A stretch of DNA of 64,000 nt from Gammaproteobacteria bacterium (GTDB taxonomy: Bacteria > Pseudomonadota > Gammaproteobacteria > Acidiferrobacterales > Sulfurifustaceae): the NCBI GenBank assembly GCA_016199745.1, contig JACQFZ010000070.1:62001-126000 (forward strand), in the 5' to 3' direction. The position numbers were made by a program, and so were the translations under genes. Position 1 is the first letter of the stretch. Each line of letters begins with the position of its first letter. The notes under the pieces were generated by a model. The model did not search any database and was not told the origin of the DNA. It saw nothing but the letters and a program-made list of their open reading frames with translations. Below, piece after piece: positions 1-64,000 of the stretch.

Positions 1-2019
1 TACCAGGATATCGGCGGCAAGACGCTGCCCGTCACGCTCGACCAACAATTGTTCGGCCACTTGCTCGATATCGCCCGGCAATAAAATCGTACCGTGCGGT
101 CCATGTACTCGCAGCACACACGACATGTTGTTCTCTTTTCCGGTCTGTCCATCAATGGGGTTGAGGACGTTGAACTCAACCTCGTCCCAACGCCACTGCT
201 GACCAGCGCGGCACGGCTCGCCGGCGACCGTCGGTGCACCAGTCAACACCTGCGCGACCGGCAATGTCTTTAGTACCGACGACAGGCCGCCGGCATGATC
301 GTTATCGCCGTGGCTCATCAACAAGGTATCGATGTGATCGATCCCATTGGCGCGCAAATACGGCACGATGACCGAACGCCCCGCGTCGGACCGCGGACTC
401 CAGCGGGGACCGGTGTCGTAGAGCAATACGTGCGACTCGGTACGCACCAACGCCGACAGTCCCTGGCCAACGTCGAGCAACGTGAACCACACCTCACCGG
501 CGGCCGGCGTGGCCGGACGAATCAAAAACAATGGCAGCAGCCACACCGCGCCGACGGCACGTCCCGGCCAACCCCGCGGCGCTAACAGCAGCAATACTCC
601 GACAACGGCACAGGCCAGCGTCCAACCGCTGGGACGATGCTGGGTCCATTGACTGTGCTCGATGTTCGCCAGCCAATTCAATACCGGCCAAAGCCATTCC
701 AGCAACGTATCGCCGCCTTGGAACAACAACGCTGCCAACGTATCGGCACCGAAGCCGAGTAACAATGTACCGAACAACGTGAGCGGAACCAGCAACAAGT
801 CGAATACCGGGACCGCCACCAGATTAGCAACCGGTGCAATCAGCGAAATTTGTTGGAACAGCCATAGCGTCAGCGGCACCATACCAACGGCGATCGCCCA
901 TTGCAGAAAGCCCCACTTGCGCCATAACGAGCGAACCGGACCGTCGTCGATCATCACGTAGATGATGACGGCGACGGCAACGTACGACAGCCAAAACCCC
1001 GGCGCCATCACCGCCAGCGGATCGAACAACAGCACCAGCAGCAGCGCCGCCGCCAATAGCTGCGTCAGCGGTACCCGCCGGCGCAGCAACACCGCCGCCA
1101 TCGCTACCGCCAGCATGACCAGCGCGCGTTGCGTCGGAATGACAAAACCCGCGAGCGCCGCGTAAGCACAGGCGGCAACTAAACCGGCAATCGCACCGGC
1201 TAGCGGCGCCGGCAAACGCAGCACCGGCGTACCGGCTAACGACCACAGAAATCGCACCAACATAAACATCAAGCCGGCGACAAAACTGATATGCATGCCG
1301 GAGATCGCCACCAAGTGCAACGTACCGGTGCGACCCAACGTCTGCCACTGCGCATCGTTCACACCGCCGCCGTCGCCATTGGCGAGCGCGACGATCAGCC
1401 CGGCGTTGGCGCGGTTTGGCATCAACGCTTGCATGCGATCGCCGAGTTGCTGGCGCCAACGATCGATGCGATAACGGCCTGTCGCTTCACCTAAGCGCGT
1501 TGGCGCCGGCTGGTTGCGTACATAACCGGTGGCGCGCAGGTGATTGCGAAAGAGATACGCTTCGTAGTCGAAGCCACCGGGATTCTGCAGTCCGTGTGGG
1601 CGTTTCAATCGCACCGTCAACCGCCAACGATCGCCGGCGCGCGGCTGCAGATCGCGATCCGCGCTCAACAGCACCCGATCGGGGACGACAACGGCGGCAT
1701 TATCACTGACAGCATGCACGACATCGAACGCGAAGTGCGTGCCATAAGCGGTCGCACTCGGCAATTCGGCAATGACACCTTCGAGCGTGATATCGCGTCC
1801 TTCGAGCGCGGGCGGTAATTGCTGTTGCAGGACGAGATCGGCGCGCCAACTTACCCAAACGACGCCACCGATGAAGAAGACGAGGATCAACCAACGTGGA
1901 TGCCAAAGCGCGAGCGCAATCGCCGGGATCAGTGCCAAGCTCCAATAGAGCGATGGCAATGCCGCCAGCTGCTGTACGACGAGGATCCCACCCAAGAAAG
2001 CAATCGCCGCTGCGCGCAC
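1..2019 (-). CDS. comEC: ComEC/Rec2 DNA uptake channel protein, C-terminus cut by window edge
   Basis: Inner-membrane channel that moves transforming single-stranded DNA into the cytoplasm. About 673 codons are present; the family is usually 750-800 residues, so the last part lies beyond base 1. The reading frame is open from a GTG at 2019, the first start after an in-frame TAA. Visible in order: hydrophobic N-terminus, DUF4131-like region, the competence-domain hallmark HLVAISGMHI near residue 230, many membrane segments, and a C-terminal metallo-beta-lactamase domain with SHGDNDHAGG and LLPGDIE. It is divergent from the DUF2062 gene. Its presence together with the pilus genes at 38-46 kb fits natural competence (inference). 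The family call is secure; the GTG start is likely but not certain. Confidence 0.93.
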   Translation of the reverse strand, partial: MRAAAIAFLGGILVVQQLAALPSLYWSLALIPAIALALWHPRWLILVFFIGGVVWVSWRADLVLQQQLPPALEGRDITLEGVIAELPSATAYGTHFAFDVVHAVSDNAAVVVPDRVLLSADRDLQPRAGDRWRLTVRLKRPHGLQNPGGFDYEAYLFRNHLRATGYVRNQPAPTRLGEATGRYRIDRWRQQLGDRMQALMPNRANAGLIVALANGDGGGVNDAQWQTLGRTGTLHLVAISGMHISFVAGLMFMLVRFLWSLAGTPVLRLPAPLAGAIAGLVAACAYAALAGFVIPTQRALVMLAVAMAAVLLRRRVPLTQLLAAALLLVLLFDPLAVMAPGFWLSYVAVAVIIYVMIDDGPVRSLWRKWGFLQWAIAVGMVPLTLWLFQQISLIAPVANLVAVPVFDLLLVPLTLFGTLLLGFGADTLAALLFQGGDTLLEWLWPVLNWLANIEHSQWTQHRPSGWTLACAVVGVLLLLAPRGWPGRAVGAVWLLPLFLIRPATPAAGEVWFTLLDVGQGLSALVRTESHVLLYDTGPRWSPRSDAGRSVIVPYLRANGIDHIDTLLMSHGDNDHAGGLSSVLKTLPVAQVLTGAPTVAGEPCRAGQQWRWDEVEFNVLNPIDGQTGKENNMSCVLRVHGPHGTILLPGDIEQVAEQLLVERDGQRLAADILV

Positions 2020-2067
2020 GACGCGGACATATTCCTTTTAGTTGCGGGGACTATACACTAGCGCGTC

Positions 2068-2598
2068 ATGGCCCGACGACTGATTCGCCGCTACCTGCCT
2101 GACATTGATCGGGTCCGCAATCACAAGCACCTGCAGTTTTTCGGTCGCTTGTTGCACGATCCGAATTTATGGCACTTGAATCGTCACTCGGTCGCCTCGG
2201 CATTCGCCATCGGTTTGTTTTGGGCGTTCATACCGATGCCGTTGCAGAGCGTGCCCGCTGCCGCATTTGCGATTCTTTTCCGTGCCAATTTGGCGATTGC
2301 TGTTGCACTCGTGTGGATTACGAATCCGCTAACGCTCGCACCGGTGTTTTATTTTTGCTACACCCTCGGCGCATACTTGCTCAATACGCCACACCAAGAT
2401 ATCGCCATTAGTCCCACTTGGGAGTGGTTGTCCGGCGAATTTTTGCGCGTGTGGCAACCGTTCGTGCTCGGCTCTGTCGTCGTATCGAGCAGCTTGGCAG
2501 TGCTAGGTTATTACGGCATCCACTGGCTGTGGCGCTGGCAGGTAGGTCGCGATTGGGACCGACGGCGGAGTCAGCGCAGTAATTCGCGATTGGATTGA
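2068..2598 (+). CDS. DUF2062 family membrane protein
   Basis: A 176-residue protein of the DUF2062 (COG3216) type, common beside comEC and lolCD in gammaproteobacteria. A basic N-terminal stretch is followed by the family core: a hydrophobic segment AFAIGLFWAFIPMPLQ near residues 45-60, another at 65-110 including WITNPLT, and a third near 128-152. The C-terminus is Arg/Ser-rich. It should sit in the inner membrane; the biochemical role is unknown. The gene ends 9 bases before the convergent lolD stop. The start ATG lies 48 bases from the divergent comEC start. Confidence 0.85.
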   Translation: MARRLIRRYLPDIDRVRNHKHLQFFGRLLHDPNLWHLNRHSVASAFAIGLFWAFIPMPLQSVPAAAFAILFRANLAIAVALVWITNPLTLAPVFYFCYTLGAYLLNTPHQDIAISPTWEWLSGEFLRVWQPFVLGSVVVSSSLAVLGYYGIHWLWRWQVGRDWDRRRSQRSNSRLD

Positions 2599-2607
2599 CG
2601 TGCTTAC

Positions 2608-3309
2608 TTAGTTCGCCCGCAATACTCCATCATCGAGCTTGAGCACCCGGTCCATCTGATTCGCCAGTGTTAGGTCATGGGTCGCGATGATGAAGCTCGT
2701 TTTCAACTCACGGTTGAGCTCCAGCATCAAATCATAAACCGTCTGTGCCGTCTCACGATCGAGATTGCCGGTCGGTTCATCCGCCAATACGCATAGCGGC
2801 TCCGTCACCATGGCACGAGCGATGGCGACGCGCTGGCGTTCACCGCCAGAGAGCTCGGCTGGGCGATGATGTAGACGATCGTCCAAGCCGACGCGCGCCA
2901 ACATGGCGCTCGCCCGGGTAGTTGCCTCGGCCCTCGGTGTCCGCCGAATGAACAGCGGCATAGCGACATTTTCCAACGCGCTGAACTCGGGCAGGAGGTG
3001 ATGAAATTGATAAACGAAGCCGAGCTTCTGATTGCGGAACGCACCACGCGCGGCTTCCGCTAGCGTGCCGATATCCTGACCGTCGACTTCAACTTGACCG
3101 GCAGTGGCGCGGTCGAGACCGCCGAGCACATGCAGCAGCGTGCTCTTGCCTGAGCCGGAAGCGCCGACGACGGCGATTTGCTCGCCGCGCTCGACGCGCA
3201 GGTAAACGCCGCGCAATACGGAAACGTTGAACGCACCCTCGTCATAAATCTTGACGACGCCGGTGGCGCGTAATACGTAGTCTTTTTTGGGAGTTGGTAT
3301 TGTGCTCAT
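2608..3309 (-). CDS. lolD: LolD, ATPase of the lipoprotein-releasing ABC transporter
   Basis: Cytoplasmic ATPase that powers extraction of outer-membrane lipoproteins from the inner membrane by the LolC/E permease and hands them to LolA. Walker [13 protein letters not shown] signature [14 protein letters not shown] and Walker B region [10 protein letters not shown] are intact, and FHHLLPEF matches the LolD Q-loop region. I chose ATG at 3309, which overlaps the lolC stop as ATGA and gives 233 residues, the length of E. coli LolD. An in-frame extension to 3354 reads into lolC sequence and has no family similarity. Confidence 0.95.
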
Positions 3310-4553
3310 TCGTAACGCAGCGCTTCGGCCGGCTCCACCTTCGACGCACGCCATGCCGGATACAGCGTGGACAGCAACGCCAACACTAACGATGACCCAG
3401 AAATCCAGGCGACATCGACCCAGCGCACCTCGGTCGGAACTTCACTAATAAAGTACAAGTCGGCCGCCAAGAATTTGGTATTGAGGATCCATTCCAGCAA
3501 CTTGACGATGTCGGGTACGTTGAACGCGATCAACAGTCCAACGATTGTGCCGATGAGGGTTCCGCCGATACCGATCAAGCTGCCTTGCACCATGAAGATG
3601 CGCAGCACGCTACCAGGGCTGGCGCCGAGCGTACGCAATATCGCGATATCGGATTTCTTTTCGTTGACAACAACGACCAGCGTCGATACGACGTTGAACA
3701 TGGCGACAGTGACGATCAACAGCAGAATGATAAACATCACCGTTTTTTCCAACTGTAACGCGCGAAACCAGCTGATGTGCTCGTCGGTCCAGCTGCGTGC
3801 GCGATACTCGCCACCCAAATAACCGGTAAGGTCGTCGGCTACCCGCGGCGCTAAATCGAGATTATCGAGCTTCAGCCGCAGGCCACTGACCTGATCGTCG
3901 TATTGATACAGCTTGGCGGCGTCGTCCAAGTGGATCAACACATGGCCGATATCGTATTCGTACATATCGAGCCGGAAAATACCGACGACGGTAAAGCGCT
4001 TAAAGCGCGGCAATAACCCGGCCGGGGTCGCTTGCGCCTGCGGTACTACCAGCGACACTTGCGAACCGAGCGATAAATCCAGTTTCCACGCCAGTGCATT
4101 GCCGATGACGATGCCGTATTCATCCGGCTTCAGCGCGTCGATCGAACCTTCGACCATGTGGTCGGCGATTTCCGATACTCGCCGTTCCTCATCCGGCAGA
4201 ATGCCGCGCACCAGCACGCCATTGATGTTATTGCCGCGTGCGGCCAGCCCCTGCCCCAATATATAAGGCGCGCTGGCGAGCACATGCGGCTGGCCCTTCA
4301 CGCGCTCGACCAACGCCGGCCAGTCGCTTAGGCGGCCGCTGGTTTCGCTGATGGTGGCGTGCGAGATGAAGTTGAGAATGCGGTTGCGAACTTCGTTGCC
4401 GAAGCCATTCATCACCGACAAGATCGTGATCAGCGCGGCGATACCGAGCGTGATACCGACGACGGAGATCGCCGAGATAAAGGAGATCAGACGATGGCGG
4501 CGGCGCGCACGCGTATAGCGCAGACCGATAAGAAATTCGTAGGGGCGGATCAT
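3306..4553 (-). CDS. lolC: LolC/LolE family lipoprotein-releasing permease
   Basis: Inner-membrane permease of the Lol lipoprotein-sorting pathway. The N-terminus [19 protein letters not shown] is the family start, followed by a first membrane helix near residues 25-50. A large periplasmic MacB-like domain follows, then three C-terminal helices (about 270-295, 320-345, 375-400) and a closing motif [18 protein letters not shown] 4553 gives 415 residues; an upstream TTG at 4562 would add three. Only one permease gene is seen, so it may be LolC, LolE or a LolF-type homodimer. It is translationally coupled to lolD. Confidence 0.92.
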
Positions 4554-4594
4554 GGCGCGCAATTAAACCACATTATGGCGACGACTTAATATAT

Positions 4595-5701
4595 TTATGG
4601 CGCGTCGGTCAGCGTTAGCACGCCGACACCCGAGCGATTTTCCACGGCCGCGTTCAGCGGTTGCGACAATAGCTGCAACTGCTCCACCACTTCGTCTGCT
4701 GCTCGGTCTTTCAAAAACCGCGGCTGGAACACGACTTCAAGATTATTGACATCAACCGGGTACAGCGTGAGCTCGTGCACTCGACCGTGACTCAGCGACA
4801 ATACGGCGATCACGCTGCGGGTCGCCGTCGAACTGTACGAGCCGAACACGAAATTGCCGAGGCTATACAAGATTACACCGTTACGGTAACGCTCAACGCC
4901 TTGCAAGAGATGCGGATGATGACCGATGACGGCAGCCGCACCGGCGTCGATCGCGGCGTGACCGAGCGTGCGCTGATAGGGGCGCAGCTCATTACTACCC
5001 TCCTGTCCCCAATGAAACGACACCAACACGACGTCGGCGCGCTTGTGCGCGGCAGCAACGTCGGCACGCACCTGTTGTTCGTGACCAAAGGCAGTTCCCG
5101 GTTGCGTGCCGGTCGCCCAAAACTCTTCGGGAAACGTCAACGAATACGCGAGCACGGCAACGCGCGTACCGGCGACATCTATGAACGCCGGTTTGCGCGC
5201 GGCATCGAGATCGTGACCGGCACCGGCGGTGTGAATGTTGACGCGTTGCAGCGCGTCGATGGTATCGCGTAATCCATCGGCACCGTAATCGAGCGAATGG
5301 TTGTTGGCGAGCGAAACGACATCGAAACCGGCGCGCGCCAGCGCCGGCGCGACCAGATCGGGCGGCGAACGGAAAACGAATTGCTTGCTGTGCGCACTAC
5401 CACGCGCCGTTAATGGACCTTCGAGATTGCCGAAAGCGATATCGGCACTGCGCAATAAATCACCGACGTACACGAACGGATAGTCGTAACCGAATTGCGC
5501 AAGCTCCACTGTTGCGGTGCCACCCAGCATAAGGTCGCCGACGGCGGCAACGCGAAGCGTAGCGGGCGACGACGCCGGCGCCGGCATGACATTGCGGTTG
5601 GCGCCGTGCGCGCAAGCGGCGGTCAGTAACAACAACACACCGACGGCGATGTAGCGGCGACTACGACCCACCAGAGTCCCGAGGCATCGACACGCTCTCA
5701 T
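4595..5701 (-). CDS. CapA-family metallophosphatase lipoprotein
   Basis: A 368-residue protein of the CapA/PgsA (PGA_cap) family of calcineurin-like enzymes. The N-terminus carries a hydrophobic segment and a lipobox LLTAAC (Cys30), predicting a lipoprotein. Family motifs are clear: AVGDLMLGG, FGNLEGPLT, SLANNHSLDYG, SFHWGQE and IGHHPHLLQG. Bacillus CapA acts in poly-gamma-glutamate export, but no pgsBC genes are near, so that role should not be assumed. Its ATG shares one base with the TAA of dciA (TAATG), implying co-translation. Confidence 0.88.
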   Translation of the reverse strand: MRACRCLGTLVGRSRRYIAVGVLLLLTAACAHGANRNVMPAPASSPATLRVAAVGDLMLGGTATVELAQFGYDYPFVYVGDLLRSADIAFGNLEGPLTARGSAHSKQFVFRSPPDLVAPALARAGFDVVSLANNHSLDYGADGLRDTIDALQRVNIHTAGAGHDLDAARKPAFIDVAGTRVAVLAYSLTFPEEFWATGTQPGTAFGHEQQVRADVAAAHKRADVVLVSFHWGQEGSNELRPYQRTLGHAAIDAGAAAVIGHHPHLLQGVERYRNGVILYSLGNFVFGSYSSTATRSVIAVLSLSHGRVHELTLYPVDVNNLEVVFQPRFLKDRAADEVVEQLQLLSQPLNAAVENRSGVGVLTLTDAP

Positions 5702-6189
5702 TAGCGACCACGCTTAGACGACGGTGATCGCGCCGCCCGATCGGCCAGGCGTTTGAGCGCGGCGCGCAACTCCGGATCGTTGATGCCATCGGCGGTACGA
5801 TCGATTTGGCTAGCGGCAGCAGTCGTCAGCCGACTCGTTCGTGCCGGGGTTCTGGCAGTCCGTGGAATCGCTTGTTCCAGCGGCACAACCCGCACGCGAA
5901 TTTCCACCAGCTCACGCGCCATAGCATCGCGCCGCAGGCTAGTGGCCACGCTAGTCTGCTGTTGACGCAAGCGACTGGCCCACGCGGGCGTATCGACATG
6001 CACGTACAACACACCGGCCTCGTAACGCACTGGATGCGCATGCGAGGCCAGAGGCTCGGGGACATGGGTCTGCCACAAGTGTCGTAATTTCGACGCTACG
6101 TCCGCGTGTCGGCTGAGAGTATTCGCCAATCCGCTAGGAAGGTACGCCCGTAGGCGTTTAAGCCCACTGGAGGGTTTAGTCCCGCTCAT
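5701..6189 (-). CDS. dciA: DciA-like DUF721 protein
   Basis: DUF721 family protein. The founding DciA members help load the replicative helicase DnaB in bacteria lacking DnaC. The DUF721 core spans about residues 35-105, with LRHLWQTHVPEPLASHAHPV, the strand GVLYVHVDTPAWASRL and ELVEIRVRVVP. The C-terminus is Arg-rich and probably disordered. ATG 6189 gives 162 residues; an in-frame TTG at 6204 would add five. A DUF721 gene next to an M23 peptidase gene is a recurring gammaproteobacterial pairing, although here the two are divergent and only 23 bases apart. Confidence 0.8.
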   Translation of the reverse strand: MSGTKPSSGLKRLRAYLPSGLANTLSRHADVASKLRHLWQTHVPEPLASHAHPVRYEAGVLYVHVDTPAWASRLRQQQTSVATSLRRDAMARELVEIRVRVVPLEQAIPRTARTPARTSRLTTAAASQIDRTADGINDPELRAALKRLADRAARSPSSKRGR

Positions 6190-6212
6190 ATGGTCTAGAC
6201 TCAAAAAAGCCT

Positions 6213-7154
6213 ATGAACATTATCGTTATCTCAGAGGGGATCCGAAAGGGAACGATCGCCTCGTTCTCGCATCGCCAGTTCCTTGCGATCGCCTTTGTCG
6301 GCGGTCTGTTGCTGCCGGCGTTGTTGGGCACGGTGATATTTCATATCCATGATTTGATCACACGTAACGCCGATCCCGAAGACCAAATTGTCGCCTACTC
6401 GAAAGAACTTTCGAAGCAATCCCGCGCGCTCGACGCCGCTAAGCGCGAAGCCAGCACTCATCTCAATGCGCTCGCCCGCCGTATGGGCCAACTGCAGGCG
6501 CAAGTGCTGCGACTGAACGCACTCGGCGGTCGCCTCACACGCATGGCCGGATTGGACAATCGCGAATTCAACTTTGAATCGGAAGTCGGTCAAGGCGGCC
6601 CGGAGACTACAACGATCGCGGGTAAGTCGGAAGTGTCGATCAGCTTGGATCGACTAGCGGCCGATATCAGGACCTCCGAAGCCAGACTGCGTGCGCTCGA
6701 AACATTATTGCTCGATCGTCGCTTGAGCGACGCCGTAACGCCTGCTGGCTGGCCGGCCGAAGGCGGTTTCGTCTCGTCTGCCTTCGGCCAGCGTGCCGAC
6801 CCCTTCACCGGTCAGATCGCCTATCACGAAGGCGTCGATATCGCATCGAAGCTCGGCTCGTCGGTACGAGCGATGGCCGACGGCGTCGTCGTCTATGCCG
6901 GCGAACGATCGGGTTACGGTAATGTGGTTGAAATCACCCACGGCGACGGTTTGATTACGCGCTACGCGCACGCCATGACGGTGTTGGTAAAGGTCGGCGA
7001 CAAAGTGCAACGCGGCATGCCGATCGCCCGCGTCGGCTCGTCCGGCCGTTCGACCGGTCCGCACATTCATCTTGAAGTGTTGAAAAATGGGCGGGCGGTG
7101 AACCCGGCGCAGTACTTGCGCCCATCCGCATTTCCGCCGTCGGCTCATTCGTAA
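6213..7154 (+). CDS. M23 family peptidoglycan endopeptidase
   Basis: A membrane-anchored murein endopeptidase, 313 residues. One N-terminal transmembrane helix (about 24-46) is followed by a coiled coil (about 65-120) and a C-terminal LytM/M23 domain from about 180. The zinc site is intact: H205 and D209 in HEGVD, and H284/H286 in HIHLE. It belongs to the group encoded beside dciA and secA in gammaproteobacteria; secA is not visible here. The start ATG has no obvious Shine-Dalgarno sequence. The promoter must lie within dciA because the divergent gap is only 23 bases. Confidence 0.9.
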   Translation: MNIIVISEGIRKGTIASFSHRQFLAIAFVGGLLLPALLGTVIFHIHDLITRNADPEDQIVAYSKELSKQSRALDAAKREASTHLNALARRMGQLQAQVLRLNALGGRLTRMAGLDNREFNFESEVGQGGPETTTIAGKSEVSISLDRLAADIRTSEARLRALETLLLDRRLSDAVTPAGWPAEGGFVSSAFGQRADPFTGQIAYHEGVDIASKLGSSVRAMADGVVVYAGERSGYGNVVEITHGDGLITRYAHAMTVLVKVGDKVQRGMPIARVGSSGRSTGPHIHLEVLKNGRAVNPAQYLRPSAFPPSAHS

Positions 7155-7205
7155 CCCGCCGCTGTAACCTGTCCGATCGTTCGTGAGTCGCGGTACCATG
7201 ACGCG

Positions 7206-7919
7206 ATGAACGAGCTTGCCGCCAACCTCACCCGCATTCGCGAAACCATCGCCGCCGCCGCCCGCGCCGCCGGCCGCCAACCGGGGGAAATCAAACTCAT
7301 CGCCGTCTCGAAGACGCATCCAGCGGAAATTGTTGAAGCGGCGTTACAGCTCGGTCAACGGGTGTTCGGCGAGAACACCGTGCAAGAGGCGTTGACCAAG
7401 ATTTCGCGCATTCGCAACGTTGAATTGGAATGGCATTTCATCGGCTACTTGCAGTCGAACAAAGCGAAATTTATTCCCGATAATTTTTCGTGGTTTCATT
7501 CGCTCGATAGCGTCAAGTTAGGGCAGCGTCTATCGCGCCTGGCCGAAGAAAAAAAGGTTGTGGTCAACACACTCATCGAAGTGAACGTGACCGGCGATCC
7601 CAATAAACACGGCGTCGCCCCGACCCAATTGACACCGCTGCTCGACACGTTATTACAGACGCCCCTCCCCGGCGTTGCTTTACGCGGCCTCATGACGATC
7701 GGCGCACACGGTGTTGTGACCGATCGGACGCGCGCGCCATTCGCGCAATTGCGTGAGCTTCTTAACGAAAGCGCTACTCGCTTTTCGTTGCCGCAGTTCG
7801 ATCAGCTATCGATGGGCATGAGCGGCGACTACCTCGAAGCGATCCGTGAGGGCTCGACAATGGTGCGCATCGGCACGGCGATTTTTGGTGAACGCGATTA
7901 CGATAACGCCGCTGATTAA
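7206..7919 (+). CDS. yggS: YggS/PLPBP pyridoxal phosphate homeostasis protein
   Basis: PLP-binding protein of the YggS/PROSC family that buffers pyridoxal 5'-phosphate and affects amino- and keto-acid balance; no catalytic activity is established. Length is 237 residues, usual for the family. The PLP lysine is K36 in IAVSKTHPA. Other family motifs are FGENTVQEA, WHFIGYLQSNK, GLMTIGAHG, LSMGMSGDY and the end motif STMVRIGTAIFGER. In many gammaproteobacteria it lies near pilT and proC; neither is visible here. Confidence 0.94.
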   Translation: MNELAANLTRIRETIAAAARAAGRQPGEIKLIAVSKTHPAEIVEAALQLGQRVFGENTVQEALTKISRIRNVELEWHFIGYLQSNKAKFIPDNFSWFHSLDSVKLGQRLSRLAEEKKVVVNTLIEVNVTGDPNKHGVAPTQLTPLLDTLLQTPLPGVALRGLMTIGAHGVVTDRTRAPFAQLRELLNESATRFSLPQFDQLSMGMSGDYLEAIREGSTMVRIGTAIFGERDYDNAAD

Positions 7920-8012
7920 GCATCGAGGTCAATGCGGGCTTTAAAAAAAGAATGCTTTCCTTGCCTGGACCAGTCCGGATAATTGCGTTTCGTATCCACG
8001 GAAGGCGTTCTC

Positions 8013-10109
8013 ATGATCGCAAGGAAAATTGCCTGTAGTTTGTCGGCACTAATCGCGTTTACGTTCGGCAACAACGCACAAGCGCAGAAGAAACCCGCAT
8101 TCGTCAAAGCACCGATCCTGCATACAGCGTACGACGGCGATACCGATGATTTGCTGACCGCCGGCCTCGGTAAAACCGGCTTGCAGACGAACACGCCGCC
8201 GGCGTTCGCCGATCCGCTAAAACCCACCGCTGCCGAGTTACGGCGGCGCGCGATCTACAACAACTATCGTGCGTTGGTCGATATCTCCAGCGACGGCGGT
8301 TACGGCGTGTTGTACGGTCCGAATATCGACCGCCACGGAAATCCGACATTGGCCGAAGGAAAAATCGCCGGCGACGAATATCTCGCCTATGTCGACAATT
8401 TACCCGGCACCGATAACGTAACGATGATGGTACAGATTCCGGCCAATTTCGATCCGGCGAATCCATGCATCGTCAGCGCCACCTCCTCCGGCTCGCGCGG
8501 CATCTACGGCGCTATCGCTACCGCCGGCGAATGGGGACTGAAGCGCGGTTGCGTCGTTGCTTACACCGATAAAGGGACCGGCAACGGCGCGCACGACTTG
8601 CAGGAAAATTCGGTCAATCTGATCCGGGGCGAACGCGCTAATGCGACGGTCGCCGGCAAGCGTTCGAATTTTACGGCGCCTATCAGCGACGTTCAGCGCA
8701 GCGCTTATTTAACCGGCAATCCGCACCGCTTCGCGTTCAAACATGCGCATTCGCAACGCAATCCGGAGATGTCATGGGGCTTGCACACCCTACAGGCTAT
8801 CAAGTTCGCGTTTTATGTGTTGAACCAAAAAAACATCGGCGTGTTCACGCCGAAGAACACGCTGGTGATCGCCTCGAGCGTTTCCAACGGCGGTGGCGCC
8901 GCGTTGCGCGCACTCGAACAGGATACCGAAGGTCTGATCGATGGCGTTGCCGTTTCCGAACCCAATGTACAACCCAGCCCGAGCACCGGCGCTTTCAGCA
9001 TTGTTCAGGAAGGTCGAGCGCCGCTGACAAACCATAGTAAGAGCTTGCTCGACTACATCACCCTCGTGAACTTGTATCAGCCATGCGCGGCACTGGCACC
9101 GGCCAACGGCGGTGCGCCACTCAATGGCGTGCCGTCGCCGTTGGCCGGCAATCGCTGCGCATCGCTACGCGAGAAAAATTTACTCAGCAGCGATACGCTC
9201 GAACAACAGGCGGTCGAGGCGCAAAAGATCATCAACGACTATGGCATCTTGCCCGAACAGAACTTGGCGCAACCGGCGCATTATTTCCTGAGCGTGCCGC
9301 AAGGCATCGCTGTTACCTACGCCAATGCCTACGGACGCTTCGACCTCACTGACAACTTATGCGGCTACAGCTTCGCCGCCGCCGATCCGTCGGCCAATCC
9401 GATTCCATTGCCGGCGATCAACGAAGCCGCGCTCTACGGCGATGCCAACGGCATTCCTCCCACCGGCGGTATCAATTTGATCAACAATTTGTCGGTCGAC
9501 GGACCGAAAGAAGACCGGATATCGACGTCGTCGACGACGCAGCGTCAGGATTTGAATATCGACGGCGCCATTTGCCTGCGTAACCTGGCGCTTGGGAGAG
9601 ATATTGTCACAGGCTTGCCGTTGACCGGTTCGTTGCAAGTCAGGTATCAGCGCATCAAGGCCGGCATTGCCCAAGTGCGTGCGAGTGCACGTCTGCGCGG
9701 ACGGCCGGTAATTATCGTCACCGGCCGCGCCGACGCCGTCATCGCACCGAATCATGCCGCGCGTCCGTACTACGCTCTCAACAAATTGCGCGACGGTGCC
9801 AATAGCAAAACGCGCTATTACGAGATCACTAATGCACAGCATTTGGACACGCTGAACGGCGTGCCCGGTTTTAACTCGCGTTTCGTGCCGTTACATCACT
9901 ACTTCAACCAAGCAATGAATTTGCTGTACGACCATCTGACGCAGGACAAACCGTTGCCGCCTAGCCAAGTCGTGCGCACCGTTCCGCGTGGCAACGTCGG
10001 CAATAGCGTACCGCCGATTTCGCCGGCGAACGTCCCGCCGATCGCCGACACGCCGGCAGCCGACGCCGAAATTCGCTTCATCGGCAATCAATTGCACATC
10101 CCGAACTGA
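8013..10109 (+). CDS. Secreted D-(-)-3-hydroxybutyrate oligomer hydrolase
   Basis: Hydrolyses 3-hydroxybutyrate oligomers, a late step in polyhydroxybutyrate breakdown. ATG 8013 follows a GGAAGG Shine-Dalgarno sequence and opens a signal peptide (residues 1-25, AQA then QK), so the enzyme is exported. The product is 698 residues, within the family range. The family segment TDDLLTAGLGKTGL is near residue 40. The probable nucleophile is S291 in a lipase-box-like SVSNGG (289-294). Further conserved blocks are HAHSQRNPE and VTGRADAVIAPNHAARPYY. No PHA synthase or depolymerase is in the window, so substrate may come from outside the cell (inference). An in-frame TTG at 7983 would destroy the signal peptide. 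Confidence 0.88.
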   Translation: MIARKIACSLSALIAFTFGNNAQAQKKPAFVKAPILHTAYDGDTDDLLTAGLGKTGLQTNTPPAFADPLKPTAAELRRRAIYNNYRALVDISSDGGYGVLYGPNIDRHGNPTLAEGKIAGDEYLAYVDNLPGTDNVTMMVQIPANFDPANPCIVSATSSGSRGIYGAIATAGEWGLKRGCVVAYTDKGTGNGAHDLQENSVNLIRGERANATVAGKRSNFTAPISDVQRSAYLTGNPHRFAFKHAHSQRNPEMSWGLHTLQAIKFAFYVLNQKNIGVFTPKNTLVIASSVSNGGGAALRALEQDTEGLIDGVAVSEPNVQPSPSTGAFSIVQEGRAPLTNHSKSLLDYITLVNLYQPCAALAPANGGAPLNGVPSPLAGNRCASLREKNLLSSDTLEQQAVEAQKIINDYGILPEQNLAQPAHYFLSVPQGIAVTYANAYGRFDLTDNLCGYSFAAADPSANPIPLPAINEAALYGDANGIPPTGGINLINNLSVDGPKEDRISTSSTTQRQDLNIDGAICLRNLALGRDIVTGLPLTGSLQVRYQRIKAGIAQVRASARLRGRPVIIVTGRADAVIAPNHAARPYYALNKLRDGANSKTRYYEITNAQHLDTLNGVPGFNSRFVPLHHYFNQAMNLLYDHLTQDKPLPPSQVVRTVPRGNVGNSVPPISPANVPPIADTPAADAEIRFIGNQLHIPN

Positions 10110-10135
10110 TAAACCCGCCGTAAACGTCGTTTTTG

Positions 10136-10170
10136 CGCCGGCTGCTGGTCACACAGATCAGCAGCCGGCG
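10136..10170. terminator. Strong hairpin downstream of the oligomer hydrolase gene
   Basis: A perfect 12-bp inverted repeat (CGCCGGCTGCTG at 10136-10147, CAGCAGCCGGCG at 10159-10170) with an 11-base loop lies 27 bases after the hydrolase stop. No T-tract follows on the plus strand, so it may act as an RNA-stabilising or rho-assisted 3' structure rather than a textbook intrinsic terminator. Confidence 0.5.
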
Positions 10171-10220
10171 GCGCCTCGCACTACACTTTTCCTAGTACCC
10201 CTGAGCTCTTAGGAACGTTA

Positions 10221-11165
10221 ATGATCGTCAGAAATCGGCCATCGGCGCTGAATCTATTCTTTATTACCCGCGGCTCGATCGTGGTCCATATCGCCCCGCA
10301 AATCATTGCGGCGGCATCGTTCGGTGGGTTAGTTACCTATCTGCATACTGTGGTCCCGCTGCCGATATTAACGGTAATTCCGTTTACCTTGATCGGCCTG
10401 GCGTTGTCGATCTTCCTCGGCTTCAGAAACAGCGCGTGCTACGACCGTTATTGGGAAGGCCGGAAACTGTGGGGTCAGCTGATCATTAATACACGCACGT
10501 TCGCGCGCCAATGTACGACACTGATCGGTACGAACAATGACAAGACCGAGGATCAGGACAGCAAGAGCGTCAGTCGGCTCAAGCATCGCATGATCTACAA
10601 GACCATCGCGTTTTCGCATGCGCTGCGGCATCACTTGCGCGGTACCGTACCGCATAGCAGCCTGAAAAAATTTCTTGAGCCGGAAGATCTCGAATTCATC
10701 GCCACCCGCAGCAACATTCCGAATGCGATCGTCGACCTGCTCGCGCGCGATCTGCGTTATTGCCTGCGCCATCGCCTCTTGAGCGACATGCTCGCGCAGA
10801 ATATCGATGAAACGATCACATCGATGGCGGGCGTGCTCGCCGGTTGCGAGCGTATTCGCAATACGCCGTTACCGTTCGCTTACACCTTGCTGCTGCATCG
10901 CACAGCGTATCTTTATTGCTTTCTGTTGCCGTTCGGACTGGTCGACACGATCGGGCTAATGACACCGCTGGTGGTCGCGATCGTGTCGTATACGTTCTTT
11001 GGGCTGGATGCGCTCGGCGACGAAATCGAAGAGCCGTTCGGCCAACTACCGAACGATTTGCCGTTGTCGGCGATGTGCCGCACGATTGAAATCGACCTAC
11101 GCCAACAACTCGGTGAGCGTAATACGCCGCCGCCGCTGCAGCCGGTCAACTACTGCTTGCTCTAA
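10221..11165 (+). CDS. Bestrophin-family (UPF0187/YneE) anion channel
   Basis: A 314-residue inner-membrane protein of the bacterial bestrophin family, pentameric ion channels. The family signature FRNSACYDRYWEGRKLWGQLI is at about 68-90. It is preceded by two hydrophobic segments (20-45 and 47-68), with two more at about 225-265. The motif FFGLDALGDEIEEPFG near the C-terminus is also typical. An AGGA Shine-Dalgarno sequence lies about 8 bases before the ATG. It looks monocistronic. The transported ion cannot be read from sequence. Confidence 0.9.
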   Translation: MIVRNRPSALNLFFITRGSIVVHIAPQIIAAASFGGLVTYLHTVVPLPILTVIPFTLIGLALSIFLGFRNSACYDRYWEGRKLWGQLIINTRTFARQCTTLIGTNNDKTEDQDSKSVSRLKHRMIYKTIAFSHALRHHLRGTVPHSSLKKFLEPEDLEFIATRSNIPNAIVDLLARDLRYCLRHRLLSDMLAQNIDETITSMAGVLAGCERIRNTPLPFAYTLLLHRTAYLYCFLLPFGLVDTIGLMTPLVVAIVSYTFFGLDALGDEIEEPFGQLPNDLPLSAMCRTIEIDLRQQLGERNTPPPLQPVNYCLL

Positions 11166-11169
11166 CGAA

Positions 11170-12048
11170 TCAATCTTTGGCGGCGCGCGCCGATAAATAA
11201 GCACCAACGACGATCAGCGCGCCGCCGATCCACTCGCGCGGCATTACCACTTCATTCGTCAATAACTGCTGCGACACCGCGCCGGCGATGAGCTCGACCA
11301 ACGTCAATATCGCCGCTCGATAGACCGGCAAATGCGTAACACCGTATTGCACCAGCACTGTCATCAGCAGAATGCCGCATAGGCCGAGGGCGACGGCGCC
11401 ACCGAATACGTTGAGCGACATCACCGGTAGCGGCACGGCAAACAACCCGATCATGGCCAGCGCCGTGATAACCACACCGGACCAGACGCAAAACACTTTG
11501 CCGGCGAGCGAAATGTTCTGCGCCTTACGCGTTGCCACGTTCGACAGCGCAAAGGCAAAACCGGCGGTGAGCGCCAGCCAGTCGATCCGATCCTGCGGCC
11601 AAGGGAAGCCGAGCTGCCGATCCCACAACATCAGCAAGGCACCGCTCATAGCGACGACTAGGCTGAATACCGCCACCCGCGAAATCCGCTCGCGCAATAA
11701 CAACCAGCCGAGCAACGTCGCCCACAACGGCGATAGATAAAACAGCAGCAACACTCGCAGGACATTGCCGTCGAGCACAGCCAGCACGAAGGCGACATTG
11801 GTCCAGCCGGCGGTGCTCAGGAGCAGTAATGCCAAACCCGGCGACCGTGCTAACCCCTGCAGAGTCCGCCGCCGATAAAACGGCAGACCGGCGATCAGCA
11901 CACTGCCGTAAAGAATCAAGGACAACCAGACGCCATGCAGACCACCCTGCTCGAGCAGGCGCATGGGATACCAAACGACGCCCCAGAGCATGGCACCGAA
12001 TAGCACACACAATGATGGATAAAAGGGTCGCGATTGGTTGGAGGGCAT
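11170..12048 (-). CDS. EamA/DMT-superfamily transporter
   Basis: A 292-residue drug/metabolite transporter-type permease with about ten hydrophobic helices in two EamA halves (about 12-140 and 155-285). The first half opens with LFGAMLWGVVWYP and ends with FYLSPLWATLLGWLLLRERIS; the second ends with VELIAGAVSQQLLTNE. Such proteins export amino acids, nucleobases or other small metabolites. It is divergent from dapC, 57 bases away. A link to lysine or diaminopimelate efflux is possible but is only a context guess. Confidence 0.85.
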   Translation of the reverse strand: MPSNQSRPFYPSLCVLFGAMLWGVVWYPMRLLEQGGLHGVWLSLILYGSVLIAGLPFYRRRTLQGLARSPGLALLLLSTAGWTNVAFVLAVLDGNVLRVLLLFYLSPLWATLLGWLLLRERISRVAVFSLVVAMSGALLMLWDRQLGFPWPQDRIDWLALTAGFAFALSNVATRKAQNISLAGKVFCVWSGVVITALAMIGLFAVPLPVMSLNVFGGAVALGLCGILLMTVLVQYGVTHLPVYRAAILTLVELIAGAVSQQLLTNEVVMPREWIGGALIVVGAYLSARAAKD

Positions 12049-12105
12049 TCGTGCGTGCCTTATACTTTCGCTGCTTTCAACGACACCCAGACCACAACAT
12101 CGCTC

Positions 12106-13305
12106 ATGAATTCGCGGCTCGCACGGTTACAACCGTATCCTTTCCAAAAACTCGCCGCACTCTTGCAAGGTATTGTGCCGCCGAAAGATAAACCGGTGAT
12201 CCGGTTATCCATCGGCGAGCCGCAGCATGCCGCACCCGCCTTTGTTTTGGAAGCGCTGACGCAGAACTTGGGCGGGCTCGCCAACTACCCGGCGACTAAA
12301 GGCGCCACCGAATTGCGCCGCGCGATCGTCGATTGGGCCAATCATCGCTTTCAATTGCAACGCTCACCGCTCGACACCGAACGTCACGTGTTGCCGGTCG
12401 GCGGCACGCGCGAAGCGCTGTTCGCGATCGCTCAAACCGTCGTCGACGCGCACGCCACATCACCCGTCGTCGTCATGCCGAACCCGTTCTACCAAATATA
12501 CGAAGGCGCGGCGCTACTGGCCGGCGCTGAGCCGTATTTGCTCAATACCGTCGAGGAAAACGGATACCGCATGGACTTCGCCAGCGTACCGGAAGCGGTT
12601 TGGCAGCGGACGCAGCTCGTGTACGTGTGCTCGCCCGGAAATCCTACCGGCGCGGTTGTTTCAGCGATCGATTTTGCGCGGCTCATCGACTACTCGCAGC
12701 GTTACAATTTCGTGATCGCCTCGGACGAATGTTATTCGGAAATCTTTTTCGACGAGGCCGAACCGCCGACCGGTTTATTACAAGTGGCGCACGAGCTTGG
12801 CATTACTGACTACAAAAACTGTCTCGTCTTTAACTCGCTGTCGAAGCGCTCGAACCTGCCCGGTCTGCGTTCGGGCTTTGTCGCCGGTGACCCGCAGATC
12901 ATCGAACAGTTTTTTCAATACCGGACGTACCACGGCTGCGCATTACCGCCGCCGACCCAAGCGGCCAGCGCCGTGGCCTGGGCTGACGAGGCGCATGTGC
13001 GCCAGAACCGCGCGCTGTATCGCGCTAAATTCGACGCCATGTTGGCCGTGCTGGGTCCGATAGTATCGGTACGGCGACCCGATGCCGGCTTTTTCCTGTG
13101 GCCGAAAACACCGGTAGACGACCAACGTTTCACCCGCGAGCTGTATGCCAAGCAAGGTGTGGTCGTGCTTCCCGGCAGCTATCTTTCGCGACCGTCCGCC
13201 AGCGGCGACCCGGGCAGCGCCCGCGTGCGGATGGCGTTGGTGGCGTCGCTCGATGAGTGTACGGATGCGGCCAAACGCATCCGAAACTATGTAGAATCTA
13301 TTTAA
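12106..13305 (+). CDS. dapC: N-succinyldiaminopimelate aminotransferase DapC
   Basis: PLP-dependent class I/II aminotransferase that makes N-succinyl-LL-diaminopimelate in the succinylase branch of lysine and murein precursor synthesis. ATG 12106 yields 399 residues starting [16 protein letters not shown], the family start; upstream in-frame codons lack similarity. Motifs: [53 protein letters not shown] and the PLP lysine region [15 protein letters not shown]. The next gene, dapD, starts 17 bases after the stop, and dapE follows, which fixes the function. Confidence 0.95.
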
Positions 13306-13322
13306 AGAACCAGGGCGAACCT

Positions 13323-14144
13323 ATGAAGAACATTGAAAAAATTATTTCCGACGCTTTCGAACAACGCGCCAAGCTAACGCCGAAGAAGTCCTCGGCCACG
13401 GTCAAAAAGGCCGTACAAAAAGCTATCGATCTGCTCGATGCCGGCAAGGTGCGGGTCGCCGAGAAACGCGATGGCCAATGGGTCGTCAACGAATGGTTGA
13501 AAAAAGCAGTGTTGTTGTCGTTCCGCTTGAACGATAACGCGGCGATGCGTGGCGGCGCCAGTAACTATTGGGATAAGGTTCCGACCAAGTTTGCCAGCTA
13601 CAAACCGAAGGACTTCCGCAAAAGCGGTATCCGCGTCGTGCCACCGGCGACTGCTCGCAGGGGTGCCTATATCGCACCGAATGTGGTGCTGATGCCGAGC
13701 TACGTCAACATTGGTGCCTATGTCGACGAAGGCACGATGGTCGACACCTGGGCTACCGTCGGTTCGTGCGCGCAGATCGGTAAGAACGTGCACTTGTCGG
13801 GCGGCGTCGGTATCGGCGGTGTGCTCGAACCGGTGCAGGCAGCACCGACTATCATCGAAGACAATTGCTTCATCGGTGCGCGCTCGGAAGTGGTCGAAGG
13901 CGTAATCGTCGAACAAGGCGCAGTAATCTCGATGGGTGTCTACATTGGCAAGAGCACGAAGATCTACAACCGCGAAACCGGCGAAGTCAGCTACGGTCGC
14001 ATTCCGGCCGGCTCGGTAGTCGTATCCGGCAACCTGCCCTCGGCCGACGGCAAGTACAGCCTGTACTGCGCCGTTATCGTCAAACAGGTCGATGAGAAAA
14101 CACGGGCGAAGGTCGGTATCAATGAATTACTTCGCGACATCTAA
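13323..14144 (+). CDS. dapD: Tetrahydrodipicolinate N-succinyltransferase DapD
   Basis: Transfers succinyl from succinyl-CoA to tetrahydrodipicolinate, the step before DapC. ATG 13323 gives 273 residues, close to the 274 of E. coli DapD. An N-terminal helical domain (1-100) with [21 protein letters not shown] is followed by a left-handed beta-helix of hexapeptide repeats (about 105-230) including [20 protein letters not shown]. The C-terminus holds [25 protein letters not shown] longer in-frame reading from 13257 runs inside dapC and is rejected. Confidence 0.97.
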
Positions 14145-14168
14145 TCAGCCGCTTACGAAATATCTTTC

Positions 14169-15308
14169 ATGGTAGATCGTACATTAGCGTTAGCGATGGA
14201 GCTGATCGCGCGGCCGTCGGTGACGCCCGACGATGCCGGTTGTCTCGACCTGCTCATTCCGCGGCTGCAGGCGCTCGGCTTCAAAACCGAGCGCCTGCGT
14301 TTTAGCGAGGTCGATAATCTGTGGGCCGAGCGCGGCACTGACGGTCCGCTGGTCGTGTTCGCCGGCCACACCGACGTCGTGCCTTCGGGTCCGCGCGAGT
14401 CTTGGAATAGCGATCCGTTCGTGCCGGTCATTCGTGACGGTCTGCTCTACGGCCGCGGCGCCGCCGATATGAAGAGTTCGATCGCTGCCTTTATTACCGC
14501 GATCGAAGACTTTAGTTCACGGCATCCGGTCCACTCAGGTCGTATTGGTCTGTTGCTGACTTCCGATGAAGAAGGTCCAGCGGTCAACGGCACCGTCAAA
14601 GTGCTGGACTGGCTGAAGGTACGCGGCATCGGCATTCAATATTGCATTATCGGCGAGCCAACCTCGGCCGATGTTTTGGGCGACGTCATCAAGAACGGCC
14701 GCCGTGGCTCGCTCAACGCCCGGCTCACGATCCACGGCATCCAAGGCCACGTCGCCTACCCGCATTTGGCATGCAATCCGATTCACGCCTTCGCGCCGGC
14801 ATTAGCCGAATTGACGACCACAGTTTGGGATCATGGAAATGCCGATTTCATGCCGACCGGTTTCCAGGTCTCCAATATTCATTCGGGCACAGGTGCGGTA
14901 AACGTCATTCCGGGGCAGATCGAGCTCGATCTCAATTTCCGCTTCGCGACGGCAATTACCGATACGGCGCTGCGTGAGCGCGTTGAAGCGATTCTGCAGC
15001 GACATGGGGTTAAATACTCGATTCAGTGGAAGCTGTCGGGGCCGCCATACCTCACCGCGCGCGGGAAACTGACGGGGGCGGCGCAAGCAGCCGTCAAGCG
15101 AGCGCTCGACATCGATGCCAAGCTATCGACCGATGGCGGCACCTCGGATGGGCGGTTTATTTCACCGACCGGTGCTGAGGTGATCGAATTAGGCCCGCTG
15201 AATGCCAGTATTCATAAGTTGAACGAACATGTTCGGGTGGAAGACCCGGCGCGGCTGGCTTCGGTCTATGTTCATTTATTGGAATTACTTTTTTCCGAAG
15301 ATTCATAG
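14169..15308 (+). CDS. dapE: Succinyl-diaminopimelate desuccinylase DapE
   Basis: M20 metallohydrolase that releases succinate to give LL-diaminopimelate. It has 379 residues, usual for DapE. Metal-binding and catalytic motifs are intact: GHTDVVPSG (His), GRGAADMKSS (Asp), TSDEEGPAVNGT (Glu pair), IGEPTS, and a C-terminal NASIHKLNEHV with the last His ligand. The dimerisation domain (about 180-290) contains RRGSLNARLTIHGIQGHVAYPH. Third gene of the dapCDE operon, 24 bases after dapD. The Shine-Dalgarno sequence is weak. Confidence 0.97.
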   Translation: MVDRTLALAMELIARPSVTPDDAGCLDLLIPRLQALGFKTERLRFSEVDNLWAERGTDGPLVVFAGHTDVVPSGPRESWNSDPFVPVIRDGLLYGRGAADMKSSIAAFITAIEDFSSRHPVHSGRIGLLLTSDEEGPAVNGTVKVLDWLKVRGIGIQYCIIGEPTSADVLGDVIKNGRRGSLNARLTIHGIQGHVAYPHLACNPIHAFAPALAELTTTVWDHGNADFMPTGFQVSNIHSGTGAVNVIPGQIELDLNFRFATAITDTALRERVEAILQRHGVKYSIQWKLSGPPYLTARGKLTGAAQAAVKRALDIDAKLSTDGGTSDGRFISPTGAEVIELGPLNASIHKLNEHVRVEDPARLASVYVHLLELLFSEDS

Positions 15309-15476
15309 GGTTAATATTCTGTTTTAGAGTTAGTTCTACGGAAAATCTGGGTTTCGACCCGCCCTGTCCTTGCTAGGTGCAACGCTATACTTCGGACAGG
15401 ATGATGGATGTGACATATGCGCCGACAGGCCACTATTCAGCTTAATCCCATGCCAGTACGGACCGCTGACTGATCA

Positions 15477-16277
15477 ATGACTGGCTTAATACACGTCATC
15501 ATGGCCGGCCTCACTGATCCTGGGCGGGTACGGAGCGAAAACGAAGACCGGATTGCCACCCACCCGGAGCTAGGTCTGGCCGTGCTCGCCGACGGCATGG
15601 GCGGCCATCAGGCCGGCGAAGTGGCAAGCGGCATGGCGGTCGATATCGTCACCCGCCATTTTGAAAGTCGCGAGTGGCAGCCGGCGCCTGAGTTCCAGCC
15701 GACGCAAACGGCAGATGAGCCGGAAACCGTGATGGAAGCCATCCGCAAAGCCAATACCGCCATCTACGAGGCCGCCCAAGCCCGTCCAGACTACCGTGGC
15801 ATGGGTTCTACCATCGTCGTCGCTACGTTCTACGACAACCGCATGTGCGTCGGTCATGTCGGCGATTCCCGGCTTTATCGCTTCCGTAGTGACACCCTCG
15901 AACAAATCACACGCGATCACTCCGTCGTTCAGGAGCTAGTGACTCGCGGTATCTTCACCGCAGATGAGGCGCGGCAATCGCTGGCCAAGAACTTGGTAAC
16001 ACGCGCCCTCGGTGTCGACGCTGGCATCGAGCCCGATGTCACCGAAACAACGGTGCAAAACGGCGACATTTACCTGCTATGTTCAGACGGGCTCAACGAT
16101 GTACTAACCGATATTCAAATTGGTGACAGCTTGCGTCGTCATAACAACGATTTAGACCAGGCCGTGCGCGACCTAGTCGATGGCGCCAACACGCACGGCG
16201 GCCCTGATAATATTTCCGTCATCCTGGTGCGCATCGACAGCGATACGCCACGTTCGAACGAGCTGGATGAAATTTAA
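15477..16277 (+). CDS. PP2C-family Ser/Thr protein phosphatase (Stp/PrpC type)
   Basis: Cytosolic metal-dependent phosphatase that reverses Ser/Thr phosphorylation by Hanks-type kinases. It has 266 residues. PP2C motifs in order: VRSENEDR (about 19-26), LADGMGGHQAGEVASG (about 40-55), GMGSTIVVA, VGHVGDSRLYRF, TRDHSVVQELV, LLCSDGLNDVL and HGGPDNISVILV. The metal-binding aspartates in DGMGG, SDG and PDN are all present. The FHA gene starts 30 bases later. No kinase gene is visible, so the partner must be elsewhere. An internal ATG at 15501 is an alternative start. Confidence 0.92.
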   Translation: MTGLIHVIMAGLTDPGRVRSENEDRIATHPELGLAVLADGMGGHQAGEVASGMAVDIVTRHFESREWQPAPEFQPTQTADEPETVMEAIRKANTAIYEAAQARPDYRGMGSTIVVATFYDNRMCVGHVGDSRLYRFRSDTLEQITRDHSVVQELVTRGIFTADEARQSLAKNLVTRALGVDAGIEPDVTETTVQNGDIYLLCSDGLNDVLTDIQIGDSLRRHNNDLDQAVRDLVDGANTHGGPDNISVILVRIDSDTPRSNELDEI

Positions 16278-16307
16278 GATTAACCGCTAGGGACAAAACA
16301 AAACCGC

Positions 16308-17024
16308 ATGAGCAAACTCATCATCAAATATAACGAGGCCGTGATCGACCATATCGAGCTGCGCCAAGGCGATATGAAGATCGGTCGTCGGTCGGGATGC
16401 GAGATTGTCCTTGATCACTTAGCGATCAGTGGTGAACATGCGAATATCTTTACCATCGGCGGTGATTCCTTCATTCAGGACTTGAACAGCACCAACGGTA
16501 CCTTCATCAACAACAAGCGCGTCGCCAAGCATCATCTACGCAACGGTGACACGATCAGCATCGGTCAGCATTCGCTGGTTTATTTGAATGAACCGGCGTT
16601 CCAAGATACGCACGAAGGCGACACCTTGGCGAAAACGGTAGTGATCAATCCGTCTGCACCGGTAGCGCCGACGCCCGCGCGTGCCTCAACAGCGACACCG
16701 ACGCCGGCCCCGGCGCCCGATCGACCACTGCCGGAGGTGAAACCCGCAGCGCCAACGATCGAGCGGCGCGGCACGCTATTCGTGCTTGACGGCGCTAACA
16801 GCGGTAAACGCATCGAGCTCACCAAAGCGGTAACCAATCTCGGCAAGACCGGCAAGCAGGCCGGGGTCATCACCCGCACCAGCGACGGCTACATGCTGGA
16901 AGCGTCAAAAGAAGGCGACATCCCGAAGGTCAACGGCCGGGCCATCTCGTCCAGCGGTAACAAACTGCGCAACGGCGACATCATCGAAGTCGCCGGCATT
17001 CGCGTGCAGTTTTATCTGAAGTAA
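16308..17024 (+). CDS. FHA-domain phosphothreonine-binding protein (copy 1)
   Basis: A 238-residue protein with an N-terminal FHA domain (about 1-85) holding the phosphothreonine-binding signature GRRSGCEIVL, SGEHANIF and NSTNGTFINNKRV. A Pro/Ala/Thr-rich linker (about 100-145) follows, then a second, degenerate FHA-like domain from GTLFVLDGANSGKRIEL to the end. It probably docks phosphorylated partners of the phosphatase system next door (inference). It is paralogous to the protein at 18076, sharing about 60 % identity by eye in the first domain. Confidence 0.9.
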   Translation: MSKLIIKYNEAVIDHIELRQGDMKIGRRSGCEIVLDHLAISGEHANIFTIGGDSFIQDLNSTNGTFINNKRVAKHHLRNGDTISIGQHSLVYLNEPAFQDTHEGDTLAKTVVINPSAPVAPTPARASTATPTPAPAPDRPLPEVKPAAPTIERRGTLFVLDGANSGKRIELTKAVTNLGKTGKQAGVITRTSDGYMLEASKEGDIPKVNGRAISSSGNKLRNGDIIEVAGIRVQFYLK

Positions 17025-17049
17025 ACGCCTTCACCATCGCAGCGGCTAT

Positions 17050-17086
17050 GGCGTCAGGGCAATACCGGACTGACGCCTTGCTTCTT
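17050..17086 (+). terminator. Probable intrinsic terminator after FHA copy 1
   Basis: An 8-bp stem (GGCGTCAG at 17050-17057, CTGACGCC at 17070-17077) with a 12-base loop is followed by the T-rich TTGCTTCTTT. It lies 26 bases after the FHA stop and just before the LysR start. It would separate the phosphatase-FHA unit from the LysR gene. Confidence 0.6.
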
Positions 17087-17099
17087 TGCGAAACCCCAC

Positions 17100-18005
17100 A
17101 TGCGGCGAAAAATACCTAGCATTGAAGCGCTGGTCGCATTCGAGGCGGCGGCGCGGCATCAAAGCTTTACACGTGCCGCCGATGAGCTGGCACTGACGCA
17201 AAGTGCAGTCGGTCGGCAAATTGTTCTACTCGAAGAATATCTCGGCGTCCTGCTGTTCAACCGAATTAAGAAACGCGTCAGCCTGACCGAGATCGGGCAA
17301 CTCTACGCTAAAGAGATCCGCGAAGACCTGAACAATATCGAACGGCACACGTTGGCGGCGATGTCACATCATGGCGTCGGCGGCGTACTCGAGCTTGCCG
17401 TCATACCGACCTTCGCCTCGCGCTGGCTGATCCCGCGGTTGCCGCAGTTCTACGCCCTCTGGCCCGACATCACCCTCAATTTGACCACACGCGCCGAGCC
17501 GTTTTTATTTACCGATACGCCATTCGATGGCGCCATTCATTTCGGCAGCCCGATCTGGCCGGGAACGGTAGTCGAGCATTTGTTCGGTGAAGAGATGGTG
17601 CCGGTCTGCAGCCCGAACATATTGGCAGGCCGTTCCGAGTTGCTGCCAAGCGATATGGAAAAATATAACTTGCTGCATCAATCGGCACGGCCGGACGCCT
17701 GGCGTCAGTGGTTCGCGCAGGCCGGCATTTCGCATTTCAACGGCATGAAAGGCGCACGCTACGAATTGTTCTCAATGTTGGTGGAAGCGGCGCGCGCCGG
17801 GCTTGGCATCGCCCTGGTGCCGCGATTCTTGGTGCTAAGCGAACTGGCGGAAAGCTCGCTGTGTATTCCGTGTCATTTGTCGCTTCGCAGCGAACAGGGC
17901 TACTACCTGGCTTATCCCGAGCGCAAACAGAGCTCGGCGCTGGTACAGGCATTCAAAGAATGGTTGCTTAGCGCGGCCAAACAGTATCGCCAGCTGAATC
18001 TTTAA
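17100..18005 (+). CDS. LysR-type transcriptional regulator, GcvA-like
   Basis: A 301-residue LysR regulator. The N-terminal winged helix-turn-helix spans residues 5-65, with ALVAFEAAARHQSFTRAADELALTQSAVGRQI and the wing FNRIKKRVSLTEIGQ. The effector-binding domain (about 92-295) contains LELAVIPTFASRWLIPRLP and GLGIALVPRFL, as in the GcvA/AmpR branch. It lies between two paralogous FHA genes on the same strand. The target and effector are unknown; being wedged in the FHA pair suggests insertion after duplication rather than shared function. Confidence 0.9.
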   Translation: MRRKIPSIEALVAFEAAARHQSFTRAADELALTQSAVGRQIVLLEEYLGVLLFNRIKKRVSLTEIGQLYAKEIREDLNNIERHTLAAMSHHGVGGVLELAVIPTFASRWLIPRLPQFYALWPDITLNLTTRAEPFLFTDTPFDGAIHFGSPIWPGTVVEHLFGEEMVPVCSPNILAGRSELLPSDMEKYNLLHQSARPDAWRQWFAQAGISHFNGMKGARYELFSMLVEAARAGLGIALVPRFLVLSELAESSLCIPCHLSLRSEQGYYLAYPERKQSSALVQAFKEWLLSAAKQYRQLNL

Positions 18006-18075
18006 CGGTAAGTCGTTCTAGTGGCGTGCATAAACCGGAGTACTACACTTTCTTGGAAGCAAGGAGCGAAACGCC

Positions 18076-18714
18076 ATGAGCAAGATCGTCATCAAGCATC
18101 ACGATGCCGTCGTCGGTAACTTCGATCTAAAGGACGGCGACGCCAAAATCGGCCGGCGCGCCGGCTGCGACATTCATCTCGACCATCTGGCGGTGAGCAG
18201 CGAACACGCGAGAATATCGACCGTCGACGGCGAATCGTTCCTGCAAGACCTCAGCAGCACCAACGGCACCTTCATCGACAACAAGCGCGTCAGTCGCCAT
18301 CATCTTGCTCATGGCGACGTTGTCATCATCGGCGAGTACGCACTGGTTTACTTGGACGCACAATCGAAAAAAGGCGAAGGAGCAACGAATAAAACGTCAT
18401 CGGACATGCCTGATCCGGCGGTGCCGGACGCCGATAATCTGACAGTTCGCGTGAAGCACGGCCAGCTGTTCGTACTAGAAGGTACTAACAGCGGCAAACG
18501 TATCGACCTGGCGAAGGCAGTCACCAATCTCGGAAAAACCGGAAAACACTCCGGCACCGTAACCCGCACGGTCGACGGCTATGTGCTGCAAGCAAGCGGC
18601 GAATCGGACAAACCCAAACTAAACGGTCAGGCCGTGCCCGCCGCCGGCGTAAAACTGCGTAACGGCGACGTCATCGAAATTACCGGCGCGCGTCTCCAGT
18701 TCTATCTGAAGTAA
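18076..18714 (+). CDS. FHA-domain phosphothreonine-binding protein (copy 2)
   Basis: A 212-residue paralogue of the protein at 16308, with the same two-domain plan. The N-terminal FHA domain contains GRRAGCDIHL, SSEHARIS and SSTNGTFIDNKRV. The linker is short and charged. The C-terminal FHA-like domain runs from GQLFVLEGTNSGKRIDL to RLQFYLK. It lacks the long Pro/Ala linker of copy 1. An AAGGAG Shine-Dalgarno sequence precedes the ATG. It ends 11 bases before the convergent astE stop, with no terminator visible in between. Confidence 0.9.
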   Translation: MSKIVIKHHDAVVGNFDLKDGDAKIGRRAGCDIHLDHLAVSSEHARISTVDGESFLQDLSSTNGTFIDNKRVSRHHLAHGDVVIIGEYALVYLDAQSKKGEGATNKTSSDMPDPAVPDADNLTVRVKHGQLFVLEGTNSGKRIDLAKAVTNLGKTGKHSGTVTRTVDGYVLQASGESDKPKLNGQAVPAAGVKLRNGDVIEITGARLQFYLK

Positions 18715-18725
18715 ATCGTTCTGCC

Positions 18726-19688
18726 CTACTCGACCGGCGCGATCAATAACCCCGCACGCTCTCCTGGGTCGACCTTCGGATTGGGGAAAATAATCCGCTC
18801 CAATGGCGCGCCGACTCGATAGGTCACATCGACGTCGGTCGCTACCACATGATCGCGCGGAAACGGCGTGAAGTTGGGAACATCGGTGGCGAATGACAAC
18901 TTAAACTGCGAAGTGCGTTTAACGATTTCGGTCGTTACCTTGAAAGTAGCGATCGCGCTTGCCCGTGAGTTATCAACAAGTGATCCGGTGCGCACGAGCC
19001 GGTCGAGGGCGTTGCGGAAGTTTTCTAGGACCGAGGTATCGTGACTGCCGAATCGGCCGATGCGACCGAGCTCGAGCGTGCATGAGGTAGCGCCGAGCTT
19101 GGCGGTGTAAGACGAGAAAGTCGACGCCGGCAGGTCGTTGAAGACCACTGCATCGACATCCGCCGCACTCAACCATGCCGCCAACTCGTCGCAGCGCTGC
19201 GCATCGGTTTGCCGCGGCACGACAGCGAAGCGCGGGAACAGCGACGGCCGAATAGTCGAATGCAGGTCGAGGTGCCACTGGCGCGCTGCCGTTGCTTTGC
19301 CGCTCGCCAAAAAATCGCCGGCAGCTGCCATTAATTGCGCGGCACGCGCCGTTTCATAGGCGCTGTGATCCGGCCGCAAACCCTCGACAAACAGCCGATT
19401 GAGATCGCGATCGACGTAGCGATGGGATTTTTTGATCGCCGCTAAATTACCGACACACAGCAAAAGATCGACTTGTTGCGCCTGCGGCTCGCGCTGCCAC
19501 TCGGCCAACAGCTGAGCCAACATCTCGATCGGGCCGGTTTCATCGCCGTGAATCCCGACCGATATGAGCAATTGCACCGGCGCTGGCTTGGGGGAATAAA
19601 ACCGCCAAATCTCTTCACCGAGAGGGTCGACGCGAAATCCCGCAGCACGAAAATCCGCTTGGGCGGTGTCAAAGTCGATAGGATGCAA
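18726..19688 (-). CDS. astE: Succinylglutamate desuccinylase AstE/AruE
   Basis: Last enzyme of the arginine succinyltransferase pathway: N2-succinylglutamate to glutamate plus succinate. It is a zinc M14-like hydrolase of 320 residues. Zinc ligands fall in SVGIHGDETGP (His, Glu) and WHLDLHSTIRP (His); SHRYVDRDLNRLF is a family block. The start is a TTG at 19688 with a good AGGTAAGG Shine-Dalgarno sequence that overlaps the end of the glutamate dehydrogenase gene, so translation is probably coupled. It ends the six-gene operon. Confidence 0.93.
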   Translation of the reverse strand: MHPIDFDTAQADFRAAGFRVDPLGEEIWRFYSPKPAPVQLLISVGIHGDETGPIEMLAQLLAEWQREPQAQQVDLLLCVGNLAAIKKSHRYVDRDLNRLFVEGLRPDHSAYETARAAQLMAAAGDFLASGKATAARQWHLDLHSTIRPSLFPRFAVVPRQTDAQRCDELAAWLSAADVDAVVFNDLPASTFSSYTAKLGATSCTLELGRIGRFGSHDTSVLENFRNALDRLVRTGSLVDNSRASAIATFKVTTEIVKRTSQFKLSFATDVPNFTPFPRDHVVATDVDVTYRVGAPLERIIFPNPKVDPGERAGLLIAPVE

Positions 19689-19696
19689 TCGTTACC

Positions 19697-22600
19697 TTAC
19701 CTCGAATAGCTTTCGCGCGCCTCTTCCAGGCGCTCGGCCAATTGCCAGGCATGATACGCCAATTCTTCGCGCGCTGACGTCAAGTTCGAGTTGGCCTGCA
19801 GCCGGGCGATTTCGGCACGCATATCGCCAAAGCCCATTCGCTGCAGTAATTCGGTCAATATCTGCGTCACCTTAACCGGATTCGCCGCCGCCGACTGTCG
19901 CAACACGTGCTCGGCAAAATAAACCACTTGCCGACGCAACGCCGAGATCGCGAATTCGAAAGCGTTACTGCCCCGACTACCGGCCTTGGCAACTTCCAGC
20001 AACGCAATCAATTGCTGTAGACCGGTCTCTTCGCTGACGAGTCGCAGTGTCGTTAGCGTCGCTTGCGGATCGGACTCCTGCTTGGTAATCAGCTTGAGCG
20101 CCGAGGTGATTTGCGTGACCGCTTCGTTCAAACCGAGGATGTACTGAACCGCCGCTGCCGGCGACGACGCCGACGCATTGGCGCTGCCGATCGCTCGGAC
20201 CGACGACTCGACCGCTTGCGATACCACTTTCCAGCCGTTTGCCGTGAGATAACGCGGGCGATTCAGGAAGAAAATAACCGAGGTCTCGATCATCTCCTCC
20301 AACGTCCTATCGAAGTCGTCACGATGCGCGACATCGGATTGACATATCACGTCGTCCCAACGCTCGCATACTTGATTGAGTCCGAACGCGGTGTACACGT
20401 AAGCAAATACGTTCAACACACGATCGAGCGGAACGCCATACGATGAAGCGATGCCATGCGCAAAATCGAGCCCGGCTCGGTTCACGCATTCGTTGGCAAT
20501 GAGTGTGGAAGTAATTTGATGGCGCAACGGATGCGACAAGATCTTGTCGGACTGAACAGCTTTCGGGAAATAGCCGGTAAAAAATGCCTGGCTCCACAAC
20601 CGATCCAGATGATCGGTGCCAACCAATGATGCCTTGAGCGACGACTTGGCGTAAGCCAATACGACCGACAACTCGGGCAATACCAGACAGGCAGTACCAA
20701 GTGCCGCGCGTCGGTCAACGGTGTCGTTGTTCGGCAGGTTTTCGAGTTTACGATCGAGTGTGGAATGTTGTTCGAGTTGCACCAACAGTGACTTGATACG
20801 TCCGGCATCGCGACCACTGGCACGGGTCTCGCGTGCCAAACGACGCGCCTGACCGGAATTATTTTTCAGCACTAAGCGCTCGACATCGCCCGCCATCGAT
20901 GCCAGCAATTGATTACGCTGTTCGTTGCTGAGATCGCCGTCGAAGCATTGATCGAGCAAAATCTTTAGATTAACTTCGTGATCGGAACAATCGACACCGG
21001 CAGAATTATCGATGGCGTCGGTATACACCAAGCCGCCGCGGCTGGCGAATTCGATGCGCGCTTTCTGCGTCATGCCGAGATTACCGCCTTCGACTGCCAA
21101 CCGACATCGCAGGTCGGCCGCATTGACCCGGATTGAGTCGTTGGTCCGGTCGCGTGCATCCTCGTGTGATTGGTCCGACGATTTAATGAAAGTGCCAATA
21201 CCGCCGTTATAAAGCACTGTGACCGGCGCTTGCAGAATGATGCGCGCCAGCTCATCGGGTGTCACTTTGCTGTGTTCGGTACCGAGCGCAGCACGCGCCG
21301 CCGCGGACAACGTGATCGATCGTGCTTGCCGCGACCAGATGCCACCGCCCTTAGAAATCAATTCGCGCTGATAGTCATCCCAGGAAGAACGCGGCAGATT
21401 GAACAAACGCTTACGCTCGGCATAAGCGGCAGCAACATCCGGGGTCGGATCAACAAAGATGTGGCGATGATCGAACGCGGCCAATAGCCGCATGTTCGGC
21501 ATCAATAAGGAACCGTTACCGAATACGTCGCCGCCCATGTCACCGATACCGACAGCGGTAAACGGCTCCTGCTGCCAGTTGACGCCAAGCTCGGAGAAAC
21601 GGATCTTGGCCGTCTCCCATGTGCCCTTCGATGTGATACCGAGCTTCTTGTGGTCGTAACCGTTAGAACCGCCGGAAGCGAAGGCATCGCCCAACCAGAA
21701 TCCGCGGGCAACGGCAATCGCGTTAGCGCGATCGGAGAATGTGGCCGTGCCTTTATCGGCGGCGACTACCAAATATGGATCGTCCTCGTCGTGGCGCACC
21801 ACGTCGGTCGGCGGAATTACCGTGCCGGCTTTAAGATTGTCGGTAATGTCGAGCAAGGCGTTGATGAAATGCTCGTAGACCGCGACACCTTCGGCCGCCA
21901 CTTCGTCGCGCGTCGCCGATTCGGGCGTGATCGAACGGCAGACGAAACCGCCCTTCGCGCCGGTCGGCACAATGATGGCGTTCTTCACCATCTGCGCCTT
22001 TACTAGATCAAGCACCTCGGTGCGGAAATCTTCCATGCGATCGGACCAGCGCAGGCCACCGCGAGCAACCGGACCGCCGCGCAGATGCACCGCATGAAAC
22101 CGCGGCGACAATACGAAAATTTCGCGATACGGCCGTGGTCGTGGCAAGAAGTTAATCTTCTCGCCACAGATTTTGATGGCGATGTAATCGGGCAACTGAT
22201 ACGCCTGCCAGTTGATGTAGTAACTGGTGCGAACGGTGGCGTCGAGCACCTCGTCGAGTTTGCGTAATACCTCTTCACTGTCCGGATGAACAATGGCAGC
22301 AACGTAGTTCTGGAATTGTTCGCGCTTGGCGGCGACGTCGGCAGCGCGAGTGGCGGCAGCGCGCCGCGGATTGAATTTAGCGTCGAAGATCTCGGTCCAT
22401 GTCCGAATCGCGTCCGGATAGCGGCGCAGACTTTCGGCCATATAACTCAAGCTGAAACGCAGACCGGCTTGGCGCAGGTAACTGGCGTAGGTTCGGACCA
22501 ACATAATTTGCCGCACCGACAAACCAGCGACAATCGCCAAACCATTGAGTCGACCGTCTTCCGCTTCGCCGGTGAACAACCGGCTCAATAGATCATTCAA

Positions 22601-22873
22601 CCCGGTTTGATCTTTGATCGCTTGCAGCCGCTTGCTCGAATCGGCGTCGAGCACCAATTCCGATACCGACGCGCCGGCCAAATGTACCGGGCTGTCGCTA
22701 CCGACTTGCCGTTCGACGAACAATCCCATGTTGTGCAACCCCGGCAACAAATGGGACAACGCCGGCAACACCGTCGCCTCGATGCGGATGGCAACGCGTT
22801 CGCCGACTTTACTTAACGCCACCCGTAAATGGCGTTCGCTCATACCTGCTAATTCGCGTATTTGCTGACCCAT
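19697..22873 (-). CDS. NAD-dependent glutamate dehydrogenase, short form lacking the usual N-terminal third
   Basis: Oxidatively deaminates glutamate to 2-oxoglutarate, the logical outlet for glutamate made by the AST pathway. It is related to the large bacterial NAD-GDH family (COG2902). That family is usually about 1,600 residues; this protein has 1,058. It begins just before the helical region preceding the catalytic domain. The catalytic block includes RGGPVARGGLRWSDR (about 265-279) and KNAIIVPTGAKGGF (298-310). The C-terminal domain is complete. In P. aeruginosa the arginine-induced GdhB serves arginine use (established). No coding remnant of the missing part was found in the AT-richer 225-bp gap upstream. 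It could be a natural short form or a trimmed gene. Confidence 0.88.
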   Translation of the reverse strand: MGQQIRELAGMSERHLRVALSKVGERVAIRIEATVLPALSHLLPGLHNMGLFVERQVGSDSPVHLAGASVSELVLDADSSKRLQAIKDQTGLNDLLSRLFTGEAEDGRLNGLAIVAGLSVRQIMLVRTYASYLRQAGLRFSLSYMAESLRRYPDAIRTWTEIFDAKFNPRRAAATRAADVAAKREQFQNYVAAIVHPDSEEVLRKLDEVLDATVRTSYYINWQAYQLPDYIAIKICGEKINFLPRPRPYREIFVLSPRFHAVHLRGGPVARGGLRWSDRMEDFRTEVLDLVKAQMVKNAIIVPTGAKGGFVCRSITPESATRDEVAAEGVAVYEHFINALLDITDNLKAGTVIPPTDVVRHDEDDPYLVVAADKGTATFSDRANAIAVARGFWLGDAFASGGSNGYDHKKLGITSKGTWETAKIRFSELGVNWQQEPFTAVGIGDMGGDVFGNGSLLMPNMRLLAAFDHRHIFVDPTPDVAAAYAERKRLFNLPRSSWDDYQRELISKGGGIWSRQARSITLSAAARAALGTEHSKVTPDELARIILQAPVTVLYNGGIGTFIKSSDQSHEDARDRTNDSIRVNAADLRCRLAVEGGNLGMTQKARIEFASRGGLVYTDAIDNSAGVDCSDHEVNLKILLDQCFDGDLSNEQRNQLLASMAGDVERLVLKNNSGQARRLARETRASGRDAGRIKSLLVQLEQHSTLDRKLENLPNNDTVDRRAALGTACLVLPELSVVLAYAKSSLKASLVGTDHLDRLWSQAFFTGYFPKAVQSDKILSHPLRHQITSTLIANECVNRAGLDFAHGIASSYGVPLDRVLNVFAYVYTAFGLNQVCERWDDVICQSDVAHRDDFDRTLEEMIETSVIFFLNRPRYLTANGWKVVSQAVESSVRAIGSANASASSPAAAVQYILGLNEAVTQITSALKLITKQESDPQATLTTLRLVSEETGLQQLIALLEVAKAGSRGSNAFEFAISALRRQVVYFAEHVLRQSAAANPVKVTQILTELLQRMGFGDMRAEIARLQANSNLTSAREELAYHAWQLAERLEEARESYSR

Positions 22874-23098
22874 GAAGAATTAATTATCGCTTTGATTATG
22901 AAAATGAAGGATGAAACAAGTATAGCGGCAATGTCGTGCGAGCAAGAAGACGATCGTTGTATAAGTGTTAAGTGAAGAACCGTCTGCAAGTATACAAGTG
23001 ATTTATAGTGTAGACCTTGTGCGTTTCAAGAAGGAACTCAGGGGTAACAGCGGGCGCGCTACCTGGTTTCCCTCTTTAATCAGAAAACTTTTATTGTT

Positions 23099-24562
23099 TT
23101 ACAAACTTAATCCAGGACTGAGGTCGGAGGGTAGAGCCAATTCAGCAGTTTCCAATGAGACCACTGGATAGGCGCAGTAGTCGGCGGCATAGAACGCGCT
23201 CGGACGATGATTGCCGGATCGACCGACTCCGCCGAAAGGCGCACTGCTGGAAGCACCCGTCGTTGGTCGATTCCAATTGACGATGCCGGCACGCACATGA
23301 GCGAAGAACTGCTCGTACAACGCACGGTCTTCACACAACAAACCGGCGGCAAGTCCATACGTCGTTTGATTGGCGCTGGCGATCGCATCGGCGAATGTCG
23401 GTACCCGAATGATTTGCAACAACGGACCGAATATTTCTTCGTCACGGCATTCGCTAATGGCGCTGACATCGACAATGCCCGGCGAGAGAAATCCGCTGGA
23501 GCGATCGGCGTATTGCATAGCCAACAACGGCTTCGCGCCGGCACGAACCAGCGTCTCATAAAAGGAATAAATTCCGGCTGCCGTTTTGGCCGATACCACC
23601 GGCCCCATGAACGGTTGCGGATCGGCATCCCACTTGCCAATGCGCAGCCGCGCTGTCACATCGACTAATCGCGCCAACAAACATTCGCCGTCGGCGTCGT
23701 CGGCAACGATCAGGCGCCTAGCACACGTACAACGTTGGCCGGCGCTGACGAATGCCGACATGACGATGTGATGCACGGCGGCATCGATATGGCGCACTTG
23801 CCATGCCACCAGCGGATTATTGCCGCCCATTTCCAGCGCCAGCATCTTTTCTGGACGGCCGGCAAATTGCTGATGCAACGCAACGCCGGTTTGATAGCTG
23901 CCGGTAAAAAGCACACCGTCGATCGTATCGTGTCCGGTCAACGCCATTCCCGTATCACGTCCGCCGTTCACCACGTTCAGTACACCCGCCGGCAAACCGG
24001 CACGCGCCCATACATCCACCGTTAACAATCCCACGCGCGGCGCGAACTCGCTCGGCTTGAAAACGACGGTATTGCCCGCGAGCAGCGCCGGCACGATGTG
24101 ACCATTCGGTAAATGACCGGGAAAGTTGTACGGCCCGAGCACCGCGAGCACTCCATGCGGCTTGTGACGCAGCGCGCTGTCCGCTTCCGCAGTCGCGGTC
24201 ACGTTGGTACCGGTGCGTTGATCGTAGGCGCGTAATGAGATGTCTACTTTATTGATCATCGACGCGACTTCGGTGCGCGCTTCCCACAACGGTTTACCGA
24301 TCTCTTGACCGATCGCGCGAGCGATATCGTCTTTCGCTTTGCTTAACTCCTCCTTAAAGCGAACGATCACCGCCGCACGATCAACAGGCGGCAACAATGC
24401 CCAGCTGGGGAATCGTGCCTTCGCTGACTCGCAGGCGGCGGCGACATCGGCGGCGCTAGCGGTGCGGCCTTGCCAAACGACCTGCCCAGTCGCTGGACAA
24501 ACCGACTGTAATGGTTCGCCGGTTCCGTCGATTCGCTGACCATTAATAAAGTGACTTGCCAT
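23099..24562 (-). CDS. astD: Succinylglutamate semialdehyde dehydrogenase AstD/AruD
   Basis: NAD-dependent aldehyde dehydrogenase oxidising N-succinylglutamate 5-semialdehyde to succinylglutamate. It has 487 residues, family length. Conserved blocks: GPYNFPGHLPNGHIVPALLAGN, FKPSEFAP, FTGSYQTG, the catalytic-Glu segment LALEMGGNNP and the catalytic Cys in SAGQRCTCARRL. Its ATG shares one base with the aruG stop (TAATG). The gap to the next gene (glutamate dehydrogenase) is 225 bp and AT-richer; astB, which normally follows astD in Pseudomonas, is not there. Confidence 0.95.
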   Translation of the reverse strand: MASHFINGQRIDGTGEPLQSVCPATGQVVWQGRTASAADVAAACESAKARFPSWALLPPVDRAAVIVRFKEELSKAKDDIARAIGQEIGKPLWEARTEVASMINKVDISLRAYDQRTGTNVTATAEADSALRHKPHGVLAVLGPYNFPGHLPNGHIVPALLAGNTVVFKPSEFAPRVGLLTVDVWARAGLPAGVLNVVNGGRDTGMALTGHDTIDGVLFTGSYQTGVALHQQFAGRPEKMLALEMGGNNPLVAWQVRHIDAAVHHIVMSAFVSAGQRCTCARRLIVADDADGECLLARLVDVTARLRIGKWDADPQPFMGPVVSAKTAAGIYSFYETLVRAGAKPLLAMQYADRSSGFLSPGIVDVSAISECRDEEIFGPLLQIIRVPTFADAIASANQTTYGLAAGLLCEDRALYEQFFAHVRAGIVNWNRPTTGASSSAPFGGVGRSGNHRPSAFYAADYCAYPVVSLETAELALPSDLSPGLSL

Positions 24563-25593
24563 TAAGATCGCGTTCCTGCGGTCAGTGTCATCAATCGAAT
24601 GGTGTCACCCGCCTGAATCCGCAAGGCCTCGAGCTCGGCGTCGCTCAAGTGAAAATTCCCGGACTTCAATTGACCGGAAGCGACGATGGCACGAAAGCCG
24701 TCGCGCCGGGTATTGCTGACGAGGAAACGGCTGTCGTCGACGTGCTCGTCGTCGCCGGCCTGCGCAATAGCAAGCTGACTTTCGCGAATTGCCCGCAGTT
24801 GCTGCGAGCGCCCTTGCAGTACCGGACCGGCATCGAAGATGTCGATATAACCTTCGTAGTGCATGCCCTCCTCTTCCAACAACCGCTTGGCCGGTACGGT
24901 ATCGACATGCACTTCGCCGAGCACTGCCTTCGCCTCATCGGTCAGGTAGTCGACGTAAACCGGATACTTCGGCATAAGCTCAGCGATAAATGATTTTTTA
25001 CCTAAGCTCATTAAATCGTCCGCGCGCGCGAATTCCATTTTGAAGAAATGGCGACCCAGGCTGTCCCAAAACGGCGACGTGCCGTCGTGCCGCTGGAACC
25101 CGCGCATCTCGGCGATCACTACATCGGGAAACAAGTCGACGAACTGCGCCATGAACAGAAAGCGCGCCTTCGACAACAGCTTGCCATTGGTACCGGTGCG
25201 GAAAGACGGACCCAGATAAAGGCTGCAGAGCTCGGCACAACCGGTTAAATCGCACGATAGGTACAACATCTCCTTACACGCATAAACACCGAGATCGGTG
25301 CTCGAATGCACTAATCGTCCGACCCGAAAATTGTAGAAGGGTTCGGTGAGGCCGACCGCCGCTTTGATCGCGCTGATACCGACGACTTGCGCCGACCCCG
25401 TGTCTTCCATGATGAATACGTAATCCGCTTGGGCGGCGGCCAATCGCCCTTCGAATGAAGCGCACGCAATCTGCAGACGTTTTTGCAGGGCTGGCTCGTC
25501 CGGTTTCAACGTCGTCATACCGGAGCCGACTTGACGGACGAGCGTTACCAGTCCGGGCAAATCCGCCGCTTCAATGGCGCGCATGACGAACAT
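24562..25593 (-). CDS. aruG: Arginine/ornithine N-succinyltransferase subunit beta (AruG/AstA)
   Basis: First AST enzyme: transfers succinyl from succinyl-CoA to the alpha-amino group of arginine. It is a GNAT-like AstA fold of 343 residues. The start MFVMRAIEAADLPGLVTLVRQVGSG matches AstA. Other blocks: CSLYLGPSFRTGTNGKLLSKARF, AEMRGFQRHDGTSPFWDSLGRHFF, KRLLEEEGMHYEGYIDIFDAGP. ATG 25593 lies just after the aruF stop; a TTG at 25599 overlapping that stop as TTGA is the alternative. It pairs with the aruF product as the heteromeric enzyme of Pseudomonas. Confidence 0.94.
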   Translation of the reverse strand: MFVMRAIEAADLPGLVTLVRQVGSGMTTLKPDEPALQKRLQIACASFEGRLAAAQADYVFIMEDTGSAQVVGISAIKAAVGLTEPFYNFRVGRLVHSSTDLGVYACKEMLYLSCDLTGCAELCSLYLGPSFRTGTNGKLLSKARFLFMAQFVDLFPDVVIAEMRGFQRHDGTSPFWDSLGRHFFKMEFARADDLMSLGKKSFIAELMPKYPVYVDYLTDEAKAVLGEVHVDTVPAKRLLEEEGMHYEGYIDIFDAGPVLQGRSQQLRAIRESQLAIAQAGDDEHVDDSRFLVSNTRRDGFRAIVASGQLKSGNFHLSDAELEALRIQAGDTIRLMTLTAGTRS

Positions 25594-25595
25594 CG

Positions 25596-26615
25596 TCAAC
25601 CCTCGGCAACCATGACGCGCATTCCCGCTTCGATCTCGAGCGCGTGGAATGTCGCCGGCGGTAGATAAATACAGTTATCTGACGGCTGTACCTCGGCATC
25701 GGTGAGCACGCAACGAAAGTCGGAGAACCGGTTGCACGACACTAAAAATTGGCGCCGTTGGTCGCGAGTTTGGGCCGCCGGCTTGGCGACGAGCGTAGTC
25801 GCCGTCGTCAACGATTTGATCTGCGATCGATGCGCTTGCAGTATCGGACCGCCATCGAAAATGTCGATGTACTTGCCCGGTTGCAACCCTTCCTTATTAA
25901 GGATCTCGAACGGCAACTCGCTGGCGGGATGCGGTTTGCCCAGACAATTCTTGGCGCTGTCCGGCAACAAAGCGGCATAGATCGGGTAATACGGCATGAG
26001 CTCGACAATCAATGTTCGGTTGCGCGCGCCTTGCACCGCCTGCTCCGCTTGTAGGTAGTCCATGCCGAAAAATTTTCGACCGATCGCTTCCCAGAACGGC
26101 GATTGCCGGTCAGCGTCGTTCCAACCAGCAAGCGAAACAAAAAAACCGTCGGCGAATCGTTGCGGCGCCAATGTCGCCAACATCAGGCGGGCCCGCGACA
26201 ACAAATCGGCGCCGCTGCGATCGACGCTCGCCGGCCGGGCAAAAAAGCTCAAGAGCTGCGAATAGCTGGTCAGGTCCGAGCACAACGTCAACACTTGCAC
26301 GTCGTGGGCGATACGCAAGTCGCGCGCCACCTGGTTGATCACGTCGTTACGGAAGGCGAAAAACGTTCCATCGGCGCCGGCGGTTGCACTGACCGCCGCG
26401 ACGCCGCCGAGCCCGCCGTCGGCATCTTGCAGCACCAAAACATAGAACTCGTTGCTCGGCGCGATAACCGCGCTAGCGAACGAAAGCAGCGAACGCTCGA
26501 TATAGCGACCGACGTCCGCCGCTGTACGCGGCAAGGTGTGCACCAACGTCGCCTGTTTCGCCAAGGCGACGAGCTGCTCGGCATCACTGGCCTGCGCCGG
26601 TCGAACTACCCACAT
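25596..26615 (-). CDS. aruF: Arginine/ornithine N-succinyltransferase subunit alpha (AruF)
   Basis: Paralogue of aruG and the second AstA-type subunit. It has 339 residues starting MWVVRPAQASDAEQLVALAKQA. It shares the family segments SFFARPASVDRSGADLLSRARLM, GWNDADRQSPFWEAIGRKFFGMDY and LNKEGLQPGKYIDIFDGGPILQ. Tandem aruF-aruG encodes a heteromeric succinyltransferase in Pseudomonas, whereas Escherichia has a single astA; this locus is Pseudomonas-like. It begins 24 bases after the aruC stop. Confidence 0.93.
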   Translation of the reverse strand: MWVVRPAQASDAEQLVALAKQATLVHTLPRTAADVGRYIERSLLSFASAVIAPSNEFYVLVLQDADGGLGGVAAVSATAGADGTFFAFRNDVINQVARDLRIAHDVQVLTLCSDLTSYSQLLSFFARPASVDRSGADLLSRARLMLATLAPQRFADGFFVSLAGWNDADRQSPFWEAIGRKFFGMDYLQAEQAVQGARNRTLIVELMPYYPIYAALLPDSAKNCLGKPHPASELPFEILNKEGLQPGKYIDIFDGGPILQAHRSQIKSLTTATTLVAKPAAQTRDQRRQFLVSCNRFSDFRCVLTDAEVQPSDNCIYLPPATFHALEIEAGMRVMVAEG

Positions 26616-26639
26616 GCCGCTCGTTCCTTAAAAGGCGCG

Positions 26640-27890
26640 CTAGCGAGGAAGCGTAACGACGAATGCCTCGGCGGCGCGCGTAAGTTTTTCCAGTGCCTCG
26701 TCGATCTCGGCATCGCTGACCACCAGCGCCGGCAACAGGCGGACGACATCGAGACCGGCGCTGAGGACTAATAGCTTGTGCTTCTCCGTCAATTTCTGAA
26801 ACTCCTTGGCTTTGCCTTTAGCCGCCCGGCTCAAAGCAACGCCGAGCATCAGGCCTTTGCCGCGAATGTGATCGAACGCCTGCGGGAATCGAGCGACGAG
26901 TTTTTCGAGCCCGCTCCACAAACGCTGGTGGGCAACTTGCACGCGCGCCAGAAATGCCGCGTCGTTAATAGCGGTGACTACGGCAAGCGCCACTGCTGCC
27001 GCCAACGGATTGCCGCCGAAGGTGGTGCCGTGGGTCGCGACGCTGAAATGCTTGGCGATGTTCTTCGTCGTCAACATGGCGCCGATCGGAAAGCCGTTGC
27101 CGAGTGCTTTCGCGGTCGTGAGGATATCGGGTGTGATGCCGTATTGTTGGTAAGCGTACAGCGAGCCGATCCGACCCAATCCACACTGCACTTCATCGAA
27201 AATGAGCAGCGCACCGGTGGCGTTGCAGCGTTCGCGCAGGACCCGCAGGAACTGCGCCGACGCCGGAACGATGCCACCCTCACCTAATACCGGTTCGACA
27301 ATGACCGCGCATACGTCGTCACGAATGGCGTCCGCCGCCGCCACGGGATCGTTAAACGGAATGTGATCGATCTTTGCCGGCAACGGGCCGAAGCCATCCT
27401 GGTACTTCGGCTGACCGCCGACGGAAACGGTAAAGAAGGTCCGCCCATGGAACGATTGCTGGCAGGAAATAATGCGGCGCTTATCGGTGCCGGCTTGTTT
27501 CCGCGCCAACTTCAACGCCGCCTCGTTCGCTTCCGCACCGGAGTTACAAAAGAAGGCTTGCTCGGCGAAGGTCGCCTCGGTCAGCGCTGACGCTAGACGC
27601 AGTACCGGCTCGTTGGTGAAGCCGTTACTGATATGCCACAACGCATGGGCTTGGTCGACGAGCGCTTTAACGACTGCTTCGTGGCCGTGGCCGAGGCTGG
27701 TAACGCCGATGCCGCTGGTGAAATCGAGGTAACACTCGCCGCCTTGATCGTATAACCGCAGTCCTTGGCCACGCACCGGCAATACTTGGCTTGGCGCATA
27801 CACCGGCACCATTAGTTGGTCGAACGTCGAACGGTCGACGGGTAATTGATGGGAACTGGAATCGGTGGCGGGCTGGCGGGCGACCTTCAT
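26640..27890 (-). CDS. aruC: Succinylornithine/acetylornithine aminotransferase AstC/AruC
   Basis: Class III PLP aminotransferase converting N2-succinylornithine to the semialdehyde. Related enzymes also act on acetylornithine and succinyl-diaminopimelate. It has 416 residues. Motifs: YLDFTSGIGVTSLGHGH, FFCNSGAEANEAALKLAR, HGRTFFTVSVGG, IFDEVQCGLGRIG and the PLP-lysine segment TAKALGNGFPIGA. First gene of the AST operon. A GGAGAGAGG Shine-Dalgarno sequence ends three bases before the ATG. Its N-terminus (about 25 residues) is longer than in E. coli AstC. Confidence 0.94.
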   Translation of the reverse strand: MKVARQPATDSSSHQLPVDRSTFDQLMVPVYAPSQVLPVRGQGLRLYDQGGECYLDFTSGIGVTSLGHGHEAVVKALVDQAHALWHISNGFTNEPVLRLASALTEATFAEQAFFCNSGAEANEAALKLARKQAGTDKRRIISCQQSFHGRTFFTVSVGGQPKYQDGFGPLPAKIDHIPFNDPVAAADAIRDDVCAVIVEPVLGEGGIVPASAQFLRVLRERCNATGALLIFDEVQCGLGRIGSLYAYQQYGITPDILTTAKALGNGFPIGAMLTTKNIAKHFSVATHGTTFGGNPLAAAVALAVVTAINDAAFLARVQVAHQRLWSGLEKLVARFPQAFDHIRGKGLMLGVALSRAAKGKAKEFQKLTEKHKLLVLSAGLDVVRLLPALVVSDAEIDEALEKLTRAAEAFVVTLPR

Positions 27891-27918
27891 AAACCTCTCT
27901 CCATGACGCTATATAAGA

Positions 27919-27949
27919 AGTATATGGGGTCCGGGGAGCAGCCGTACAA
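27919..27949 (-). promoter_or_regulatory. Candidate promoter of the AST operon
   Basis: On the minus strand, TTGTAC (27949-27944) and TATACT (27924-27919) stand 19 bases apart and 29 bases before the aruC ATG. The -10 box is good; the spacing is long. The -35 box lies inside direct-repeat copy 1 and the -10 box just outside it, so the repeat boundary cuts the promoter. Confidence 0.4.
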
Positions 27950-28095
27950 CGAACCGACATAGGCAGCTTTTTGCCGATTTCTGAGCAGTCTCGTAGTGAC
28001 TAAATAAATCCGCAGCGGACCAAGCAATGATTAATTTTCTGCAGTTTTTTTTGCACTATGTTGGTGGAATGTTCGTTTACTCCCCGAACCCTTAC
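27925..28095. repeat. Direct repeat copy 1 (about 171 bp) flanking the accessory cassette
   Basis: This segment is repeated in the same orientation at 29584-29752 with about 96-97 % identity. Differences seen by eye are a 2-base length change in a T-run and four or five substitutions. It begins TGGGGTCCGGGGAGCAGCC and ends CCCCGAACCCTTAC. Both copies contain an ATG followed by INFL codons, and a segment encoding MFVYSPNPY. The inverted hexamers GGTCCG and CGGACC lie near its start and middle. Between the copies sits a 1.49-kb block with a three-gene operon. Confidence 0.9.
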
Positions 28096-28200
28096 CTGTG
28101 CAAGGACTACGTGGCGTTACTCAAAGCCTACGGATTGGAAAATTCCAACTCCGCTAATGGCAATCCGTACCATAAGCAGCAGACTACTCGCGACATGTGA
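28027..28200 (+). CDS. Possible 57-residue unknown protein starting inside repeat copy 1
   Basis: An ATG at 28027 opens a 57-codon frame, beginning MINFLQFFLHYVGGMFVYSPNPY, that runs out of the repeat into unique DNA and ends at TGA 28198-28200. Residues 3-15 are hydrophobic. No Shine-Dalgarno sequence is evident and no family is recognised. In repeat copy 2 the same start is frameshifted by the shorter T-run. It may be a small gene, or only a decaying copy of one. Confidence 0.25.
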   Translation: MINFLQFFLHYVGGMFVYSPNPYLCKDYVALLKAYGLENSNSANGNPYHKQQTTRDM

Positions 28201-28284
28201 AACGAGGCGTTAGGCTCGTTAGCGTAACGTGCGACTTTTCCTAGTCCGGTAGAGAAGATGAGGACTGATGATGTGAGGAGAAAC

Positions 28285-28314
28285 GGTAGCCGGCGATTAA
28301 AACGACCGGCTACC
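28285..28314 (-). terminator. Hairpin terminator of the three-gene accessory operon
   Basis: A perfect 9-bp stem (GGTAGCCGG at 28285-28293, CCGGCTACC at 28306-28314) with a 12-base loop begins 8 bases after the stop of the 62-residue gene on the minus strand and is followed there by GTTTCTCC. The T-tract is short. Read on the plus strand it is followed by TTTCTT, so it may work both ways. Confidence 0.65.
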
Positions 28315-28322
28315 TTTCTTAA

Positions 28323-28511
28323 CTACTTACTTTGCGGATCAGTATCAGGCGCCGTTTCGAGTTCAACCCTAAACTCACGGAATCCACGATGCGCAATGAT
28401 AGCCTGCTCCACTCTTGCCGCGTTGCGCTCGATCCGAGCACTATTCTGTTCGAGCTTCTTGCGCATGGTTTCAATATCGTCTTTCTCGATATCAATCTTG
28501 CTGCTAGTCAT
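28323..28511 (-). CDS. Small unknown charged protein, third gene of the accessory operon
   Basis: A 62-residue protein starting MTSSKIDIEKDDIETMRKKLEQ. It is strongly charged and predicted mostly helical over residues 8-42 (repeated E/K/R with IERNAARVEQAII), possibly a short coiled coil, with an acidic Pro-containing tail. I do not recognise a family. ATG 28511 follows GGAGGGG with ideal spacing and overlaps the stop of the 67-residue gene by 8 bases, so it is very likely translated. An upstream in-frame start at 28541 is less well placed. Its size and charge suit an antitoxin or adaptor, but this is speculation. Confidence 0.7.
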   Translation of the reverse strand: MTSSKIDIEKDDIETMRKKLEQNSARIERNAARVEQAIIAHRGFREFRVELETAPDTDPQSK

Positions 28512-28707
28512 CTTTCCCCTCCAACATTCTTTTCCGGTCACGACGTAAGTTGAATTTGCTAGGGCGCGTTAATGCTCCCGTCGGCTCGTCGTTGACGTTG
28601 ATTTTGGCACGCGCCACTGCGTCGTCCAATTCAGCGTTGCGCTTGTCCAAGATCTCTTGGATCTCTTTCATGCCTTCGGGCGTAAATGGATCGATTTTGC
28701 GTTTCAC
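28504..28707 (-). CDS. Small unknown charged protein, second gene of the accessory operon
   Basis: A 67-residue protein beginning KRKIDPFTPEGMKEIQEILDK, with a helical N-terminal half and a basic tail RRDRKRMLEGKDD. No family recognised. The start is GTG 28707 with a perfect AGGAGG five bases upstream, and it overlaps the stop of the 182-residue gene as GTGA. The downstream 62-residue gene overlaps its end by 8 bases. This tight coupling argues that all three products are made together. Confidence 0.7.
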   Translation of the reverse strand: MKRKIDPFTPEGMKEIQEILDKRNAELDDAVARAKINVNDEPTGALTRPSKFNLRRDRKRMLEGKDD

Positions 28708-29252
28708 AAAATCCTCCTCTGACCAAGGCGGCCAGGATGGTACACCTGTGGACTACTGAACTGTTCCTGGCTGTACAAATCCACCAAGTCTGCGTCTGGA
28801 TCTAAGATCCAGATCTCCGATGCGCCAACCAATTCTGCAAACGTTACGCCTGCCTGTACTATTATCGGCACAGCGCGCATACCGAGCACCGACGGTTTGA
28901 TCGGCGATGACTCTATTAAGTCTAGCCTAGTGTGCCTACCCGCTCGTGACGTGCGGCCATAACACAAGGCGCCTAGTTGACCACTCTGGGATAATGCAAT
29001 CTCGAACCGGTTCGGTTGATTTTGATAGAGTGTAAACTGCTCCGCCCAATACCAAGGAGCTCGCTTTTCCCGCAAATTTGACCCGGTCATGGTTTTCCAC
29101 CTGTCTGCGGTCATACAGTCGTGAAACGTAATGCCGGCTGCAGTAACGGAAAACTTCTTCTTAATTGTCTCGTACACCAGTTCACGAATTTGTAGATAAC
29201 GATCTTCGGTTTGCTGGTGGTCGACACGACGCAGTTTTTCTTCGTCAAACAC
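28704..29252 (-). CDS. GNAT-like unknown protein, first gene of the accessory operon
   Basis: A 182-residue protein. GTG 29252 follows AGGGAG with 8-base spacing. Residues about 82-165 resemble a GNAT acetyltransferase core: strand NRFEIALSQSGQLGALCYGR (81-100), strand TRLDLIESSP (108-117), a helix VPIIVQAGVTFAELVG (128-143), then SEIWILDPDADLVDLYSQEQF (145-165), like the closing strand-helix-strand of GNAT enzymes. The acetyl-CoA P-loop (Q/RxxGxG/A) is not obvious, so activity is uncertain. This is inference from pattern. It is AT-richer than its neighbours and sits in a repeat-flanked block, so it was probably acquired. A GNAT toxin or modifier with small partners is one idea. Confidence 0.65.
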   Translation of the reverse strand: MFDEEKLRRVDHQQTEDRYLQIRELVYETIKKKFSVTAAGITFHDCMTADRWKTMTGSNLREKRAPWYWAEQFTLYQNQPNRFEIALSQSGQLGALCYGRTSRAGRHTRLDLIESSPIKPSVLGMRAVPIIVQAGVTFAELVGASEIWILDPDADLVDLYSQEQFSSPQVYHPGRLGQRRIL

Positions 29253-29377
29253 GTTATAAGCTCCCTGTGGTGGTTGTTGGTCTCGGCAAGGTATAACCGC
29301 AACATGTCACGCATTACCGCGCGGCACTCTATTGCACCGAGACTTGCGACGGAAATCAAGCCAATCCATATGAACGA

Positions 29378-29662
29378 ATGTGCCGGATCGCTCCAATACG
29401 GCGGTGCAGGTTTGTCACTGCCCTACTGGAAGGGCGTCAACCCGCTAGATTGAGCGCTTACGTGCTATGCGACCGACATGGGTTGTCCATGTCGGTCGAT
29501 GGCGACGCGTTGCTTGCAACACTAAATCGTAACTTCGCGTTTGCGCGTGAGCCGCAACAAGTCCTCTCTATACTTGATGAAATTGGGGTCCGGGGAGCAG
29601 CCGTACAACGAACCGACATAGGCAGCTTTTTGCCGATTTCTGAGCAGTCTCGTAGTGACTAA
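29378..29662 (+). other. Doubtful open frame ending inside repeat copy 2
   Basis: A plus-strand frame, possibly starting at ATG 29489, encodes a segment ending LSILDEIGVRGAAVQRTDIG and then SFLPISEQSRSD before the stop. Only its last 25 codons lie in the repeat; copy 1 has the same 3' end with unrelated sequence and a stop upstream. If real, the repeat carries the 3' end of a gene, as att sites often do. No Shine-Dalgarno sequence, and no family recognised. Confidence 0.25.
29470..29498. other. Perfect 12-bp hairpin in the accessory block
   Basis: CGACCGACATGG (29470-29481) and CCATGTCGGTCG (29487-29498) form a perfect stem with a 5-base loop. No T-run follows, so it is not a standard terminator. 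It covers a possible ATG at 29489 and lies 86 bases before repeat copy 2. The surrounding 29253-29583 stretch holds no other gene I can support. Confidence 0.6.
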
Positions 29663-29752
29663 ATAAACCCGCAGCGGACCAAGCAATGATTAATTTTCTG
29701 CGGTTTTTTACACTATGTTGGTGGAATGTTCGTTTACTCCCCGAACCCCTAC
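29584..29752. repeat. Direct repeat copy 2 (about 169 bp)
   Basis: Second copy of the repeat at 27925-28095, same orientation, offset 1,659 bases. The T-run after CTGCGG is two bases shorter than in copy 1. The sequence beyond the repeat up to radA (29753-29938) is open as a 74-codon frame from ATG 29726, which overlaps the 3' end of radA and looks spurious. No gene is supported in 29753-29938. Confidence 0.9.
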
Positions 29753-29938
29753 ATCGGCAGTCTGCGTGCCCTGTCTTCAGGTCGCGCCCTATACGATGCA
29801 GTTCGACCATTATGCGTCAGCACCGGCAGCCATCAGCGGTACCTGTTTCTGGCGTATCGATCCGAGCGCCGACTATGGCAAGTTCAATGCTGGCGCCCGT
29901 CAGCGCATAAGGTGCTAACCACAGGCAGAAGGTGCTTT

Positions 29939-31315
29939 TTACGCCAATAGCTCGAGCGCTTCGTCGAGCCGGCGCACGGGAATCAACGTTACATCGGTCT
30001 CGTTTTTCTTCGGCAGGTTGGCTGCCGGAATCATGACGCGCTGAAAGCCGAGCTTGGCCGCTTCGCGGATGCGTTCCTGTCCGCGCGCCACCGGCCGGAC
30101 CTCGCCGGCCAAGCCGATCTCACCGAACACGACCAGGTCATTACCGAGCGGACGGTTGCGCAGGCTCGAACAAGCAGCGGCGATGATGGCAAGATCGGCG
30201 GCAGTTTCCTGGACGCGCACACCGCCGACGACATTGACGAATACGTCTTGATCGTACATAGCGATACCGCCATGGCGGTGCAGTACCGCCAGCAACATTG
30301 CCAACCGATTGCCATCGAGGCCGACGCACACGCGGCGCGGATTCGCCAGATGACTGGCGTCGACTAACGCCTGCACTTCAACCAATAGCGGCCGCGTGCC
30401 CTCTTGCGTCGCCAGCACGACGCTGCCAGGGACCGCGTCGTTCTGCCGGCTCAAAAACATTGCCGACGGATTACCGACTTCACGCAATCCGCCGTCGGTC
30501 ATGACGAACACACCGATTTCGTTGACCGCGCCGAAGCGATTCTTAATGGCGCGGACGATACGAAACTGGCTGCTGCTATCGCCTTCGAAGTACAACACCG
30601 CGTCGACCATGTGCTCGAGCACGCGTGGACCGGCCAAGGTGCCTTCTTTAGTCACGTGGCCGACGAGGAACAACGCCGTGCCGGTACTCTTGGCGTAGCG
30701 CACGAGCTGCGCCGCCGATTCGCGCACCTGGGCGACACTGCCCGGCGCCGACTGCAGCGCGTCGGTATAAACCGTTTGAATGGAATCGAGCACGATGACT
30801 TGCGGTTGCTCGGCGCGGGCAACGGCGATGACATCTTCGACGCGATTCTCGGTGAGCAGCCGTACATGACCGGTCGTGGTTTCGGCGCCCGATCCGATGA
30901 CGTTCAATCGCTGTGCGCGTAACGCGATTTGATCGGCCGATTCTTCGCCGCTGACATAGAGCACGCGCGCGCGGCGGCCGATTTCGGCGAGCGCTTGGGT
31001 CAACAACGTCGACTTACCGATACCCGGATCGCCGCCGATCAACACCACCGAACCCGGCACCAGTCCGCCGCCGAGCACGCGGTCGAGCTCGCTAAGGCCG
31101 GTAGCGAGACGGGTAATACGCTCGGGAACGATCGAGTCGAGCGATTGCGTACCGATGACAGGACCAGCGACGCCACGTCGCCCACGCGTCGGCGACGGCT
31201 CGAGTAAGGTCTCTGTCATGCGGTTCCAGGCACCGCAAGCCGTGCATTGCCCAGCCCATTGCGGCGCGGTCGCCCCGCATTCATTGCAGGTAAAAACCGT
31301 CTTCGCCTTTGCCAT
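29939..31315 (-). CDS. radA: DNA repair protein RadA/Sms
   Basis: RecA-like ATPase that drives branch migration in recombination repair and helps transformation. It has 458 residues. A C4 zinc finger (C10, C13, C24, C27) opens the protein. Walker A is GGDPGIGKST. The RadA-specific KNRFG motif falls in IKNRFGAVNEIGVF. A C-terminal Lon-like domain contains NVVGGVRVQETAADLA and FGEIGLAGEVRPV. It ends about 190 bases beyond repeat copy 2, so the cassette lies just downstream of its stop. The alr gene is 34 bases upstream on the same strand. Confidence 0.97.
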   Translation of the reverse strand: MAKAKTVFTCNECGATAPQWAGQCTACGAWNRMTETLLEPSPTRGRRGVAGPVIGTQSLDSIVPERITRLATGLSELDRVLGGGLVPGSVVLIGGDPGIGKSTLLTQALAEIGRRARVLYVSGEESADQIALRAQRLNVIGSGAETTTGHVRLLTENRVEDVIAVARAEQPQVIVLDSIQTVYTDALQSAPGSVAQVRESAAQLVRYAKSTGTALFLVGHVTKEGTLAGPRVLEHMVDAVLYFEGDSSSQFRIVRAIKNRFGAVNEIGVFVMTDGGLREVGNPSAMFLSRQNDAVPGSVVLATQEGTRPLLVEVQALVDASHLANPRRVCVGLDGNRLAMLLAVLHRHGGIAMYDQDVFVNVVGGVRVQETAADLAIIAAACSSLRNRPLGNDLVVFGEIGLAGEVRPVARGQERIREAAKLGFQRVMIPAANLPKKNETDVTLIPVRRLDEALELLA

Positions 31316-31349
31316 TGCTCTTTATTTTATCGTCCTTGGCACATCGACG

Positions 31350-32423
31350 TTACAGCGGCACGCGCGGTATGCGTGGTGTGACTTGGCAGAACAACTCGTA
31401 ACTGATCGTACCGGCACTCGCAGCGACTTCGTCGGCGGCGAGACCGACACCCCAGAGCACGACGGGATCGCCGACGCGCGCGTCTGGCTGTGTGCGGAGA
31501 TCGATGGTGATCATGTCCATCGATACTCGGCCAATCAGGGATGCGCGCTTGCCGTTCACTAGCACTGTCGTGCCGTTGGCGGCCCGCCGTGGATAGCCGT
31601 CGCCGTAACCGATAGCGGCAACACCAACCGGCATGTTTTCGGGACAACGATAACCACCACCGTAACCGATACCGTCGCCGGCGTTACGAGAACTGACCGC
31701 GATCAGCGCCGTTGTCAGTGTCATTACCGGCTGTAGGTTTAGATCTTGTGCTGATTTTTGTGCGAGCGGCGAGCCGCCGTAGAGCATGATGCCCGGGCGC
31801 ACCCAATCGAGATGGCTGGCCGGCCAACCGGCGATACCGGCGGAGTTGGCGATGCTGCCGGCGAGGTCCGTGCCGTTTACGAACGCCAAGAACCGCTTGA
31901 GCTGTTCCTGCGTCGTAACATCGAGCGTGTCGTCGGCATTGGCGAAGTGCGACATCACCCGCACTTCACGCACCTGGCGGCAACGTTGCAACCGCGCTAA
32001 CGCATCGGCCGCGGCGACAACGTCGAAACCGATGCGGTTCATGCCGGTATTGATCTTGAGCCACACGGTCAACGGGGCGATACCGTTTGCCGCTTCCAGC
32101 GCTTGCAGCTGAGTCGGATGATGAATAACCGGCGCGAGATCGTGTTGCGCGATCAGCGGCAACTCATCGATCTGGAAAAATCCTTCGAGCAAGGTGATCG
32201 GCTGGCGTATACCGGCTTGGCGAAGCTGTAACGCTTCGTCGATCGAGGCGACACCCAATGCATCGGCGTCGCGCAGCGTTTGCGCGGCCCATACCAATCC
32301 GTGACCGTATGCATTCGCCTTGACGATCGCCATGACTTTGGAGCTTGGCGCACGGCTGCGGACTTGCGCCAGATTGTGGAGAAGCGCCTGCGCGTCGAGC
32401 AGCGCGCGCGCCGGTCGGGTCAT
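31350..32423 (-). CDS. alr: Alanine racemase
   Basis: PLP-dependent racemase making D-alanine for peptidoglycan. It has 357 residues, usual length. The PLP-lysine motif is VMAIVKANAYGHG near residue 35. Other blocks: HFANADD, NSAGIAGWP, RPGIMLYGGSP, the catalytic-Tyr region GIGYGGGYRC, VAAIGYGDGYPRRA and RVSMDMITIDL. Its ATG overlaps the dnaB stop (ATGA), a common gammaproteobacterial arrangement. Confidence 0.96.
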   Translation of the reverse strand: MTRPARALLDAQALLHNLAQVRSRAPSSKVMAIVKANAYGHGLVWAAQTLRDADALGVASIDEALQLRQAGIRQPITLLEGFFQIDELPLIAQHDLAPVIHHPTQLQALEAANGIAPLTVWLKINTGMNRIGFDVVAAADALARLQRCRQVREVRVMSHFANADDTLDVTTQEQLKRFLAFVNGTDLAGSIANSAGIAGWPASHLDWVRPGIMLYGGSPLAQKSAQDLNLQPVMTLTTALIAVSSRNAGDGIGYGGGYRCPENMPVGVAAIGYGDGYPRRAANGTTVLVNGKRASLIGRVSMDMITIDLRTQPDARVGDPVVLWGVGLAADEVAASAGTISYELFCQVTPRIPRVPL

Positions 32424-33778
32424 TCGTAATCCTGGAATCTGCCGCTGGCGTAGTTTTCGAACTTGGTATATTCGCCGAGGAAGGTCAGCGTGATCTTGCC
32501 GATCGGGCCGTTACGTTGCTTGCCGATGATAATTTCGGCGGTGCCCTTTTGCGGGCTCTCGTCGTTGTAAACCTCGTCACGATAAATAAATAGGATGACG
32601 TCGGCGTCCTGCTCGATCGCACCGGATTCGCGCAAGTCCGACATCACCGGTCGCTTGTCGGTACGCTGCTCCAAGCTACGATTCAGCTGCGACATCGCGA
32701 TCAGCGGCACCTCGAGTTCCTTTGCCAGACTTTTGAGCGAGCGCGTGATCGCCGAGATTTCGGTCGCACGATTTTCGGCGACGCCCTCACCGCCCTGCAT
32801 GAGCTGCAAGTAGTCGACGATGATCATCCCCAAGCCATGTTCGCGCTTGATGCGGCGCGCACGGGCGCGCAGCTCCATCGGCGTCAGCGCCGGCGTATCG
32901 TCGATAAAAATTTTGGCGTCACTCAGCAATGTCACCGCCGACGTCAGCCGCGGCCAATCTTCGTCTTCGAGCTTACCGGTGCGCAGTCGGTGCGAGTTGA
33001 TGCGGCCGAGCGACGCCATCATACGCATAGCGAGCTGCGTGCCCGGCATTTCCATACTGAAGATCGCCACCGGCACACCGTGACCGACGGCGGCATTCTC
33101 GGCCATGTTGATGGCAAGCGTGGTTTTACCCATCGACGGGCGACCGGCGATGATAATGAGGTCGGACGGTTGCAGGCCGGAGGTTTTATCGTCGAGATCG
33201 GTGAAGCCGGTGGAGACACCGGTGATCGAACCTTGCCGGCGATATAGCTCGTCGATGCGGTCGACGGTTTTGGTCAGAATCGACGAGATGCGCTCGAAAC
33301 CGCCACGCCGTTTGGCGCTCTGCTCGTTGATATCGAAAATGCGCTTCTCGGCGAGATCGAGCACTTCACTGGCGGTGCGGCCGTCGGGACTGTAGGCGGT
33401 GTCGCTGATGTCACGCGCGGCGTTGAGCAGCTGCCGCAAAATCGACCGCTCACGGACGATGTCGGCATAAGCGACGATGTTGGCCGCACTCGGCGTGTTG
33501 TTGGCGAGCGAACCGAGATAGGCAAGGCCACCGGCGCTCTCGAGCTCACCGGTTTGTTCCATCCGCTCGGAAACTGTGATGACATCGGCCGGGCTGCTTT
33601 CTTCCGACAGCGCGGAAATGGCGCTGAAGATGAGGCGATGCTCGCGTCGATAAAAATCGTCACCGCTGATGCGATCAGCGATCGAATCCCAACGTTGATT
33701 ATCAAGGAGCAAAGCACCGAGCACAGACTGCTCGGCATCAATAGACTGGGGCGGTACTTTGAGAGCGTCAACCGGCAT
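32420..33778 (-). CDS. dnaB: Replicative DNA helicase DnaB
   Basis: Hexameric 5'-3' helicase at the replication fork. It has 452 residues. The N-terminal domain (about 10-110) starts PPQSIDAEQSVLGALLLDN. The RecA-like motor domain has Walker A GRPSMGKTTLA, Walker B MIIVDYLQLM and the arginine-finger region SDLRESGAIEQDADVILFIYRDE. No intein is present. GGGAGGAG precedes the ATG. It may be loaded by the DciA homologue at 5.7 kb (inference). Confidence 0.97.
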   Translation of the reverse strand: MPVDALKVPPQSIDAEQSVLGALLLDNQRWDSIADRISGDDFYRREHRLIFSAISALSEESSPADVITVSERMEQTGELESAGGLAYLGSLANNTPSAANIVAYADIVRERSILRQLLNAARDISDTAYSPDGRTASEVLDLAEKRIFDINEQSAKRRGGFERISSILTKTVDRIDELYRRQGSITGVSTGFTDLDDKTSGLQPSDLIIIAGRPSMGKTTLAINMAENAAVGHGVPVAIFSMEMPGTQLAMRMMASLGRINSHRLRTGKLEDEDWPRLTSAVTLLSDAKIFIDDTPALTPMELRARARRIKREHGLGMIIVDYLQLMQGGEGVAENRATEISAITRSLKSLAKELEVPLIAMSQLNRSLEQRTDKRPVMSDLRESGAIEQDADVILFIYRDEVYNDESPQKGTAEIIIGKQRNGPIGKITLTFLGEYTKFENYASGRFQDYE

Positions 33779-33792
33779 CGGCTCCTCCCGCT

Positions 33793-33838
33793 AAAAAAAT
33801 GATTCGCCCCATCGACCGACCTTACGGCCGGCCGATGG
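33793..33838 (-). terminator. Terminator of the rpsF-rpsR-rplI operon
   Basis: Between rplI and dnaB, bases 33809-33821 and 33826-33838 pair with a 4-base loop. Two positions mismatch as DNA but become G-U pairs in the minus-strand RNA, which argues for function on that strand. A run of seven T residues follows after 8 further bases (33793-33799). Confidence 0.65.
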
Positions 33839-33853
33839 AGGAGGACCTCTATC

Positions 33854-34303
33854 TTACGATTCGCCGACCACCGAAACGATGATCTTGGCGCCGGCTTCGG
33901 CGTGCAGAGCGATGGCGATTTCATGATCACCGATCGTCTTTAGCGGGCCTTGCGGTAACAACACTTCGGCGCGCGCCAACTCAAAGCCGGCGGCGGTCAC
34001 GGCGTCGGCGATGTCACGGTTCGTCACCGAACCGTACATGCTGCTGTCGTCGGCAACCTTGCGCACAATCTGCACGGTGAAGCCATCGAGCTGCTGCGCC
34101 CGCGCCTTCGCCTTGCCGAACACATCGGCCTGCGCCGCTTCGAGCTCGGCGCGGCGCGCTTCGAACTGCGCCTTGTTCTCGTTGGTGGCGACGACCGCTT
34201 TGCCGTACGGAATCAGGAAATTGCGGGCGAAGCCGGACTTCACTTTCACCTGGTCGCCAAGGACCCCGAGGTTACGGATTTTTTCGAGCAAAATAACTTC
34301 CAT
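33854..34303 (-). CDS. rplI: 50S ribosomal protein L9
   Basis: Large-subunit ribosomal protein of 149 residues, exactly the E. coli length. The N-terminal domain MEVILLEKIRNLGVLGDQV, with GFARNFLIPYGKAV, is the family signature. It is joined by a long central helix (about 42-75) to the C-terminal rRNA-binding domain (YGSVTNRDIADAV, KTIGDHEIAIALH). Third gene of the rpsF-rpsR-rplI operon. Confidence 0.97.
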   Translation of the reverse strand: MEVILLEKIRNLGVLGDQVKVKSGFARNFLIPYGKAVVATNENKAQFEARRAELEAAQADVFGKAKARAQQLDGFTVQIVRKVADDSSMYGSVTNRDIADAVTAAGFELARAEVLLPQGPLKTIGDHEIAIALHAEAGAKIIVSVVGES

Positions 34304-34320
34304 TGGATTTCCCCTAGCGC

Positions 34321-34545
34321 CTAGTGGCTATCGCAGTACGGAATGAGCGCCAGGTAACGTGCATACTTCATGGCGGTGCTCAATTGACGCTGATAGCGCG
34401 CTTTGGTGCCGGTGTTGCGGCTCGGAATGATGCGGCCGGTCTCGGTCACGAACGACTTCAGCATGGCGAGGTCTTTGTAATCGACCTCGGTGATTTTCTC
34501 GGCGGTGAACCGGCAATATTTCTTACGACGGAAAAAGCGCGACAT
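34321..34545 (-). CDS. rpsR: 30S ribosomal protein S18
   Basis: Small-subunit protein, 74 residues, that pairs with S6 on the ribosomal platform. Core motifs: [16 protein letters not shown]-like [23 protein letters not shown], and [25 protein letters not shown]. The single Cys near the N-terminus is a remnant of the zinc-binding form. It lies 9 bases after rpsF and 17 before rplI. Confidence 0.97.
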
Positions 34546-34554
34546 GGCGGCTCC

Positions 34555-34965
34555 TTAAACGGTATCCGACGGGCGCTCTTCGCTGCCTACGTCGTCTGAC
34601 GGTGCGATTTCGGACGGCGCGCTGGTCTTGGCGCCCTCTTCCTTTTCCTTCTCCTTCACCAGCGGCGACGGCGCGGTAACGGCCGCATCGCGCTTGATGA
34701 TCAACGAGCGCAGCACGGCGTCGTTGAATTTGAAAGCGGATTCGAGCTCGCGCAGGGTTTCCAGCGAGCATTCGATGTTGAACAGGACGTAATGGGCCTT
34801 GTGAACCTTGGCGATGGGATACGAGAGCTGACGGCGGCCCCAGTCTTCGAGACGGTGGATCGCACCTTTGCCGTTTTCGATGAGCGTACGATAACGCTCG
34901 ATCATGGCAGGCACTTGCTCGCTCTGGTCCGGATGAACCAGAAACACGACTTCGTAATGACGCAT
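34555..34965 (-). CDS. rpsF: 30S ribosomal protein S6, with acidic tail
   Basis: Small-subunit protein of 136 residues. The S6 core is residues 1-95: [56 protein letters not shown]. Residues about 100-136 form an acidic, Ser/Pro-rich extension ([11 protein letters not shown] and on). E. coli S6 also has a tail that is glutamylated by RimK. First gene of its operon; GAGGAG precedes the ATG. Confidence 0.97.
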
Positions 34966-35075
34966 GTACTACTCCTCACGGATGTAGCCTTCCGACACCA
35001 GCGCATGGCATAGGCGGTAAGGCAAGGAGTGAAACGGCCGCTCCCAAAGACGAAACGGGGCGGATAAGGGCGGGC

Positions 35076-35104
35076 ATTCTAATCACATCCAGCGCTGATC
35101 TCAA
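35076..35104 (-). promoter_or_regulatory. Sigma70-type promoter of the rpsF operon
   Basis: On the minus strand TTGAGA (35104-35099) and TAGAAT (35081-35076) are separated by exactly 17 bases, 111 bases before the rpsF ATG. The predicted leader of about 105 nt contains local inverted repeats such as TCGGA/TCCGT near 34980, and could host the S6:S18 autoregulatory RNA known from this operon in many bacteria (inference). Confidence 0.65.
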
Positions 35105-35159
35105 CACAATATGTGGTGAGGCCGCGGGCAAAAGGCGTGATTAAACCCGCATACTCTCT

Positions 35160-35906
35160 TCAGCTACCACCACCCCGTTGCCGCATGGCCTCGAACAGGC
35201 AGATACCGGTAGCGACTGATACGTTAAGGCTCGGTACCGTACCGGCCATCGGGATCCGGACCAGTATGTCGCAGTGCTCACGCGTCAGGCGCCGTAACCC
35301 CTGGCCTTCCCCACCCAGAACAAACGCCATTGGTCCCTTCAGATCGGTGCCGTAGAGCGTCTCTGGCGCGTCGTGGCTGGCTCCTACCAACCAGACCCCG
35401 GCATCCTTAATAAGGCGTAGCGACCGCGCCAGATTGACCACTTCGAATAAGGTAACCGTTTCGGCAGCCCCACAGGCGGCCCGCCGGGCAACGGCGCTCA
35501 ACGGCGCCGACTTGTCGCGCGGCAAAATGATCGCATGCACGCCGGCGGCATCCGCCACCCGCAAACAAGCGCCAAGATTGTGCGGATCTTGTACCCCATC
35601 CAACACCAGCAACAGCGGCTGATCCGGCAACGCCTTCAGGAACACGGCCAAATCCGCTTCATTGCCGACCGGCGCCACCCGCAACCGGGCTACCACACCC
35701 TGATGCCGAAGCTCGCCGGCAAGGTCATCAAGCTTGGCGCGCGGAACGCGTTGGAATTTGATATTCGCCGTTTGTGCCGCCGCCAATACTTCACCAATGC
35801 GTTGATCGGCGCGATCGGAACTGATCCAAAGACCGGCGATGCGTTCAGGATTCTCTTTGATCGCGGTCAGTACGGCGTGCAGACCGCCAATAATTTCTTC
35901 TGTCAT
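35160..35906 (-). CDS. rlmB: 23S rRNA (guanosine-2'-O-)-methyltransferase RlmB
   Basis: SPOUT methyltransferase that methylates G2251 in the 23S rRNA P-loop. It has 248 residues. The N-terminal L30-like substrate-binding domain is residues 1-75. The knotted catalytic domain holds motif 1 LDGVQDPHNLGACLRVADAAG, motif 2 FVLGGEGQGLRRLTREHCD and motif 3 RIPMAGTVPSLNVSVATGI. It starts 3 bases after the rnr stop, the usual rnr-rlmB operon of gammaproteobacteria. Confidence 0.96.
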   Translation of the reverse strand: MTEEIIGGLHAVLTAIKENPERIAGLWISSDRADQRIGEVLAAAQTANIKFQRVPRAKLDDLAGELRHQGVVARLRVAPVGNEADLAVFLKALPDQPLLLVLDGVQDPHNLGACLRVADAAGVHAIILPRDKSAPLSAVARRAACGAAETVTLFEVVNLARSLRLIKDAGVWLVGASHDAPETLYGTDLKGPMAFVLGGEGQGLRRLTREHCDILVRIPMAGTVPSLNVSVATGICLFEAMRQRGGGS

Positions 35907-35909
35907 AGG

Positions 35910-38186
35910 TTAGGCGCGCTTGCGGCGCGATGTACGACTCTTCTTGCCAGCGCGTTTAGCGGTCCGCCGATTATTAGCACGACCACCGCTTTCTTTTTCT
36001 TTCGTCGGTGCGGCCGATTTGCCGACGAGCTCGAAGTCGATGCGCATCTCGTCCAGATCGACGCGGACGACGCGCACGCGAAGCGGATCGCCCAAGCGAA
36101 ACGTCTGATGCGTACGTTCGCCCACCAACCGATGTTTGGGGGCATCGAAATGGAAATAATCGTTGCCCAACGCCGTCACATGCACCAATCCGTCAACATA
36201 GACCTCGTTGAGCTCGACGAAGATGCCGAAGCCGGTGACGCCGGAGATGATACCGTCGAACTCCTCGCCGATGCGGTCCATCATGAATTCGGTCTTGAGC
36301 CATTTGTTGACCTCGCGCGTCGCGTCATCGGCGCGGCGTTCGGTCATCGAGCAGTGATCGCCCTGCTGGCGCGCAAGGTCGATCGACACCGGATGCGACT
36401 GGCGGCGGAGAATGTCCTTGATCGCGCGGTGCACCAGGAGATCGGGATAGCGCCGGATCGGCGAAGTAAAGTGCGCGTAGTTCTCGAAACCGAGCGCGAA
36501 GTGGCCGACGTTGTCCGGACTGTAGTGCGCCTGGCTCAAGCTGCGCAGCAACACGGTTTGAATGAGCCGCGCATCGGGCCGCTGCTGCACCGACGCCAGC
36601 AACTTGGCGTAGTGCTGCGCCTTCGGCGCGTCACCGCCGCCCAAATTGAGACCGAGCTCGAACAGGAAGGCGCGCAGGTCGGTCAGCTTCTCTTCGGTCG
36701 GTCCTTCGTGGATACGATACGGCGCCGGTATCTTGTGCTTCTTCAATAGTTCGGCGGCGCTGACGTTCGCCGCCAGCATGCATTCTTCGATGAGCTTGTG
36801 CGCGTCGTTGCGATGCAGCGGTACGATATTGCTGATCTTGCGTTGCTCGTCGAAGACGATGCGGGTCTCCGGGATTTCGAAGTCCACCGCCCCGCGCTGC
36901 TGGCGCGCGGCGTGCAACACCTTATATAGCGCGTACAGCTGCTCCAGCGGCGCGACCAGCGCCTCGTACTCGCGCCGCAATGTCGGATCGCGGTCCACCA
37001 GGATGGCGGCGACCTTGGTGTAGGTCAGCCGCGCCGCCGAGCGCATGACGGCTTCCATGAATCGGTGCTTGCGAATCTCGCCGCGCGGGCCGATGTGCAT
37101 TTCGCACGCCATGCACAGCCGGTCGACCTTCGGGTTGATCGAGCACAATACATTCGACAACACCTCCGGCAACATCGGGATGACGCGCTGCGGGAAATAC
37201 ACCGAGTTGCCGCGAGCATAAGCCTCGCGGTCGAGGGCGCTGTCGGGGCGCACGTAATGGGCGACGTCGGCGATCGCGACAATCAAGCGCCAGCCTTTGC
37301 CGTCGGGCTCGCAGTACACCGCGTCGTCGAAATCGCGCGCGTCTTCGCCGTCGATGGTTACGAGCGGCACGTGGCGCAGATCGGCGCGGTCGGCGATCGC
37401 ATTGGCCGGCACCTCAGTACCGAAATGCCCGGCCTCGTCGAGCACCGCGTCCGGCCACTCGTGTGGAATGTTGTGCGCACGGATCGAGACTTCGATCTCC
37501 ATGCCCGGCGCCATGTGATCGCCCAACACCTCGACCACGCGTCCCACCGGGCCGCTGCGCAACGTCGGTTGCTGCACGATTTCGGCGACTACGATCTGGC
37601 CGTCTTTGGCGTTTGCCTCCGAGCCGGTCGGGATGACGATGTCTTGGGCGATGCGCTTGTCAGACGGCGCAACGAAGCCGGTACGATCTTTGGCGACGTA
37701 GCGGCCGACGATGGTCTTGTGCGTGCGCTCGAGCATCTCGACGATCGAGCCGGTGCGCCGGCCGCGCTGGTCGAGACCGGTCACACATGCCAACACGCGA
37801 TCGCCGTGCAGCGCCTTGCGCATCTCGCGCGGCGCCAGGAACAGATCGTCGCCGCCGTCGTCCGGCACCAGAAAGCCGAAGCCGTCGGCATGGCCGATGA
37901 CACGCCCGCGTACCAGGTCCATTTTGTCCGGCAGCCCATAGAGCCGGCGGCGATTCTTGAACAGCTGGCCGTCGCGCTCCATCGCCCGCAACCGCCGCTC
38001 GAATGCCTCGCCGTCGCGCTCGCCCTCGACGTTCAGTGCCGCGGCAATTTCTTCAAACGACAGTGGTTCGCCGCGCTCGTTCAATAGCGCCAATATTGCC
38101 TCGCGGCTAGGCACGGGAAATTCGTATTTGGCGGCTTCGCGTTCTGCCATGGGGTCGCCCTTGGGCGACCGGTCTTGCGTTGACAT
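35910..38186 (-). CDS. rnr: Ribonuclease R
   Basis: Processive 3'-5' exoribonuclease that degrades structured RNA. It has 758 residues. An N-terminal winged helix (about 20-85, VPSREAILALLNERGEPLSFEEIA) is followed by cold-shock domains (about 90-240), the RNB catalytic domain with DGEDARDFDDAVYCEPDG (Mg2+ aspartates), an S1 domain (about 640-725) and a Lys/Arg-rich tail. ATG 38186 has weak Shine-Dalgarno support; ATG at residue 13 is possible. Divergent from the tRNA-Leu gene. Confidence 0.97.
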   Translation of the reverse strand: MSTQDRSPKGDPMAEREAAKYEFPVPSREAILALLNERGEPLSFEEIAAALNVEGERDGEAFERRLRAMERDGQLFKNRRRLYGLPDKMDLVRGRVIGHADGFGFLVPDDGGDDLFLAPREMRKALHGDRVLACVTGLDQRGRRTGSIVEMLERTHKTIVGRYVAKDRTGFVAPSDKRIAQDIVIPTGSEANAKDGQIVVAEIVQQPTLRSGPVGRVVEVLGDHMAPGMEIEVSIRAHNIPHEWPDAVLDEAGHFGTEVPANAIADRADLRHVPLVTIDGEDARDFDDAVYCEPDGKGWRLIVAIADVAHYVRPDSALDREAYARGNSVYFPQRVIPMLPEVLSNVLCSINPKVDRLCMACEMHIGPRGEIRKHRFMEAVMRSAARLTYTKVAAILVDRDPTLRREYEALVAPLEQLYALYKVLHAARQQRGAVDFEIPETRIVFDEQRKISNIVPLHRNDAHKLIEECMLAANVSAAELLKKHKIPAPYRIHEGPTEEKLTDLRAFLFELGLNLGGGDAPKAQHYAKLLASVQQRPDARLIQTVLLRSLSQAHYSPDNVGHFALGFENYAHFTSPIRRYPDLLVHRAIKDILRRQSHPVSIDLARQQGDHCSMTERRADDATREVNKWLKTEFMMDRIGEEFDGIISGVTGFGIFVELNEVYVDGLVHVTALGNDYFHFDAPKHRLVGERTHQTFRLGDPLRVRVVRVDLDEMRIDFELVGKSAAPTKEKESGGRANNRRTAKRAGKKSRTSRRKRA

Positions 38187-38249
38187 GAATTTAGGCTCTC
38201 GGTACAGTGCGCCTCCGCTCGAAACCGTCGCTTTTCTCGCGACGTTTCT

Positions 38250-38337
<88 letters not shown>

Positions 38338-38370
38338 GATTATCACCGCGCGCGACCCTAAATAGAAGCG

Positions 38371-38399
38371 AGCGTAGACGAAAAAGTCTGCACGCTTTT
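38371..38399 (+). terminator. Possible terminator downstream of tRNA-Leu
   Basis: AGCGTAGAC (38371-38379) can pair with GTCT plus ACGCT (38386-38396, two bulged bases) around a GAAAAA loop, followed by TTTC. It lies 33 bases past the tRNA. Confidence 0.5.
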
Positions 38400-38763
38400 C
38401 GGCGCGGCGAGTCTTTCGTGCGTTCCCGTAACACGCATCGTCGTTTCTCGATCTATCGATTCGGCTCGATCTCGTCCGGTACTCCCCGCTTACCGGGACA
38501 CTAGCGTCGCCCAAATTCGGCGCTCGGCCTCCGCGCAACGACAATCAGCGCGTCGAACCGTCGGCTTTTCGACGCGCTGATGTCGGTTTGCCGACACGGC
38601 GTCCTTCCACATATCTCACGAATCCCCGGCGCGTTGTAAACAAAATAAACGGTGCTACTTAATTCCGCTTAACCGTTCACTTCGGGTAATCGAGGTGGAA
38701 CGGGACTTGCAGCTTGGTATGGCAAACACAACAGATTGACGTCAGTCAGCTAGGCAGGAACGA
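38400..38763. other. Non-coding interval with a 14-bp hairpin, upstream of the pilin operon
   Basis: No gene is supported here. The main structure is a perfect 14-bp inverted repeat (38544-38557 with 38568-38581, core TCAGCGCGTCGAA/TTCGACGCGCTGA, 10-base loop). It overlaps by one base a smaller hairpin TGTCGG/CCGACA at 38581-38596. No T-run follows. The pilin promoter should lie in 38620-38750, but I see no convincing -35/-10 pair or sigma54 box. Confidence 0.6.
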
Positions 38764-39312
38764 ATGGGGCTTGGGCAAAAAACCTTCTTACGCCGTCACT
38801 CGCGAGTATCGACTATTCGCCGGGTACGCGGCTTTACATTGGTAGAGCTGATGATGACGCTCGCCATCGCCGTTATTTTAGGCACCGTCGCCATACCCAG
38901 CATGCGCTCCATCATCAATGCCAATCGGCTCGCCAGCACGACCAACGACTTTGTCAGCAGCTTATCGCTTGCCCGCTCGGAAGCACTAAAGCGCGGATTT
39001 AACGCCGTCGTTTGTAAATCGGGCGGCGGCACAACTTGCGTAACCACCGGCACCTGGGACAACGGCTGGATCGTGTTTGCCGATCTCGACAACAGCAACA
39101 GCTGGAGCACCGGCGATGTCTTGATCCGCCGTTACGATAGCTTGGGATCAAGCACCGCCATTACCACTTCCAGCAACTCCATTGTTTACGACCGCCAAGG
39201 CCAGGCAACCGCGTCGGCGACCTACACCGTCTGCAATTCGGCGGTAAGCAAAAAGAAAGTCGTTACCGTCAGCACCTCGGGGCAACACGCGCTGACGTCA
39301 GGAACCTGCTGA
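38764..39312 (+). CDS. fimT: Type IV minor pilin, GspH/FimT (FimU) family
   Basis: A prepilin of 182 residues. A long basic leader ends at G23, then FTLVELMMTLAIAVILGTVA, the N-methylation and PilD-processing site with Glu5. A GspH/FimT-type globular domain follows, including SLARSEALKRGFNAVVCKSG, GWIVFADLDN and YDRQGQATAS. Minor pilins of this class help prime pilus assembly at the tip. AGGA precedes the ATG. First gene of a six-gene pilus tip operon. Confidence 0.9.
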   Translation: MGLGQKTFLRRHSRVSTIRRVRGFTLVELMMTLAIAVILGTVAIPSMRSIINANRLASTTNDFVSSLSLARSEALKRGFNAVVCKSGGGTTCVTTGTWDNGWIVFADLDNSNSWSTGDVLIRRYDSLGSSTAITTSSNSIVYDRQGQATASATYTVCNSAVSKKKVVTVSTSGQHALTSGTC

Positions 39313-39314
39313 CC

Positions 39315-39812
39315 ATGTCCACCCTTCGCAACTACAACACCGGGACCAGCTTGATCGAAGTGCTGGTGTCGGTACTCGTGTTGTCGATTGGTTTGCTCGG
39401 CCTGGCGATGATGCAGGTGCAAGGCATGCAATCGAATACCGACGCTTACCTGCGAACCCAGGCATCGATATTCGCTTACGAAATTATTGATCGTATGCGT
39501 GCCAATCCGGCTGCCGCTAGCAGCGGGTCTTACACCGTAGCGACGACAACCGCCGCTACTACGAAAATCACCAGCTATAGCGGTTGCAGTGGCAACGACG
39601 GCGCTTGTAATTGCGCTGACGTCGACGTGACATGCAGCACCAGTAACCTCGCGCTTTATGACCTTGGTAAATGGTACGAAGAACAAGCGCGCATACTGCC
39701 GGCGGCGAGCGATAAATCGACGATCAGCAAAAGCGGTAACGAGTACACCATCGTCATTCGCTGGATGGAACGCGAGCTGTCGATGAGCCAGTCGTGGGTG
39801 ATCGAATTATGA
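39315..39812 (+). CDS. pilV: Type IV pilus minor pilin PilV
   Basis: A prepilin of 165 residues. The leader ends at G10, then TSLIEVLVSVLVLSIGLLGLA, the PilV signature with Glu5. It contains several Cys in YSGCSGNDGACNCADVDVTC, likely disulphide-bonded in the periplasm. The C-terminal part holds VIRWMERELS. It begins 2 bases after the previous stop. Its own TGA overlaps the pilW ATG. Confidence 0.9.
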   Translation: MSTLRNYNTGTSLIEVLVSVLVLSIGLLGLAMMQVQGMQSNTDAYLRTQASIFAYEIIDRMRANPAAASSGSYTVATTTAATTKITSYSGCSGNDGACNCADVDVTCSTSNLALYDLGKWYEEQARILPAASDKSTISKSGNEYTIVIRWMERELSMSQSWVIEL

Positions 39813-40882
39813 AACGCGCCAAGGTTCCAACAGCCGGCTTCAGTCTCGTCGAACTAATGGTAGCGATGGTAATCGGCTTAATCGTGTTGGGCGCTGCCAC
39901 CAGTCTTTTTGTCGACAGCAAAAAGAATTATGTCGTGCAGGACAGTCTCGCACGGTTGCAAGAAAATGCTCGCTTCGCCATGCAGAAAATGGTGCGCGAT
40001 CTACGGATGGCCGGTTATTACGGTTGCGCCGACGACATAACGGCCATTACCAATACGTTGAACCAATCCGCCGCTGGCGGCAGCTACGATACTAGCGATC
40101 CGATCCAAGGATCCGAAAGCAAGAGTAACTGGTATCCGACAGCGAGCCCGGCGGTCGCCCCGCCGACCACTATGCGTACTGGCACAGATGCGTTCACGGT
40201 TCGGTATCTCGACCCAGGCATATCGACAACCATCGATTCACCGTTTATGCCGAACACCTCAGCGGCACTTCATACCCCTGGCGGTAGCGGCCTTGCGGTA
40301 GGCGATATCGTGTTTATCCACGACTGCAGCGCCGGTGCGATTTTTCAAATTACCGGCCCTAGCGATCCGAATGGCGGCACCATCGTCCATAACACCGGCG
40401 GCTCAACGCCGGGCAACTCCACTAAGGATTTGGGCAAGATCTTTGAGGGCGATGCCAAAATTTCCAAGTATTACTACGCCATGTATTACATCGCCCCAAG
40501 CACCACCGCCGGTTGGTCGTTATACCGCCAAACCGTCAACTCCGCCGGCGCCCAGACCGAGGAATTGGCGGCCGGCATCGAAGATCTCGAGCTGCTGTAT
40601 GGCGAAGATACGACCAACGGCGACAAGGTCCCCGATGTTTATCGCAAGGCGAGCGCTGTCGGCAACTGGGACAACGTCGTTAGCGTCCGTGTCGGTTTGC
40701 TCGCTCGCACCCTGGCCAACACCGACAGCGGCAATACCACACACGGTGCCTTCTTAGATACGACGACGGGCTATGACGTCGACGGCGATGGCGCTAATGA
40801 AACTAACTTCAGTGCGGCGCAAAACGATAAATACGAACGCCGCATTTTCCGAAACACCGTAACGTTGCGGAACCGCCAATGA
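39809..40882 (+). CDS. pilW: Type IV pilus minor pilin PilW
   Basis: A prepilin of 357 residues. ATG 39809 overlaps the pilV stop as ATGA and gives leader MKRAKVPTAG, then FSLVELMVAMVIGLIVLGAAT. The PilW globular domain follows: FAMQKMVRDLRMAGYYGC, then a region ending LEDLELLYGEDTTNGDKVPDVYR and VVSVRVGLLARTL. A start at 39794 would lie inside pilV without benefit. Its stop overlaps the pilX ATG. Confidence 0.92.
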   Translation: MKRAKVPTAGFSLVELMVAMVIGLIVLGAATSLFVDSKKNYVVQDSLARLQENARFAMQKMVRDLRMAGYYGCADDITAITNTLNQSAAGGSYDTSDPIQGSESKSNWYPTASPAVAPPTTMRTGTDAFTVRYLDPGISTTIDSPFMPNTSAALHTPGGSGLAVGDIVFIHDCSAGAIFQITGPSDPNGGTIVHNTGGSTPGNSTKDLGKIFEGDAKISKYYYAMYYIAPSTTAGWSLYRQTVNSAGAQTEELAAGIEDLELLYGEDTTNGDKVPDVYRKASAVGNWDNVVSVRVGLLARTLANTDSGNTTHGAFLDTTTGYDVDGDGANETNFSAAQNDKYERRIFRNTVTLRNRQ

Positions 40883-41367
40883 CCACGCCACGCACCACTC
40901 GCATCACTGTTCCAATCACCCGTTATCACTGTTCTATTGATAAGCGCCAGCGCGGCGTTGCCTTGGCGATGGCGCTGATCCTACTGCTCGTACTGACCGT
41001 CTTAGGCATATCGGCGATGGGCACCAGCTCGGTTCAAGCGGTAATGGCGCGCAGCATTCAAGACACGCAACGCGCCTTCGAGGCGGCGGAATCGGGCTTA
41101 AATAAGGCCATTAACACCGCCGGTAGCTTCGACCTTTACCAAGCCGTAAATAACAACTTTACTTTTGGTAGCGGCGGCGCTCAGACCAGCGCCGCCGTTA
41201 CGACCGAATTCTTGTCGTTTGCCGCGCCGACCCGCGGCAGCGGCTATAGCGCCGTCAATTTCGACTCCGCCAATTTCGATCAGAGCAGCGTCGGCGCGGT
41301 TAGCACGACCAGTGCCAAGACTACCTTACATCAGGGCGTCAGCCAGATCGTTAATAAATCCGAATAA
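40879..41367 (+). CDS. pilX: Type IV pilus assembly protein PilX
   Basis: A 162-residue prepilin-like protein. The processing region is RQRGVALAMALILLLVLTVLGISAMGTSS, lacking Glu5 as is usual for PilX and GspK-type pilins. The PilX N-terminal segment continues VMARSIQDTQRAFEAAESGLN. It overlaps the pilW stop by ATGA. About 30 residues precede the hydrophobic segment, long for a prepilin leader, so an internal start is possible. Confidence 0.85.
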   Translation: MTTPRTTRITVPITRYHCSIDKRQRGVALAMALILLLVLTVLGISAMGTSSVQAVMARSIQDTQRAFEAAESGLNKAINTAGSFDLYQAVNNNFTFGSGGAQTSAAVTTEFLSFAAPTRGSGYSAVNFDSANFDQSSVGAVSTTSAKTTLHQGVSQIVNKSE

Positions 41368-41378
41368 GGGGTATCGAA

Positions 41379-44300
41379 ATGATCCTCAAACGTACGCTCA
41401 TTGCTCTGGGTACTGCCGCGCTCGCTGGATACGCGGCATCCGGCTTTTCGTTAGACACCGATATTTATCTGGAGCCGCCGTCGGTGTCGCGCAACGATGC
41501 GCCAAACGTGCTGATCATCTTGGGCAATTCATCGAGAGCGGCCGGCACCTACATTTCCACCCCTGCCGTTTACAGCGCGGCTACGACATACACCTACGAA
41601 GGTGCCGGCACTACCTTTGTAAGCGATAGGATTTATTGGATACAAGGTGCGCAAACAACACCATCGTCGGCTACGACTTATGCCAACCAATATTTCGAGA
41701 AGGCCAACAACAAATGCTATTCCGCCGGTCTTCCTTGGTATAACAATGTGACCACGCCGCTGACCGGAAAAACAGCGACCATAGGTGGCGCGATCAGCGC
41801 CGGTGGTACCGCCGATTGGTCGACGATCAGCAGCACCGACACGCGTACCGCGGTATTGGAATGCAACGAGGACGACAATACCGGCAACGCCGCCACCGAG
41901 GCAAACGCGAGCTACAAATATCTTAAAAAGAACACCCACATTTATGTATCGAGCAGCCCAAGATACACCGGCGGCTTCACCACAATCACCGTATATACCG
42001 GCAACTACCTCAACTATCTGACTAACACCACCACGACGTCGGCGACACAGCTCAGCGTCGCCCAGGGTGTTGCCAAAGACATTATCGATTCCAACCCCGG
42101 CGTTAACTTTGGGCTGATGCTGTTTAACAGCAACAGCACCACGCCGCACGGCGGTTATGTCGCCAAGGCCATCGGTAGTACTGCGACCAGCATTAAAACA
42201 GCGATCGACGCCATCGCTCCGCGCCCCTATCCCAATAGCATTCCGGCGGACGGTTGGAAAACGACGGATGTATGTAATCCGGCCAATGCTCCTGTGCCCA
42301 CCGCATGCGACGATGCCACACTGACGACTATCGGCCGACCGCTAGCGGAAACGTTTTATGAAGCAAAGTTATATTTAGCCGGCGAGTTGCCGAGGTACGG
42401 ATATCCAACACCGTCACCGACACCGGCAGCCGATACCGGCGCAAAAGATGCCGACGGCACGTACAAAACGCCGTTCCTCTATACCTGTCAGCAGGCCTAC
42501 ATCATTCTGATTACGGGCGGCAATCCGTGGATGTCAGGGTCCGATGACACCGATGCCGATACGCTAATTAGCAGCCTCAGCAGTATCGGTTCGTTCAACG
42601 CGGCCTACACCTACGGCAACTCGAGCAAAATGGATGAGCTCGCGCGCTGGATGTATAACAACGACTTGATCAGTAACACCGACCTCGCCAACAGCCAACG
42701 CGTCATCACTTATACCGTCGGTTTTTCCTTGAGCTCGGACTCATCGACCAGCGACGGGCAAAAAGACATCGACGGTTCGCAACTCCTGCAGGACACCGCC
42801 AATAACGGCCACGGCCGTTATTACACGGCCACCAACAGCCCGACCCTCACGAGCGCCTTACAAGCGGCCTTGGTGGAAATCCAGACGACCAATAGTTCGT
42901 TCGCCGCACCGGCACTGTCGGTCAATGCGTTCAACAAATTGTTCAACCGCGACGAGGTTTACTTCGCGCTGTTTAAGCCGTCGAACACGCAGTTCTGGGA
43001 CGGCAACGTTAAGAAGTTCAAGCTCTGCGCCGACACCACGAATGCCACATGTACGTTCGGCGAAGTGGTCGACAAGGATGGCACGCCGGCCATCGATTCC
43101 GTCACGCAACGTATTAAGGACACATCAACCAGTTATTGGACCACCAGCGCCGATGGCGGCACGGTCGCGCTCGGCGGTGCCGGCAGTCAAATCCCGGCGC
43201 CAGCGTCACGCAAGGTTTATACCTATCTGGGGAGTTATTCGGGTCTGTCGTCGACAAGTCCGGCGACGCTGGTGCGGATCGGCAATACCACCGGCAATAC
43301 GATCTACGATACCGCCATTAATAATCCCACCATTCTCGGCATCGCTGATACGAGTGGCAGCTCGGCGTCAACCAATGCGACCGATACCACAAACGTTACC
43401 AACCTCCTCAACTGGATCTTGGGTACCGATTCGTATGACAGCGATGCCGATAGCTTAATTACCGACACGCGCTGGGTACACTCCGATCCTTTGCACAGCC
43501 GACCCGTCGCCATTACCTACGGCGGCACCAGCGCGGATCCCATTATCAAACTCTTTTACTCATCCAATGACGGCGCCGTACGTATGGTCAACGATTACAA
43601 CGGCCAGGAAGAATGGGCATTCATTCCGAGCGAGCTGTTGTCATCGATCGAATACACCACCTCTCAAGACGCTGTCGGCGACCATCTTTATGGTGTCGAC
43701 GGCACCGCAACATTCTTGATCACCGACGCTGACAACGATGGCAAAATCGAACCACCGGACGACAAAGTTTATATGTATATCGGCATGCGACGCGGTGGCA
43801 AAAACATCTATGCGTTTGACGTGACCCCGTCGGCCACGCTGACGGATCGGAGTTCGGTTACCGGTATCACGCCGAAGCTTATGTGGGTGATACGGGGTGG
43901 TGTCGATAGTAGCTACCTTAAGTTGGCGCAAACCTGGTCGAAGCCAGCCGTCGCCCGTATTCGTTACGGTTGCAGCGGCGCGGATTGCGATACCGACGAC
44001 AACTCGGCGGAAACCGTTTTGATTTTTGGCGGCGGTTATGATCCGTTGGAAGATGACGTGATGCCGGTACAGGCGGCGGTCACGGCAACCAGCAAAATCG
44101 GCAACGCCATCTATATTGTCGATCCGCTAACGGGCGCGCGGCTGTGGTGGGCCAGCGATGGTAACGACTCTGCCGGTAATACGCCGACGAAAACCTTAAG
44201 CGCTATGAAATTCAGTATCGCATCGGATCTAGCGTTGATGGATTCGAACCACGATGGCGAAATCGACCGCATCTACGTCGGTGACACAGGCGGCCAACTG

Positions 44301-45191
44301 TGGCGTATCGATCTCGGCTCGACGTTGAAATCGAACAGCAACGGCAACACCACCGGCTTCGTATTTGCCGACGTCGGTTGCACGCCGTCGGCCTCCACCC
44401 CCAGCCCGACTCGTTCGAACTGTACTGGCATCAATGATTATGATCGGCGCAAATTCTTTTATCCGCCGGATGTCACCCAGGTGAACGACAACCAATATGA
44501 GGACATCGCCGAGGCGAAATATGATTTAGTGGCAATCACCAGTGGCGACCGCGAGGATCCGGTCGATCTGCTAACCGCAGGATCGACACCCGTGAAAAAC
44601 CGCATCTACGCTTTCCGCGACTACAAAATCGACTCATATGCGGTCGCAAGCCCTAGCCTGCCGAGCTCGCCGCTGAAGGATTCCAACCTATATGACGCCA
44701 CAAGCAACGTTCTACAGGACGCGGCCAACGCTGGCTATACGGCCGCGCTGACCTCTATCAAGGCCGGGAAAGGTTGGTATATCGATCTCAAAGAATCGGG
44801 ATCGGCGCCTAACGGTGCACCCGCCACTTGGCCGTGGGTCGGCGAAAAAGGCTTGGCGAAACCCGTGATCTTCGACGGTGTTCTATTCGCCACGACTTAT
44901 ACGCCGGCAAACGACGTTAATGCGACCCTGACCTGCTCCTCGAGCGAAGGACTCGCCAAAATTTATGGCCTAAACTATTTAAATGCGACGGCAGCCGTCG
45001 ACTTTAATGCCGACGGCACCATATCGACCAGCGAACGGTCCTACAATCTTGGCGGCGGTATCCCATCGGAAACCGTAATCGTCATCCGCGAGGGCGGCGT
45101 AACCAGCCTCGTCGGTACTAGCGGCGGCGCGGCGCGCCCGAACATCAATAGTCAATTGCCGAGGTTTAAGACGTTCTGGTACGAAGAGTAG
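41379..45191 (+). CDS. pilY1: PilY1 pilus tip adhesin
   Basis: A large secreted type IV pilus tip protein, 1,270 residues, acting in adhesion, pilus extension and surface sensing. A signal peptide covers residues 1-24. A von Willebrand A-like region (about 42-520) follows, then a C-terminal PilY1 beta-propeller (about 700-1200). Two Ca2+-loop motifs are seen: DADNDGKIE (783-791) and DSNHDGEID (955-963); the second matches the calcium loop described in P. aeruginosa PilY1. The VWA metal site that is usually DxSxS reads GNSSR at 49-53, so metal binding there is probably lost. The gene is full length with no frameshift. Confidence 0.93.
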   Translation: MILKRTLIALGTAALAGYAASGFSLDTDIYLEPPSVSRNDAPNVLIILGNSSRAAGTYISTPAVYSAATTYTYEGAGTTFVSDRIYWIQGAQTTPSSATTYANQYFEKANNKCYSAGLPWYNNVTTPLTGKTATIGGAISAGGTADWSTISSTDTRTAVLECNEDDNTGNAATEANASYKYLKKNTHIYVSSSPRYTGGFTTITVYTGNYLNYLTNTTTTSATQLSVAQGVAKDIIDSNPGVNFGLMLFNSNSTTPHGGYVAKAIGSTATSIKTAIDAIAPRPYPNSIPADGWKTTDVCNPANAPVPTACDDATLTTIGRPLAETFYEAKLYLAGELPRYGYPTPSPTPAADTGAKDADGTYKTPFLYTCQQAYIILITGGNPWMSGSDDTDADTLISSLSSIGSFNAAYTYGNSSKMDELARWMYNNDLISNTDLANSQRVITYTVGFSLSSDSSTSDGQKDIDGSQLLQDTANNGHGRYYTATNSPTLTSALQAALVEIQTTNSSFAAPALSVNAFNKLFNRDEVYFALFKPSNTQFWDGNVKKFKLCADTTNATCTFGEVVDKDGTPAIDSVTQRIKDTSTSYWTTSADGGTVALGGAGSQIPAPASRKVYTYLGSYSGLSSTSPATLVRIGNTTGNTIYDTAINNPTILGIADTSGSSASTNATDTTNVTNLLNWILGTDSYDSDADSLITDTRWVHSDPLHSRPVAITYGGTSADPIIKLFYSSNDGAVRMVNDYNGQEEWAFIPSELLSSIEYTTSQDAVGDHLYGVDGTATFLITDADNDGKIEPPDDKVYMYIGMRRGGKNIYAFDVTPSATLTDRSSVTGITPKLMWVIRGGVDSSYLKLAQTWSKPAVARIRYGCSGADCDTDDNSAETVLIFGGGYDPLEDDVMPVQAAVTATSKIGNAIYIVDPLTGARLWWASDGNDSAGNTPTKTLSAMKFSIASDLALMDSNHDGEIDRIYVGDTGGQLWRIDLGSTLKSNSNGNTTGFVFADVGCTPSASTPSPTRSNCTGINDYDRRKFFYPPDVTQVNDNQYEDIAEAKYDLVAITSGDREDPVDLLTAGSTPVKNRIYAFRDYKIDSYAVASPSLPSSPLKDSNLYDATSNVLQDAANAGYTAALTSIKAGKGWYIDLKESGSAPNGAPATWPWVGEKGLAKPVIFDGVLFATTYTPANDVNATLTCSSSEGLAKIYGLNYLNATAAVDFNADGTISTSERSYNLGGGIPSETVIVIREGGVTSLVGTSGGAARPNINSQLPRFKTFWYEE

Positions 45192-45235
45192 CGATAACAA
45201 CACGGATTATTGCAACGAGTGAGGAACGAAACGCC

Positions 45236-45763
45236 ATGCATCGAACCGTTCGATCAACGGAGAATCAACACGGTGGGCAGCACGGATTTACGCTAATTGA
45301 GTTGATGATCACCGTGGTAATCATCGGCATCCTGGCCGCCATTGCCTTTCCGAGCTACCAGAATCAAATGAAGAAGTCGCGTAGATCGGACGCGCAATTA
45401 ATTCTGGCGCAGGTCGCCGGCTTGCAAGAAAAATACTATTCGCAGTGCAGCTACTACGCCAAAACACCGAACGGCACACGCAGCTGCGGTACTGCCGCCG
45501 ATAACGCGGATTCGATCCTCGGTCTGACTTCTACATCAAGTGGTAACGGTTACTACACCCTGTCATTAACCGCCGGCACTATCGACGGTCTGACAAACGC
45601 GTCCGGCTGCACGACATTTTCCTGCGGTTTCACTGCCATCGCGACGCCCACGGTTTCTGGTGTTCAGGCCAGCAACGGCAAATTACGAGTGGACTCCATG
45701 GGCGTACGGCAGTGGGACAAAAACAATGACAGTTCTTACACCGCCAAGTGGAGCGACTCTTAG
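45236..45763 (+). CDS. pilE: Type IV pilin PilE-family
   Basis: A prepilin of 175 residues. The 17-residue leader ends at G17, followed by FTLIELMITVVIIGILAAIAFPSYQNQMKKSRRSDAQ, the classical class IVa pilin N-terminus with Glu5. The C-terminal domain has Cys pairs (C-SYYAKTPNGTRSC and GCTTFSC). Its place after pilY1 marks it as the PilE minor pilin of the tip operon rather than the major pilin PilA. The stop is 8 bases from the convergent purA stop. Confidence 0.92.
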   Translation: MHRTVRSTENQHGGQHGFTLIELMITVVIIGILAAIAFPSYQNQMKKSRRSDAQLILAQVAGLQEKYYSQCSYYAKTPNGTRSCGTAADNADSILGLTSTSSGNGYYTLSLTAGTIDGLTNASGCTTFSCGFTAIATPTVSGVQASNGKLRVDSMGVRQWDKNNDSSYTAKWSDS

Positions 45764-45771
45764 CGACGACC

Positions 45772-48283
<2,512 letters not shown>

Positions 48284-48287
48284 GGCG

Positions 48288-48476
48288 TTAAGGGTTGACG
48301 AGGAACAGCAATAGCACACCGAGCAGCATGCTCACAAAACCCATTAGGCGCAACTGGGAATCCGTCAGCTGGCTCATGGCGTCGAGCGCCTGCCGCAACA
48401 TCGGCGGGCTGGCGAACGGCAGCAGCCCTTCAAGCACCAGCACCAATGCCAATGCAACTGCGAGATCGTGCAACAT
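48288..48476 (-). CDS. DUF2065 (YjeT) small membrane protein
   Basis: A 62-residue protein with two hydrophobic helices (about 4-22 and 43-60) and the family features LALVLVLEGLLPFASP and LRLMGFVSMLLGVLLLF. This YjeT-like protein lies between hflC and purA in many gammaproteobacteria. Function unknown, inner membrane. Confidence 0.88.
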   Translation of the reverse strand: MLHDLAVALALVLVLEGLLPFASPPMLRQALDAMSQLTDSQLRLMGFVSMLLGVLLLFLVNP

Positions 48477-48502
48477 TCGAACGGAATCGCCTTAGAGTCG
48501 AA

Positions 48503-49372
48503 CTATCGCGTTGGCTTCTTCATGTAGCGGAAGAAGTCTGAGCTGGGGTCGACGATCAACACATCGTCCTTCTTTCTAAAACTTTCCTTGTAGGCATTCA
48601 GGCTGCGATAAAGCGAAAAGAATTCCGGTGACCGTCCGTAGGCATCGGCATATATCGTGGTAGCACGGCCCTCGCCCTCGCCACGCATCGTTTCTGCGTT
48701 TCGATAGGCATCGGCCAACAGTACCTCGCGCTGGCGCTCGGCATCGGCGCGAATTTTCTCAGCCTCCTCCGCACCCTTCGCTCGATATTCGAAGGCGATG
48801 CGGGCGCGCTCGGCGCGCATGCGTTCGTAAACCGAGACGCTCACCTTCTCGGGAAGATCGACCCGCTGTACGCGCACATCGACCACTTCGAGTCCAAGGT
48901 CACGCGCGGCTTTATCCGCCTTCTGCCGCAGATCTTCCATGATGCCGGACCGATCGGCGGAAACCGCCCCCTGCAAGGTGCGTTTACCGAACTCGTCGAT
49001 CAATCCGCTCTCCATAATCGGCCGCAACCGCGACCGCGCGCCGGCTTCCGACCCTTCCGCCGTTACGTAAAATTTGAGCGGATCGACGATACGCCATTTG
49101 ACGAACGAGTCGACCAACACGTACTTCTTCTCGATCGTCAAAACCTGCTGCGGATCGAAATCGAGCGTCAAGATGCGCGAATCGAAATAACGCGTCTTAT
49201 CGAGAAACGGCATTTTGAAGTGCAAGCCGGGCACATCGTCATGGCGCAACACTTGGCCCAGACGCACGACGATCACCCGCTGCCGTTCGTCGACCGTATA
49301 TATCGCCGACGCGGCGGTCAATGTAATTACCAACAGCAAGGCGACCAACGCCAAAATTTTACCCTGACTCAT
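48503..49372 (-). CDS. hflC: HflC, SPFH-domain modulator of FtsH
   Basis: Forms with HflK the periplasm-facing complex that encloses the FtsH protease. It has 289 residues. One N-terminal transmembrane helix (about 5-24) is followed by the SPFH/band 7 domain (AIYTVDERQRVIVVRLGQVLR, LHFKMPFLDKTRYFDSRILTL) and an Ala/Glu-rich coiled coil (about 190-235). Its ATG overlaps the hflK stop (ATGA). Confidence 0.95.
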   Translation of the reverse strand: MSQGKILALVALLLVITLTAASAIYTVDERQRVIVVRLGQVLRHDDVPGLHFKMPFLDKTRYFDSRILTLDFDPQQVLTIEKKYVLVDSFVKWRIVDPLKFYVTAEGSEAGARSRLRPIMESGLIDEFGKRTLQGAVSADRSGIMEDLRQKADKAARDLGLEVVDVRVQRVDLPEKVSVSVYERMRAERARIAFEYRAKGAEEAEKIRADAERQREVLLADAYRNAETMRGEGEGRATTIYADAYGRSPEFFSLYRSLNAYKESFRKKDDVLIVDPSSDFFRYMKKPTR

Positions 49373-50562
49373 GGTTGACCTCCGCTACCGGCGCCACTAC
49401 GACGCCGTGTGTCGGTACGGCCGCGGCCTAACGGCTCGCGTGGCGGCGCCAAGCTGTCCAAGTCGGACATTGGCGGCGTCGGATTGGTCGCCGCGGCGGT
49501 TTCGTGCGGCGGTATTAATTTGTCGAGCGGTAAGTACAACAAGTTGTTGCCGTTCTTTTGGTCGACGAAAACCTTGGTCGTGTTCGATAACACTTGCTCC
49601 ATGGTTTCGATATATAAACGCTCACGCGTCACCGCCGGCGCCCGCAAATATTCTTTGACGACCTGATTGAACCGGTGGGCATCGCCTTCGGCGTGCGCAA
49701 TCGACGCGGTCTTGTAGGCCTCGGCTTCTTGCTCGACGCGCGCCGCAGCGCCGCGCGCTCGTGGAATAACGTCGTTCGCATAACCTTCGGCTTCGTTCTT
49801 CTGCCGTTCTAAATCTTCGCGTGCTTTATTGACGTCATCGAACGCCGCCCGCACTTCGTTCGGCGGCTGTGCCGGCAACATATTGACGGCAACGATCGTT
49901 ACCCCGAGGTGATAGCGATCGATGATTTTTTGCAGTAACTCACGCGCGCTCGTGTCGATCTCCTGGCGCCCTTCGGTCAATACGAAGTCTAGTTTGCTGC
50001 GACCGATGACTTCCCGCACCGCGGATTCGGTTGCTTGCCGCAACGTTGCTTCGGGCTCTTGCACATTAAAAAGATAAGCGGCGGGATCTTTGATTTGATA
50101 CTGGACGTTGAATTCGACGTCGACGATGTTTTCATCGCCGGTCAACATCAACGCTTCTCTTGCTTCTTTGGATTTAGTGCCGGTGCGTTCGTTGGTACGG
50201 TAACCGATCGCCATCTGCTGGACATTGCCGATGTCGACCTTTTCCACACTTTCAATCGGGAACGGCCAGTGCCAGCTCAACCCTCTTTCGGTAACAGCGA
50301 CCTGCCGGCCGAAGCGCAACTCGACGCCGCGCTCACCTTCTTGTATGACGTAATACCCGCTAGCTAGCCACAAACCGATAGCAATTGCCACGACCAACCC
50401 AATGCCGAAACCGCGGCCATTACCGTTGGCGCCAAACAAACCCGCAAGTTTTTGCTGGATATTGCTGACCATCCGATCAAGATCGGAGCTGCTGGCATTG
50501 GTCCGCTTACGCTGACCCCAAGGATCTTTATCGCCGGACCCACCCGGAACATTCCACGCCAC
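49369..50562 (-). CDS. hflK: HflK, SPFH-domain modulator of FtsH
   Basis: Partner of HflC, 397 residues. A Gly-rich cytosolic N-terminus (MAWNVPGGSGDKDPWGQRKR, GANGNGRGFG) precedes a transmembrane helix (about 53-73). The band 7 domain follows (YYVIQEGERGVELRFGRQ, WHWPFPIESVEKVDI), then a coiled coil and a Pro/Arg-rich tail. The start is GTG 50562, with TAGGAGC upstream. It lies 52 bases after hflX. Confidence 0.95.
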   Translation of the reverse strand: MAWNVPGGSGDKDPWGQRKRTNASSSDLDRMVSNIQQKLAGLFGANGNGRGFGIGLVVAIAIGLWLASGYYVIQEGERGVELRFGRQVAVTERGLSWHWPFPIESVEKVDIGNVQQMAIGYRTNERTGTKSKEAREALMLTGDENIVDVEFNVQYQIKDPAAYLFNVQEPEATLRQATESAVREVIGRSKLDFVLTEGRQEIDTSARELLQKIIDRYHLGVTIVAVNMLPAQPPNEVRAAFDDVNKAREDLERQKNEAEGYANDVIPRARGAAARVEQEAEAYKTASIAHAEGDAHRFNQVVKEYLRAPAVTRERLYIETMEQVLSNTTKVFVDQKNGNNLLYLPLDKLIPPHETAAATNPTPPMSDLDSLAPPREPLGRGRTDTRRRSGAGSGGQP

Positions 50563-50614
50563 GAGGTGTTGCTCCTACAATTAATCGCTGGCCGTTAACG
50601 GCAAAGGCCGCATT

Positions 50615-51994
50615 CTAGGAGAGGCTGCCGGTGGGAGCAAGAATTGTCGGGGAATCGGCCACTAAATACTCGCTGTGAAAATCGGTTTGTTGCTGTAACC
50701 AAGCCATCTGCGCGAGATCGAGCGCAAGCTCCATCGACCAGCCGCCGGACTCAAGCGGCGTCTCGCGCGCCACGTCGAACCGCTCATGGATAGCGGCGCG
50801 CAATCGACCGGCTATTGCCGGCAACTCAAGGGTTAACACATGGCGCTGACGACGATAATGGTCCGCTACCGCATCGATTAAAAGTGCAACACCATCGCCC
50901 GTCGTTGCCGACACCCATACCTTGTTGACTCGACCACTAGCATCACGGTCTATCCGCGGTGACAACCCAGTCAAGTCGATTTTGTTGTAGACGTGGATTT
51001 GCGGAACCTCTTCGGCGCCGATTTCGCGCAGCACTTCATCCACCTGCTCGATGTGTTGCTGCCTTTCCGGATTGTTACTATCGATGACATGCAACAACAA
51101 ATCTGCTTGCGCGACCTCTTCCAGCGTCGACTTGAAAGCTTCAACGAGAGAATGCGGTAACGCACTGATAAAGCCGACGGTATCTGCCACGATCACCGGT
51201 GTATTGCCAGGAAGCTCCAACCGCCGCATGGTCGGATCGAGCGTCGCGAACAGTTGGTCGGCGGCATATACGCCGGCGCCGGTCAGTCGATTGAACAACG
51301 AGGATTTGCCGGCATTGGTGTAACCGACCATCGATACCGTCGGAATCGGCACTTTGTGCCGTGCGCGACGGCGGCTGCGGCGCTGTGTCGCTACCTGTTC
51401 CAGGCGTTGGTTGAGCTTTTTTATACGATCGCGAATCAAACGCCGATCGACTTCAAGCTGCGTTTCACCCGGGCCACGCAAACCGATACCGCCCTTCTGC
51501 CGCTCCAAGTGCGTCCAGCCTCGCACCAAGCGACTTGCCAGATGTTCGAGCTGAGCCAACTCTACTTGCAGCTTACCTTCGTGCGAGCGCGCGCGTTGCG
51601 CAAAGATGTCGAGAATCAACCCTGTGCGATCGACCACGCGGCAGGCCACCACTTTTTCCAAGTTGCGTTCCTGCGCCGGCGACAACTCATGATTGACGAC
51701 GACCACATCAGCACATTCGCGGGCGGCGGCGTCGCGCACTTCTTCAGCCTTACCCTTGCCGATGTAACTGGCAGCGTCAGGCCGCTCACGCGCGCCAAGA
51801 ATGACGCCGCAAACGTCCGCGCCGGCCGACTCGGCCAACCGACGCAGCTCCTCGACCTCCTCCTCATCTTTACGATTCGGAAAGCGGACGTGGACAAGCA
51901 ACGCTCGCTCGCGTTGTCGACGCGAGGAGCGCTGCGAAGCCGGGGGACTATTCGTTTCCGGGGCCTTTGGGATCGGAGGCTTCAGCGCCTTCAA
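50615..51994 (-). CDS. hflX: HflX ribosome-associated GTPase
   Basis: GTPase that splits stalled ribosomes. A glycine-rich HflX N-domain (about 30-210, [15 protein letters not shown] helix) precedes the G domain: G1 [13 protein letters not shown]3 DTVGFI, G4 NKID. No ATG start exists. The frame begins at TTG 51994, 47 bases inside hfq, giving 459 residues. A TTG at 51901, after the hfq stop, would give 428, close to the 426 of E. coli HflX. Neither has a strong Shine-Dalgarno sequence. Identity is certain, start is not. Confidence 0.93.
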
Positions 51995-52214
51995 AATGGA
52001 CTTTAACCGGGCGGTTGGGGACCACCGTGGAAATGGCGTGCTTATAAATCATCTGACTAACAGAGTTCTTTAGCAGCACGACGAATTGATCGAATGACTC
52101 GATTTGCCCTTGCAACTTGATCCCGTTTACCAGAAAGATCGATACTGGAACGTGTTCTTTGCGCAAAGTATTAAGGAAAGGGTCTTGCAAAGCTTGCCCT
52201 TTTTGCTGGCTCAT
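51948..52214 (-). CDS. hfq: RNA chaperone Hfq
   Basis: Hexameric Sm-like protein that helps small RNAs pair with mRNAs. ATG 52214 gives 88 residues beginning [24 protein letters not shown]. The Sm1 ([25 protein letters not shown]) and Sm2 ([11 protein letters not shown]) motifs are intact, followed by a short, somewhat acidic tail ending PKGPGNE. Its 3' end may overlap the hflX start. miaA lies 76 bases upstream, the usual order. Confidence 0.97.
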
Positions 52215-52290
52215 CAAAGTGCTCCTGTTTTTATCATCGTCGCCTTTCGGCTTTTAGTTGTGGCTGGACCATTCCGGAGTCCATAACCAA

Positions 52291-53244
52291 TTATATCTGA
52301 CTTCCTTGTCTCGACGAGACACGCTGTGCGATCTCCACAACTGCTCGCGTCGGCAAGTCGCCACTGCAATCTACGCGTTGTACGTCTGTGTAAGAGCGCA
52401 ACCATGTTAACTGACGCTTTGCTAATTGACGGGTTGCGGCGATCGCTTGCTCGACCATTTCATTATAGTCAACCAACCCCGTCAAGTAATTCCATATCTG
52501 TCGATAGCCCACCGTTCGCATCGATGGTTGCGTGAGATCCAGATCGCCCCGTCGATACAGGAGTTCGACCTCGCTGATCAGTCCGCGTTCCAACATTTTT
52601 TCGAAACGCGCTGCGATCCGCTCATGCAAAACCGCGCGCTCACTGGGCCATAAGCCGATTTTGTAAAAACGGAATTCAGAGCCCGCGCCGTGAGTAGTGC
52701 CCACCAACTCGCTAGACCGGCGACCGGTCACCGCATGGATTTCGAGCGCCCGCTGAATACGTTGCGCGTCGTTCGGCTTGAGCTGGTTGGCACGCACCGG
52801 GTCGATCATAGCGAGGCGCGCATGCATTGCCGGCCAACCCAGGCGGGTTGCATCTTCATGCAACTGGCGCCGAACTTCAGGTGTGGCCGGCGGCAATTCG
52901 GACAGTCCGTACTCCAGCGCGCGGAAGTAGAACATCGTACCACCGACCAATAGCGGAATCTTGCCGGCAGCGGTAATAGCGCGCATCTCGCGCCGTGCAT
53001 CGTCGCAAAAGTCGGCCGCCGAATAACTCTCGGCCGGATCGCGAATGTCGATCAATCGATGCGGTGCGCGCGCTTGCTCGTCGGCGGTCGGCTTGGCCGT
53101 ACCGATATCCATGCCACGATACACCTGCGACGAATCGACGCTGACGATCTCGACCGGTAAAACCTCGCGCAACGCGATAGCGCACGCGGTTTTGCCCGAG
53201 GCGGTTGGACCGAACAGACAAATGGCGAGCGGGAGTTGCGTCAA
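52291..53244 (-). CDS. miaA: tRNA dimethylallyltransferase MiaA
   Basis: Adds dimethylallyl to A37 of tRNAs reading UNN codons. It has 317 residues. P-loop [11 protein letters not shown] near residue 13, the [16 protein letters not shown] motif, [29 protein letters not shown], and [17 protein letters not shown] are all present. The start is TTG 53244, overlapping the lysS TGA (TTGA), with GAGG four bases upstream, so translation is coupled to lysS. No mutL lies upstream, unlike in E. coli. Confidence 0.95.
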
Positions 53245-54728
53245 ACCTCGGGCCGCATATGTGGGAATAGCAATACGTCGCGTATCGACGGCGAATCGGT
53301 GAACAACATCACCAACCGATCGATGCCAATGCCCTCACCTGCCGTCGGCGGCATGCCGTGCTCGAGCGCACGAATGTAATCGGCGTCGAAGTGCATCGCC
53401 TCTTCGTCGCCGGCGTCCTTCGCCTGGACTTGCTGGCGGAAGCGCTCGGCTTGGTCGTCGGCGTCGTTGAGCTCGGAAAAGCCGTTGGCAATCTCGCGTC
53501 CGCCGATGAAGAGCTCAAAGCGATCGGTCACTGCCGGATCGTGATCGCTGCGGCGCGCAAGCGGCGATACCTCGGTCGGGAATTGCGTGATGAACGTCGG
53601 GTCCTTTAATTGATGTTCGGCGGTCTTCTCGAACAGCGCGTATTGAATTTTGCCGACACCGTACGACGGCTTCACCTCGATGCCGAAGCGCGCCGCGGTC
53701 GCGCGTACGCGTTCGAGCGAGTCGATGGCATCGGCGGTGAGCTCGGGATTGAAATGCAGCACCGCTTCGCGGATCGTCATGCGCCGAAACGGCGCGGCGA
53801 AATCGTAGGTCTCGCCTTGGCAATGAAGTGTCGTCGTGCCGAGCACCTGCTGCGCTAACCGCCGCAGCATCTCTTCGGTGAGGTTCATCAGGTCCTGATA
53901 ATCGGCGTACGCCTGATAAAACTCGAGCATGGTGAACTCGGGGTTGTGACGCGTCGACAGACCTTCGTTGCGGAAGTTGCGGTTGATCTCATAGACCTTT
54001 TCAAAACCGCCGACGACCAAGCGCTTCAGGTAAAGCTCCGGGGCGATGCGCAGAAACAGTTGCATGTCGAGCGCATTGTGATGCGTCACGAACGGCCGCG
54101 CCGTCGCGCCGCCCGGGATCGTTTGCATCATCGGTGTTTCGACTTCGAGGAAACCGCGGTCGTTCAGAAACTGCCGGATCTGGGCGACGATCGCCGTGCG
54201 AATGCGGAACGTGCGGCGCGCCGCGTCGTTCATGATGAGATCGAGATAGCGCTGGCGATAGCGCGATTCTTGATCCACCAGTCCGTGAAATTTTTCCGGC
54301 AGCGGCCGCAACGCTTTAGTCAATAAACGAATGACGTCGACCTTGATCGACAATTCGCCGGTCTTGGTTTTGAACAGCACGCCTTCGGCGCCGATGATGT
54401 CGCCGATGTCCCACTTCTTGAACGCCTCGTAGCTGTCGCCGAGCGCGTCGCGCTGCACGTACAGCTGGATCTGACCGGACATGTCCTGCAGGTGGCAGAA
54501 GCTTGCCTTGCCCATGATCCGCCGGGTCATGACGCGACCGGCGATCTTGACGCGTACCGGGATCGATTCCAGCGCCGCCGCATCCTTCTCGCCATACTCG
54601 GTCTGCAGCGCGCCGGCGACAACGTTGCGCCGGAAGTCGTTGGGGAAGGCGTTGCCCTGCCGTCTCAGTTCTGCCAGTTTGGCGCGGCGCGTAAGGATTT
54701 GCTCGTTGTCGTCAGCGTTGTCAGACAT
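53241..54728 (-). CDS. lysS: Lysyl-tRNA synthetase, class II
   Basis: Charges tRNA-Lys. It has 495 residues. The N-terminal OB-fold anticodon domain (about 60-150, [23 protein letters not shown]) is followed by the class II core: motif 1 region [27 protein letters not shown], motif 2 [26 protein letters not shown], motif 3 [26 protein letters not shown]. It is 34 bases downstream of prfB, the usual prfB-lysS order. Confidence 0.97.
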
Positions 54729-54762
54729 GATTTGTCGTCGATAAATTTCTTAGTAAAAAGGA

Positions 54763-55864
54763 TTATGCCGTACCGCTCTTGAGACTGGCCTCGATGAACG
54801 GATCGAGATCGCCGTTCAACACGGCGTCCGGCCGGCCCGACTCGACGCCGGTGCGCAGGTCTTTCACGCGCGACTGGTCGAGCACGTACGAGCGGATCTG
54901 ATGACCCCACTCGACGTCGGTCTTGGACGATTCGATCTTTTGCTTCTCGGCGTTGCGTTTCTGCATTTCCAGTTCAAACAACTTGGCCTTCAGCATACGC
55001 ATGGCCTCGGCGCGGTTGCGATGCTGCGAACGATCGCTTTGGCACTGGACGACGAGGTTGGTCGGCACGTGCGTAATACGAATCGCGGAATCGGTACGAT
55101 TGACGTGCTGGCCACCGGCGCCACTGGCGCGATAAGTATCGACACGCAGATCCGCCGGATTTATTTCGATGTCGATATCGTCGTCGACTTCCGGATAAAT
55201 GAACACCGACGCGAACGAGGTATGACGGCGGTTACCGGAATCGAACGGTGACTTGCGCACCAACCGGTGCACCCCCGACTCGGTCCGCAGCCAGCCGTAG
55301 GCGTATTCACCGATGAAGCGCACGGTAGCGCTCTTGATGCCGGCGACTTCGCCTTCGGACACTTCGAGAATCTCGGTCTTGAAGCCGCGCTTCTCGCCCC
55401 ACATGAGGTACATGCGCAACAACATGTTGGCCCAATCCTGGGCCTCGGTGCCACCGGCACCGGCCTGGATGTCCATGAAAGCGTTATGAGCATCCATCTC
55501 GCCGGCGAACATGCGGGCGAACTCGAGGTCGGCGAGCTGTTTTTCGAGCTGCGCCAAATCACTCGCGACCGCCGCGGCGACGGCGGCGTCGGTTTCGGCT
55601 TGCGCCAAATCCAACAGCTCATGAGCCTCCACCAGCTCAATCGCCAGCCGCTGGAGCGTTCCGACTTCTTTTTCCAGTTGCGCCCGTTCCTTGCCGAGCG
55701 TTTGCGCCAGCGCAGGATTGGTCCAGATGTCGGGCCGTTCCAGTTCGGCGCAAATCTCGGTTAACCGACGTTGCTTGGTTTCGAGGTCAAAGATACCCCC
55801 TTAAAACCTGGGAGCGGTGCTGCAAGTCCTTCAGTTTTTGGTATAGCGGGTTTAAATCTTCCAC
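54763..55864 (-). CDS. prfB: Peptide chain release factor 2, with programmed +1 frameshift
   Basis: Recognises UGA and UAA and releases the peptide. Translation starts at GTG 55864 (an in-frame TAA lies upstream) and reads 25 codons ending RGYL. It meets TGA at 55789-55787 and continues in the +1 frame with GAC at 55788, for 366 residues (E. coli 365). The frame beyond the shift carries the stop-recognition motif SPF ([13 protein letters not shown]) and the catalytic GGQ ([13 protein letters not shown]). Low RF2 levels favour the shift, so the gene regulates itself as in E. coli. The main frame alone, from 55632, would miss the N-terminus. Confidence 0.96.
55784..55802 (-). promoter_or_regulatory. 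RF2 programmed +1 frameshift signal
   Basis: On the minus strand the sequence reads AGGGGGTATCTTTGAC, identical to the E. coli prfB site: an internal Shine-Dalgarno-like AGGGGG three bases before the slippery CTT, then the in-frame TGA followed by C. The ribosome slips CTT to TTT, skipping one base. Confidence 0.95.
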
Positions 55865-56079
55865 GATAAATCCGAAAATTTAGCTGTTTAATTTCAAGCG
55901 ATTCTACATGAAACCTGTGAGGACTCCCGAACCATTTACGGATAATAAGGGTGGGTATCCCGCCAGTCACAACCTCCGCTTGTGGTCCGCCGCTTAATTT
56001 AGGCTCGATTGAACGCACGGAAGTGCGAGGTCTAATGATAACAGCGGCCTTCGATAAAGGATTAATGGCGGCCGAACAA

Positions 56080-56108
56080 TTGGCTACACTACCCTGCCCG
56101 TTTATAAC
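56080..56108 (+). promoter_or_regulatory. Candidate sigma70 promoter of the msrB-dsr operon
   Basis: TTGGCT (56080-56085) and TATAAC (56103-56108) are 17 bases apart. Transcription would start near 56115, only about 8 bases before the msrB ATG and within the GGGAG Shine-Dalgarno sequence, so either the message is nearly leaderless or another start is used. Confidence 0.4.
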
Positions 56109-56122
56109 CCGGGAGCTTATCG

Positions 56123-56518
56123 ATGAACCTTAAAGTCACCAAATCTGACGCCGAGTGGCAAACCCAATTGACGCCCGAGCAGTACAGCGTCACGCGCGAG
56201 TGCGGAACCGAGCGCGCGTTCTCGGGCATCTATTGGGACTGCCACGACGACGGCGTGTATCACTGCGTTTGTTGCGGTGTCGAGCTGTTCAGCGCCGACA
56301 CAAAATTTGATTCCGGTACCGGCTGGCCGAGTTTTTATCAGCCGCTGGATCGGCAGAACGTCGGCGAGTCGCAAGATACGAGCTTCGCCATGCGGCGCGT
56401 GGAAGTTCACTGTAGTCAGTGCGGCGCGCACCTGGGTCATGTATTCCCCGACGGGCCGGAGCCGACCGGCATGCGCTACTGCATCAATTCCGCCGCGCTG
56501 GATTTGAAGAAAAAATGA
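56123..56518 (+). CDS. msrB: Peptide-methionine (R)-S-oxide reductase MsrB
   Basis: Repairs R-methionine sulfoxide in proteins. It has 131 residues. Zinc cysteines are C48, C51, C97 and C100; the catalytic C120 is in MRYCINS. Core motifs GTGWPSFYQPL, HCSQCGAHLGHVFPDGPEPTG. Its TGA overlaps the ATG of the next gene, so it heads the sulfur-relay operon, linking oxidative repair with sulfur trafficking in this genome. Confidence 0.96.
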   Translation: MNLKVTKSDAEWQTQLTPEQYSVTRECGTERAFSGIYWDCHDDGVYHCVCCGVELFSADTKFDSGTGWPSFYQPLDRQNVGESQDTSFAMRRVEVHCSQCGAHLGHVFPDGPEPTGMRYCINSAALDLKKK

Positions 56519-56907
56519 AGCTGGCCGTATTGATCAACGGCGCGCCGTACACACACCAGGCCGCCGACACCGCGTTCAAGTTCACCGAAGCCGCACTCGC
56601 CAAGGGCCACGAGATTGTGCGCGTGTTCTTCTATCACGACGGCGTGCATAACGGCTCGCGTTTGAGTGTACCGCCGCAGGACGAGCGCCAAGTGCAGGAA
56701 CGCTGGTCGAATCTTGCGACACAATACCAACTCGACCTCGTACTGTGCGTCGCCGCGGCGCAACGACGCGGACTGCTTGATGAAAGCGAGATGCGGCGTC
56801 ATGACAAAGACGCGCACAACATCGCCCCGGGATTCCGCATCTCCGGCTTAGGCCAGCTGGTCGAGGCCGGCATCCTGGCCGATCGGCTCGTCGTCTTCGG
56901 TCACTAA
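56515..56907 (+). CDS. tusD: DsrE/TusD sulfurtransferase subunit
   Basis: Sulfur-carrier subunit of the TusBCD/DsrEFH heterohexamer, which accepts persulfide sulfur and passes it to TusE/DsrC. It has 130 residues from ATG 56515 (overlapping msrB as ATGA). The active cysteine is C78 in LVLCVAAAQRRG, the position of DsrE Cys78. Other blocks: FFYHDGVHNGSRL and SGLGQLVEAGILADRLVVFG. Confidence 0.93.
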   Translation: MKLAVLINGAPYTHQAADTAFKFTEAALAKGHEIVRVFFYHDGVHNGSRLSVPPQDERQVQERWSNLATQYQLDLVLCVAAAQRRGLLDESEMRRHDKDAHNIAPGFRISGLGQLVEAGILADRLVVFGH

Positions 56908-56918
56908 ATAACAACCCC

Positions 56919-57278
56919 ATGAAGAAGCGGTTTCTATTCGTCAATCGGCGTGCGCCGCACGGCACGATCCACGCGCTCGAATCGCTCGAAGTCCTATTGA
57001 TCACGGCAGCGTTCGATCAGCAGGTGAGCGTTGCCTTCATCGACGACGGCGTGTATCAACTGTTGAAGCAACAAGACACGCGCAACACTGACTTGAAGAA
57101 TTTTTCACCGACCTACCGGGCGCTGCACGATTATGAGATCGACAAGATTTATGTAGATCGCGAGTCGTTGCAGGCGCGCGGATTGAATACCGATGACTTG
57201 GTCGTTTCCGTCGACGTAATGACGCGCGATCAGCTCGCCGCGTTGATGGAAGCGCAAGACGTGGTGCTGAGCTTCTGA
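56919..57278 (+). CDS. tusC: DsrF/TusC sulfur relay subunit
   Basis: Second subunit of the DsrEFH/TusBCD complex, 119 residues. Family segments: RRAPHGTIHALESLEVLLITAAFDQQVSVAFIDDGVYQLL and DLVVSVDVMTRDQLAALMEAQDVVLSF. No cysteine is present, as expected for a structural subunit. It overlaps the next gene by one base (TGATG). Confidence 0.93.
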   Translation: MKKRFLFVNRRAPHGTIHALESLEVLLITAAFDQQVSVAFIDDGVYQLLKQQDTRNTDLKNFSPTYRALHDYEIDKIYVDRESLQARGLNTDDLVVSVDVMTRDQLAALMEAQDVVLSF

Positions 57279-57580
57279 TGCTGTTGCACACCGTCAACAA
57301 ATCACCGTTCGAACGAAATACGCTGGCGTCGTGTCTGCGTTATGCCCAGAGAGGCGCTAGTATTCTGCTGATCGAAGACGGCGTTTATGCCGCCGTCAGC
57401 GACACGATGTTCACGCCAACGATTAAAGCGGCGCTCGGCGATTACACCATTTATGCGCTGCGTGCCGACATCGAGGCGCGTGGGTTACAGGGACGATTGA
57501 TCGACGGCATTACACTGATCGACTACGGCGGCTTCGTCGACCTGGTGACGCAGCACAGCGCCGTGCAGTCCTGGCTTTGA
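57278..57580 (+). CDS. tusB: DsrH/TusB sulfur relay subunit
   Basis: Third subunit, 100 residues. The start MLLHTVNKSPFERNTL is typical. Cys19 sits where DsrH of sulfur oxidisers has its conserved Cys20; from memory E. coli TusB lacks this residue. Further blocks: SILLIEDGVYAAV, IYALRADIEARGL and ITLIDYGGFVDLVTQH. It is followed 3 bases later by the dsrC-like gene. Confidence 0.92.
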   Translation: MLLHTVNKSPFERNTLASCLRYAQRGASILLIEDGVYAAVSDTMFTPTIKAALGDYTIYALRADIEARGLQGRLIDGITLIDYGGFVDLVTQHSAVQSWL

Positions 57581-57583
57581 GCT

Positions 57584-57916
57584 ATGCCGCTTAGCTTCAA
57601 CGGCAAAACGCTCGAGACCGACAAGGAAGGGTTTTTGCGTCATCGCAGCGATTGGAATGAAGACGTCGCCCGACTGATGGCGCAAGCCGATGGTTGTGAG
57701 CTGACGTCGGCGCACTGGGAAGTGATTAATTTTCTACGCGCCTACTACGACGAATACAAAATCGCACCGGCGGTACGTGTGCTGGTAAAAACCATCGGTC
57801 AGAAACTCGGGCCTGACAAAGGCAACAGTCGTTACCTCTACCAACTCTTCCCCAGCGGCCCGGCGAAGCAGGCTTGCCGTTACGCCGGCCTGCCGAAACC
57901 TACTGGCTGTATCTGA
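57584..57916 (+). CDS. DsrC/TusE sulfur carrier with two C-terminal cysteines
   Basis: Small sulfur-carrier protein, 110 residues, with the family pattern DKEGFLRHRSDWNEDVA, LTSAHWEVINFLRAYYDEYKIAPAVRVLVK and a flexible C-terminal arm. It has the penultimate Cys109 (CysA) and also Cys98 (CysB) in QACRYAGLPKPTGC, spaced C-X10-C. That two-cysteine arm defines true DsrC; TusE used only for tRNA thiolation keeps just the penultimate one. It could serve sulfur oxidation or reduction, tRNA 2-thiouridine synthesis, or both. No dsrAB is visible. Confidence 0.93.
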   Translation: MPLSFNGKTLETDKEGFLRHRSDWNEDVARLMAQADGCELTSAHWEVINFLRAYYDEYKIAPAVRVLVKTIGQKLGPDKGNSRYLYQLFPSGPAKQACRYAGLPKPTGCI

Positions 57917-57965
57917 TGAGTACTTTGAGAAATTAACGGTAGCAAACGACATCCGACGGGTTCCT

Positions 57966-58048
57966 CTCTCCCCTTGCGGGAGAGAGGACCGGAGAGAGGG
58001 GGCGTATTATCACCCCTCTCCCCCTTCCCCTCCCCCGCAAGGGGAGAG
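57966..58048. repeat. C-rich inverted repeat between convergent dsrC and cysG
   Basis: CTCTCCCCTTGCGGGAGAG (57966-57984) and CTCCCCCGCAAGGGGAGAG (58030-58048) are 19-base inverted copies with one mismatch, and each arm is itself a small palindrome. The interval is purine/pyrimidine biased. This motif looks like the REP-like intergenic palindromes scattered in many proteobacterial genomes and probably also serves as a bidirectional terminator. Confidence 0.7.
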
Positions 58049-58065
58049 GGGAACCCTTATGTTTA

Positions 58066-59457
58066 TCACTGGGGCGACTCGAACCAGTGCAACTTCTCGC
58101 GTAAACGTACGACCTCGCCGATGATGATCAGTGTCGGCGGTTTGACATCGCCGCTGTCGACGATGTCCGGTAACGACGCGAGCGTGCCGGTGAGTACGCG
58201 CTGCTGTTGTGTCGTACCTTGTTGCACGAGCGCCGCCGGCGTCGAATCGCTGAGCCCACGCGCGATGAGCTCGCGGCAAATCGGTCGCACACCATGCAGT
58301 CCCATGTAAAACACCAGCGTCTGCTGTGGCTGTATCAGCGACTCCCAGTTGAGGCTGAGGCTCCCATCTTTGAGATGGCCGGTGGCGAAAATTACCGAAT
58401 GCGCATAATCGCGATGCGTCAACGGAATCCCGGCGTAGGCGGCGCAACCGACGGCAGCGGTGATGCCCGGCACGACCTCGAACAACACACCGGCGGCGGC
58501 CAACGTGTCGATCTCTTCGCCACCGCGACCGAAGATAAAAGGATCGCCGCCCTTCAACCGCACCACCCGCTTACCGGCCTTGGCCAATCGAACTAATAAG
58601 TGATTGATGTCTTCTTGTGGCAGCGTGTGCTTGTCGCGTTCTTTGCCGGCATATATCAGCTCGGCCTCGCGCCGCACCAAATTCAAAACCTCACGCGAGA
58701 CTAGCCGGTCGTAGACAACGACATCCGCTTGCTGCATGAGCCGCAGTGCACGGAACGTCAGCAAGTCGGGATCGCCGGGACCAGCGCCGACGAGATAAAC
58801 CGCACCCTGCGGTTTTGCGTCGCCGTCGATATGTTCGAGCGCATGTTCGAGTGCGGCACGTGCCGCCGACTCACGACCCGACAGCACCTGCTCGGCGATC
58901 GGACCATCCAGTACGACTTCCCAGAAGCGACGCCGCTGCGCCGGATGTTTGATCTGCTGTTTGACCCGTTGGCGAAAATCGGCAACTAACTTACCGAGCC
59001 GTCCATAGCCGCTCGGGATCAGGGTTTCGAGACGCGCGCGAATCAGTCGCGCCAACACGGGTGCAGATCCGCTGGTAGAAACCGCCGCCACCACCGGCGA
59101 GCGATCGACGATCGACGGCATGATGAAAGTGCACAGGTCCGGACGATCGACCACGTTCACCGGAATGCGGCGCGCCAATGCCGCCGCATGCACCTGGCGG
59201 TTGACCGCACCGTCGTCGGTCGCGGCAAATACCAGCGTGCAACCATCGAGCTGAGACTCGATAAACAGCCCCGGCTGGTGCTCAATGTTGCCGTCGGCGA
59301 CGTAGCGGGTCAGCGTCGGCCCGAGCTTGGGCGCAACCACCGTCAAGCGGGCACCCGCTTCTAATAAGAGTCGCGCCTTCCGGCCCGCGACTTCACCGCC
59401 GCCCACCAACAGACACGAGCGGCCACGAAGATTGATAAAAATCGGTAAAAAATCCAT
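58066..59457 (-). CDS. cysG: Trifunctional siroheme synthase CysG
   Basis: Makes siroheme from uroporphyrinogen III, for sulfite or nitrite reductases. It has 463 residues. The N-terminal dehydrogenase/ferrochelatase half (about 1-200) opens [28 protein letters not shown]. The C-terminal uroporphyrinogen methyltransferase half (about 210-455) contains [58 protein letters not shown] and TLVFYMGL. It is convergent with the dsr/tus operon, a meaningful neighbour if a siroheme sulfite reductase is made. Confidence 0.96.
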
Positions 59458-59584
59458 TAGTCCTTGTTTGTCATTAGCTTCTGTTACTTAGCATAACCGC
59501 TGCGCGATTTGCCTCGCAGAAAAGGCGCGCCGATGACGCAGTTTGACATGTCCGCCTGACAATTCCTCGTTTAAACTGAGACTT

Positions 59585-60640
59585 ATGAATTCGAATCCGA
59601 TGGGGGCCACGGCTGCGGTTTCCCGACCTTCTGCCTATGCCCCGCGCGCGCTGTCGCTGCGATTTATCGGTTCGACCAAAGACTACTTCCGTATCTGGAT
59701 CACCAATATCTGTCTAACGCTGTTCACGCTCGGCATTTATTCGGCCTGGGCCAAAGTCCGTAAGAAACGCTACTTCTATTCGCACACCCTACTCGACGAC
59801 ACGCCGTTTCAATACCTCGGTCAACCGTTGCCCATCCTCAAAGGTCGGATCATCGCCGCCGTGCTGTTCGGCGCATGGTATACCGCCACGCATTTCGTCG
59901 CCGCCTTGATTCCAATCGTATTCATCGGCGCATTGGTGCTGGCACCATGGGTTGTGGTCCGCGCCGCTGCCTTCAATGCGCGCTACTCGGCATTCCGCAA
60001 CATGACCTTCCATTTTAACGGCAGCTATTGGGGCGCCGTTAAAGTGTTATATGGCGGGCTGGTATTTACCATCATCACATTGGGTTTCGGATTTTCGTGG
60101 TGGCAGAAATACCTGAAGGGTTTCATGATCCAGCATATGGGCTACGGCGGTATCAACGGTGAATTTTCCGCCACCGGCACGCAATTCTTCAAAACCTATT
60201 TCATCGGTGGCTTAGTCGTCGGCGTATTGATCACCGCGCTATCGGTCGTCATTTTCGCCGTAACCGGTCCGAGCAAATCGACGGCGGTAGTGGCAACCAC
60301 TCTCGTCGGTTACGGCTCGTACGTCATCATGTATGCCTTCACGCAAGCACGCATCAGCAATCTGGTCTGGAACCATACGACGCTCGGGCCGATCCATTTT
60401 GGCTCGCGCCTGCGCGCCCGCGAGCTCATCTGGCTCTACGCCAGCAATGCCGTCGCCATTCTCGCCTCGGCCGGCCTGCTGATCCCGTGGGCGACGATCC
60501 GTATGCTCAAGTACCGCGTAACGCAATTCACGCTCACGATCGACGGCGAGCTGCACATGTTCGAAGGCAACGGCGCCACTGCGGTCGCCGCCGCCGGCGC
60601 CGAGGTCGGCGAAATCTTCGATTTCGATATGTCGATATGA
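59585..60640 (+). CDS. DUF898 (YjgN-like) membrane protein
   Basis: A 351-residue integral membrane protein. ATG 59585 is preferred to an in-frame codon at 59543. The family core LSLRFIGSTKDYFRIWITNICLTLFTLGIYSAWAKVRKKRYFYSHTLLDD is at about 20-70. About six to seven hydrophobic helices follow, with repeated blocks such as FSWWQKYLKGFMIQHMGYGGI and NLVWNHTTLGPIHFGSRLR. Function unknown. It overlaps the M48 peptidase by ATGA, a frequent pairing. Confidence 0.9.
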   Translation: MNSNPMGATAAVSRPSAYAPRALSLRFIGSTKDYFRIWITNICLTLFTLGIYSAWAKVRKKRYFYSHTLLDDTPFQYLGQPLPILKGRIIAAVLFGAWYTATHFVAALIPIVFIGALVLAPWVVVRAAAFNARYSAFRNMTFHFNGSYWGAVKVLYGGLVFTIITLGFGFSWWQKYLKGFMIQHMGYGGINGEFSATGTQFFKTYFIGGLVVGVLITALSVVIFAVTGPSKSTAVVATTLVGYGSYVIMYAFTQARISNLVWNHTTLGPIHFGSRLRARELIWLYASNAVAILASAGLLIPWATIRMLKYRVTQFTLTIDGELHMFEGNGATAVAAAGAEVGEIFDFDMSI

Positions 60641-61677
60641 AAACCGCCGCGACGCCGCCCAATCTGCTGAAGGGCAACTTTTACGACGGCCGCGCGCCCA
60701 TCGCTGCCGCGGTAACGCTCATTTGGTCCGGCAATACGATAAAGCTGATCGGCGCCGAGATCGCGCAGTCTTATATGACCAACGAATTGCGCGTGTCGCC
60801 GCGTACCGGCAGAACCGCTCGCTTCATCGCCCTACCCGACGGCACGCAATTGCAGTGCAACGATCATCCGTTACTGGATCGACTCCCACAGGAAGTGAAA
60901 TCGGAAGGCCTAGCGGCCTGGCTCGAACAGCGCTGGTGGGTGGCGCTGGTTTGCTTGGCCGTGACGATTTTCGGTTTGACGGTCGGTTACATTTACGGTT
61001 TGCCGGTGGCGGCGGAACAGTTGGCGGCAAAGATTCCGATCGAGTACGAGAAAAAAATCGGCGAGCAGGCGGTGGCCTGGCTCGACGATAACGAGATGTT
61101 CGAGGAGTCCGAGGTCGACGCCGACGTGCAGGAAGAGATCAACAAAGGCTTCGCCGAGCTGTCGGCCGGTTTGCCGCAGGCGGCGCACTACCACCTGGAA
61201 TTTCGCAACGCCCCCGCCATCGGTGCCAATGCCTTCGCCTTTCCCGGTGGCACCATCGTCGTCACCGATGAGCTGATCGAACTCAGCGAATCGCCGGACG
61301 AAGTATTAGCTGTACTCGCTCATGAAATCGGCCACGTTGAGCGCCGGCATGCCATGCGGCATCTATTGCAAGATTCCGCCACCGCCACCATCGCCACGGC
61401 CATCACTAACGATGCTTCGTCGTTAACACTCGCCGTCAGCGGCTTTCCGGTGATGCTGGCGCAAGCGAAGTACTCGCGTGAATTCGAAGCCGAGGCGGAT
61501 GAATTCGGATTTAAGCTGCTCAAGCAACATAACCTATCGCCGGAAGCGTTCGCGACGATGATGGAGCGAATGACCGAAGATCGCGAGGATGAGGACGAAC
61601 GCCGCTTGTCGTTTATCTCGACCCACCCTGTTACCACCGAGCGCATTGCGCGAGCACGGGCGGCGGCGCAGGAATAA
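60637..61677 (+). CDS. M48 family zinc metallopeptidase, membrane-anchored
   Basis: A 346-residue protein. An N-terminal domain (about 1-95) of the type often fused to M48 (GNFYDGRAPIAAAVTLIWSGN) precedes one transmembrane helix (about 104-124). The peptidase domain follows, with HEIGH (H229-H233) and the third-ligand region EFEAEADEFG (E284). The closing segment STHPVTTERIARAR is typical of M48 proteins with Loip/BepA-like domains. Probably a periplasmic quality-control protease. ATG 60637 is coupled to DUF898; an earlier in-frame start at 60487 runs inside that gene. Confidence 0.92.
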   Translation: MKTAATPPNLLKGNFYDGRAPIAAAVTLIWSGNTIKLIGAEIAQSYMTNELRVSPRTGRTARFIALPDGTQLQCNDHPLLDRLPQEVKSEGLAAWLEQRWWVALVCLAVTIFGLTVGYIYGLPVAAEQLAAKIPIEYEKKIGEQAVAWLDDNEMFEESEVDADVQEEINKGFAELSAGLPQAAHYHLEFRNAPAIGANAFAFPGGTIVVTDELIELSESPDEVLAVLAHEIGHVERRHAMRHLLQDSATATIATAITNDASSLTLAVSGFPVMLAQAKYSREFEAEADEFGFKLLKQHNLSPEAFATMMERMTEDREDEDERRLSFISTHPVTTERIARARAAAQE

Positions 61678-62105
61678 GCAGACACACTTCGTGGCACAAA
61701 ATCAGCCAACGAAAAAAGACGCCGAAGAACCGCCAGCGTCGTTCGGCACAAGCCGCTATCGATCGGTAATTCGCTATCTGCGGTCTCCCCGCAAGGTGAA
61801 GGCACTCTTCTACTAACTTCTCACCGACAACTTGTAAGTTATTGTTCTTCTAGTTAATAAAATATTTCCCGGTCAACGGGATATCGCGTACGGTTAGATT
61901 ATCCAGCGCGTCGGAAAATTGTTTATCGCAATTGCCTTTCATCCACAAAAAAATGTCGGCCGGCACCGGCTAAATGTTCTACACCTAAACAAGTAGTCCC
62001 AAGCAACAGCGAGGTCGACGCAAGTGCGAGATTTACCCGAGGTAGTCGCTGCCCTAGAATCCCCCCCGCTTATGAGCAGGCCTCGTGTCCAAGTGGAGTA
62101 TCGAA
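61678..62105. other. AT-richer intergenic interval with a weak 41-codon frame
   Basis: No firm gene. GTG 61691 opens a 41-codon frame (AQNQPTKKDAEEPPASFG and on) ending at 61816; it lacks a clear Shine-Dalgarno sequence and is probably chance. The middle (61830-62030) is visibly AT-richer than the flanks. The promoter for the TPR gene should lie here, but no good -35/-10 or sigma28 (TAAA-N15-GCCGATAA) match was seen. Confidence 0.5.
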
Positions 62106-62711
62106 ATGTCTAAAACCCCGGAATCGTTGGACGCCGACGAGTTGCTGCATCTCGCCATACAAGCGAGCGCCCAAGGCAATCACGAGCAAGCGATCACCGC
62201 CCTAAAGCGCGCCATTGGCGTCGCCCCCAACGAAGGCAAACTGCACTACATGCTCGGCGCCGAACACGCGCAGATCGGCATGTACGACCGCGCCGCCGAG
62301 GAGATGGCGCGCGCCGTCGAGCTCGATCCGAAGCTCGATACCGCCCGTTTCCAGCTCGGCCTGCTGCACCTGACCTCCGGTCGCGTCGAGCAAGCGACCA
62401 ATGCCTGGAAGCCGCTCGAAAGCCTCGGCGCCGAGCATCCGCTCTACCTGTTCAAGACCGGCCTGCTACACCTGGTGCGCGACGAGTTCGACGAATGCGC
62501 CAAACACCTTAATAAAGGTATCGCACTGAACCAGGCCAACGCCGCACTTAATAATGATATGCGGCAGGTACTGCGCGACATCGACAAGCAGCTGCAAGCC
62601 AATTCCACTTCGGCAAAACCGGCAACCCCCGCTAAAGCGGCGGCGGCGCCGAAGCACGTGCTGTTGTCGGCCTATCGCCAGAACCGCGACGACGACAAAG
62701 ACAAGGATTAG
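62106..62711 (+). CDS. Tetratricopeptide repeat protein
   Basis: A 201-residue soluble protein with about three to four TPR units (residues about 12-150): DELLHLAIQASAQGNHEQAITALKRAIGVAPNEGKLHYMLGAEHAQIGMYDRAAEEMARAVELDPKL and on, typical A-helix/B-helix spacing. A Lys/Ala-rich and acidic tail ends DDDKDKD. ATG 62106 follows GGAG; an upstream GTG at 62085 is less likely. Together with the next gene it faces a FliA-like sigma factor and fliP, so a flagellar chaperone or assembly role is possible but unproven. Confidence 0.85.
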   Translation: MSKTPESLDADELLHLAIQASAQGNHEQAITALKRAIGVAPNEGKLHYMLGAEHAQIGMYDRAAEEMARAVELDPKLDTARFQLGLLHLTSGRVEQATNAWKPLESLGAEHPLYLFKTGLLHLVRDEFDECAKHLNKGIALNQANAALNNDMRQVLRDIDKQLQANSTSAKPATPAKAAAAPKHVLLSAYRQNRDDDKDKD

Positions 62712-62729
62712 CCGTTTCCCACCACTCGC

Positions 62730-63110
62730 ATGGAACCGATCAATCGACTGAACCGCTTGGTGGAAACGCTCCGCCAGCAAATTGCCGATTCCGCCCGGCG
62801 CGCCGGATCGACGGCAGGACAAAGCACCTCCGCTACCTTCGGCAACGCCGCTCAAGCTCGGTCGGCGCTACCGGATCTTCGACTGCGCATTCAAGATCGG
62901 CTTCGCGCCGTCGACATGAGCGGTCCGGAAGGACAGCACCAAGCGAAACGCGTCTTCCTCGAATCGGTACTCGCCTGGGAATTCGGCGACAAACTGCAAC
63001 TCGATCAACAGTACACGTCGCTGCTCGATAAGATTCAAGAAGCGGTCGAGACCGATCCCGAGTTCGATCGTCAGTTCACGGCATTACTCGCCGATCTGTC
63101 GCGCCCGTAA
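62730..63110 (+). CDS. Unknown 126-residue protein near flagellar genes
   Basis: Family not recognised. It begins MEPINRLNRLVETLRQQIAD, has an Ala/Ser/Thr-rich middle, and a helical C-terminal half containing KRVFLESVLAWEFGDKLQLDQQYTSLLDKIQEAVETDPEF. No signal peptide or membrane segment. It starts 18 bases after the TPR gene, so the two are likely co-transcribed, and it ends 3 bases from the convergent sigma factor stop. Confidence 0.7.
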   Translation: MEPINRLNRLVETLRQQIADSARRAGSTAGQSTSATFGNAAQARSALPDLRLRIQDRLRAVDMSGPEGQHQAKRVFLESVLAWEFGDKLQLDQQYTSLLDKIQEAVETDPEFDRQFTALLADLSRP

Positions 63111-63113
63111 TCG

Positions 63114-63860
63114 TTACATCTGCAAGTTCAAGCTTTCGATCGAGCGCAACGCGTCGCGCACCAGCTTCAGGGCGCGCGCGTGCAGTTGCGATACTCTGCC
63201 CTTCGAAACGCCGAGCTTGTCGGCAATCTCGCTAAATTCCAGATGCTCGAAATAATGCGACAGCACGATTTGGCGCTCGCGCTCCGGTAGCGCTTGCACG
63301 ATGGCGCCCATGCGCTGCTGCAAGCGCTTCATCTCCAACGACCGATAAGGATCGGCCGCTTGGTCCTCGCTGTCGGGTCGCCAGATTCCCGATTCCTCGA
63401 GCATGTAACCGAGTGCCAGGCCGATCGCGAGATCGACCATCGTCGCGAACGGATCATCGGACGAGTCGCTGGCTGCACGCATCGACTTCGTGCGCTCGCG
63501 CATCGCTCGCTTGCGCTGGGCGTACTGCGCCGCTTGCTCCGATGCCATTTCAATCCCATTCAGAATCGCACCGCGAATGCGATACGTGGCGAACGTTGGG
63601 AACGCGACTTGCAGGTCGGGATCGAAGCGATCGATCGCCTCGATCAGACCAATGCGGGCGTATTGCAGGTAGTCGCGGAAATCGATGATGTCGTTGATGC
63701 GCTTGGCGAAAAGCGCGGCGGCGATGCCCTTCGCCGTCGGCAAATAGTGCTCGATGAGTCGATGGCGCACAACCGGATCGCGGCCCGACACATAGTGGCG
63801 CCACAACACCGCCGCTTCGTCACCGCCACCGTCGCTGGCCGTGTCCAGACAGCCTGCCAT
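63114..63860 (-). CDS. FliA-like (sigma28-family) sigma factor
   Basis: A 248-residue sigma factor. Region 2 (about 25-105) includes HYLPTAKGIAAALFAKRI, LQYARIGLIEAIDRFDP and FPTFATYRIRGAILNGI, the FliA/WhiG-type signature. Region 4 (about 185-240) has LPERERQIVLSHYFEHLEFSEIADKLGVSKGRVSQLHARALKLVRDAL. The linker between them is charged and unlike E. coli FliA. It starts 15 bases after the fliP stop and should be co-transcribed with it. In flagellated bacteria this class transcribes late flagellar genes. Confidence 0.88.
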   Translation of the reverse strand: MAGCLDTASDGGGDEAAVLWRHYVSGRDPVVRHRLIEHYLPTAKGIAAALFAKRINDIIDFRDYLQYARIGLIEAIDRFDPDLQVAFPTFATYRIRGAILNGIEMASEQAAQYAQRKRAMRERTKSMRAASDSSDDPFATMVDLAIGLALGYMLEESGIWRPDSEDQAADPYRSLEMKRLQQRMGAIVQALPERERQIVLSHYFEHLEFSEIADKLGVSKGRVSQLHARALKLVRDALRSIESLNLQM

Positions 63861-63875
63861 TGCAACCTCGACGTA

Positions 63876-64000
63876 TTATTGGAAGCTGTACAGCAGCGAC
63901 CGTGTCACTAGATTCCAGCCGTCGATCAATACGAACATCAGAATCTTGAGCGGCATGGAAATCATCATCGGCGGCACCATCATCATGCCCATCGACATCA
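63876..64000 (-). CDS. fliP: Flagellar export apparatus protein FliP, C-terminal end only
   Basis: The last 40 codons of a gene entering from the right edge. They encode [20 protein letters not shown], then [20 protein letters not shown] and TAA. This is the invariant FliP C-terminus (VPP, ISxPxK and DGWNLV blocks). FliP is a core subunit of the flagellar type III export gate in the inner membrane. A sigma factor gene, not fliQ, follows. Confidence 0.85.

Follow-up and report, generated by a model that had tools for sequence, protein, structure and literature searches.

An AST operon with an N-terminally shortened in-line glutamate dehydrogenase and a separately encoded astB

Genes of the operon

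The window, the whole 64,000-nucleotide stretch of DNA analysed here, corresponds to positions 62001-126000 of contig C70. Between positions 18726 and 27890 of its minus strand lie six genes in the order astC-aruF-aruG-astD-gdh-astE. This order, given in an earlier note on this DNA (which labelled the first gene aruC), was borne out, together with the coordinates, by reading of the open reading frames (ORFs) and by matches in NCBIfam and Pfam. The features are listed below, with bit scores set against the family cut-offs.

26640..27890, minus strand: astC (aruC), succinylornithine transaminase family, 416 aa (PRK05093, 568.6 bits vs cut-off 522)
25596..26615, minus strand: aruF, arginine/ornithine succinyltransferase alpha-type subunit, 339 aa (TIGR03245, TIGR03243, Pfam AstA)
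24562..25599, minus strand: aruG/astA, arginine succinyltransferase, 345 aa (TIGR03244, 437.8 bits vs cut-off 391)
23099..24562, minus strand: astD, succinylglutamate semialdehyde dehydrogenase, 487 aa (TIGR03240, 752.8 bits vs cut-off 579.3)
22874..23098, minus strand: spacer of 225 bp, 40% GC, in place of the relatives' astB and roughly first 500 gdh codons (six-frame blastp)
23002..23029, minus strand: promoter-like TTGAAA-N16-TATAAA, 10/12, ahead of gdh (looser scan; weak, consensus match only)
19697..22873, minus strand: gdh, NAD-dependent glutamate dehydrogenase, 1058 aa (Pfam, alignments, model, PDB superposition)
18726..19688, minus strand: astE, succinylglutamate desuccinylase, 320 aa (PRK05324, 297.1 bits vs cut-off 170)

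AruF/AruG, AstB, AstC, AstD, and AstE convert arginine to glutamate and succinate, and glutamate dehydrogenase (GDH) converts glutamate to 2-oxoglutarate, ammonium, and NADH. A large NAD-GDH within an AST operon would carry the glutamate made by AstE on to 2-oxoglutarate, as the earlier note rightly reasoned. We take the Pseudomonas operon to read aruCFGDB-E, and its gdhB to be full length and to lie outside that operon, unlike the gdh of the window. The pathway is the same in that system and GDH is tied to arginine there as well; because gdhB of P. aeruginosa is described as arginine-inducible along with the aru operon in PMC9028604, a functional link between GDH and arginine is supported.

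Not every NCBIfam cut-off was passed. AstC scored 567.8 bits with TIGR03246 (arg_catab_astC; cut-off 609.95) and AstE 263.4 bits with TIGR03242 (cut-off 305.65). The top match of AruF, TIGR03245, was likewise under its cut-off (295.7 bits vs 458.8), and TIGR03243 passed (288.4 bits vs 284.35). The succinyltransferase pair is of the AruF and AruG/AstA types; since AruF is under the TIGR03245 cut-off, ornithine use by the pair is putative.

Of the five junctions, all but one are tight: astC and aruF are separated by 24 bp, gdh and astE by 8 bp, while aruF overlaps aruG by 4 bases and aruG overlaps astD by a single base. The astD/gdh junction, at 225 bp, is the exception, and the GC content of this spacer is 40%, as compared to 57-58% in gdh and astD. 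Recognisable traces of astB or gdh in the spacer were looked for by blastp in all six frames; the best hit had E 1.8, and the idea of such a remnant was rejected. The standard, stricter scan yielded no promoter-like and no terminator-like site in the 225 bp, and sites from the standard promoter/terminator scan were no more frequent than in shuffles. When the spacer was shuffled 2000 times by mononucleotide, 9.3% of the shuffles contained at least one promoter-like site of the kind returned by the looser scan. Visual inspection of the sequence preceding the gdh start revealed no clear ribosome-binding site.

astB and the operon in other genomes

The earlier note took AstB to be missing and GDH to occupy its slot, and it proposed a search of the full genome for astB. 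A profile search with Pfam AstB (PF04996) returned a single strong match in the genome (C70:35875-37188; E 3.8e-193), which rules out loss of astB from the genome. The intact gene is located on the same contig as the window and on the same strand as the operon, approximately 43.5 kb from it.

C70:35857-37194, minus strand: astB, 445 aa (TIGR03241, 645.8 bits vs cut-off 538.3)
L002:5353-7748: Rieske oxygenase and reductase pair adjoining the lone astB (nearest GbcA/GbcB, glycine betaine monooxygenase; both under cut-off)

All five AST steps (A, B, C, D, and E) have predicted genes in this genome. A class V aminotransferase forms the other flank of the lone astB; beyond it lie genes that we take, from reading of the ORFs, to be tatD, pilZ, holB, tmk, and mltG. 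An ORF of approximately 94 aa upstream of the lone astB (L002, between 9195 and 9938) belongs to no NCBIfam family and presumably resembles Cas2-like proteins. Another member of the family, G004, has the run from aminotransferase to mltG with neither astB nor the Rieske pair (19.9 kb read), and G006 and G012 have tatD to mltG, likewise without them. As all three genomes have these surroundings but neither astB nor the pair, the stretch around the lone astB is one that they do not share.

Relatives of the window GDH were collected in one scan of the contigs of named genomes, a sample that leaves out near relatives; the scan matched at least 587, and the best 80 were kept. In 17 of these 80 loci (L004-L019 and L022) gdh lies inside an AST operon, and all 17 read astC-aruF-aruG-astD-astB-gdh-astE, with at most 40 bp between astD and astB and 18-309 bp between astB and gdh (the first residue of each query was set to M for this comparison). 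With gdh directly after astB in every AST-linked locus, the idea that GDH fills the astB slot fails; at the level of the operon the 17 loci show instead the pattern that the earlier note had named as telling against its reading, an adjacent astB among relatives that has been lost from the operon of this genome. By record title, 15 of the 17 belong to Massilia, Janthinobacterium, Duganella, Telluria, Pseudoduganella, or an Oxalobacteraceae bacterium; the remaining two are an uncultured Oxalobacteraceae and L004, which is filed as Burkholderiaceae. The other 63 loci, several with short flanks, had no AST protein beside gdh, apart from L037, where an aldehyde dehydrogenase of 28% identity adjoins it. 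AstB was present in 23 of the 369 genomes of a class-wide draw (this genome counted), and no GDH match was found in the 8-20 kb surrounding AstB in the other 22; the listing of those surroundings kept non-overlapping best matches and left AstB itself unprinted for several loci. Within this sample, the AST+gdh arrangement is limited to one clade and this genome. Among the open-licence literature matches listed (titles and abstract starts), none was found that describes gdh inside an AST operon, which is weak evidence for novelty.

The window operon has the same genes as this Oxalobacteraceae type (Massilia, Janthinobacterium, Duganella, and others), an in-line NAD-GDH included, and the same astC-aruF-aruG-astD and gdh-astE order. 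It differs in that the uninterrupted astD-astB-gdh-astE run that marks the type is broken here, with astB 43.5 kb away and 225 bp between astD and gdh, and in that gdh encodes 1058 aa as compared to open frames of 1570-1672 aa. The ACT3 part of gdh lies 225 bp from astD, as compared to approximately 3.1 kb in L004; the approximately 2.9 kb absent between astD and gdh correspond to astB and the opening 500 or so codons of gdh.

In a tree of 80 core sequences the window GDH was sister to exactly the 17 AST-linked GDHs (SH-aLRT 100), a result obtained by quick search under a simple model and with a long window branch (0.97), for which the program warns of long branches meeting. Trees of AstB (support 99; 17 relatives and 22 class sequences), AstD (99; 17 and 15), AstA (99; 17 and 17), and AstE (100; 17 and only 3) likewise set the window protein beside those 17 relatives. 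By these placements, the window GDH, AstB, AstD, AstA, and AstE descend from the Oxalobacteraceae-type operon lineage. Because the position of AstB in its tree matches that of the operon genes, the lone astB shares the history of the operon and most probably moved out of it. A shared repeat was rejected as the cause of the move: between the spacer or astB flanks and C70:1-18000 plus 28001-126000, the longest non-self match was at most 17 bp.

The setting of the operon bears on its arrival.

17025..29938, no strand: block between an FHA gene and radA, containing, besides the AST operon, a LysR gene, a second FHA gene, and small ORFs

A strong radA match was found in 17 of 19 family relatives. 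An FHA gene lies beside it in 13 of those 17, with 18 bp to approximately 1 kb between match ends; in the window the separation is 12.9 kb. Of the other four, G013, G008, and G010 have no FHA gene in the stretch read, and G019 ends at radA. Neither AstB nor a GDH of the window type was found in the 19 other family genomes, of which only seven combine completeness of 90% or more with contamination of 5% or less. The simplest account is that the AST+GDH operon would have been gained by horizontal transfer, with loss in the other family members as the alternative. A plasmid search returned 38 records, all below 60% identity. The relatives read have a single FHA copy, which the first FHA gene (16308-17024) matches more closely than does the second (18076-18714), the neighbour of astE. 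A direct repeat of 167 bp, 97% identical, occurs at 27925-28091, upstream of astC, and at 29584-29748, near radA; small ORFs lie between the copies, along with a 182-aa ORF (28704-29252) that has no Pfam or NCBIfam match.

The shortened glutamate dehydrogenase

Stop-to-stop frames were at least 1570 aa long in 76 of the 80 GDH homologues (best 80 of at least 587), the other four running off a contig end, and all four further homologues within the order were 1629-1677 aa; the window gdh is roughly 500 codons shorter at its N-terminal end than every complete homologue seen. The protein had no NCBIfam match. Pfam Bac_GDH_CD (PF05088) matched residues 189-680 with 751 bits, and this catalytic domain with its conserved core is that of the large NAD-GDHs. 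In L004 and L006, Pfam recognised ACT1, HM1, ACT2, ACT3, HM3, the catalytic domain, and the C-terminal domain, as compared to only HM3, catalytic, and C-terminal domains in the window GDH. Its ACT3, which Pfam did not recognise, was seen by alignment and in a structural model, both of which put the start of the protein at a domain boundary, beginning with ACT3. The absence of ACT1, HM1, and ACT2 follows from Pfam and length, and that of PAS from length alone.

Within residues 40-840 of the window GDH, a column was considered near-invariant if no more than one of the 79 other sequences disagreed. The window GDH kept 169 of 173 such core columns at an identity of approximately 50% to its nearest relatives and departs from the remainder through E260H, G289D, S458M, and T661A. 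The other 79 sequences miss 0-4 of these columns (median 0), a range whose highest count the window GDH ties. The RGGLRWSDR, KAQ, GAKGG, and GVDCSDHEVN motifs, which we take to hold catalytic residues, are unaltered.

An AlphaFold2 model of the window GDH (20 sequences; pLDDT 78.7, pTM 0.73) superposed on residues 501-1588 of chain 7jsr_B over 1015 residues (Z 36.5, rmsd 6.8, identity 36%); rows 7-50 of the structural comparison (VIA-align) cover the catalytic part only. The modelled N-terminus runs strand-strand-helix-strand-strand-helix, the order given for ACT* of mycobacterial GDH in PMC8175468. That paper describes residues 1-500 as flexible, attributes the subunit contacts to ACT2, ACT3, and the C-terminal domain, and proposes, but does not show, that the N-terminal segment transmits metabolic signals. 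Residues 501-1588 of L-GDH180 from Mycobacterium smegmatis (PDB 7jsr, 7a1d), comprising ACT3, HM3, and the catalytic and C-terminal domains, match the model of the window GDH; residues 1-500 (ACT1, PAS, and further parts; PMC8175468) have no counterpart in it. On its domain content, the superposition, and the contacts described, the window GDH corresponds to the mycobacterial enzyme minus its arm, with two of the three contact domains kept.

Tree and fold both indicate descent from the L-GDH180 class, although the window protein, at 1058 aa, lacks the subunit of approximately 1600 aa with ACT1, HM1, and ACT2 ahead of ACT3/HM3 that characterises this class. Its subunit size is instead that of the L-GDH115 class, approximately 115 kDa (class sizes, and the Nocardia farcinica protein as an example, from PMC8175468), to which it is likened by size alone; unlike that class, by its tree it stems from a lineage of full-length enzymes. 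We infer that the window gene encodes an N-terminally trimmed large GDH that is predicted still to assemble and to catalyse.

The gdh frame might instead be a decaying remnant, dead or dying, left when the deletion of astB also cut into gdh, but we consider this improbable. The loss of roughly 500 codons beside another lost gene is in its favour, as is the lack, among the 80 loci (best 80 of at least 587), of any complete homologue of 1058-aa length. The branch lengths point the same way in part: within GDH, the window branch exceeds the mean path to the relatives in the catalytic domain (ratio 1.35) and the C-terminal part (1.49) but not in the HM3 stretch (0.66); the ratio is 1.28 for AstB and 0.72-0.87 for the slower AstD, AstA, and AstE. 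The GDH rate signal is mixed, and the faster GDH and AstB branches could reflect mild relaxation. Against decay, all 1058 codons are unbroken, the start coincides with a domain boundary, and near-invariant residues are retained to the extent described above despite the low overall identity. This is also the only GDH found: a search of the genome revealed no other, large or small, and the idea that a second GDH does the work was rejected on that ground. The shortened gene was seen in this genome only.

A proposed arginine route and its alternatives

The reading we favour, and consider probable, is a working AST pathway whose genes have been split: a gained AST+GDH operon, later divided, would provide a complete route from arginine to 2-oxoglutarate with a GDH that lacks the flexible arm. 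The proposed order of events is as follows: an ancestral astC-aruF-aruG-astD-astB-gdh-astE operon, as in Oxalobacteraceae-type bacteria, would have entered the lineage between the FHA gene and radA, as is suggested by the fact that these flanking genes are neighbours in most family relatives read. A rearrangement would then have set astB alone approximately 43.5 kb away, strand unchanged, and removed roughly the first 500 codons of gdh. In the present cell, AruF/AruG would succinylate arginine, AstB, encoded elsewhere, would yield succinylornithine, and AstC, AstD, and AstE would yield glutamate and succinate. The shortened GDH, keeping ACT3, HM3, and the catalytic and C-terminal domains, may still assemble and oxidise this glutamate to 2-oxoglutarate, ammonium, and NADH, without the flexible N-terminal arm that is the proposed metabolite sensor. 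The pathway is ordinary; the rearrangement is unusual. Against this reading stand the fast GDH and AstB branches, the four altered near-invariant residues, the lack of a clear ribosome-binding site before gdh, the failure of Pfam to recognise ACT3, and the occurrence of the shortened gene in this genome only.

An assembly artefact, with astB and a full-length gdh in place on the true chromosome, is unlikelier than decay. The genome is a draft of 72 contigs and the junction is known from the assembly alone, but what lies there is a distinct AT-rich spacer, not a fused frame, and the lone astB lies in a different, ordered neighbourhood. Nor was the missing N-terminal part found in the assembly when that of the L004 GDH was searched against the genome (a search run without a positive control, in which divergence could hide a weak match).

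Of the other arginine routes that the earlier note proposed to look for, arginase was found and arginine deiminase was not. No deiminase matched anywhere in the genome in a family search that was positive in 3 of 14 control genomes. The arginase, at 281 bits vs a cut-off of 227.6, offers an alternative entry to ornithine; the carB-like gene before it was presumptively identified by reading of its ORF.

G000:C71:197292-198176 (L151:1483-2457): rocF-type arginase, directly downstream of the carB-like gene

That astB is absent, with GDH in its place and the operon specialised for ornithine, as the earlier note suggested, is very improbable: the aruF/aruG pair, an arginase that could feed ornithine, and the second, partial AST operon for ornithine reported for Acinetobacter in PMC12375414 are in its favour, but astB is present and intact, its tree position agrees with that of the operon genes, each of the 17 AST-linked loci has gdh after astB, and with AstB present an ornithine route is not required.

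For the split but working pathway, the findings correct a false gap in a catabolic pathway and document a kind of AST operon into which an NAD-GDH is built, common to 17 named loci (best 80 of at least 587). They also supply a large GDH truncated naturally at its N-terminus, in which the missing flexible arm is the part proposed to be regulatory in PMC8175468. More tentatively, the truncation may be a natural deletion of a sensor arm, with a 180-kDa allosteric GDH trimmed to a 115-kDa enzyme that would assemble through ACT3 and the C-terminal domain, would be unresponsive to metabolites, and would be controlled mainly by gene expression. If so, this organism would offer a ready-made test of the role of the first 500 residues in large GDHs.
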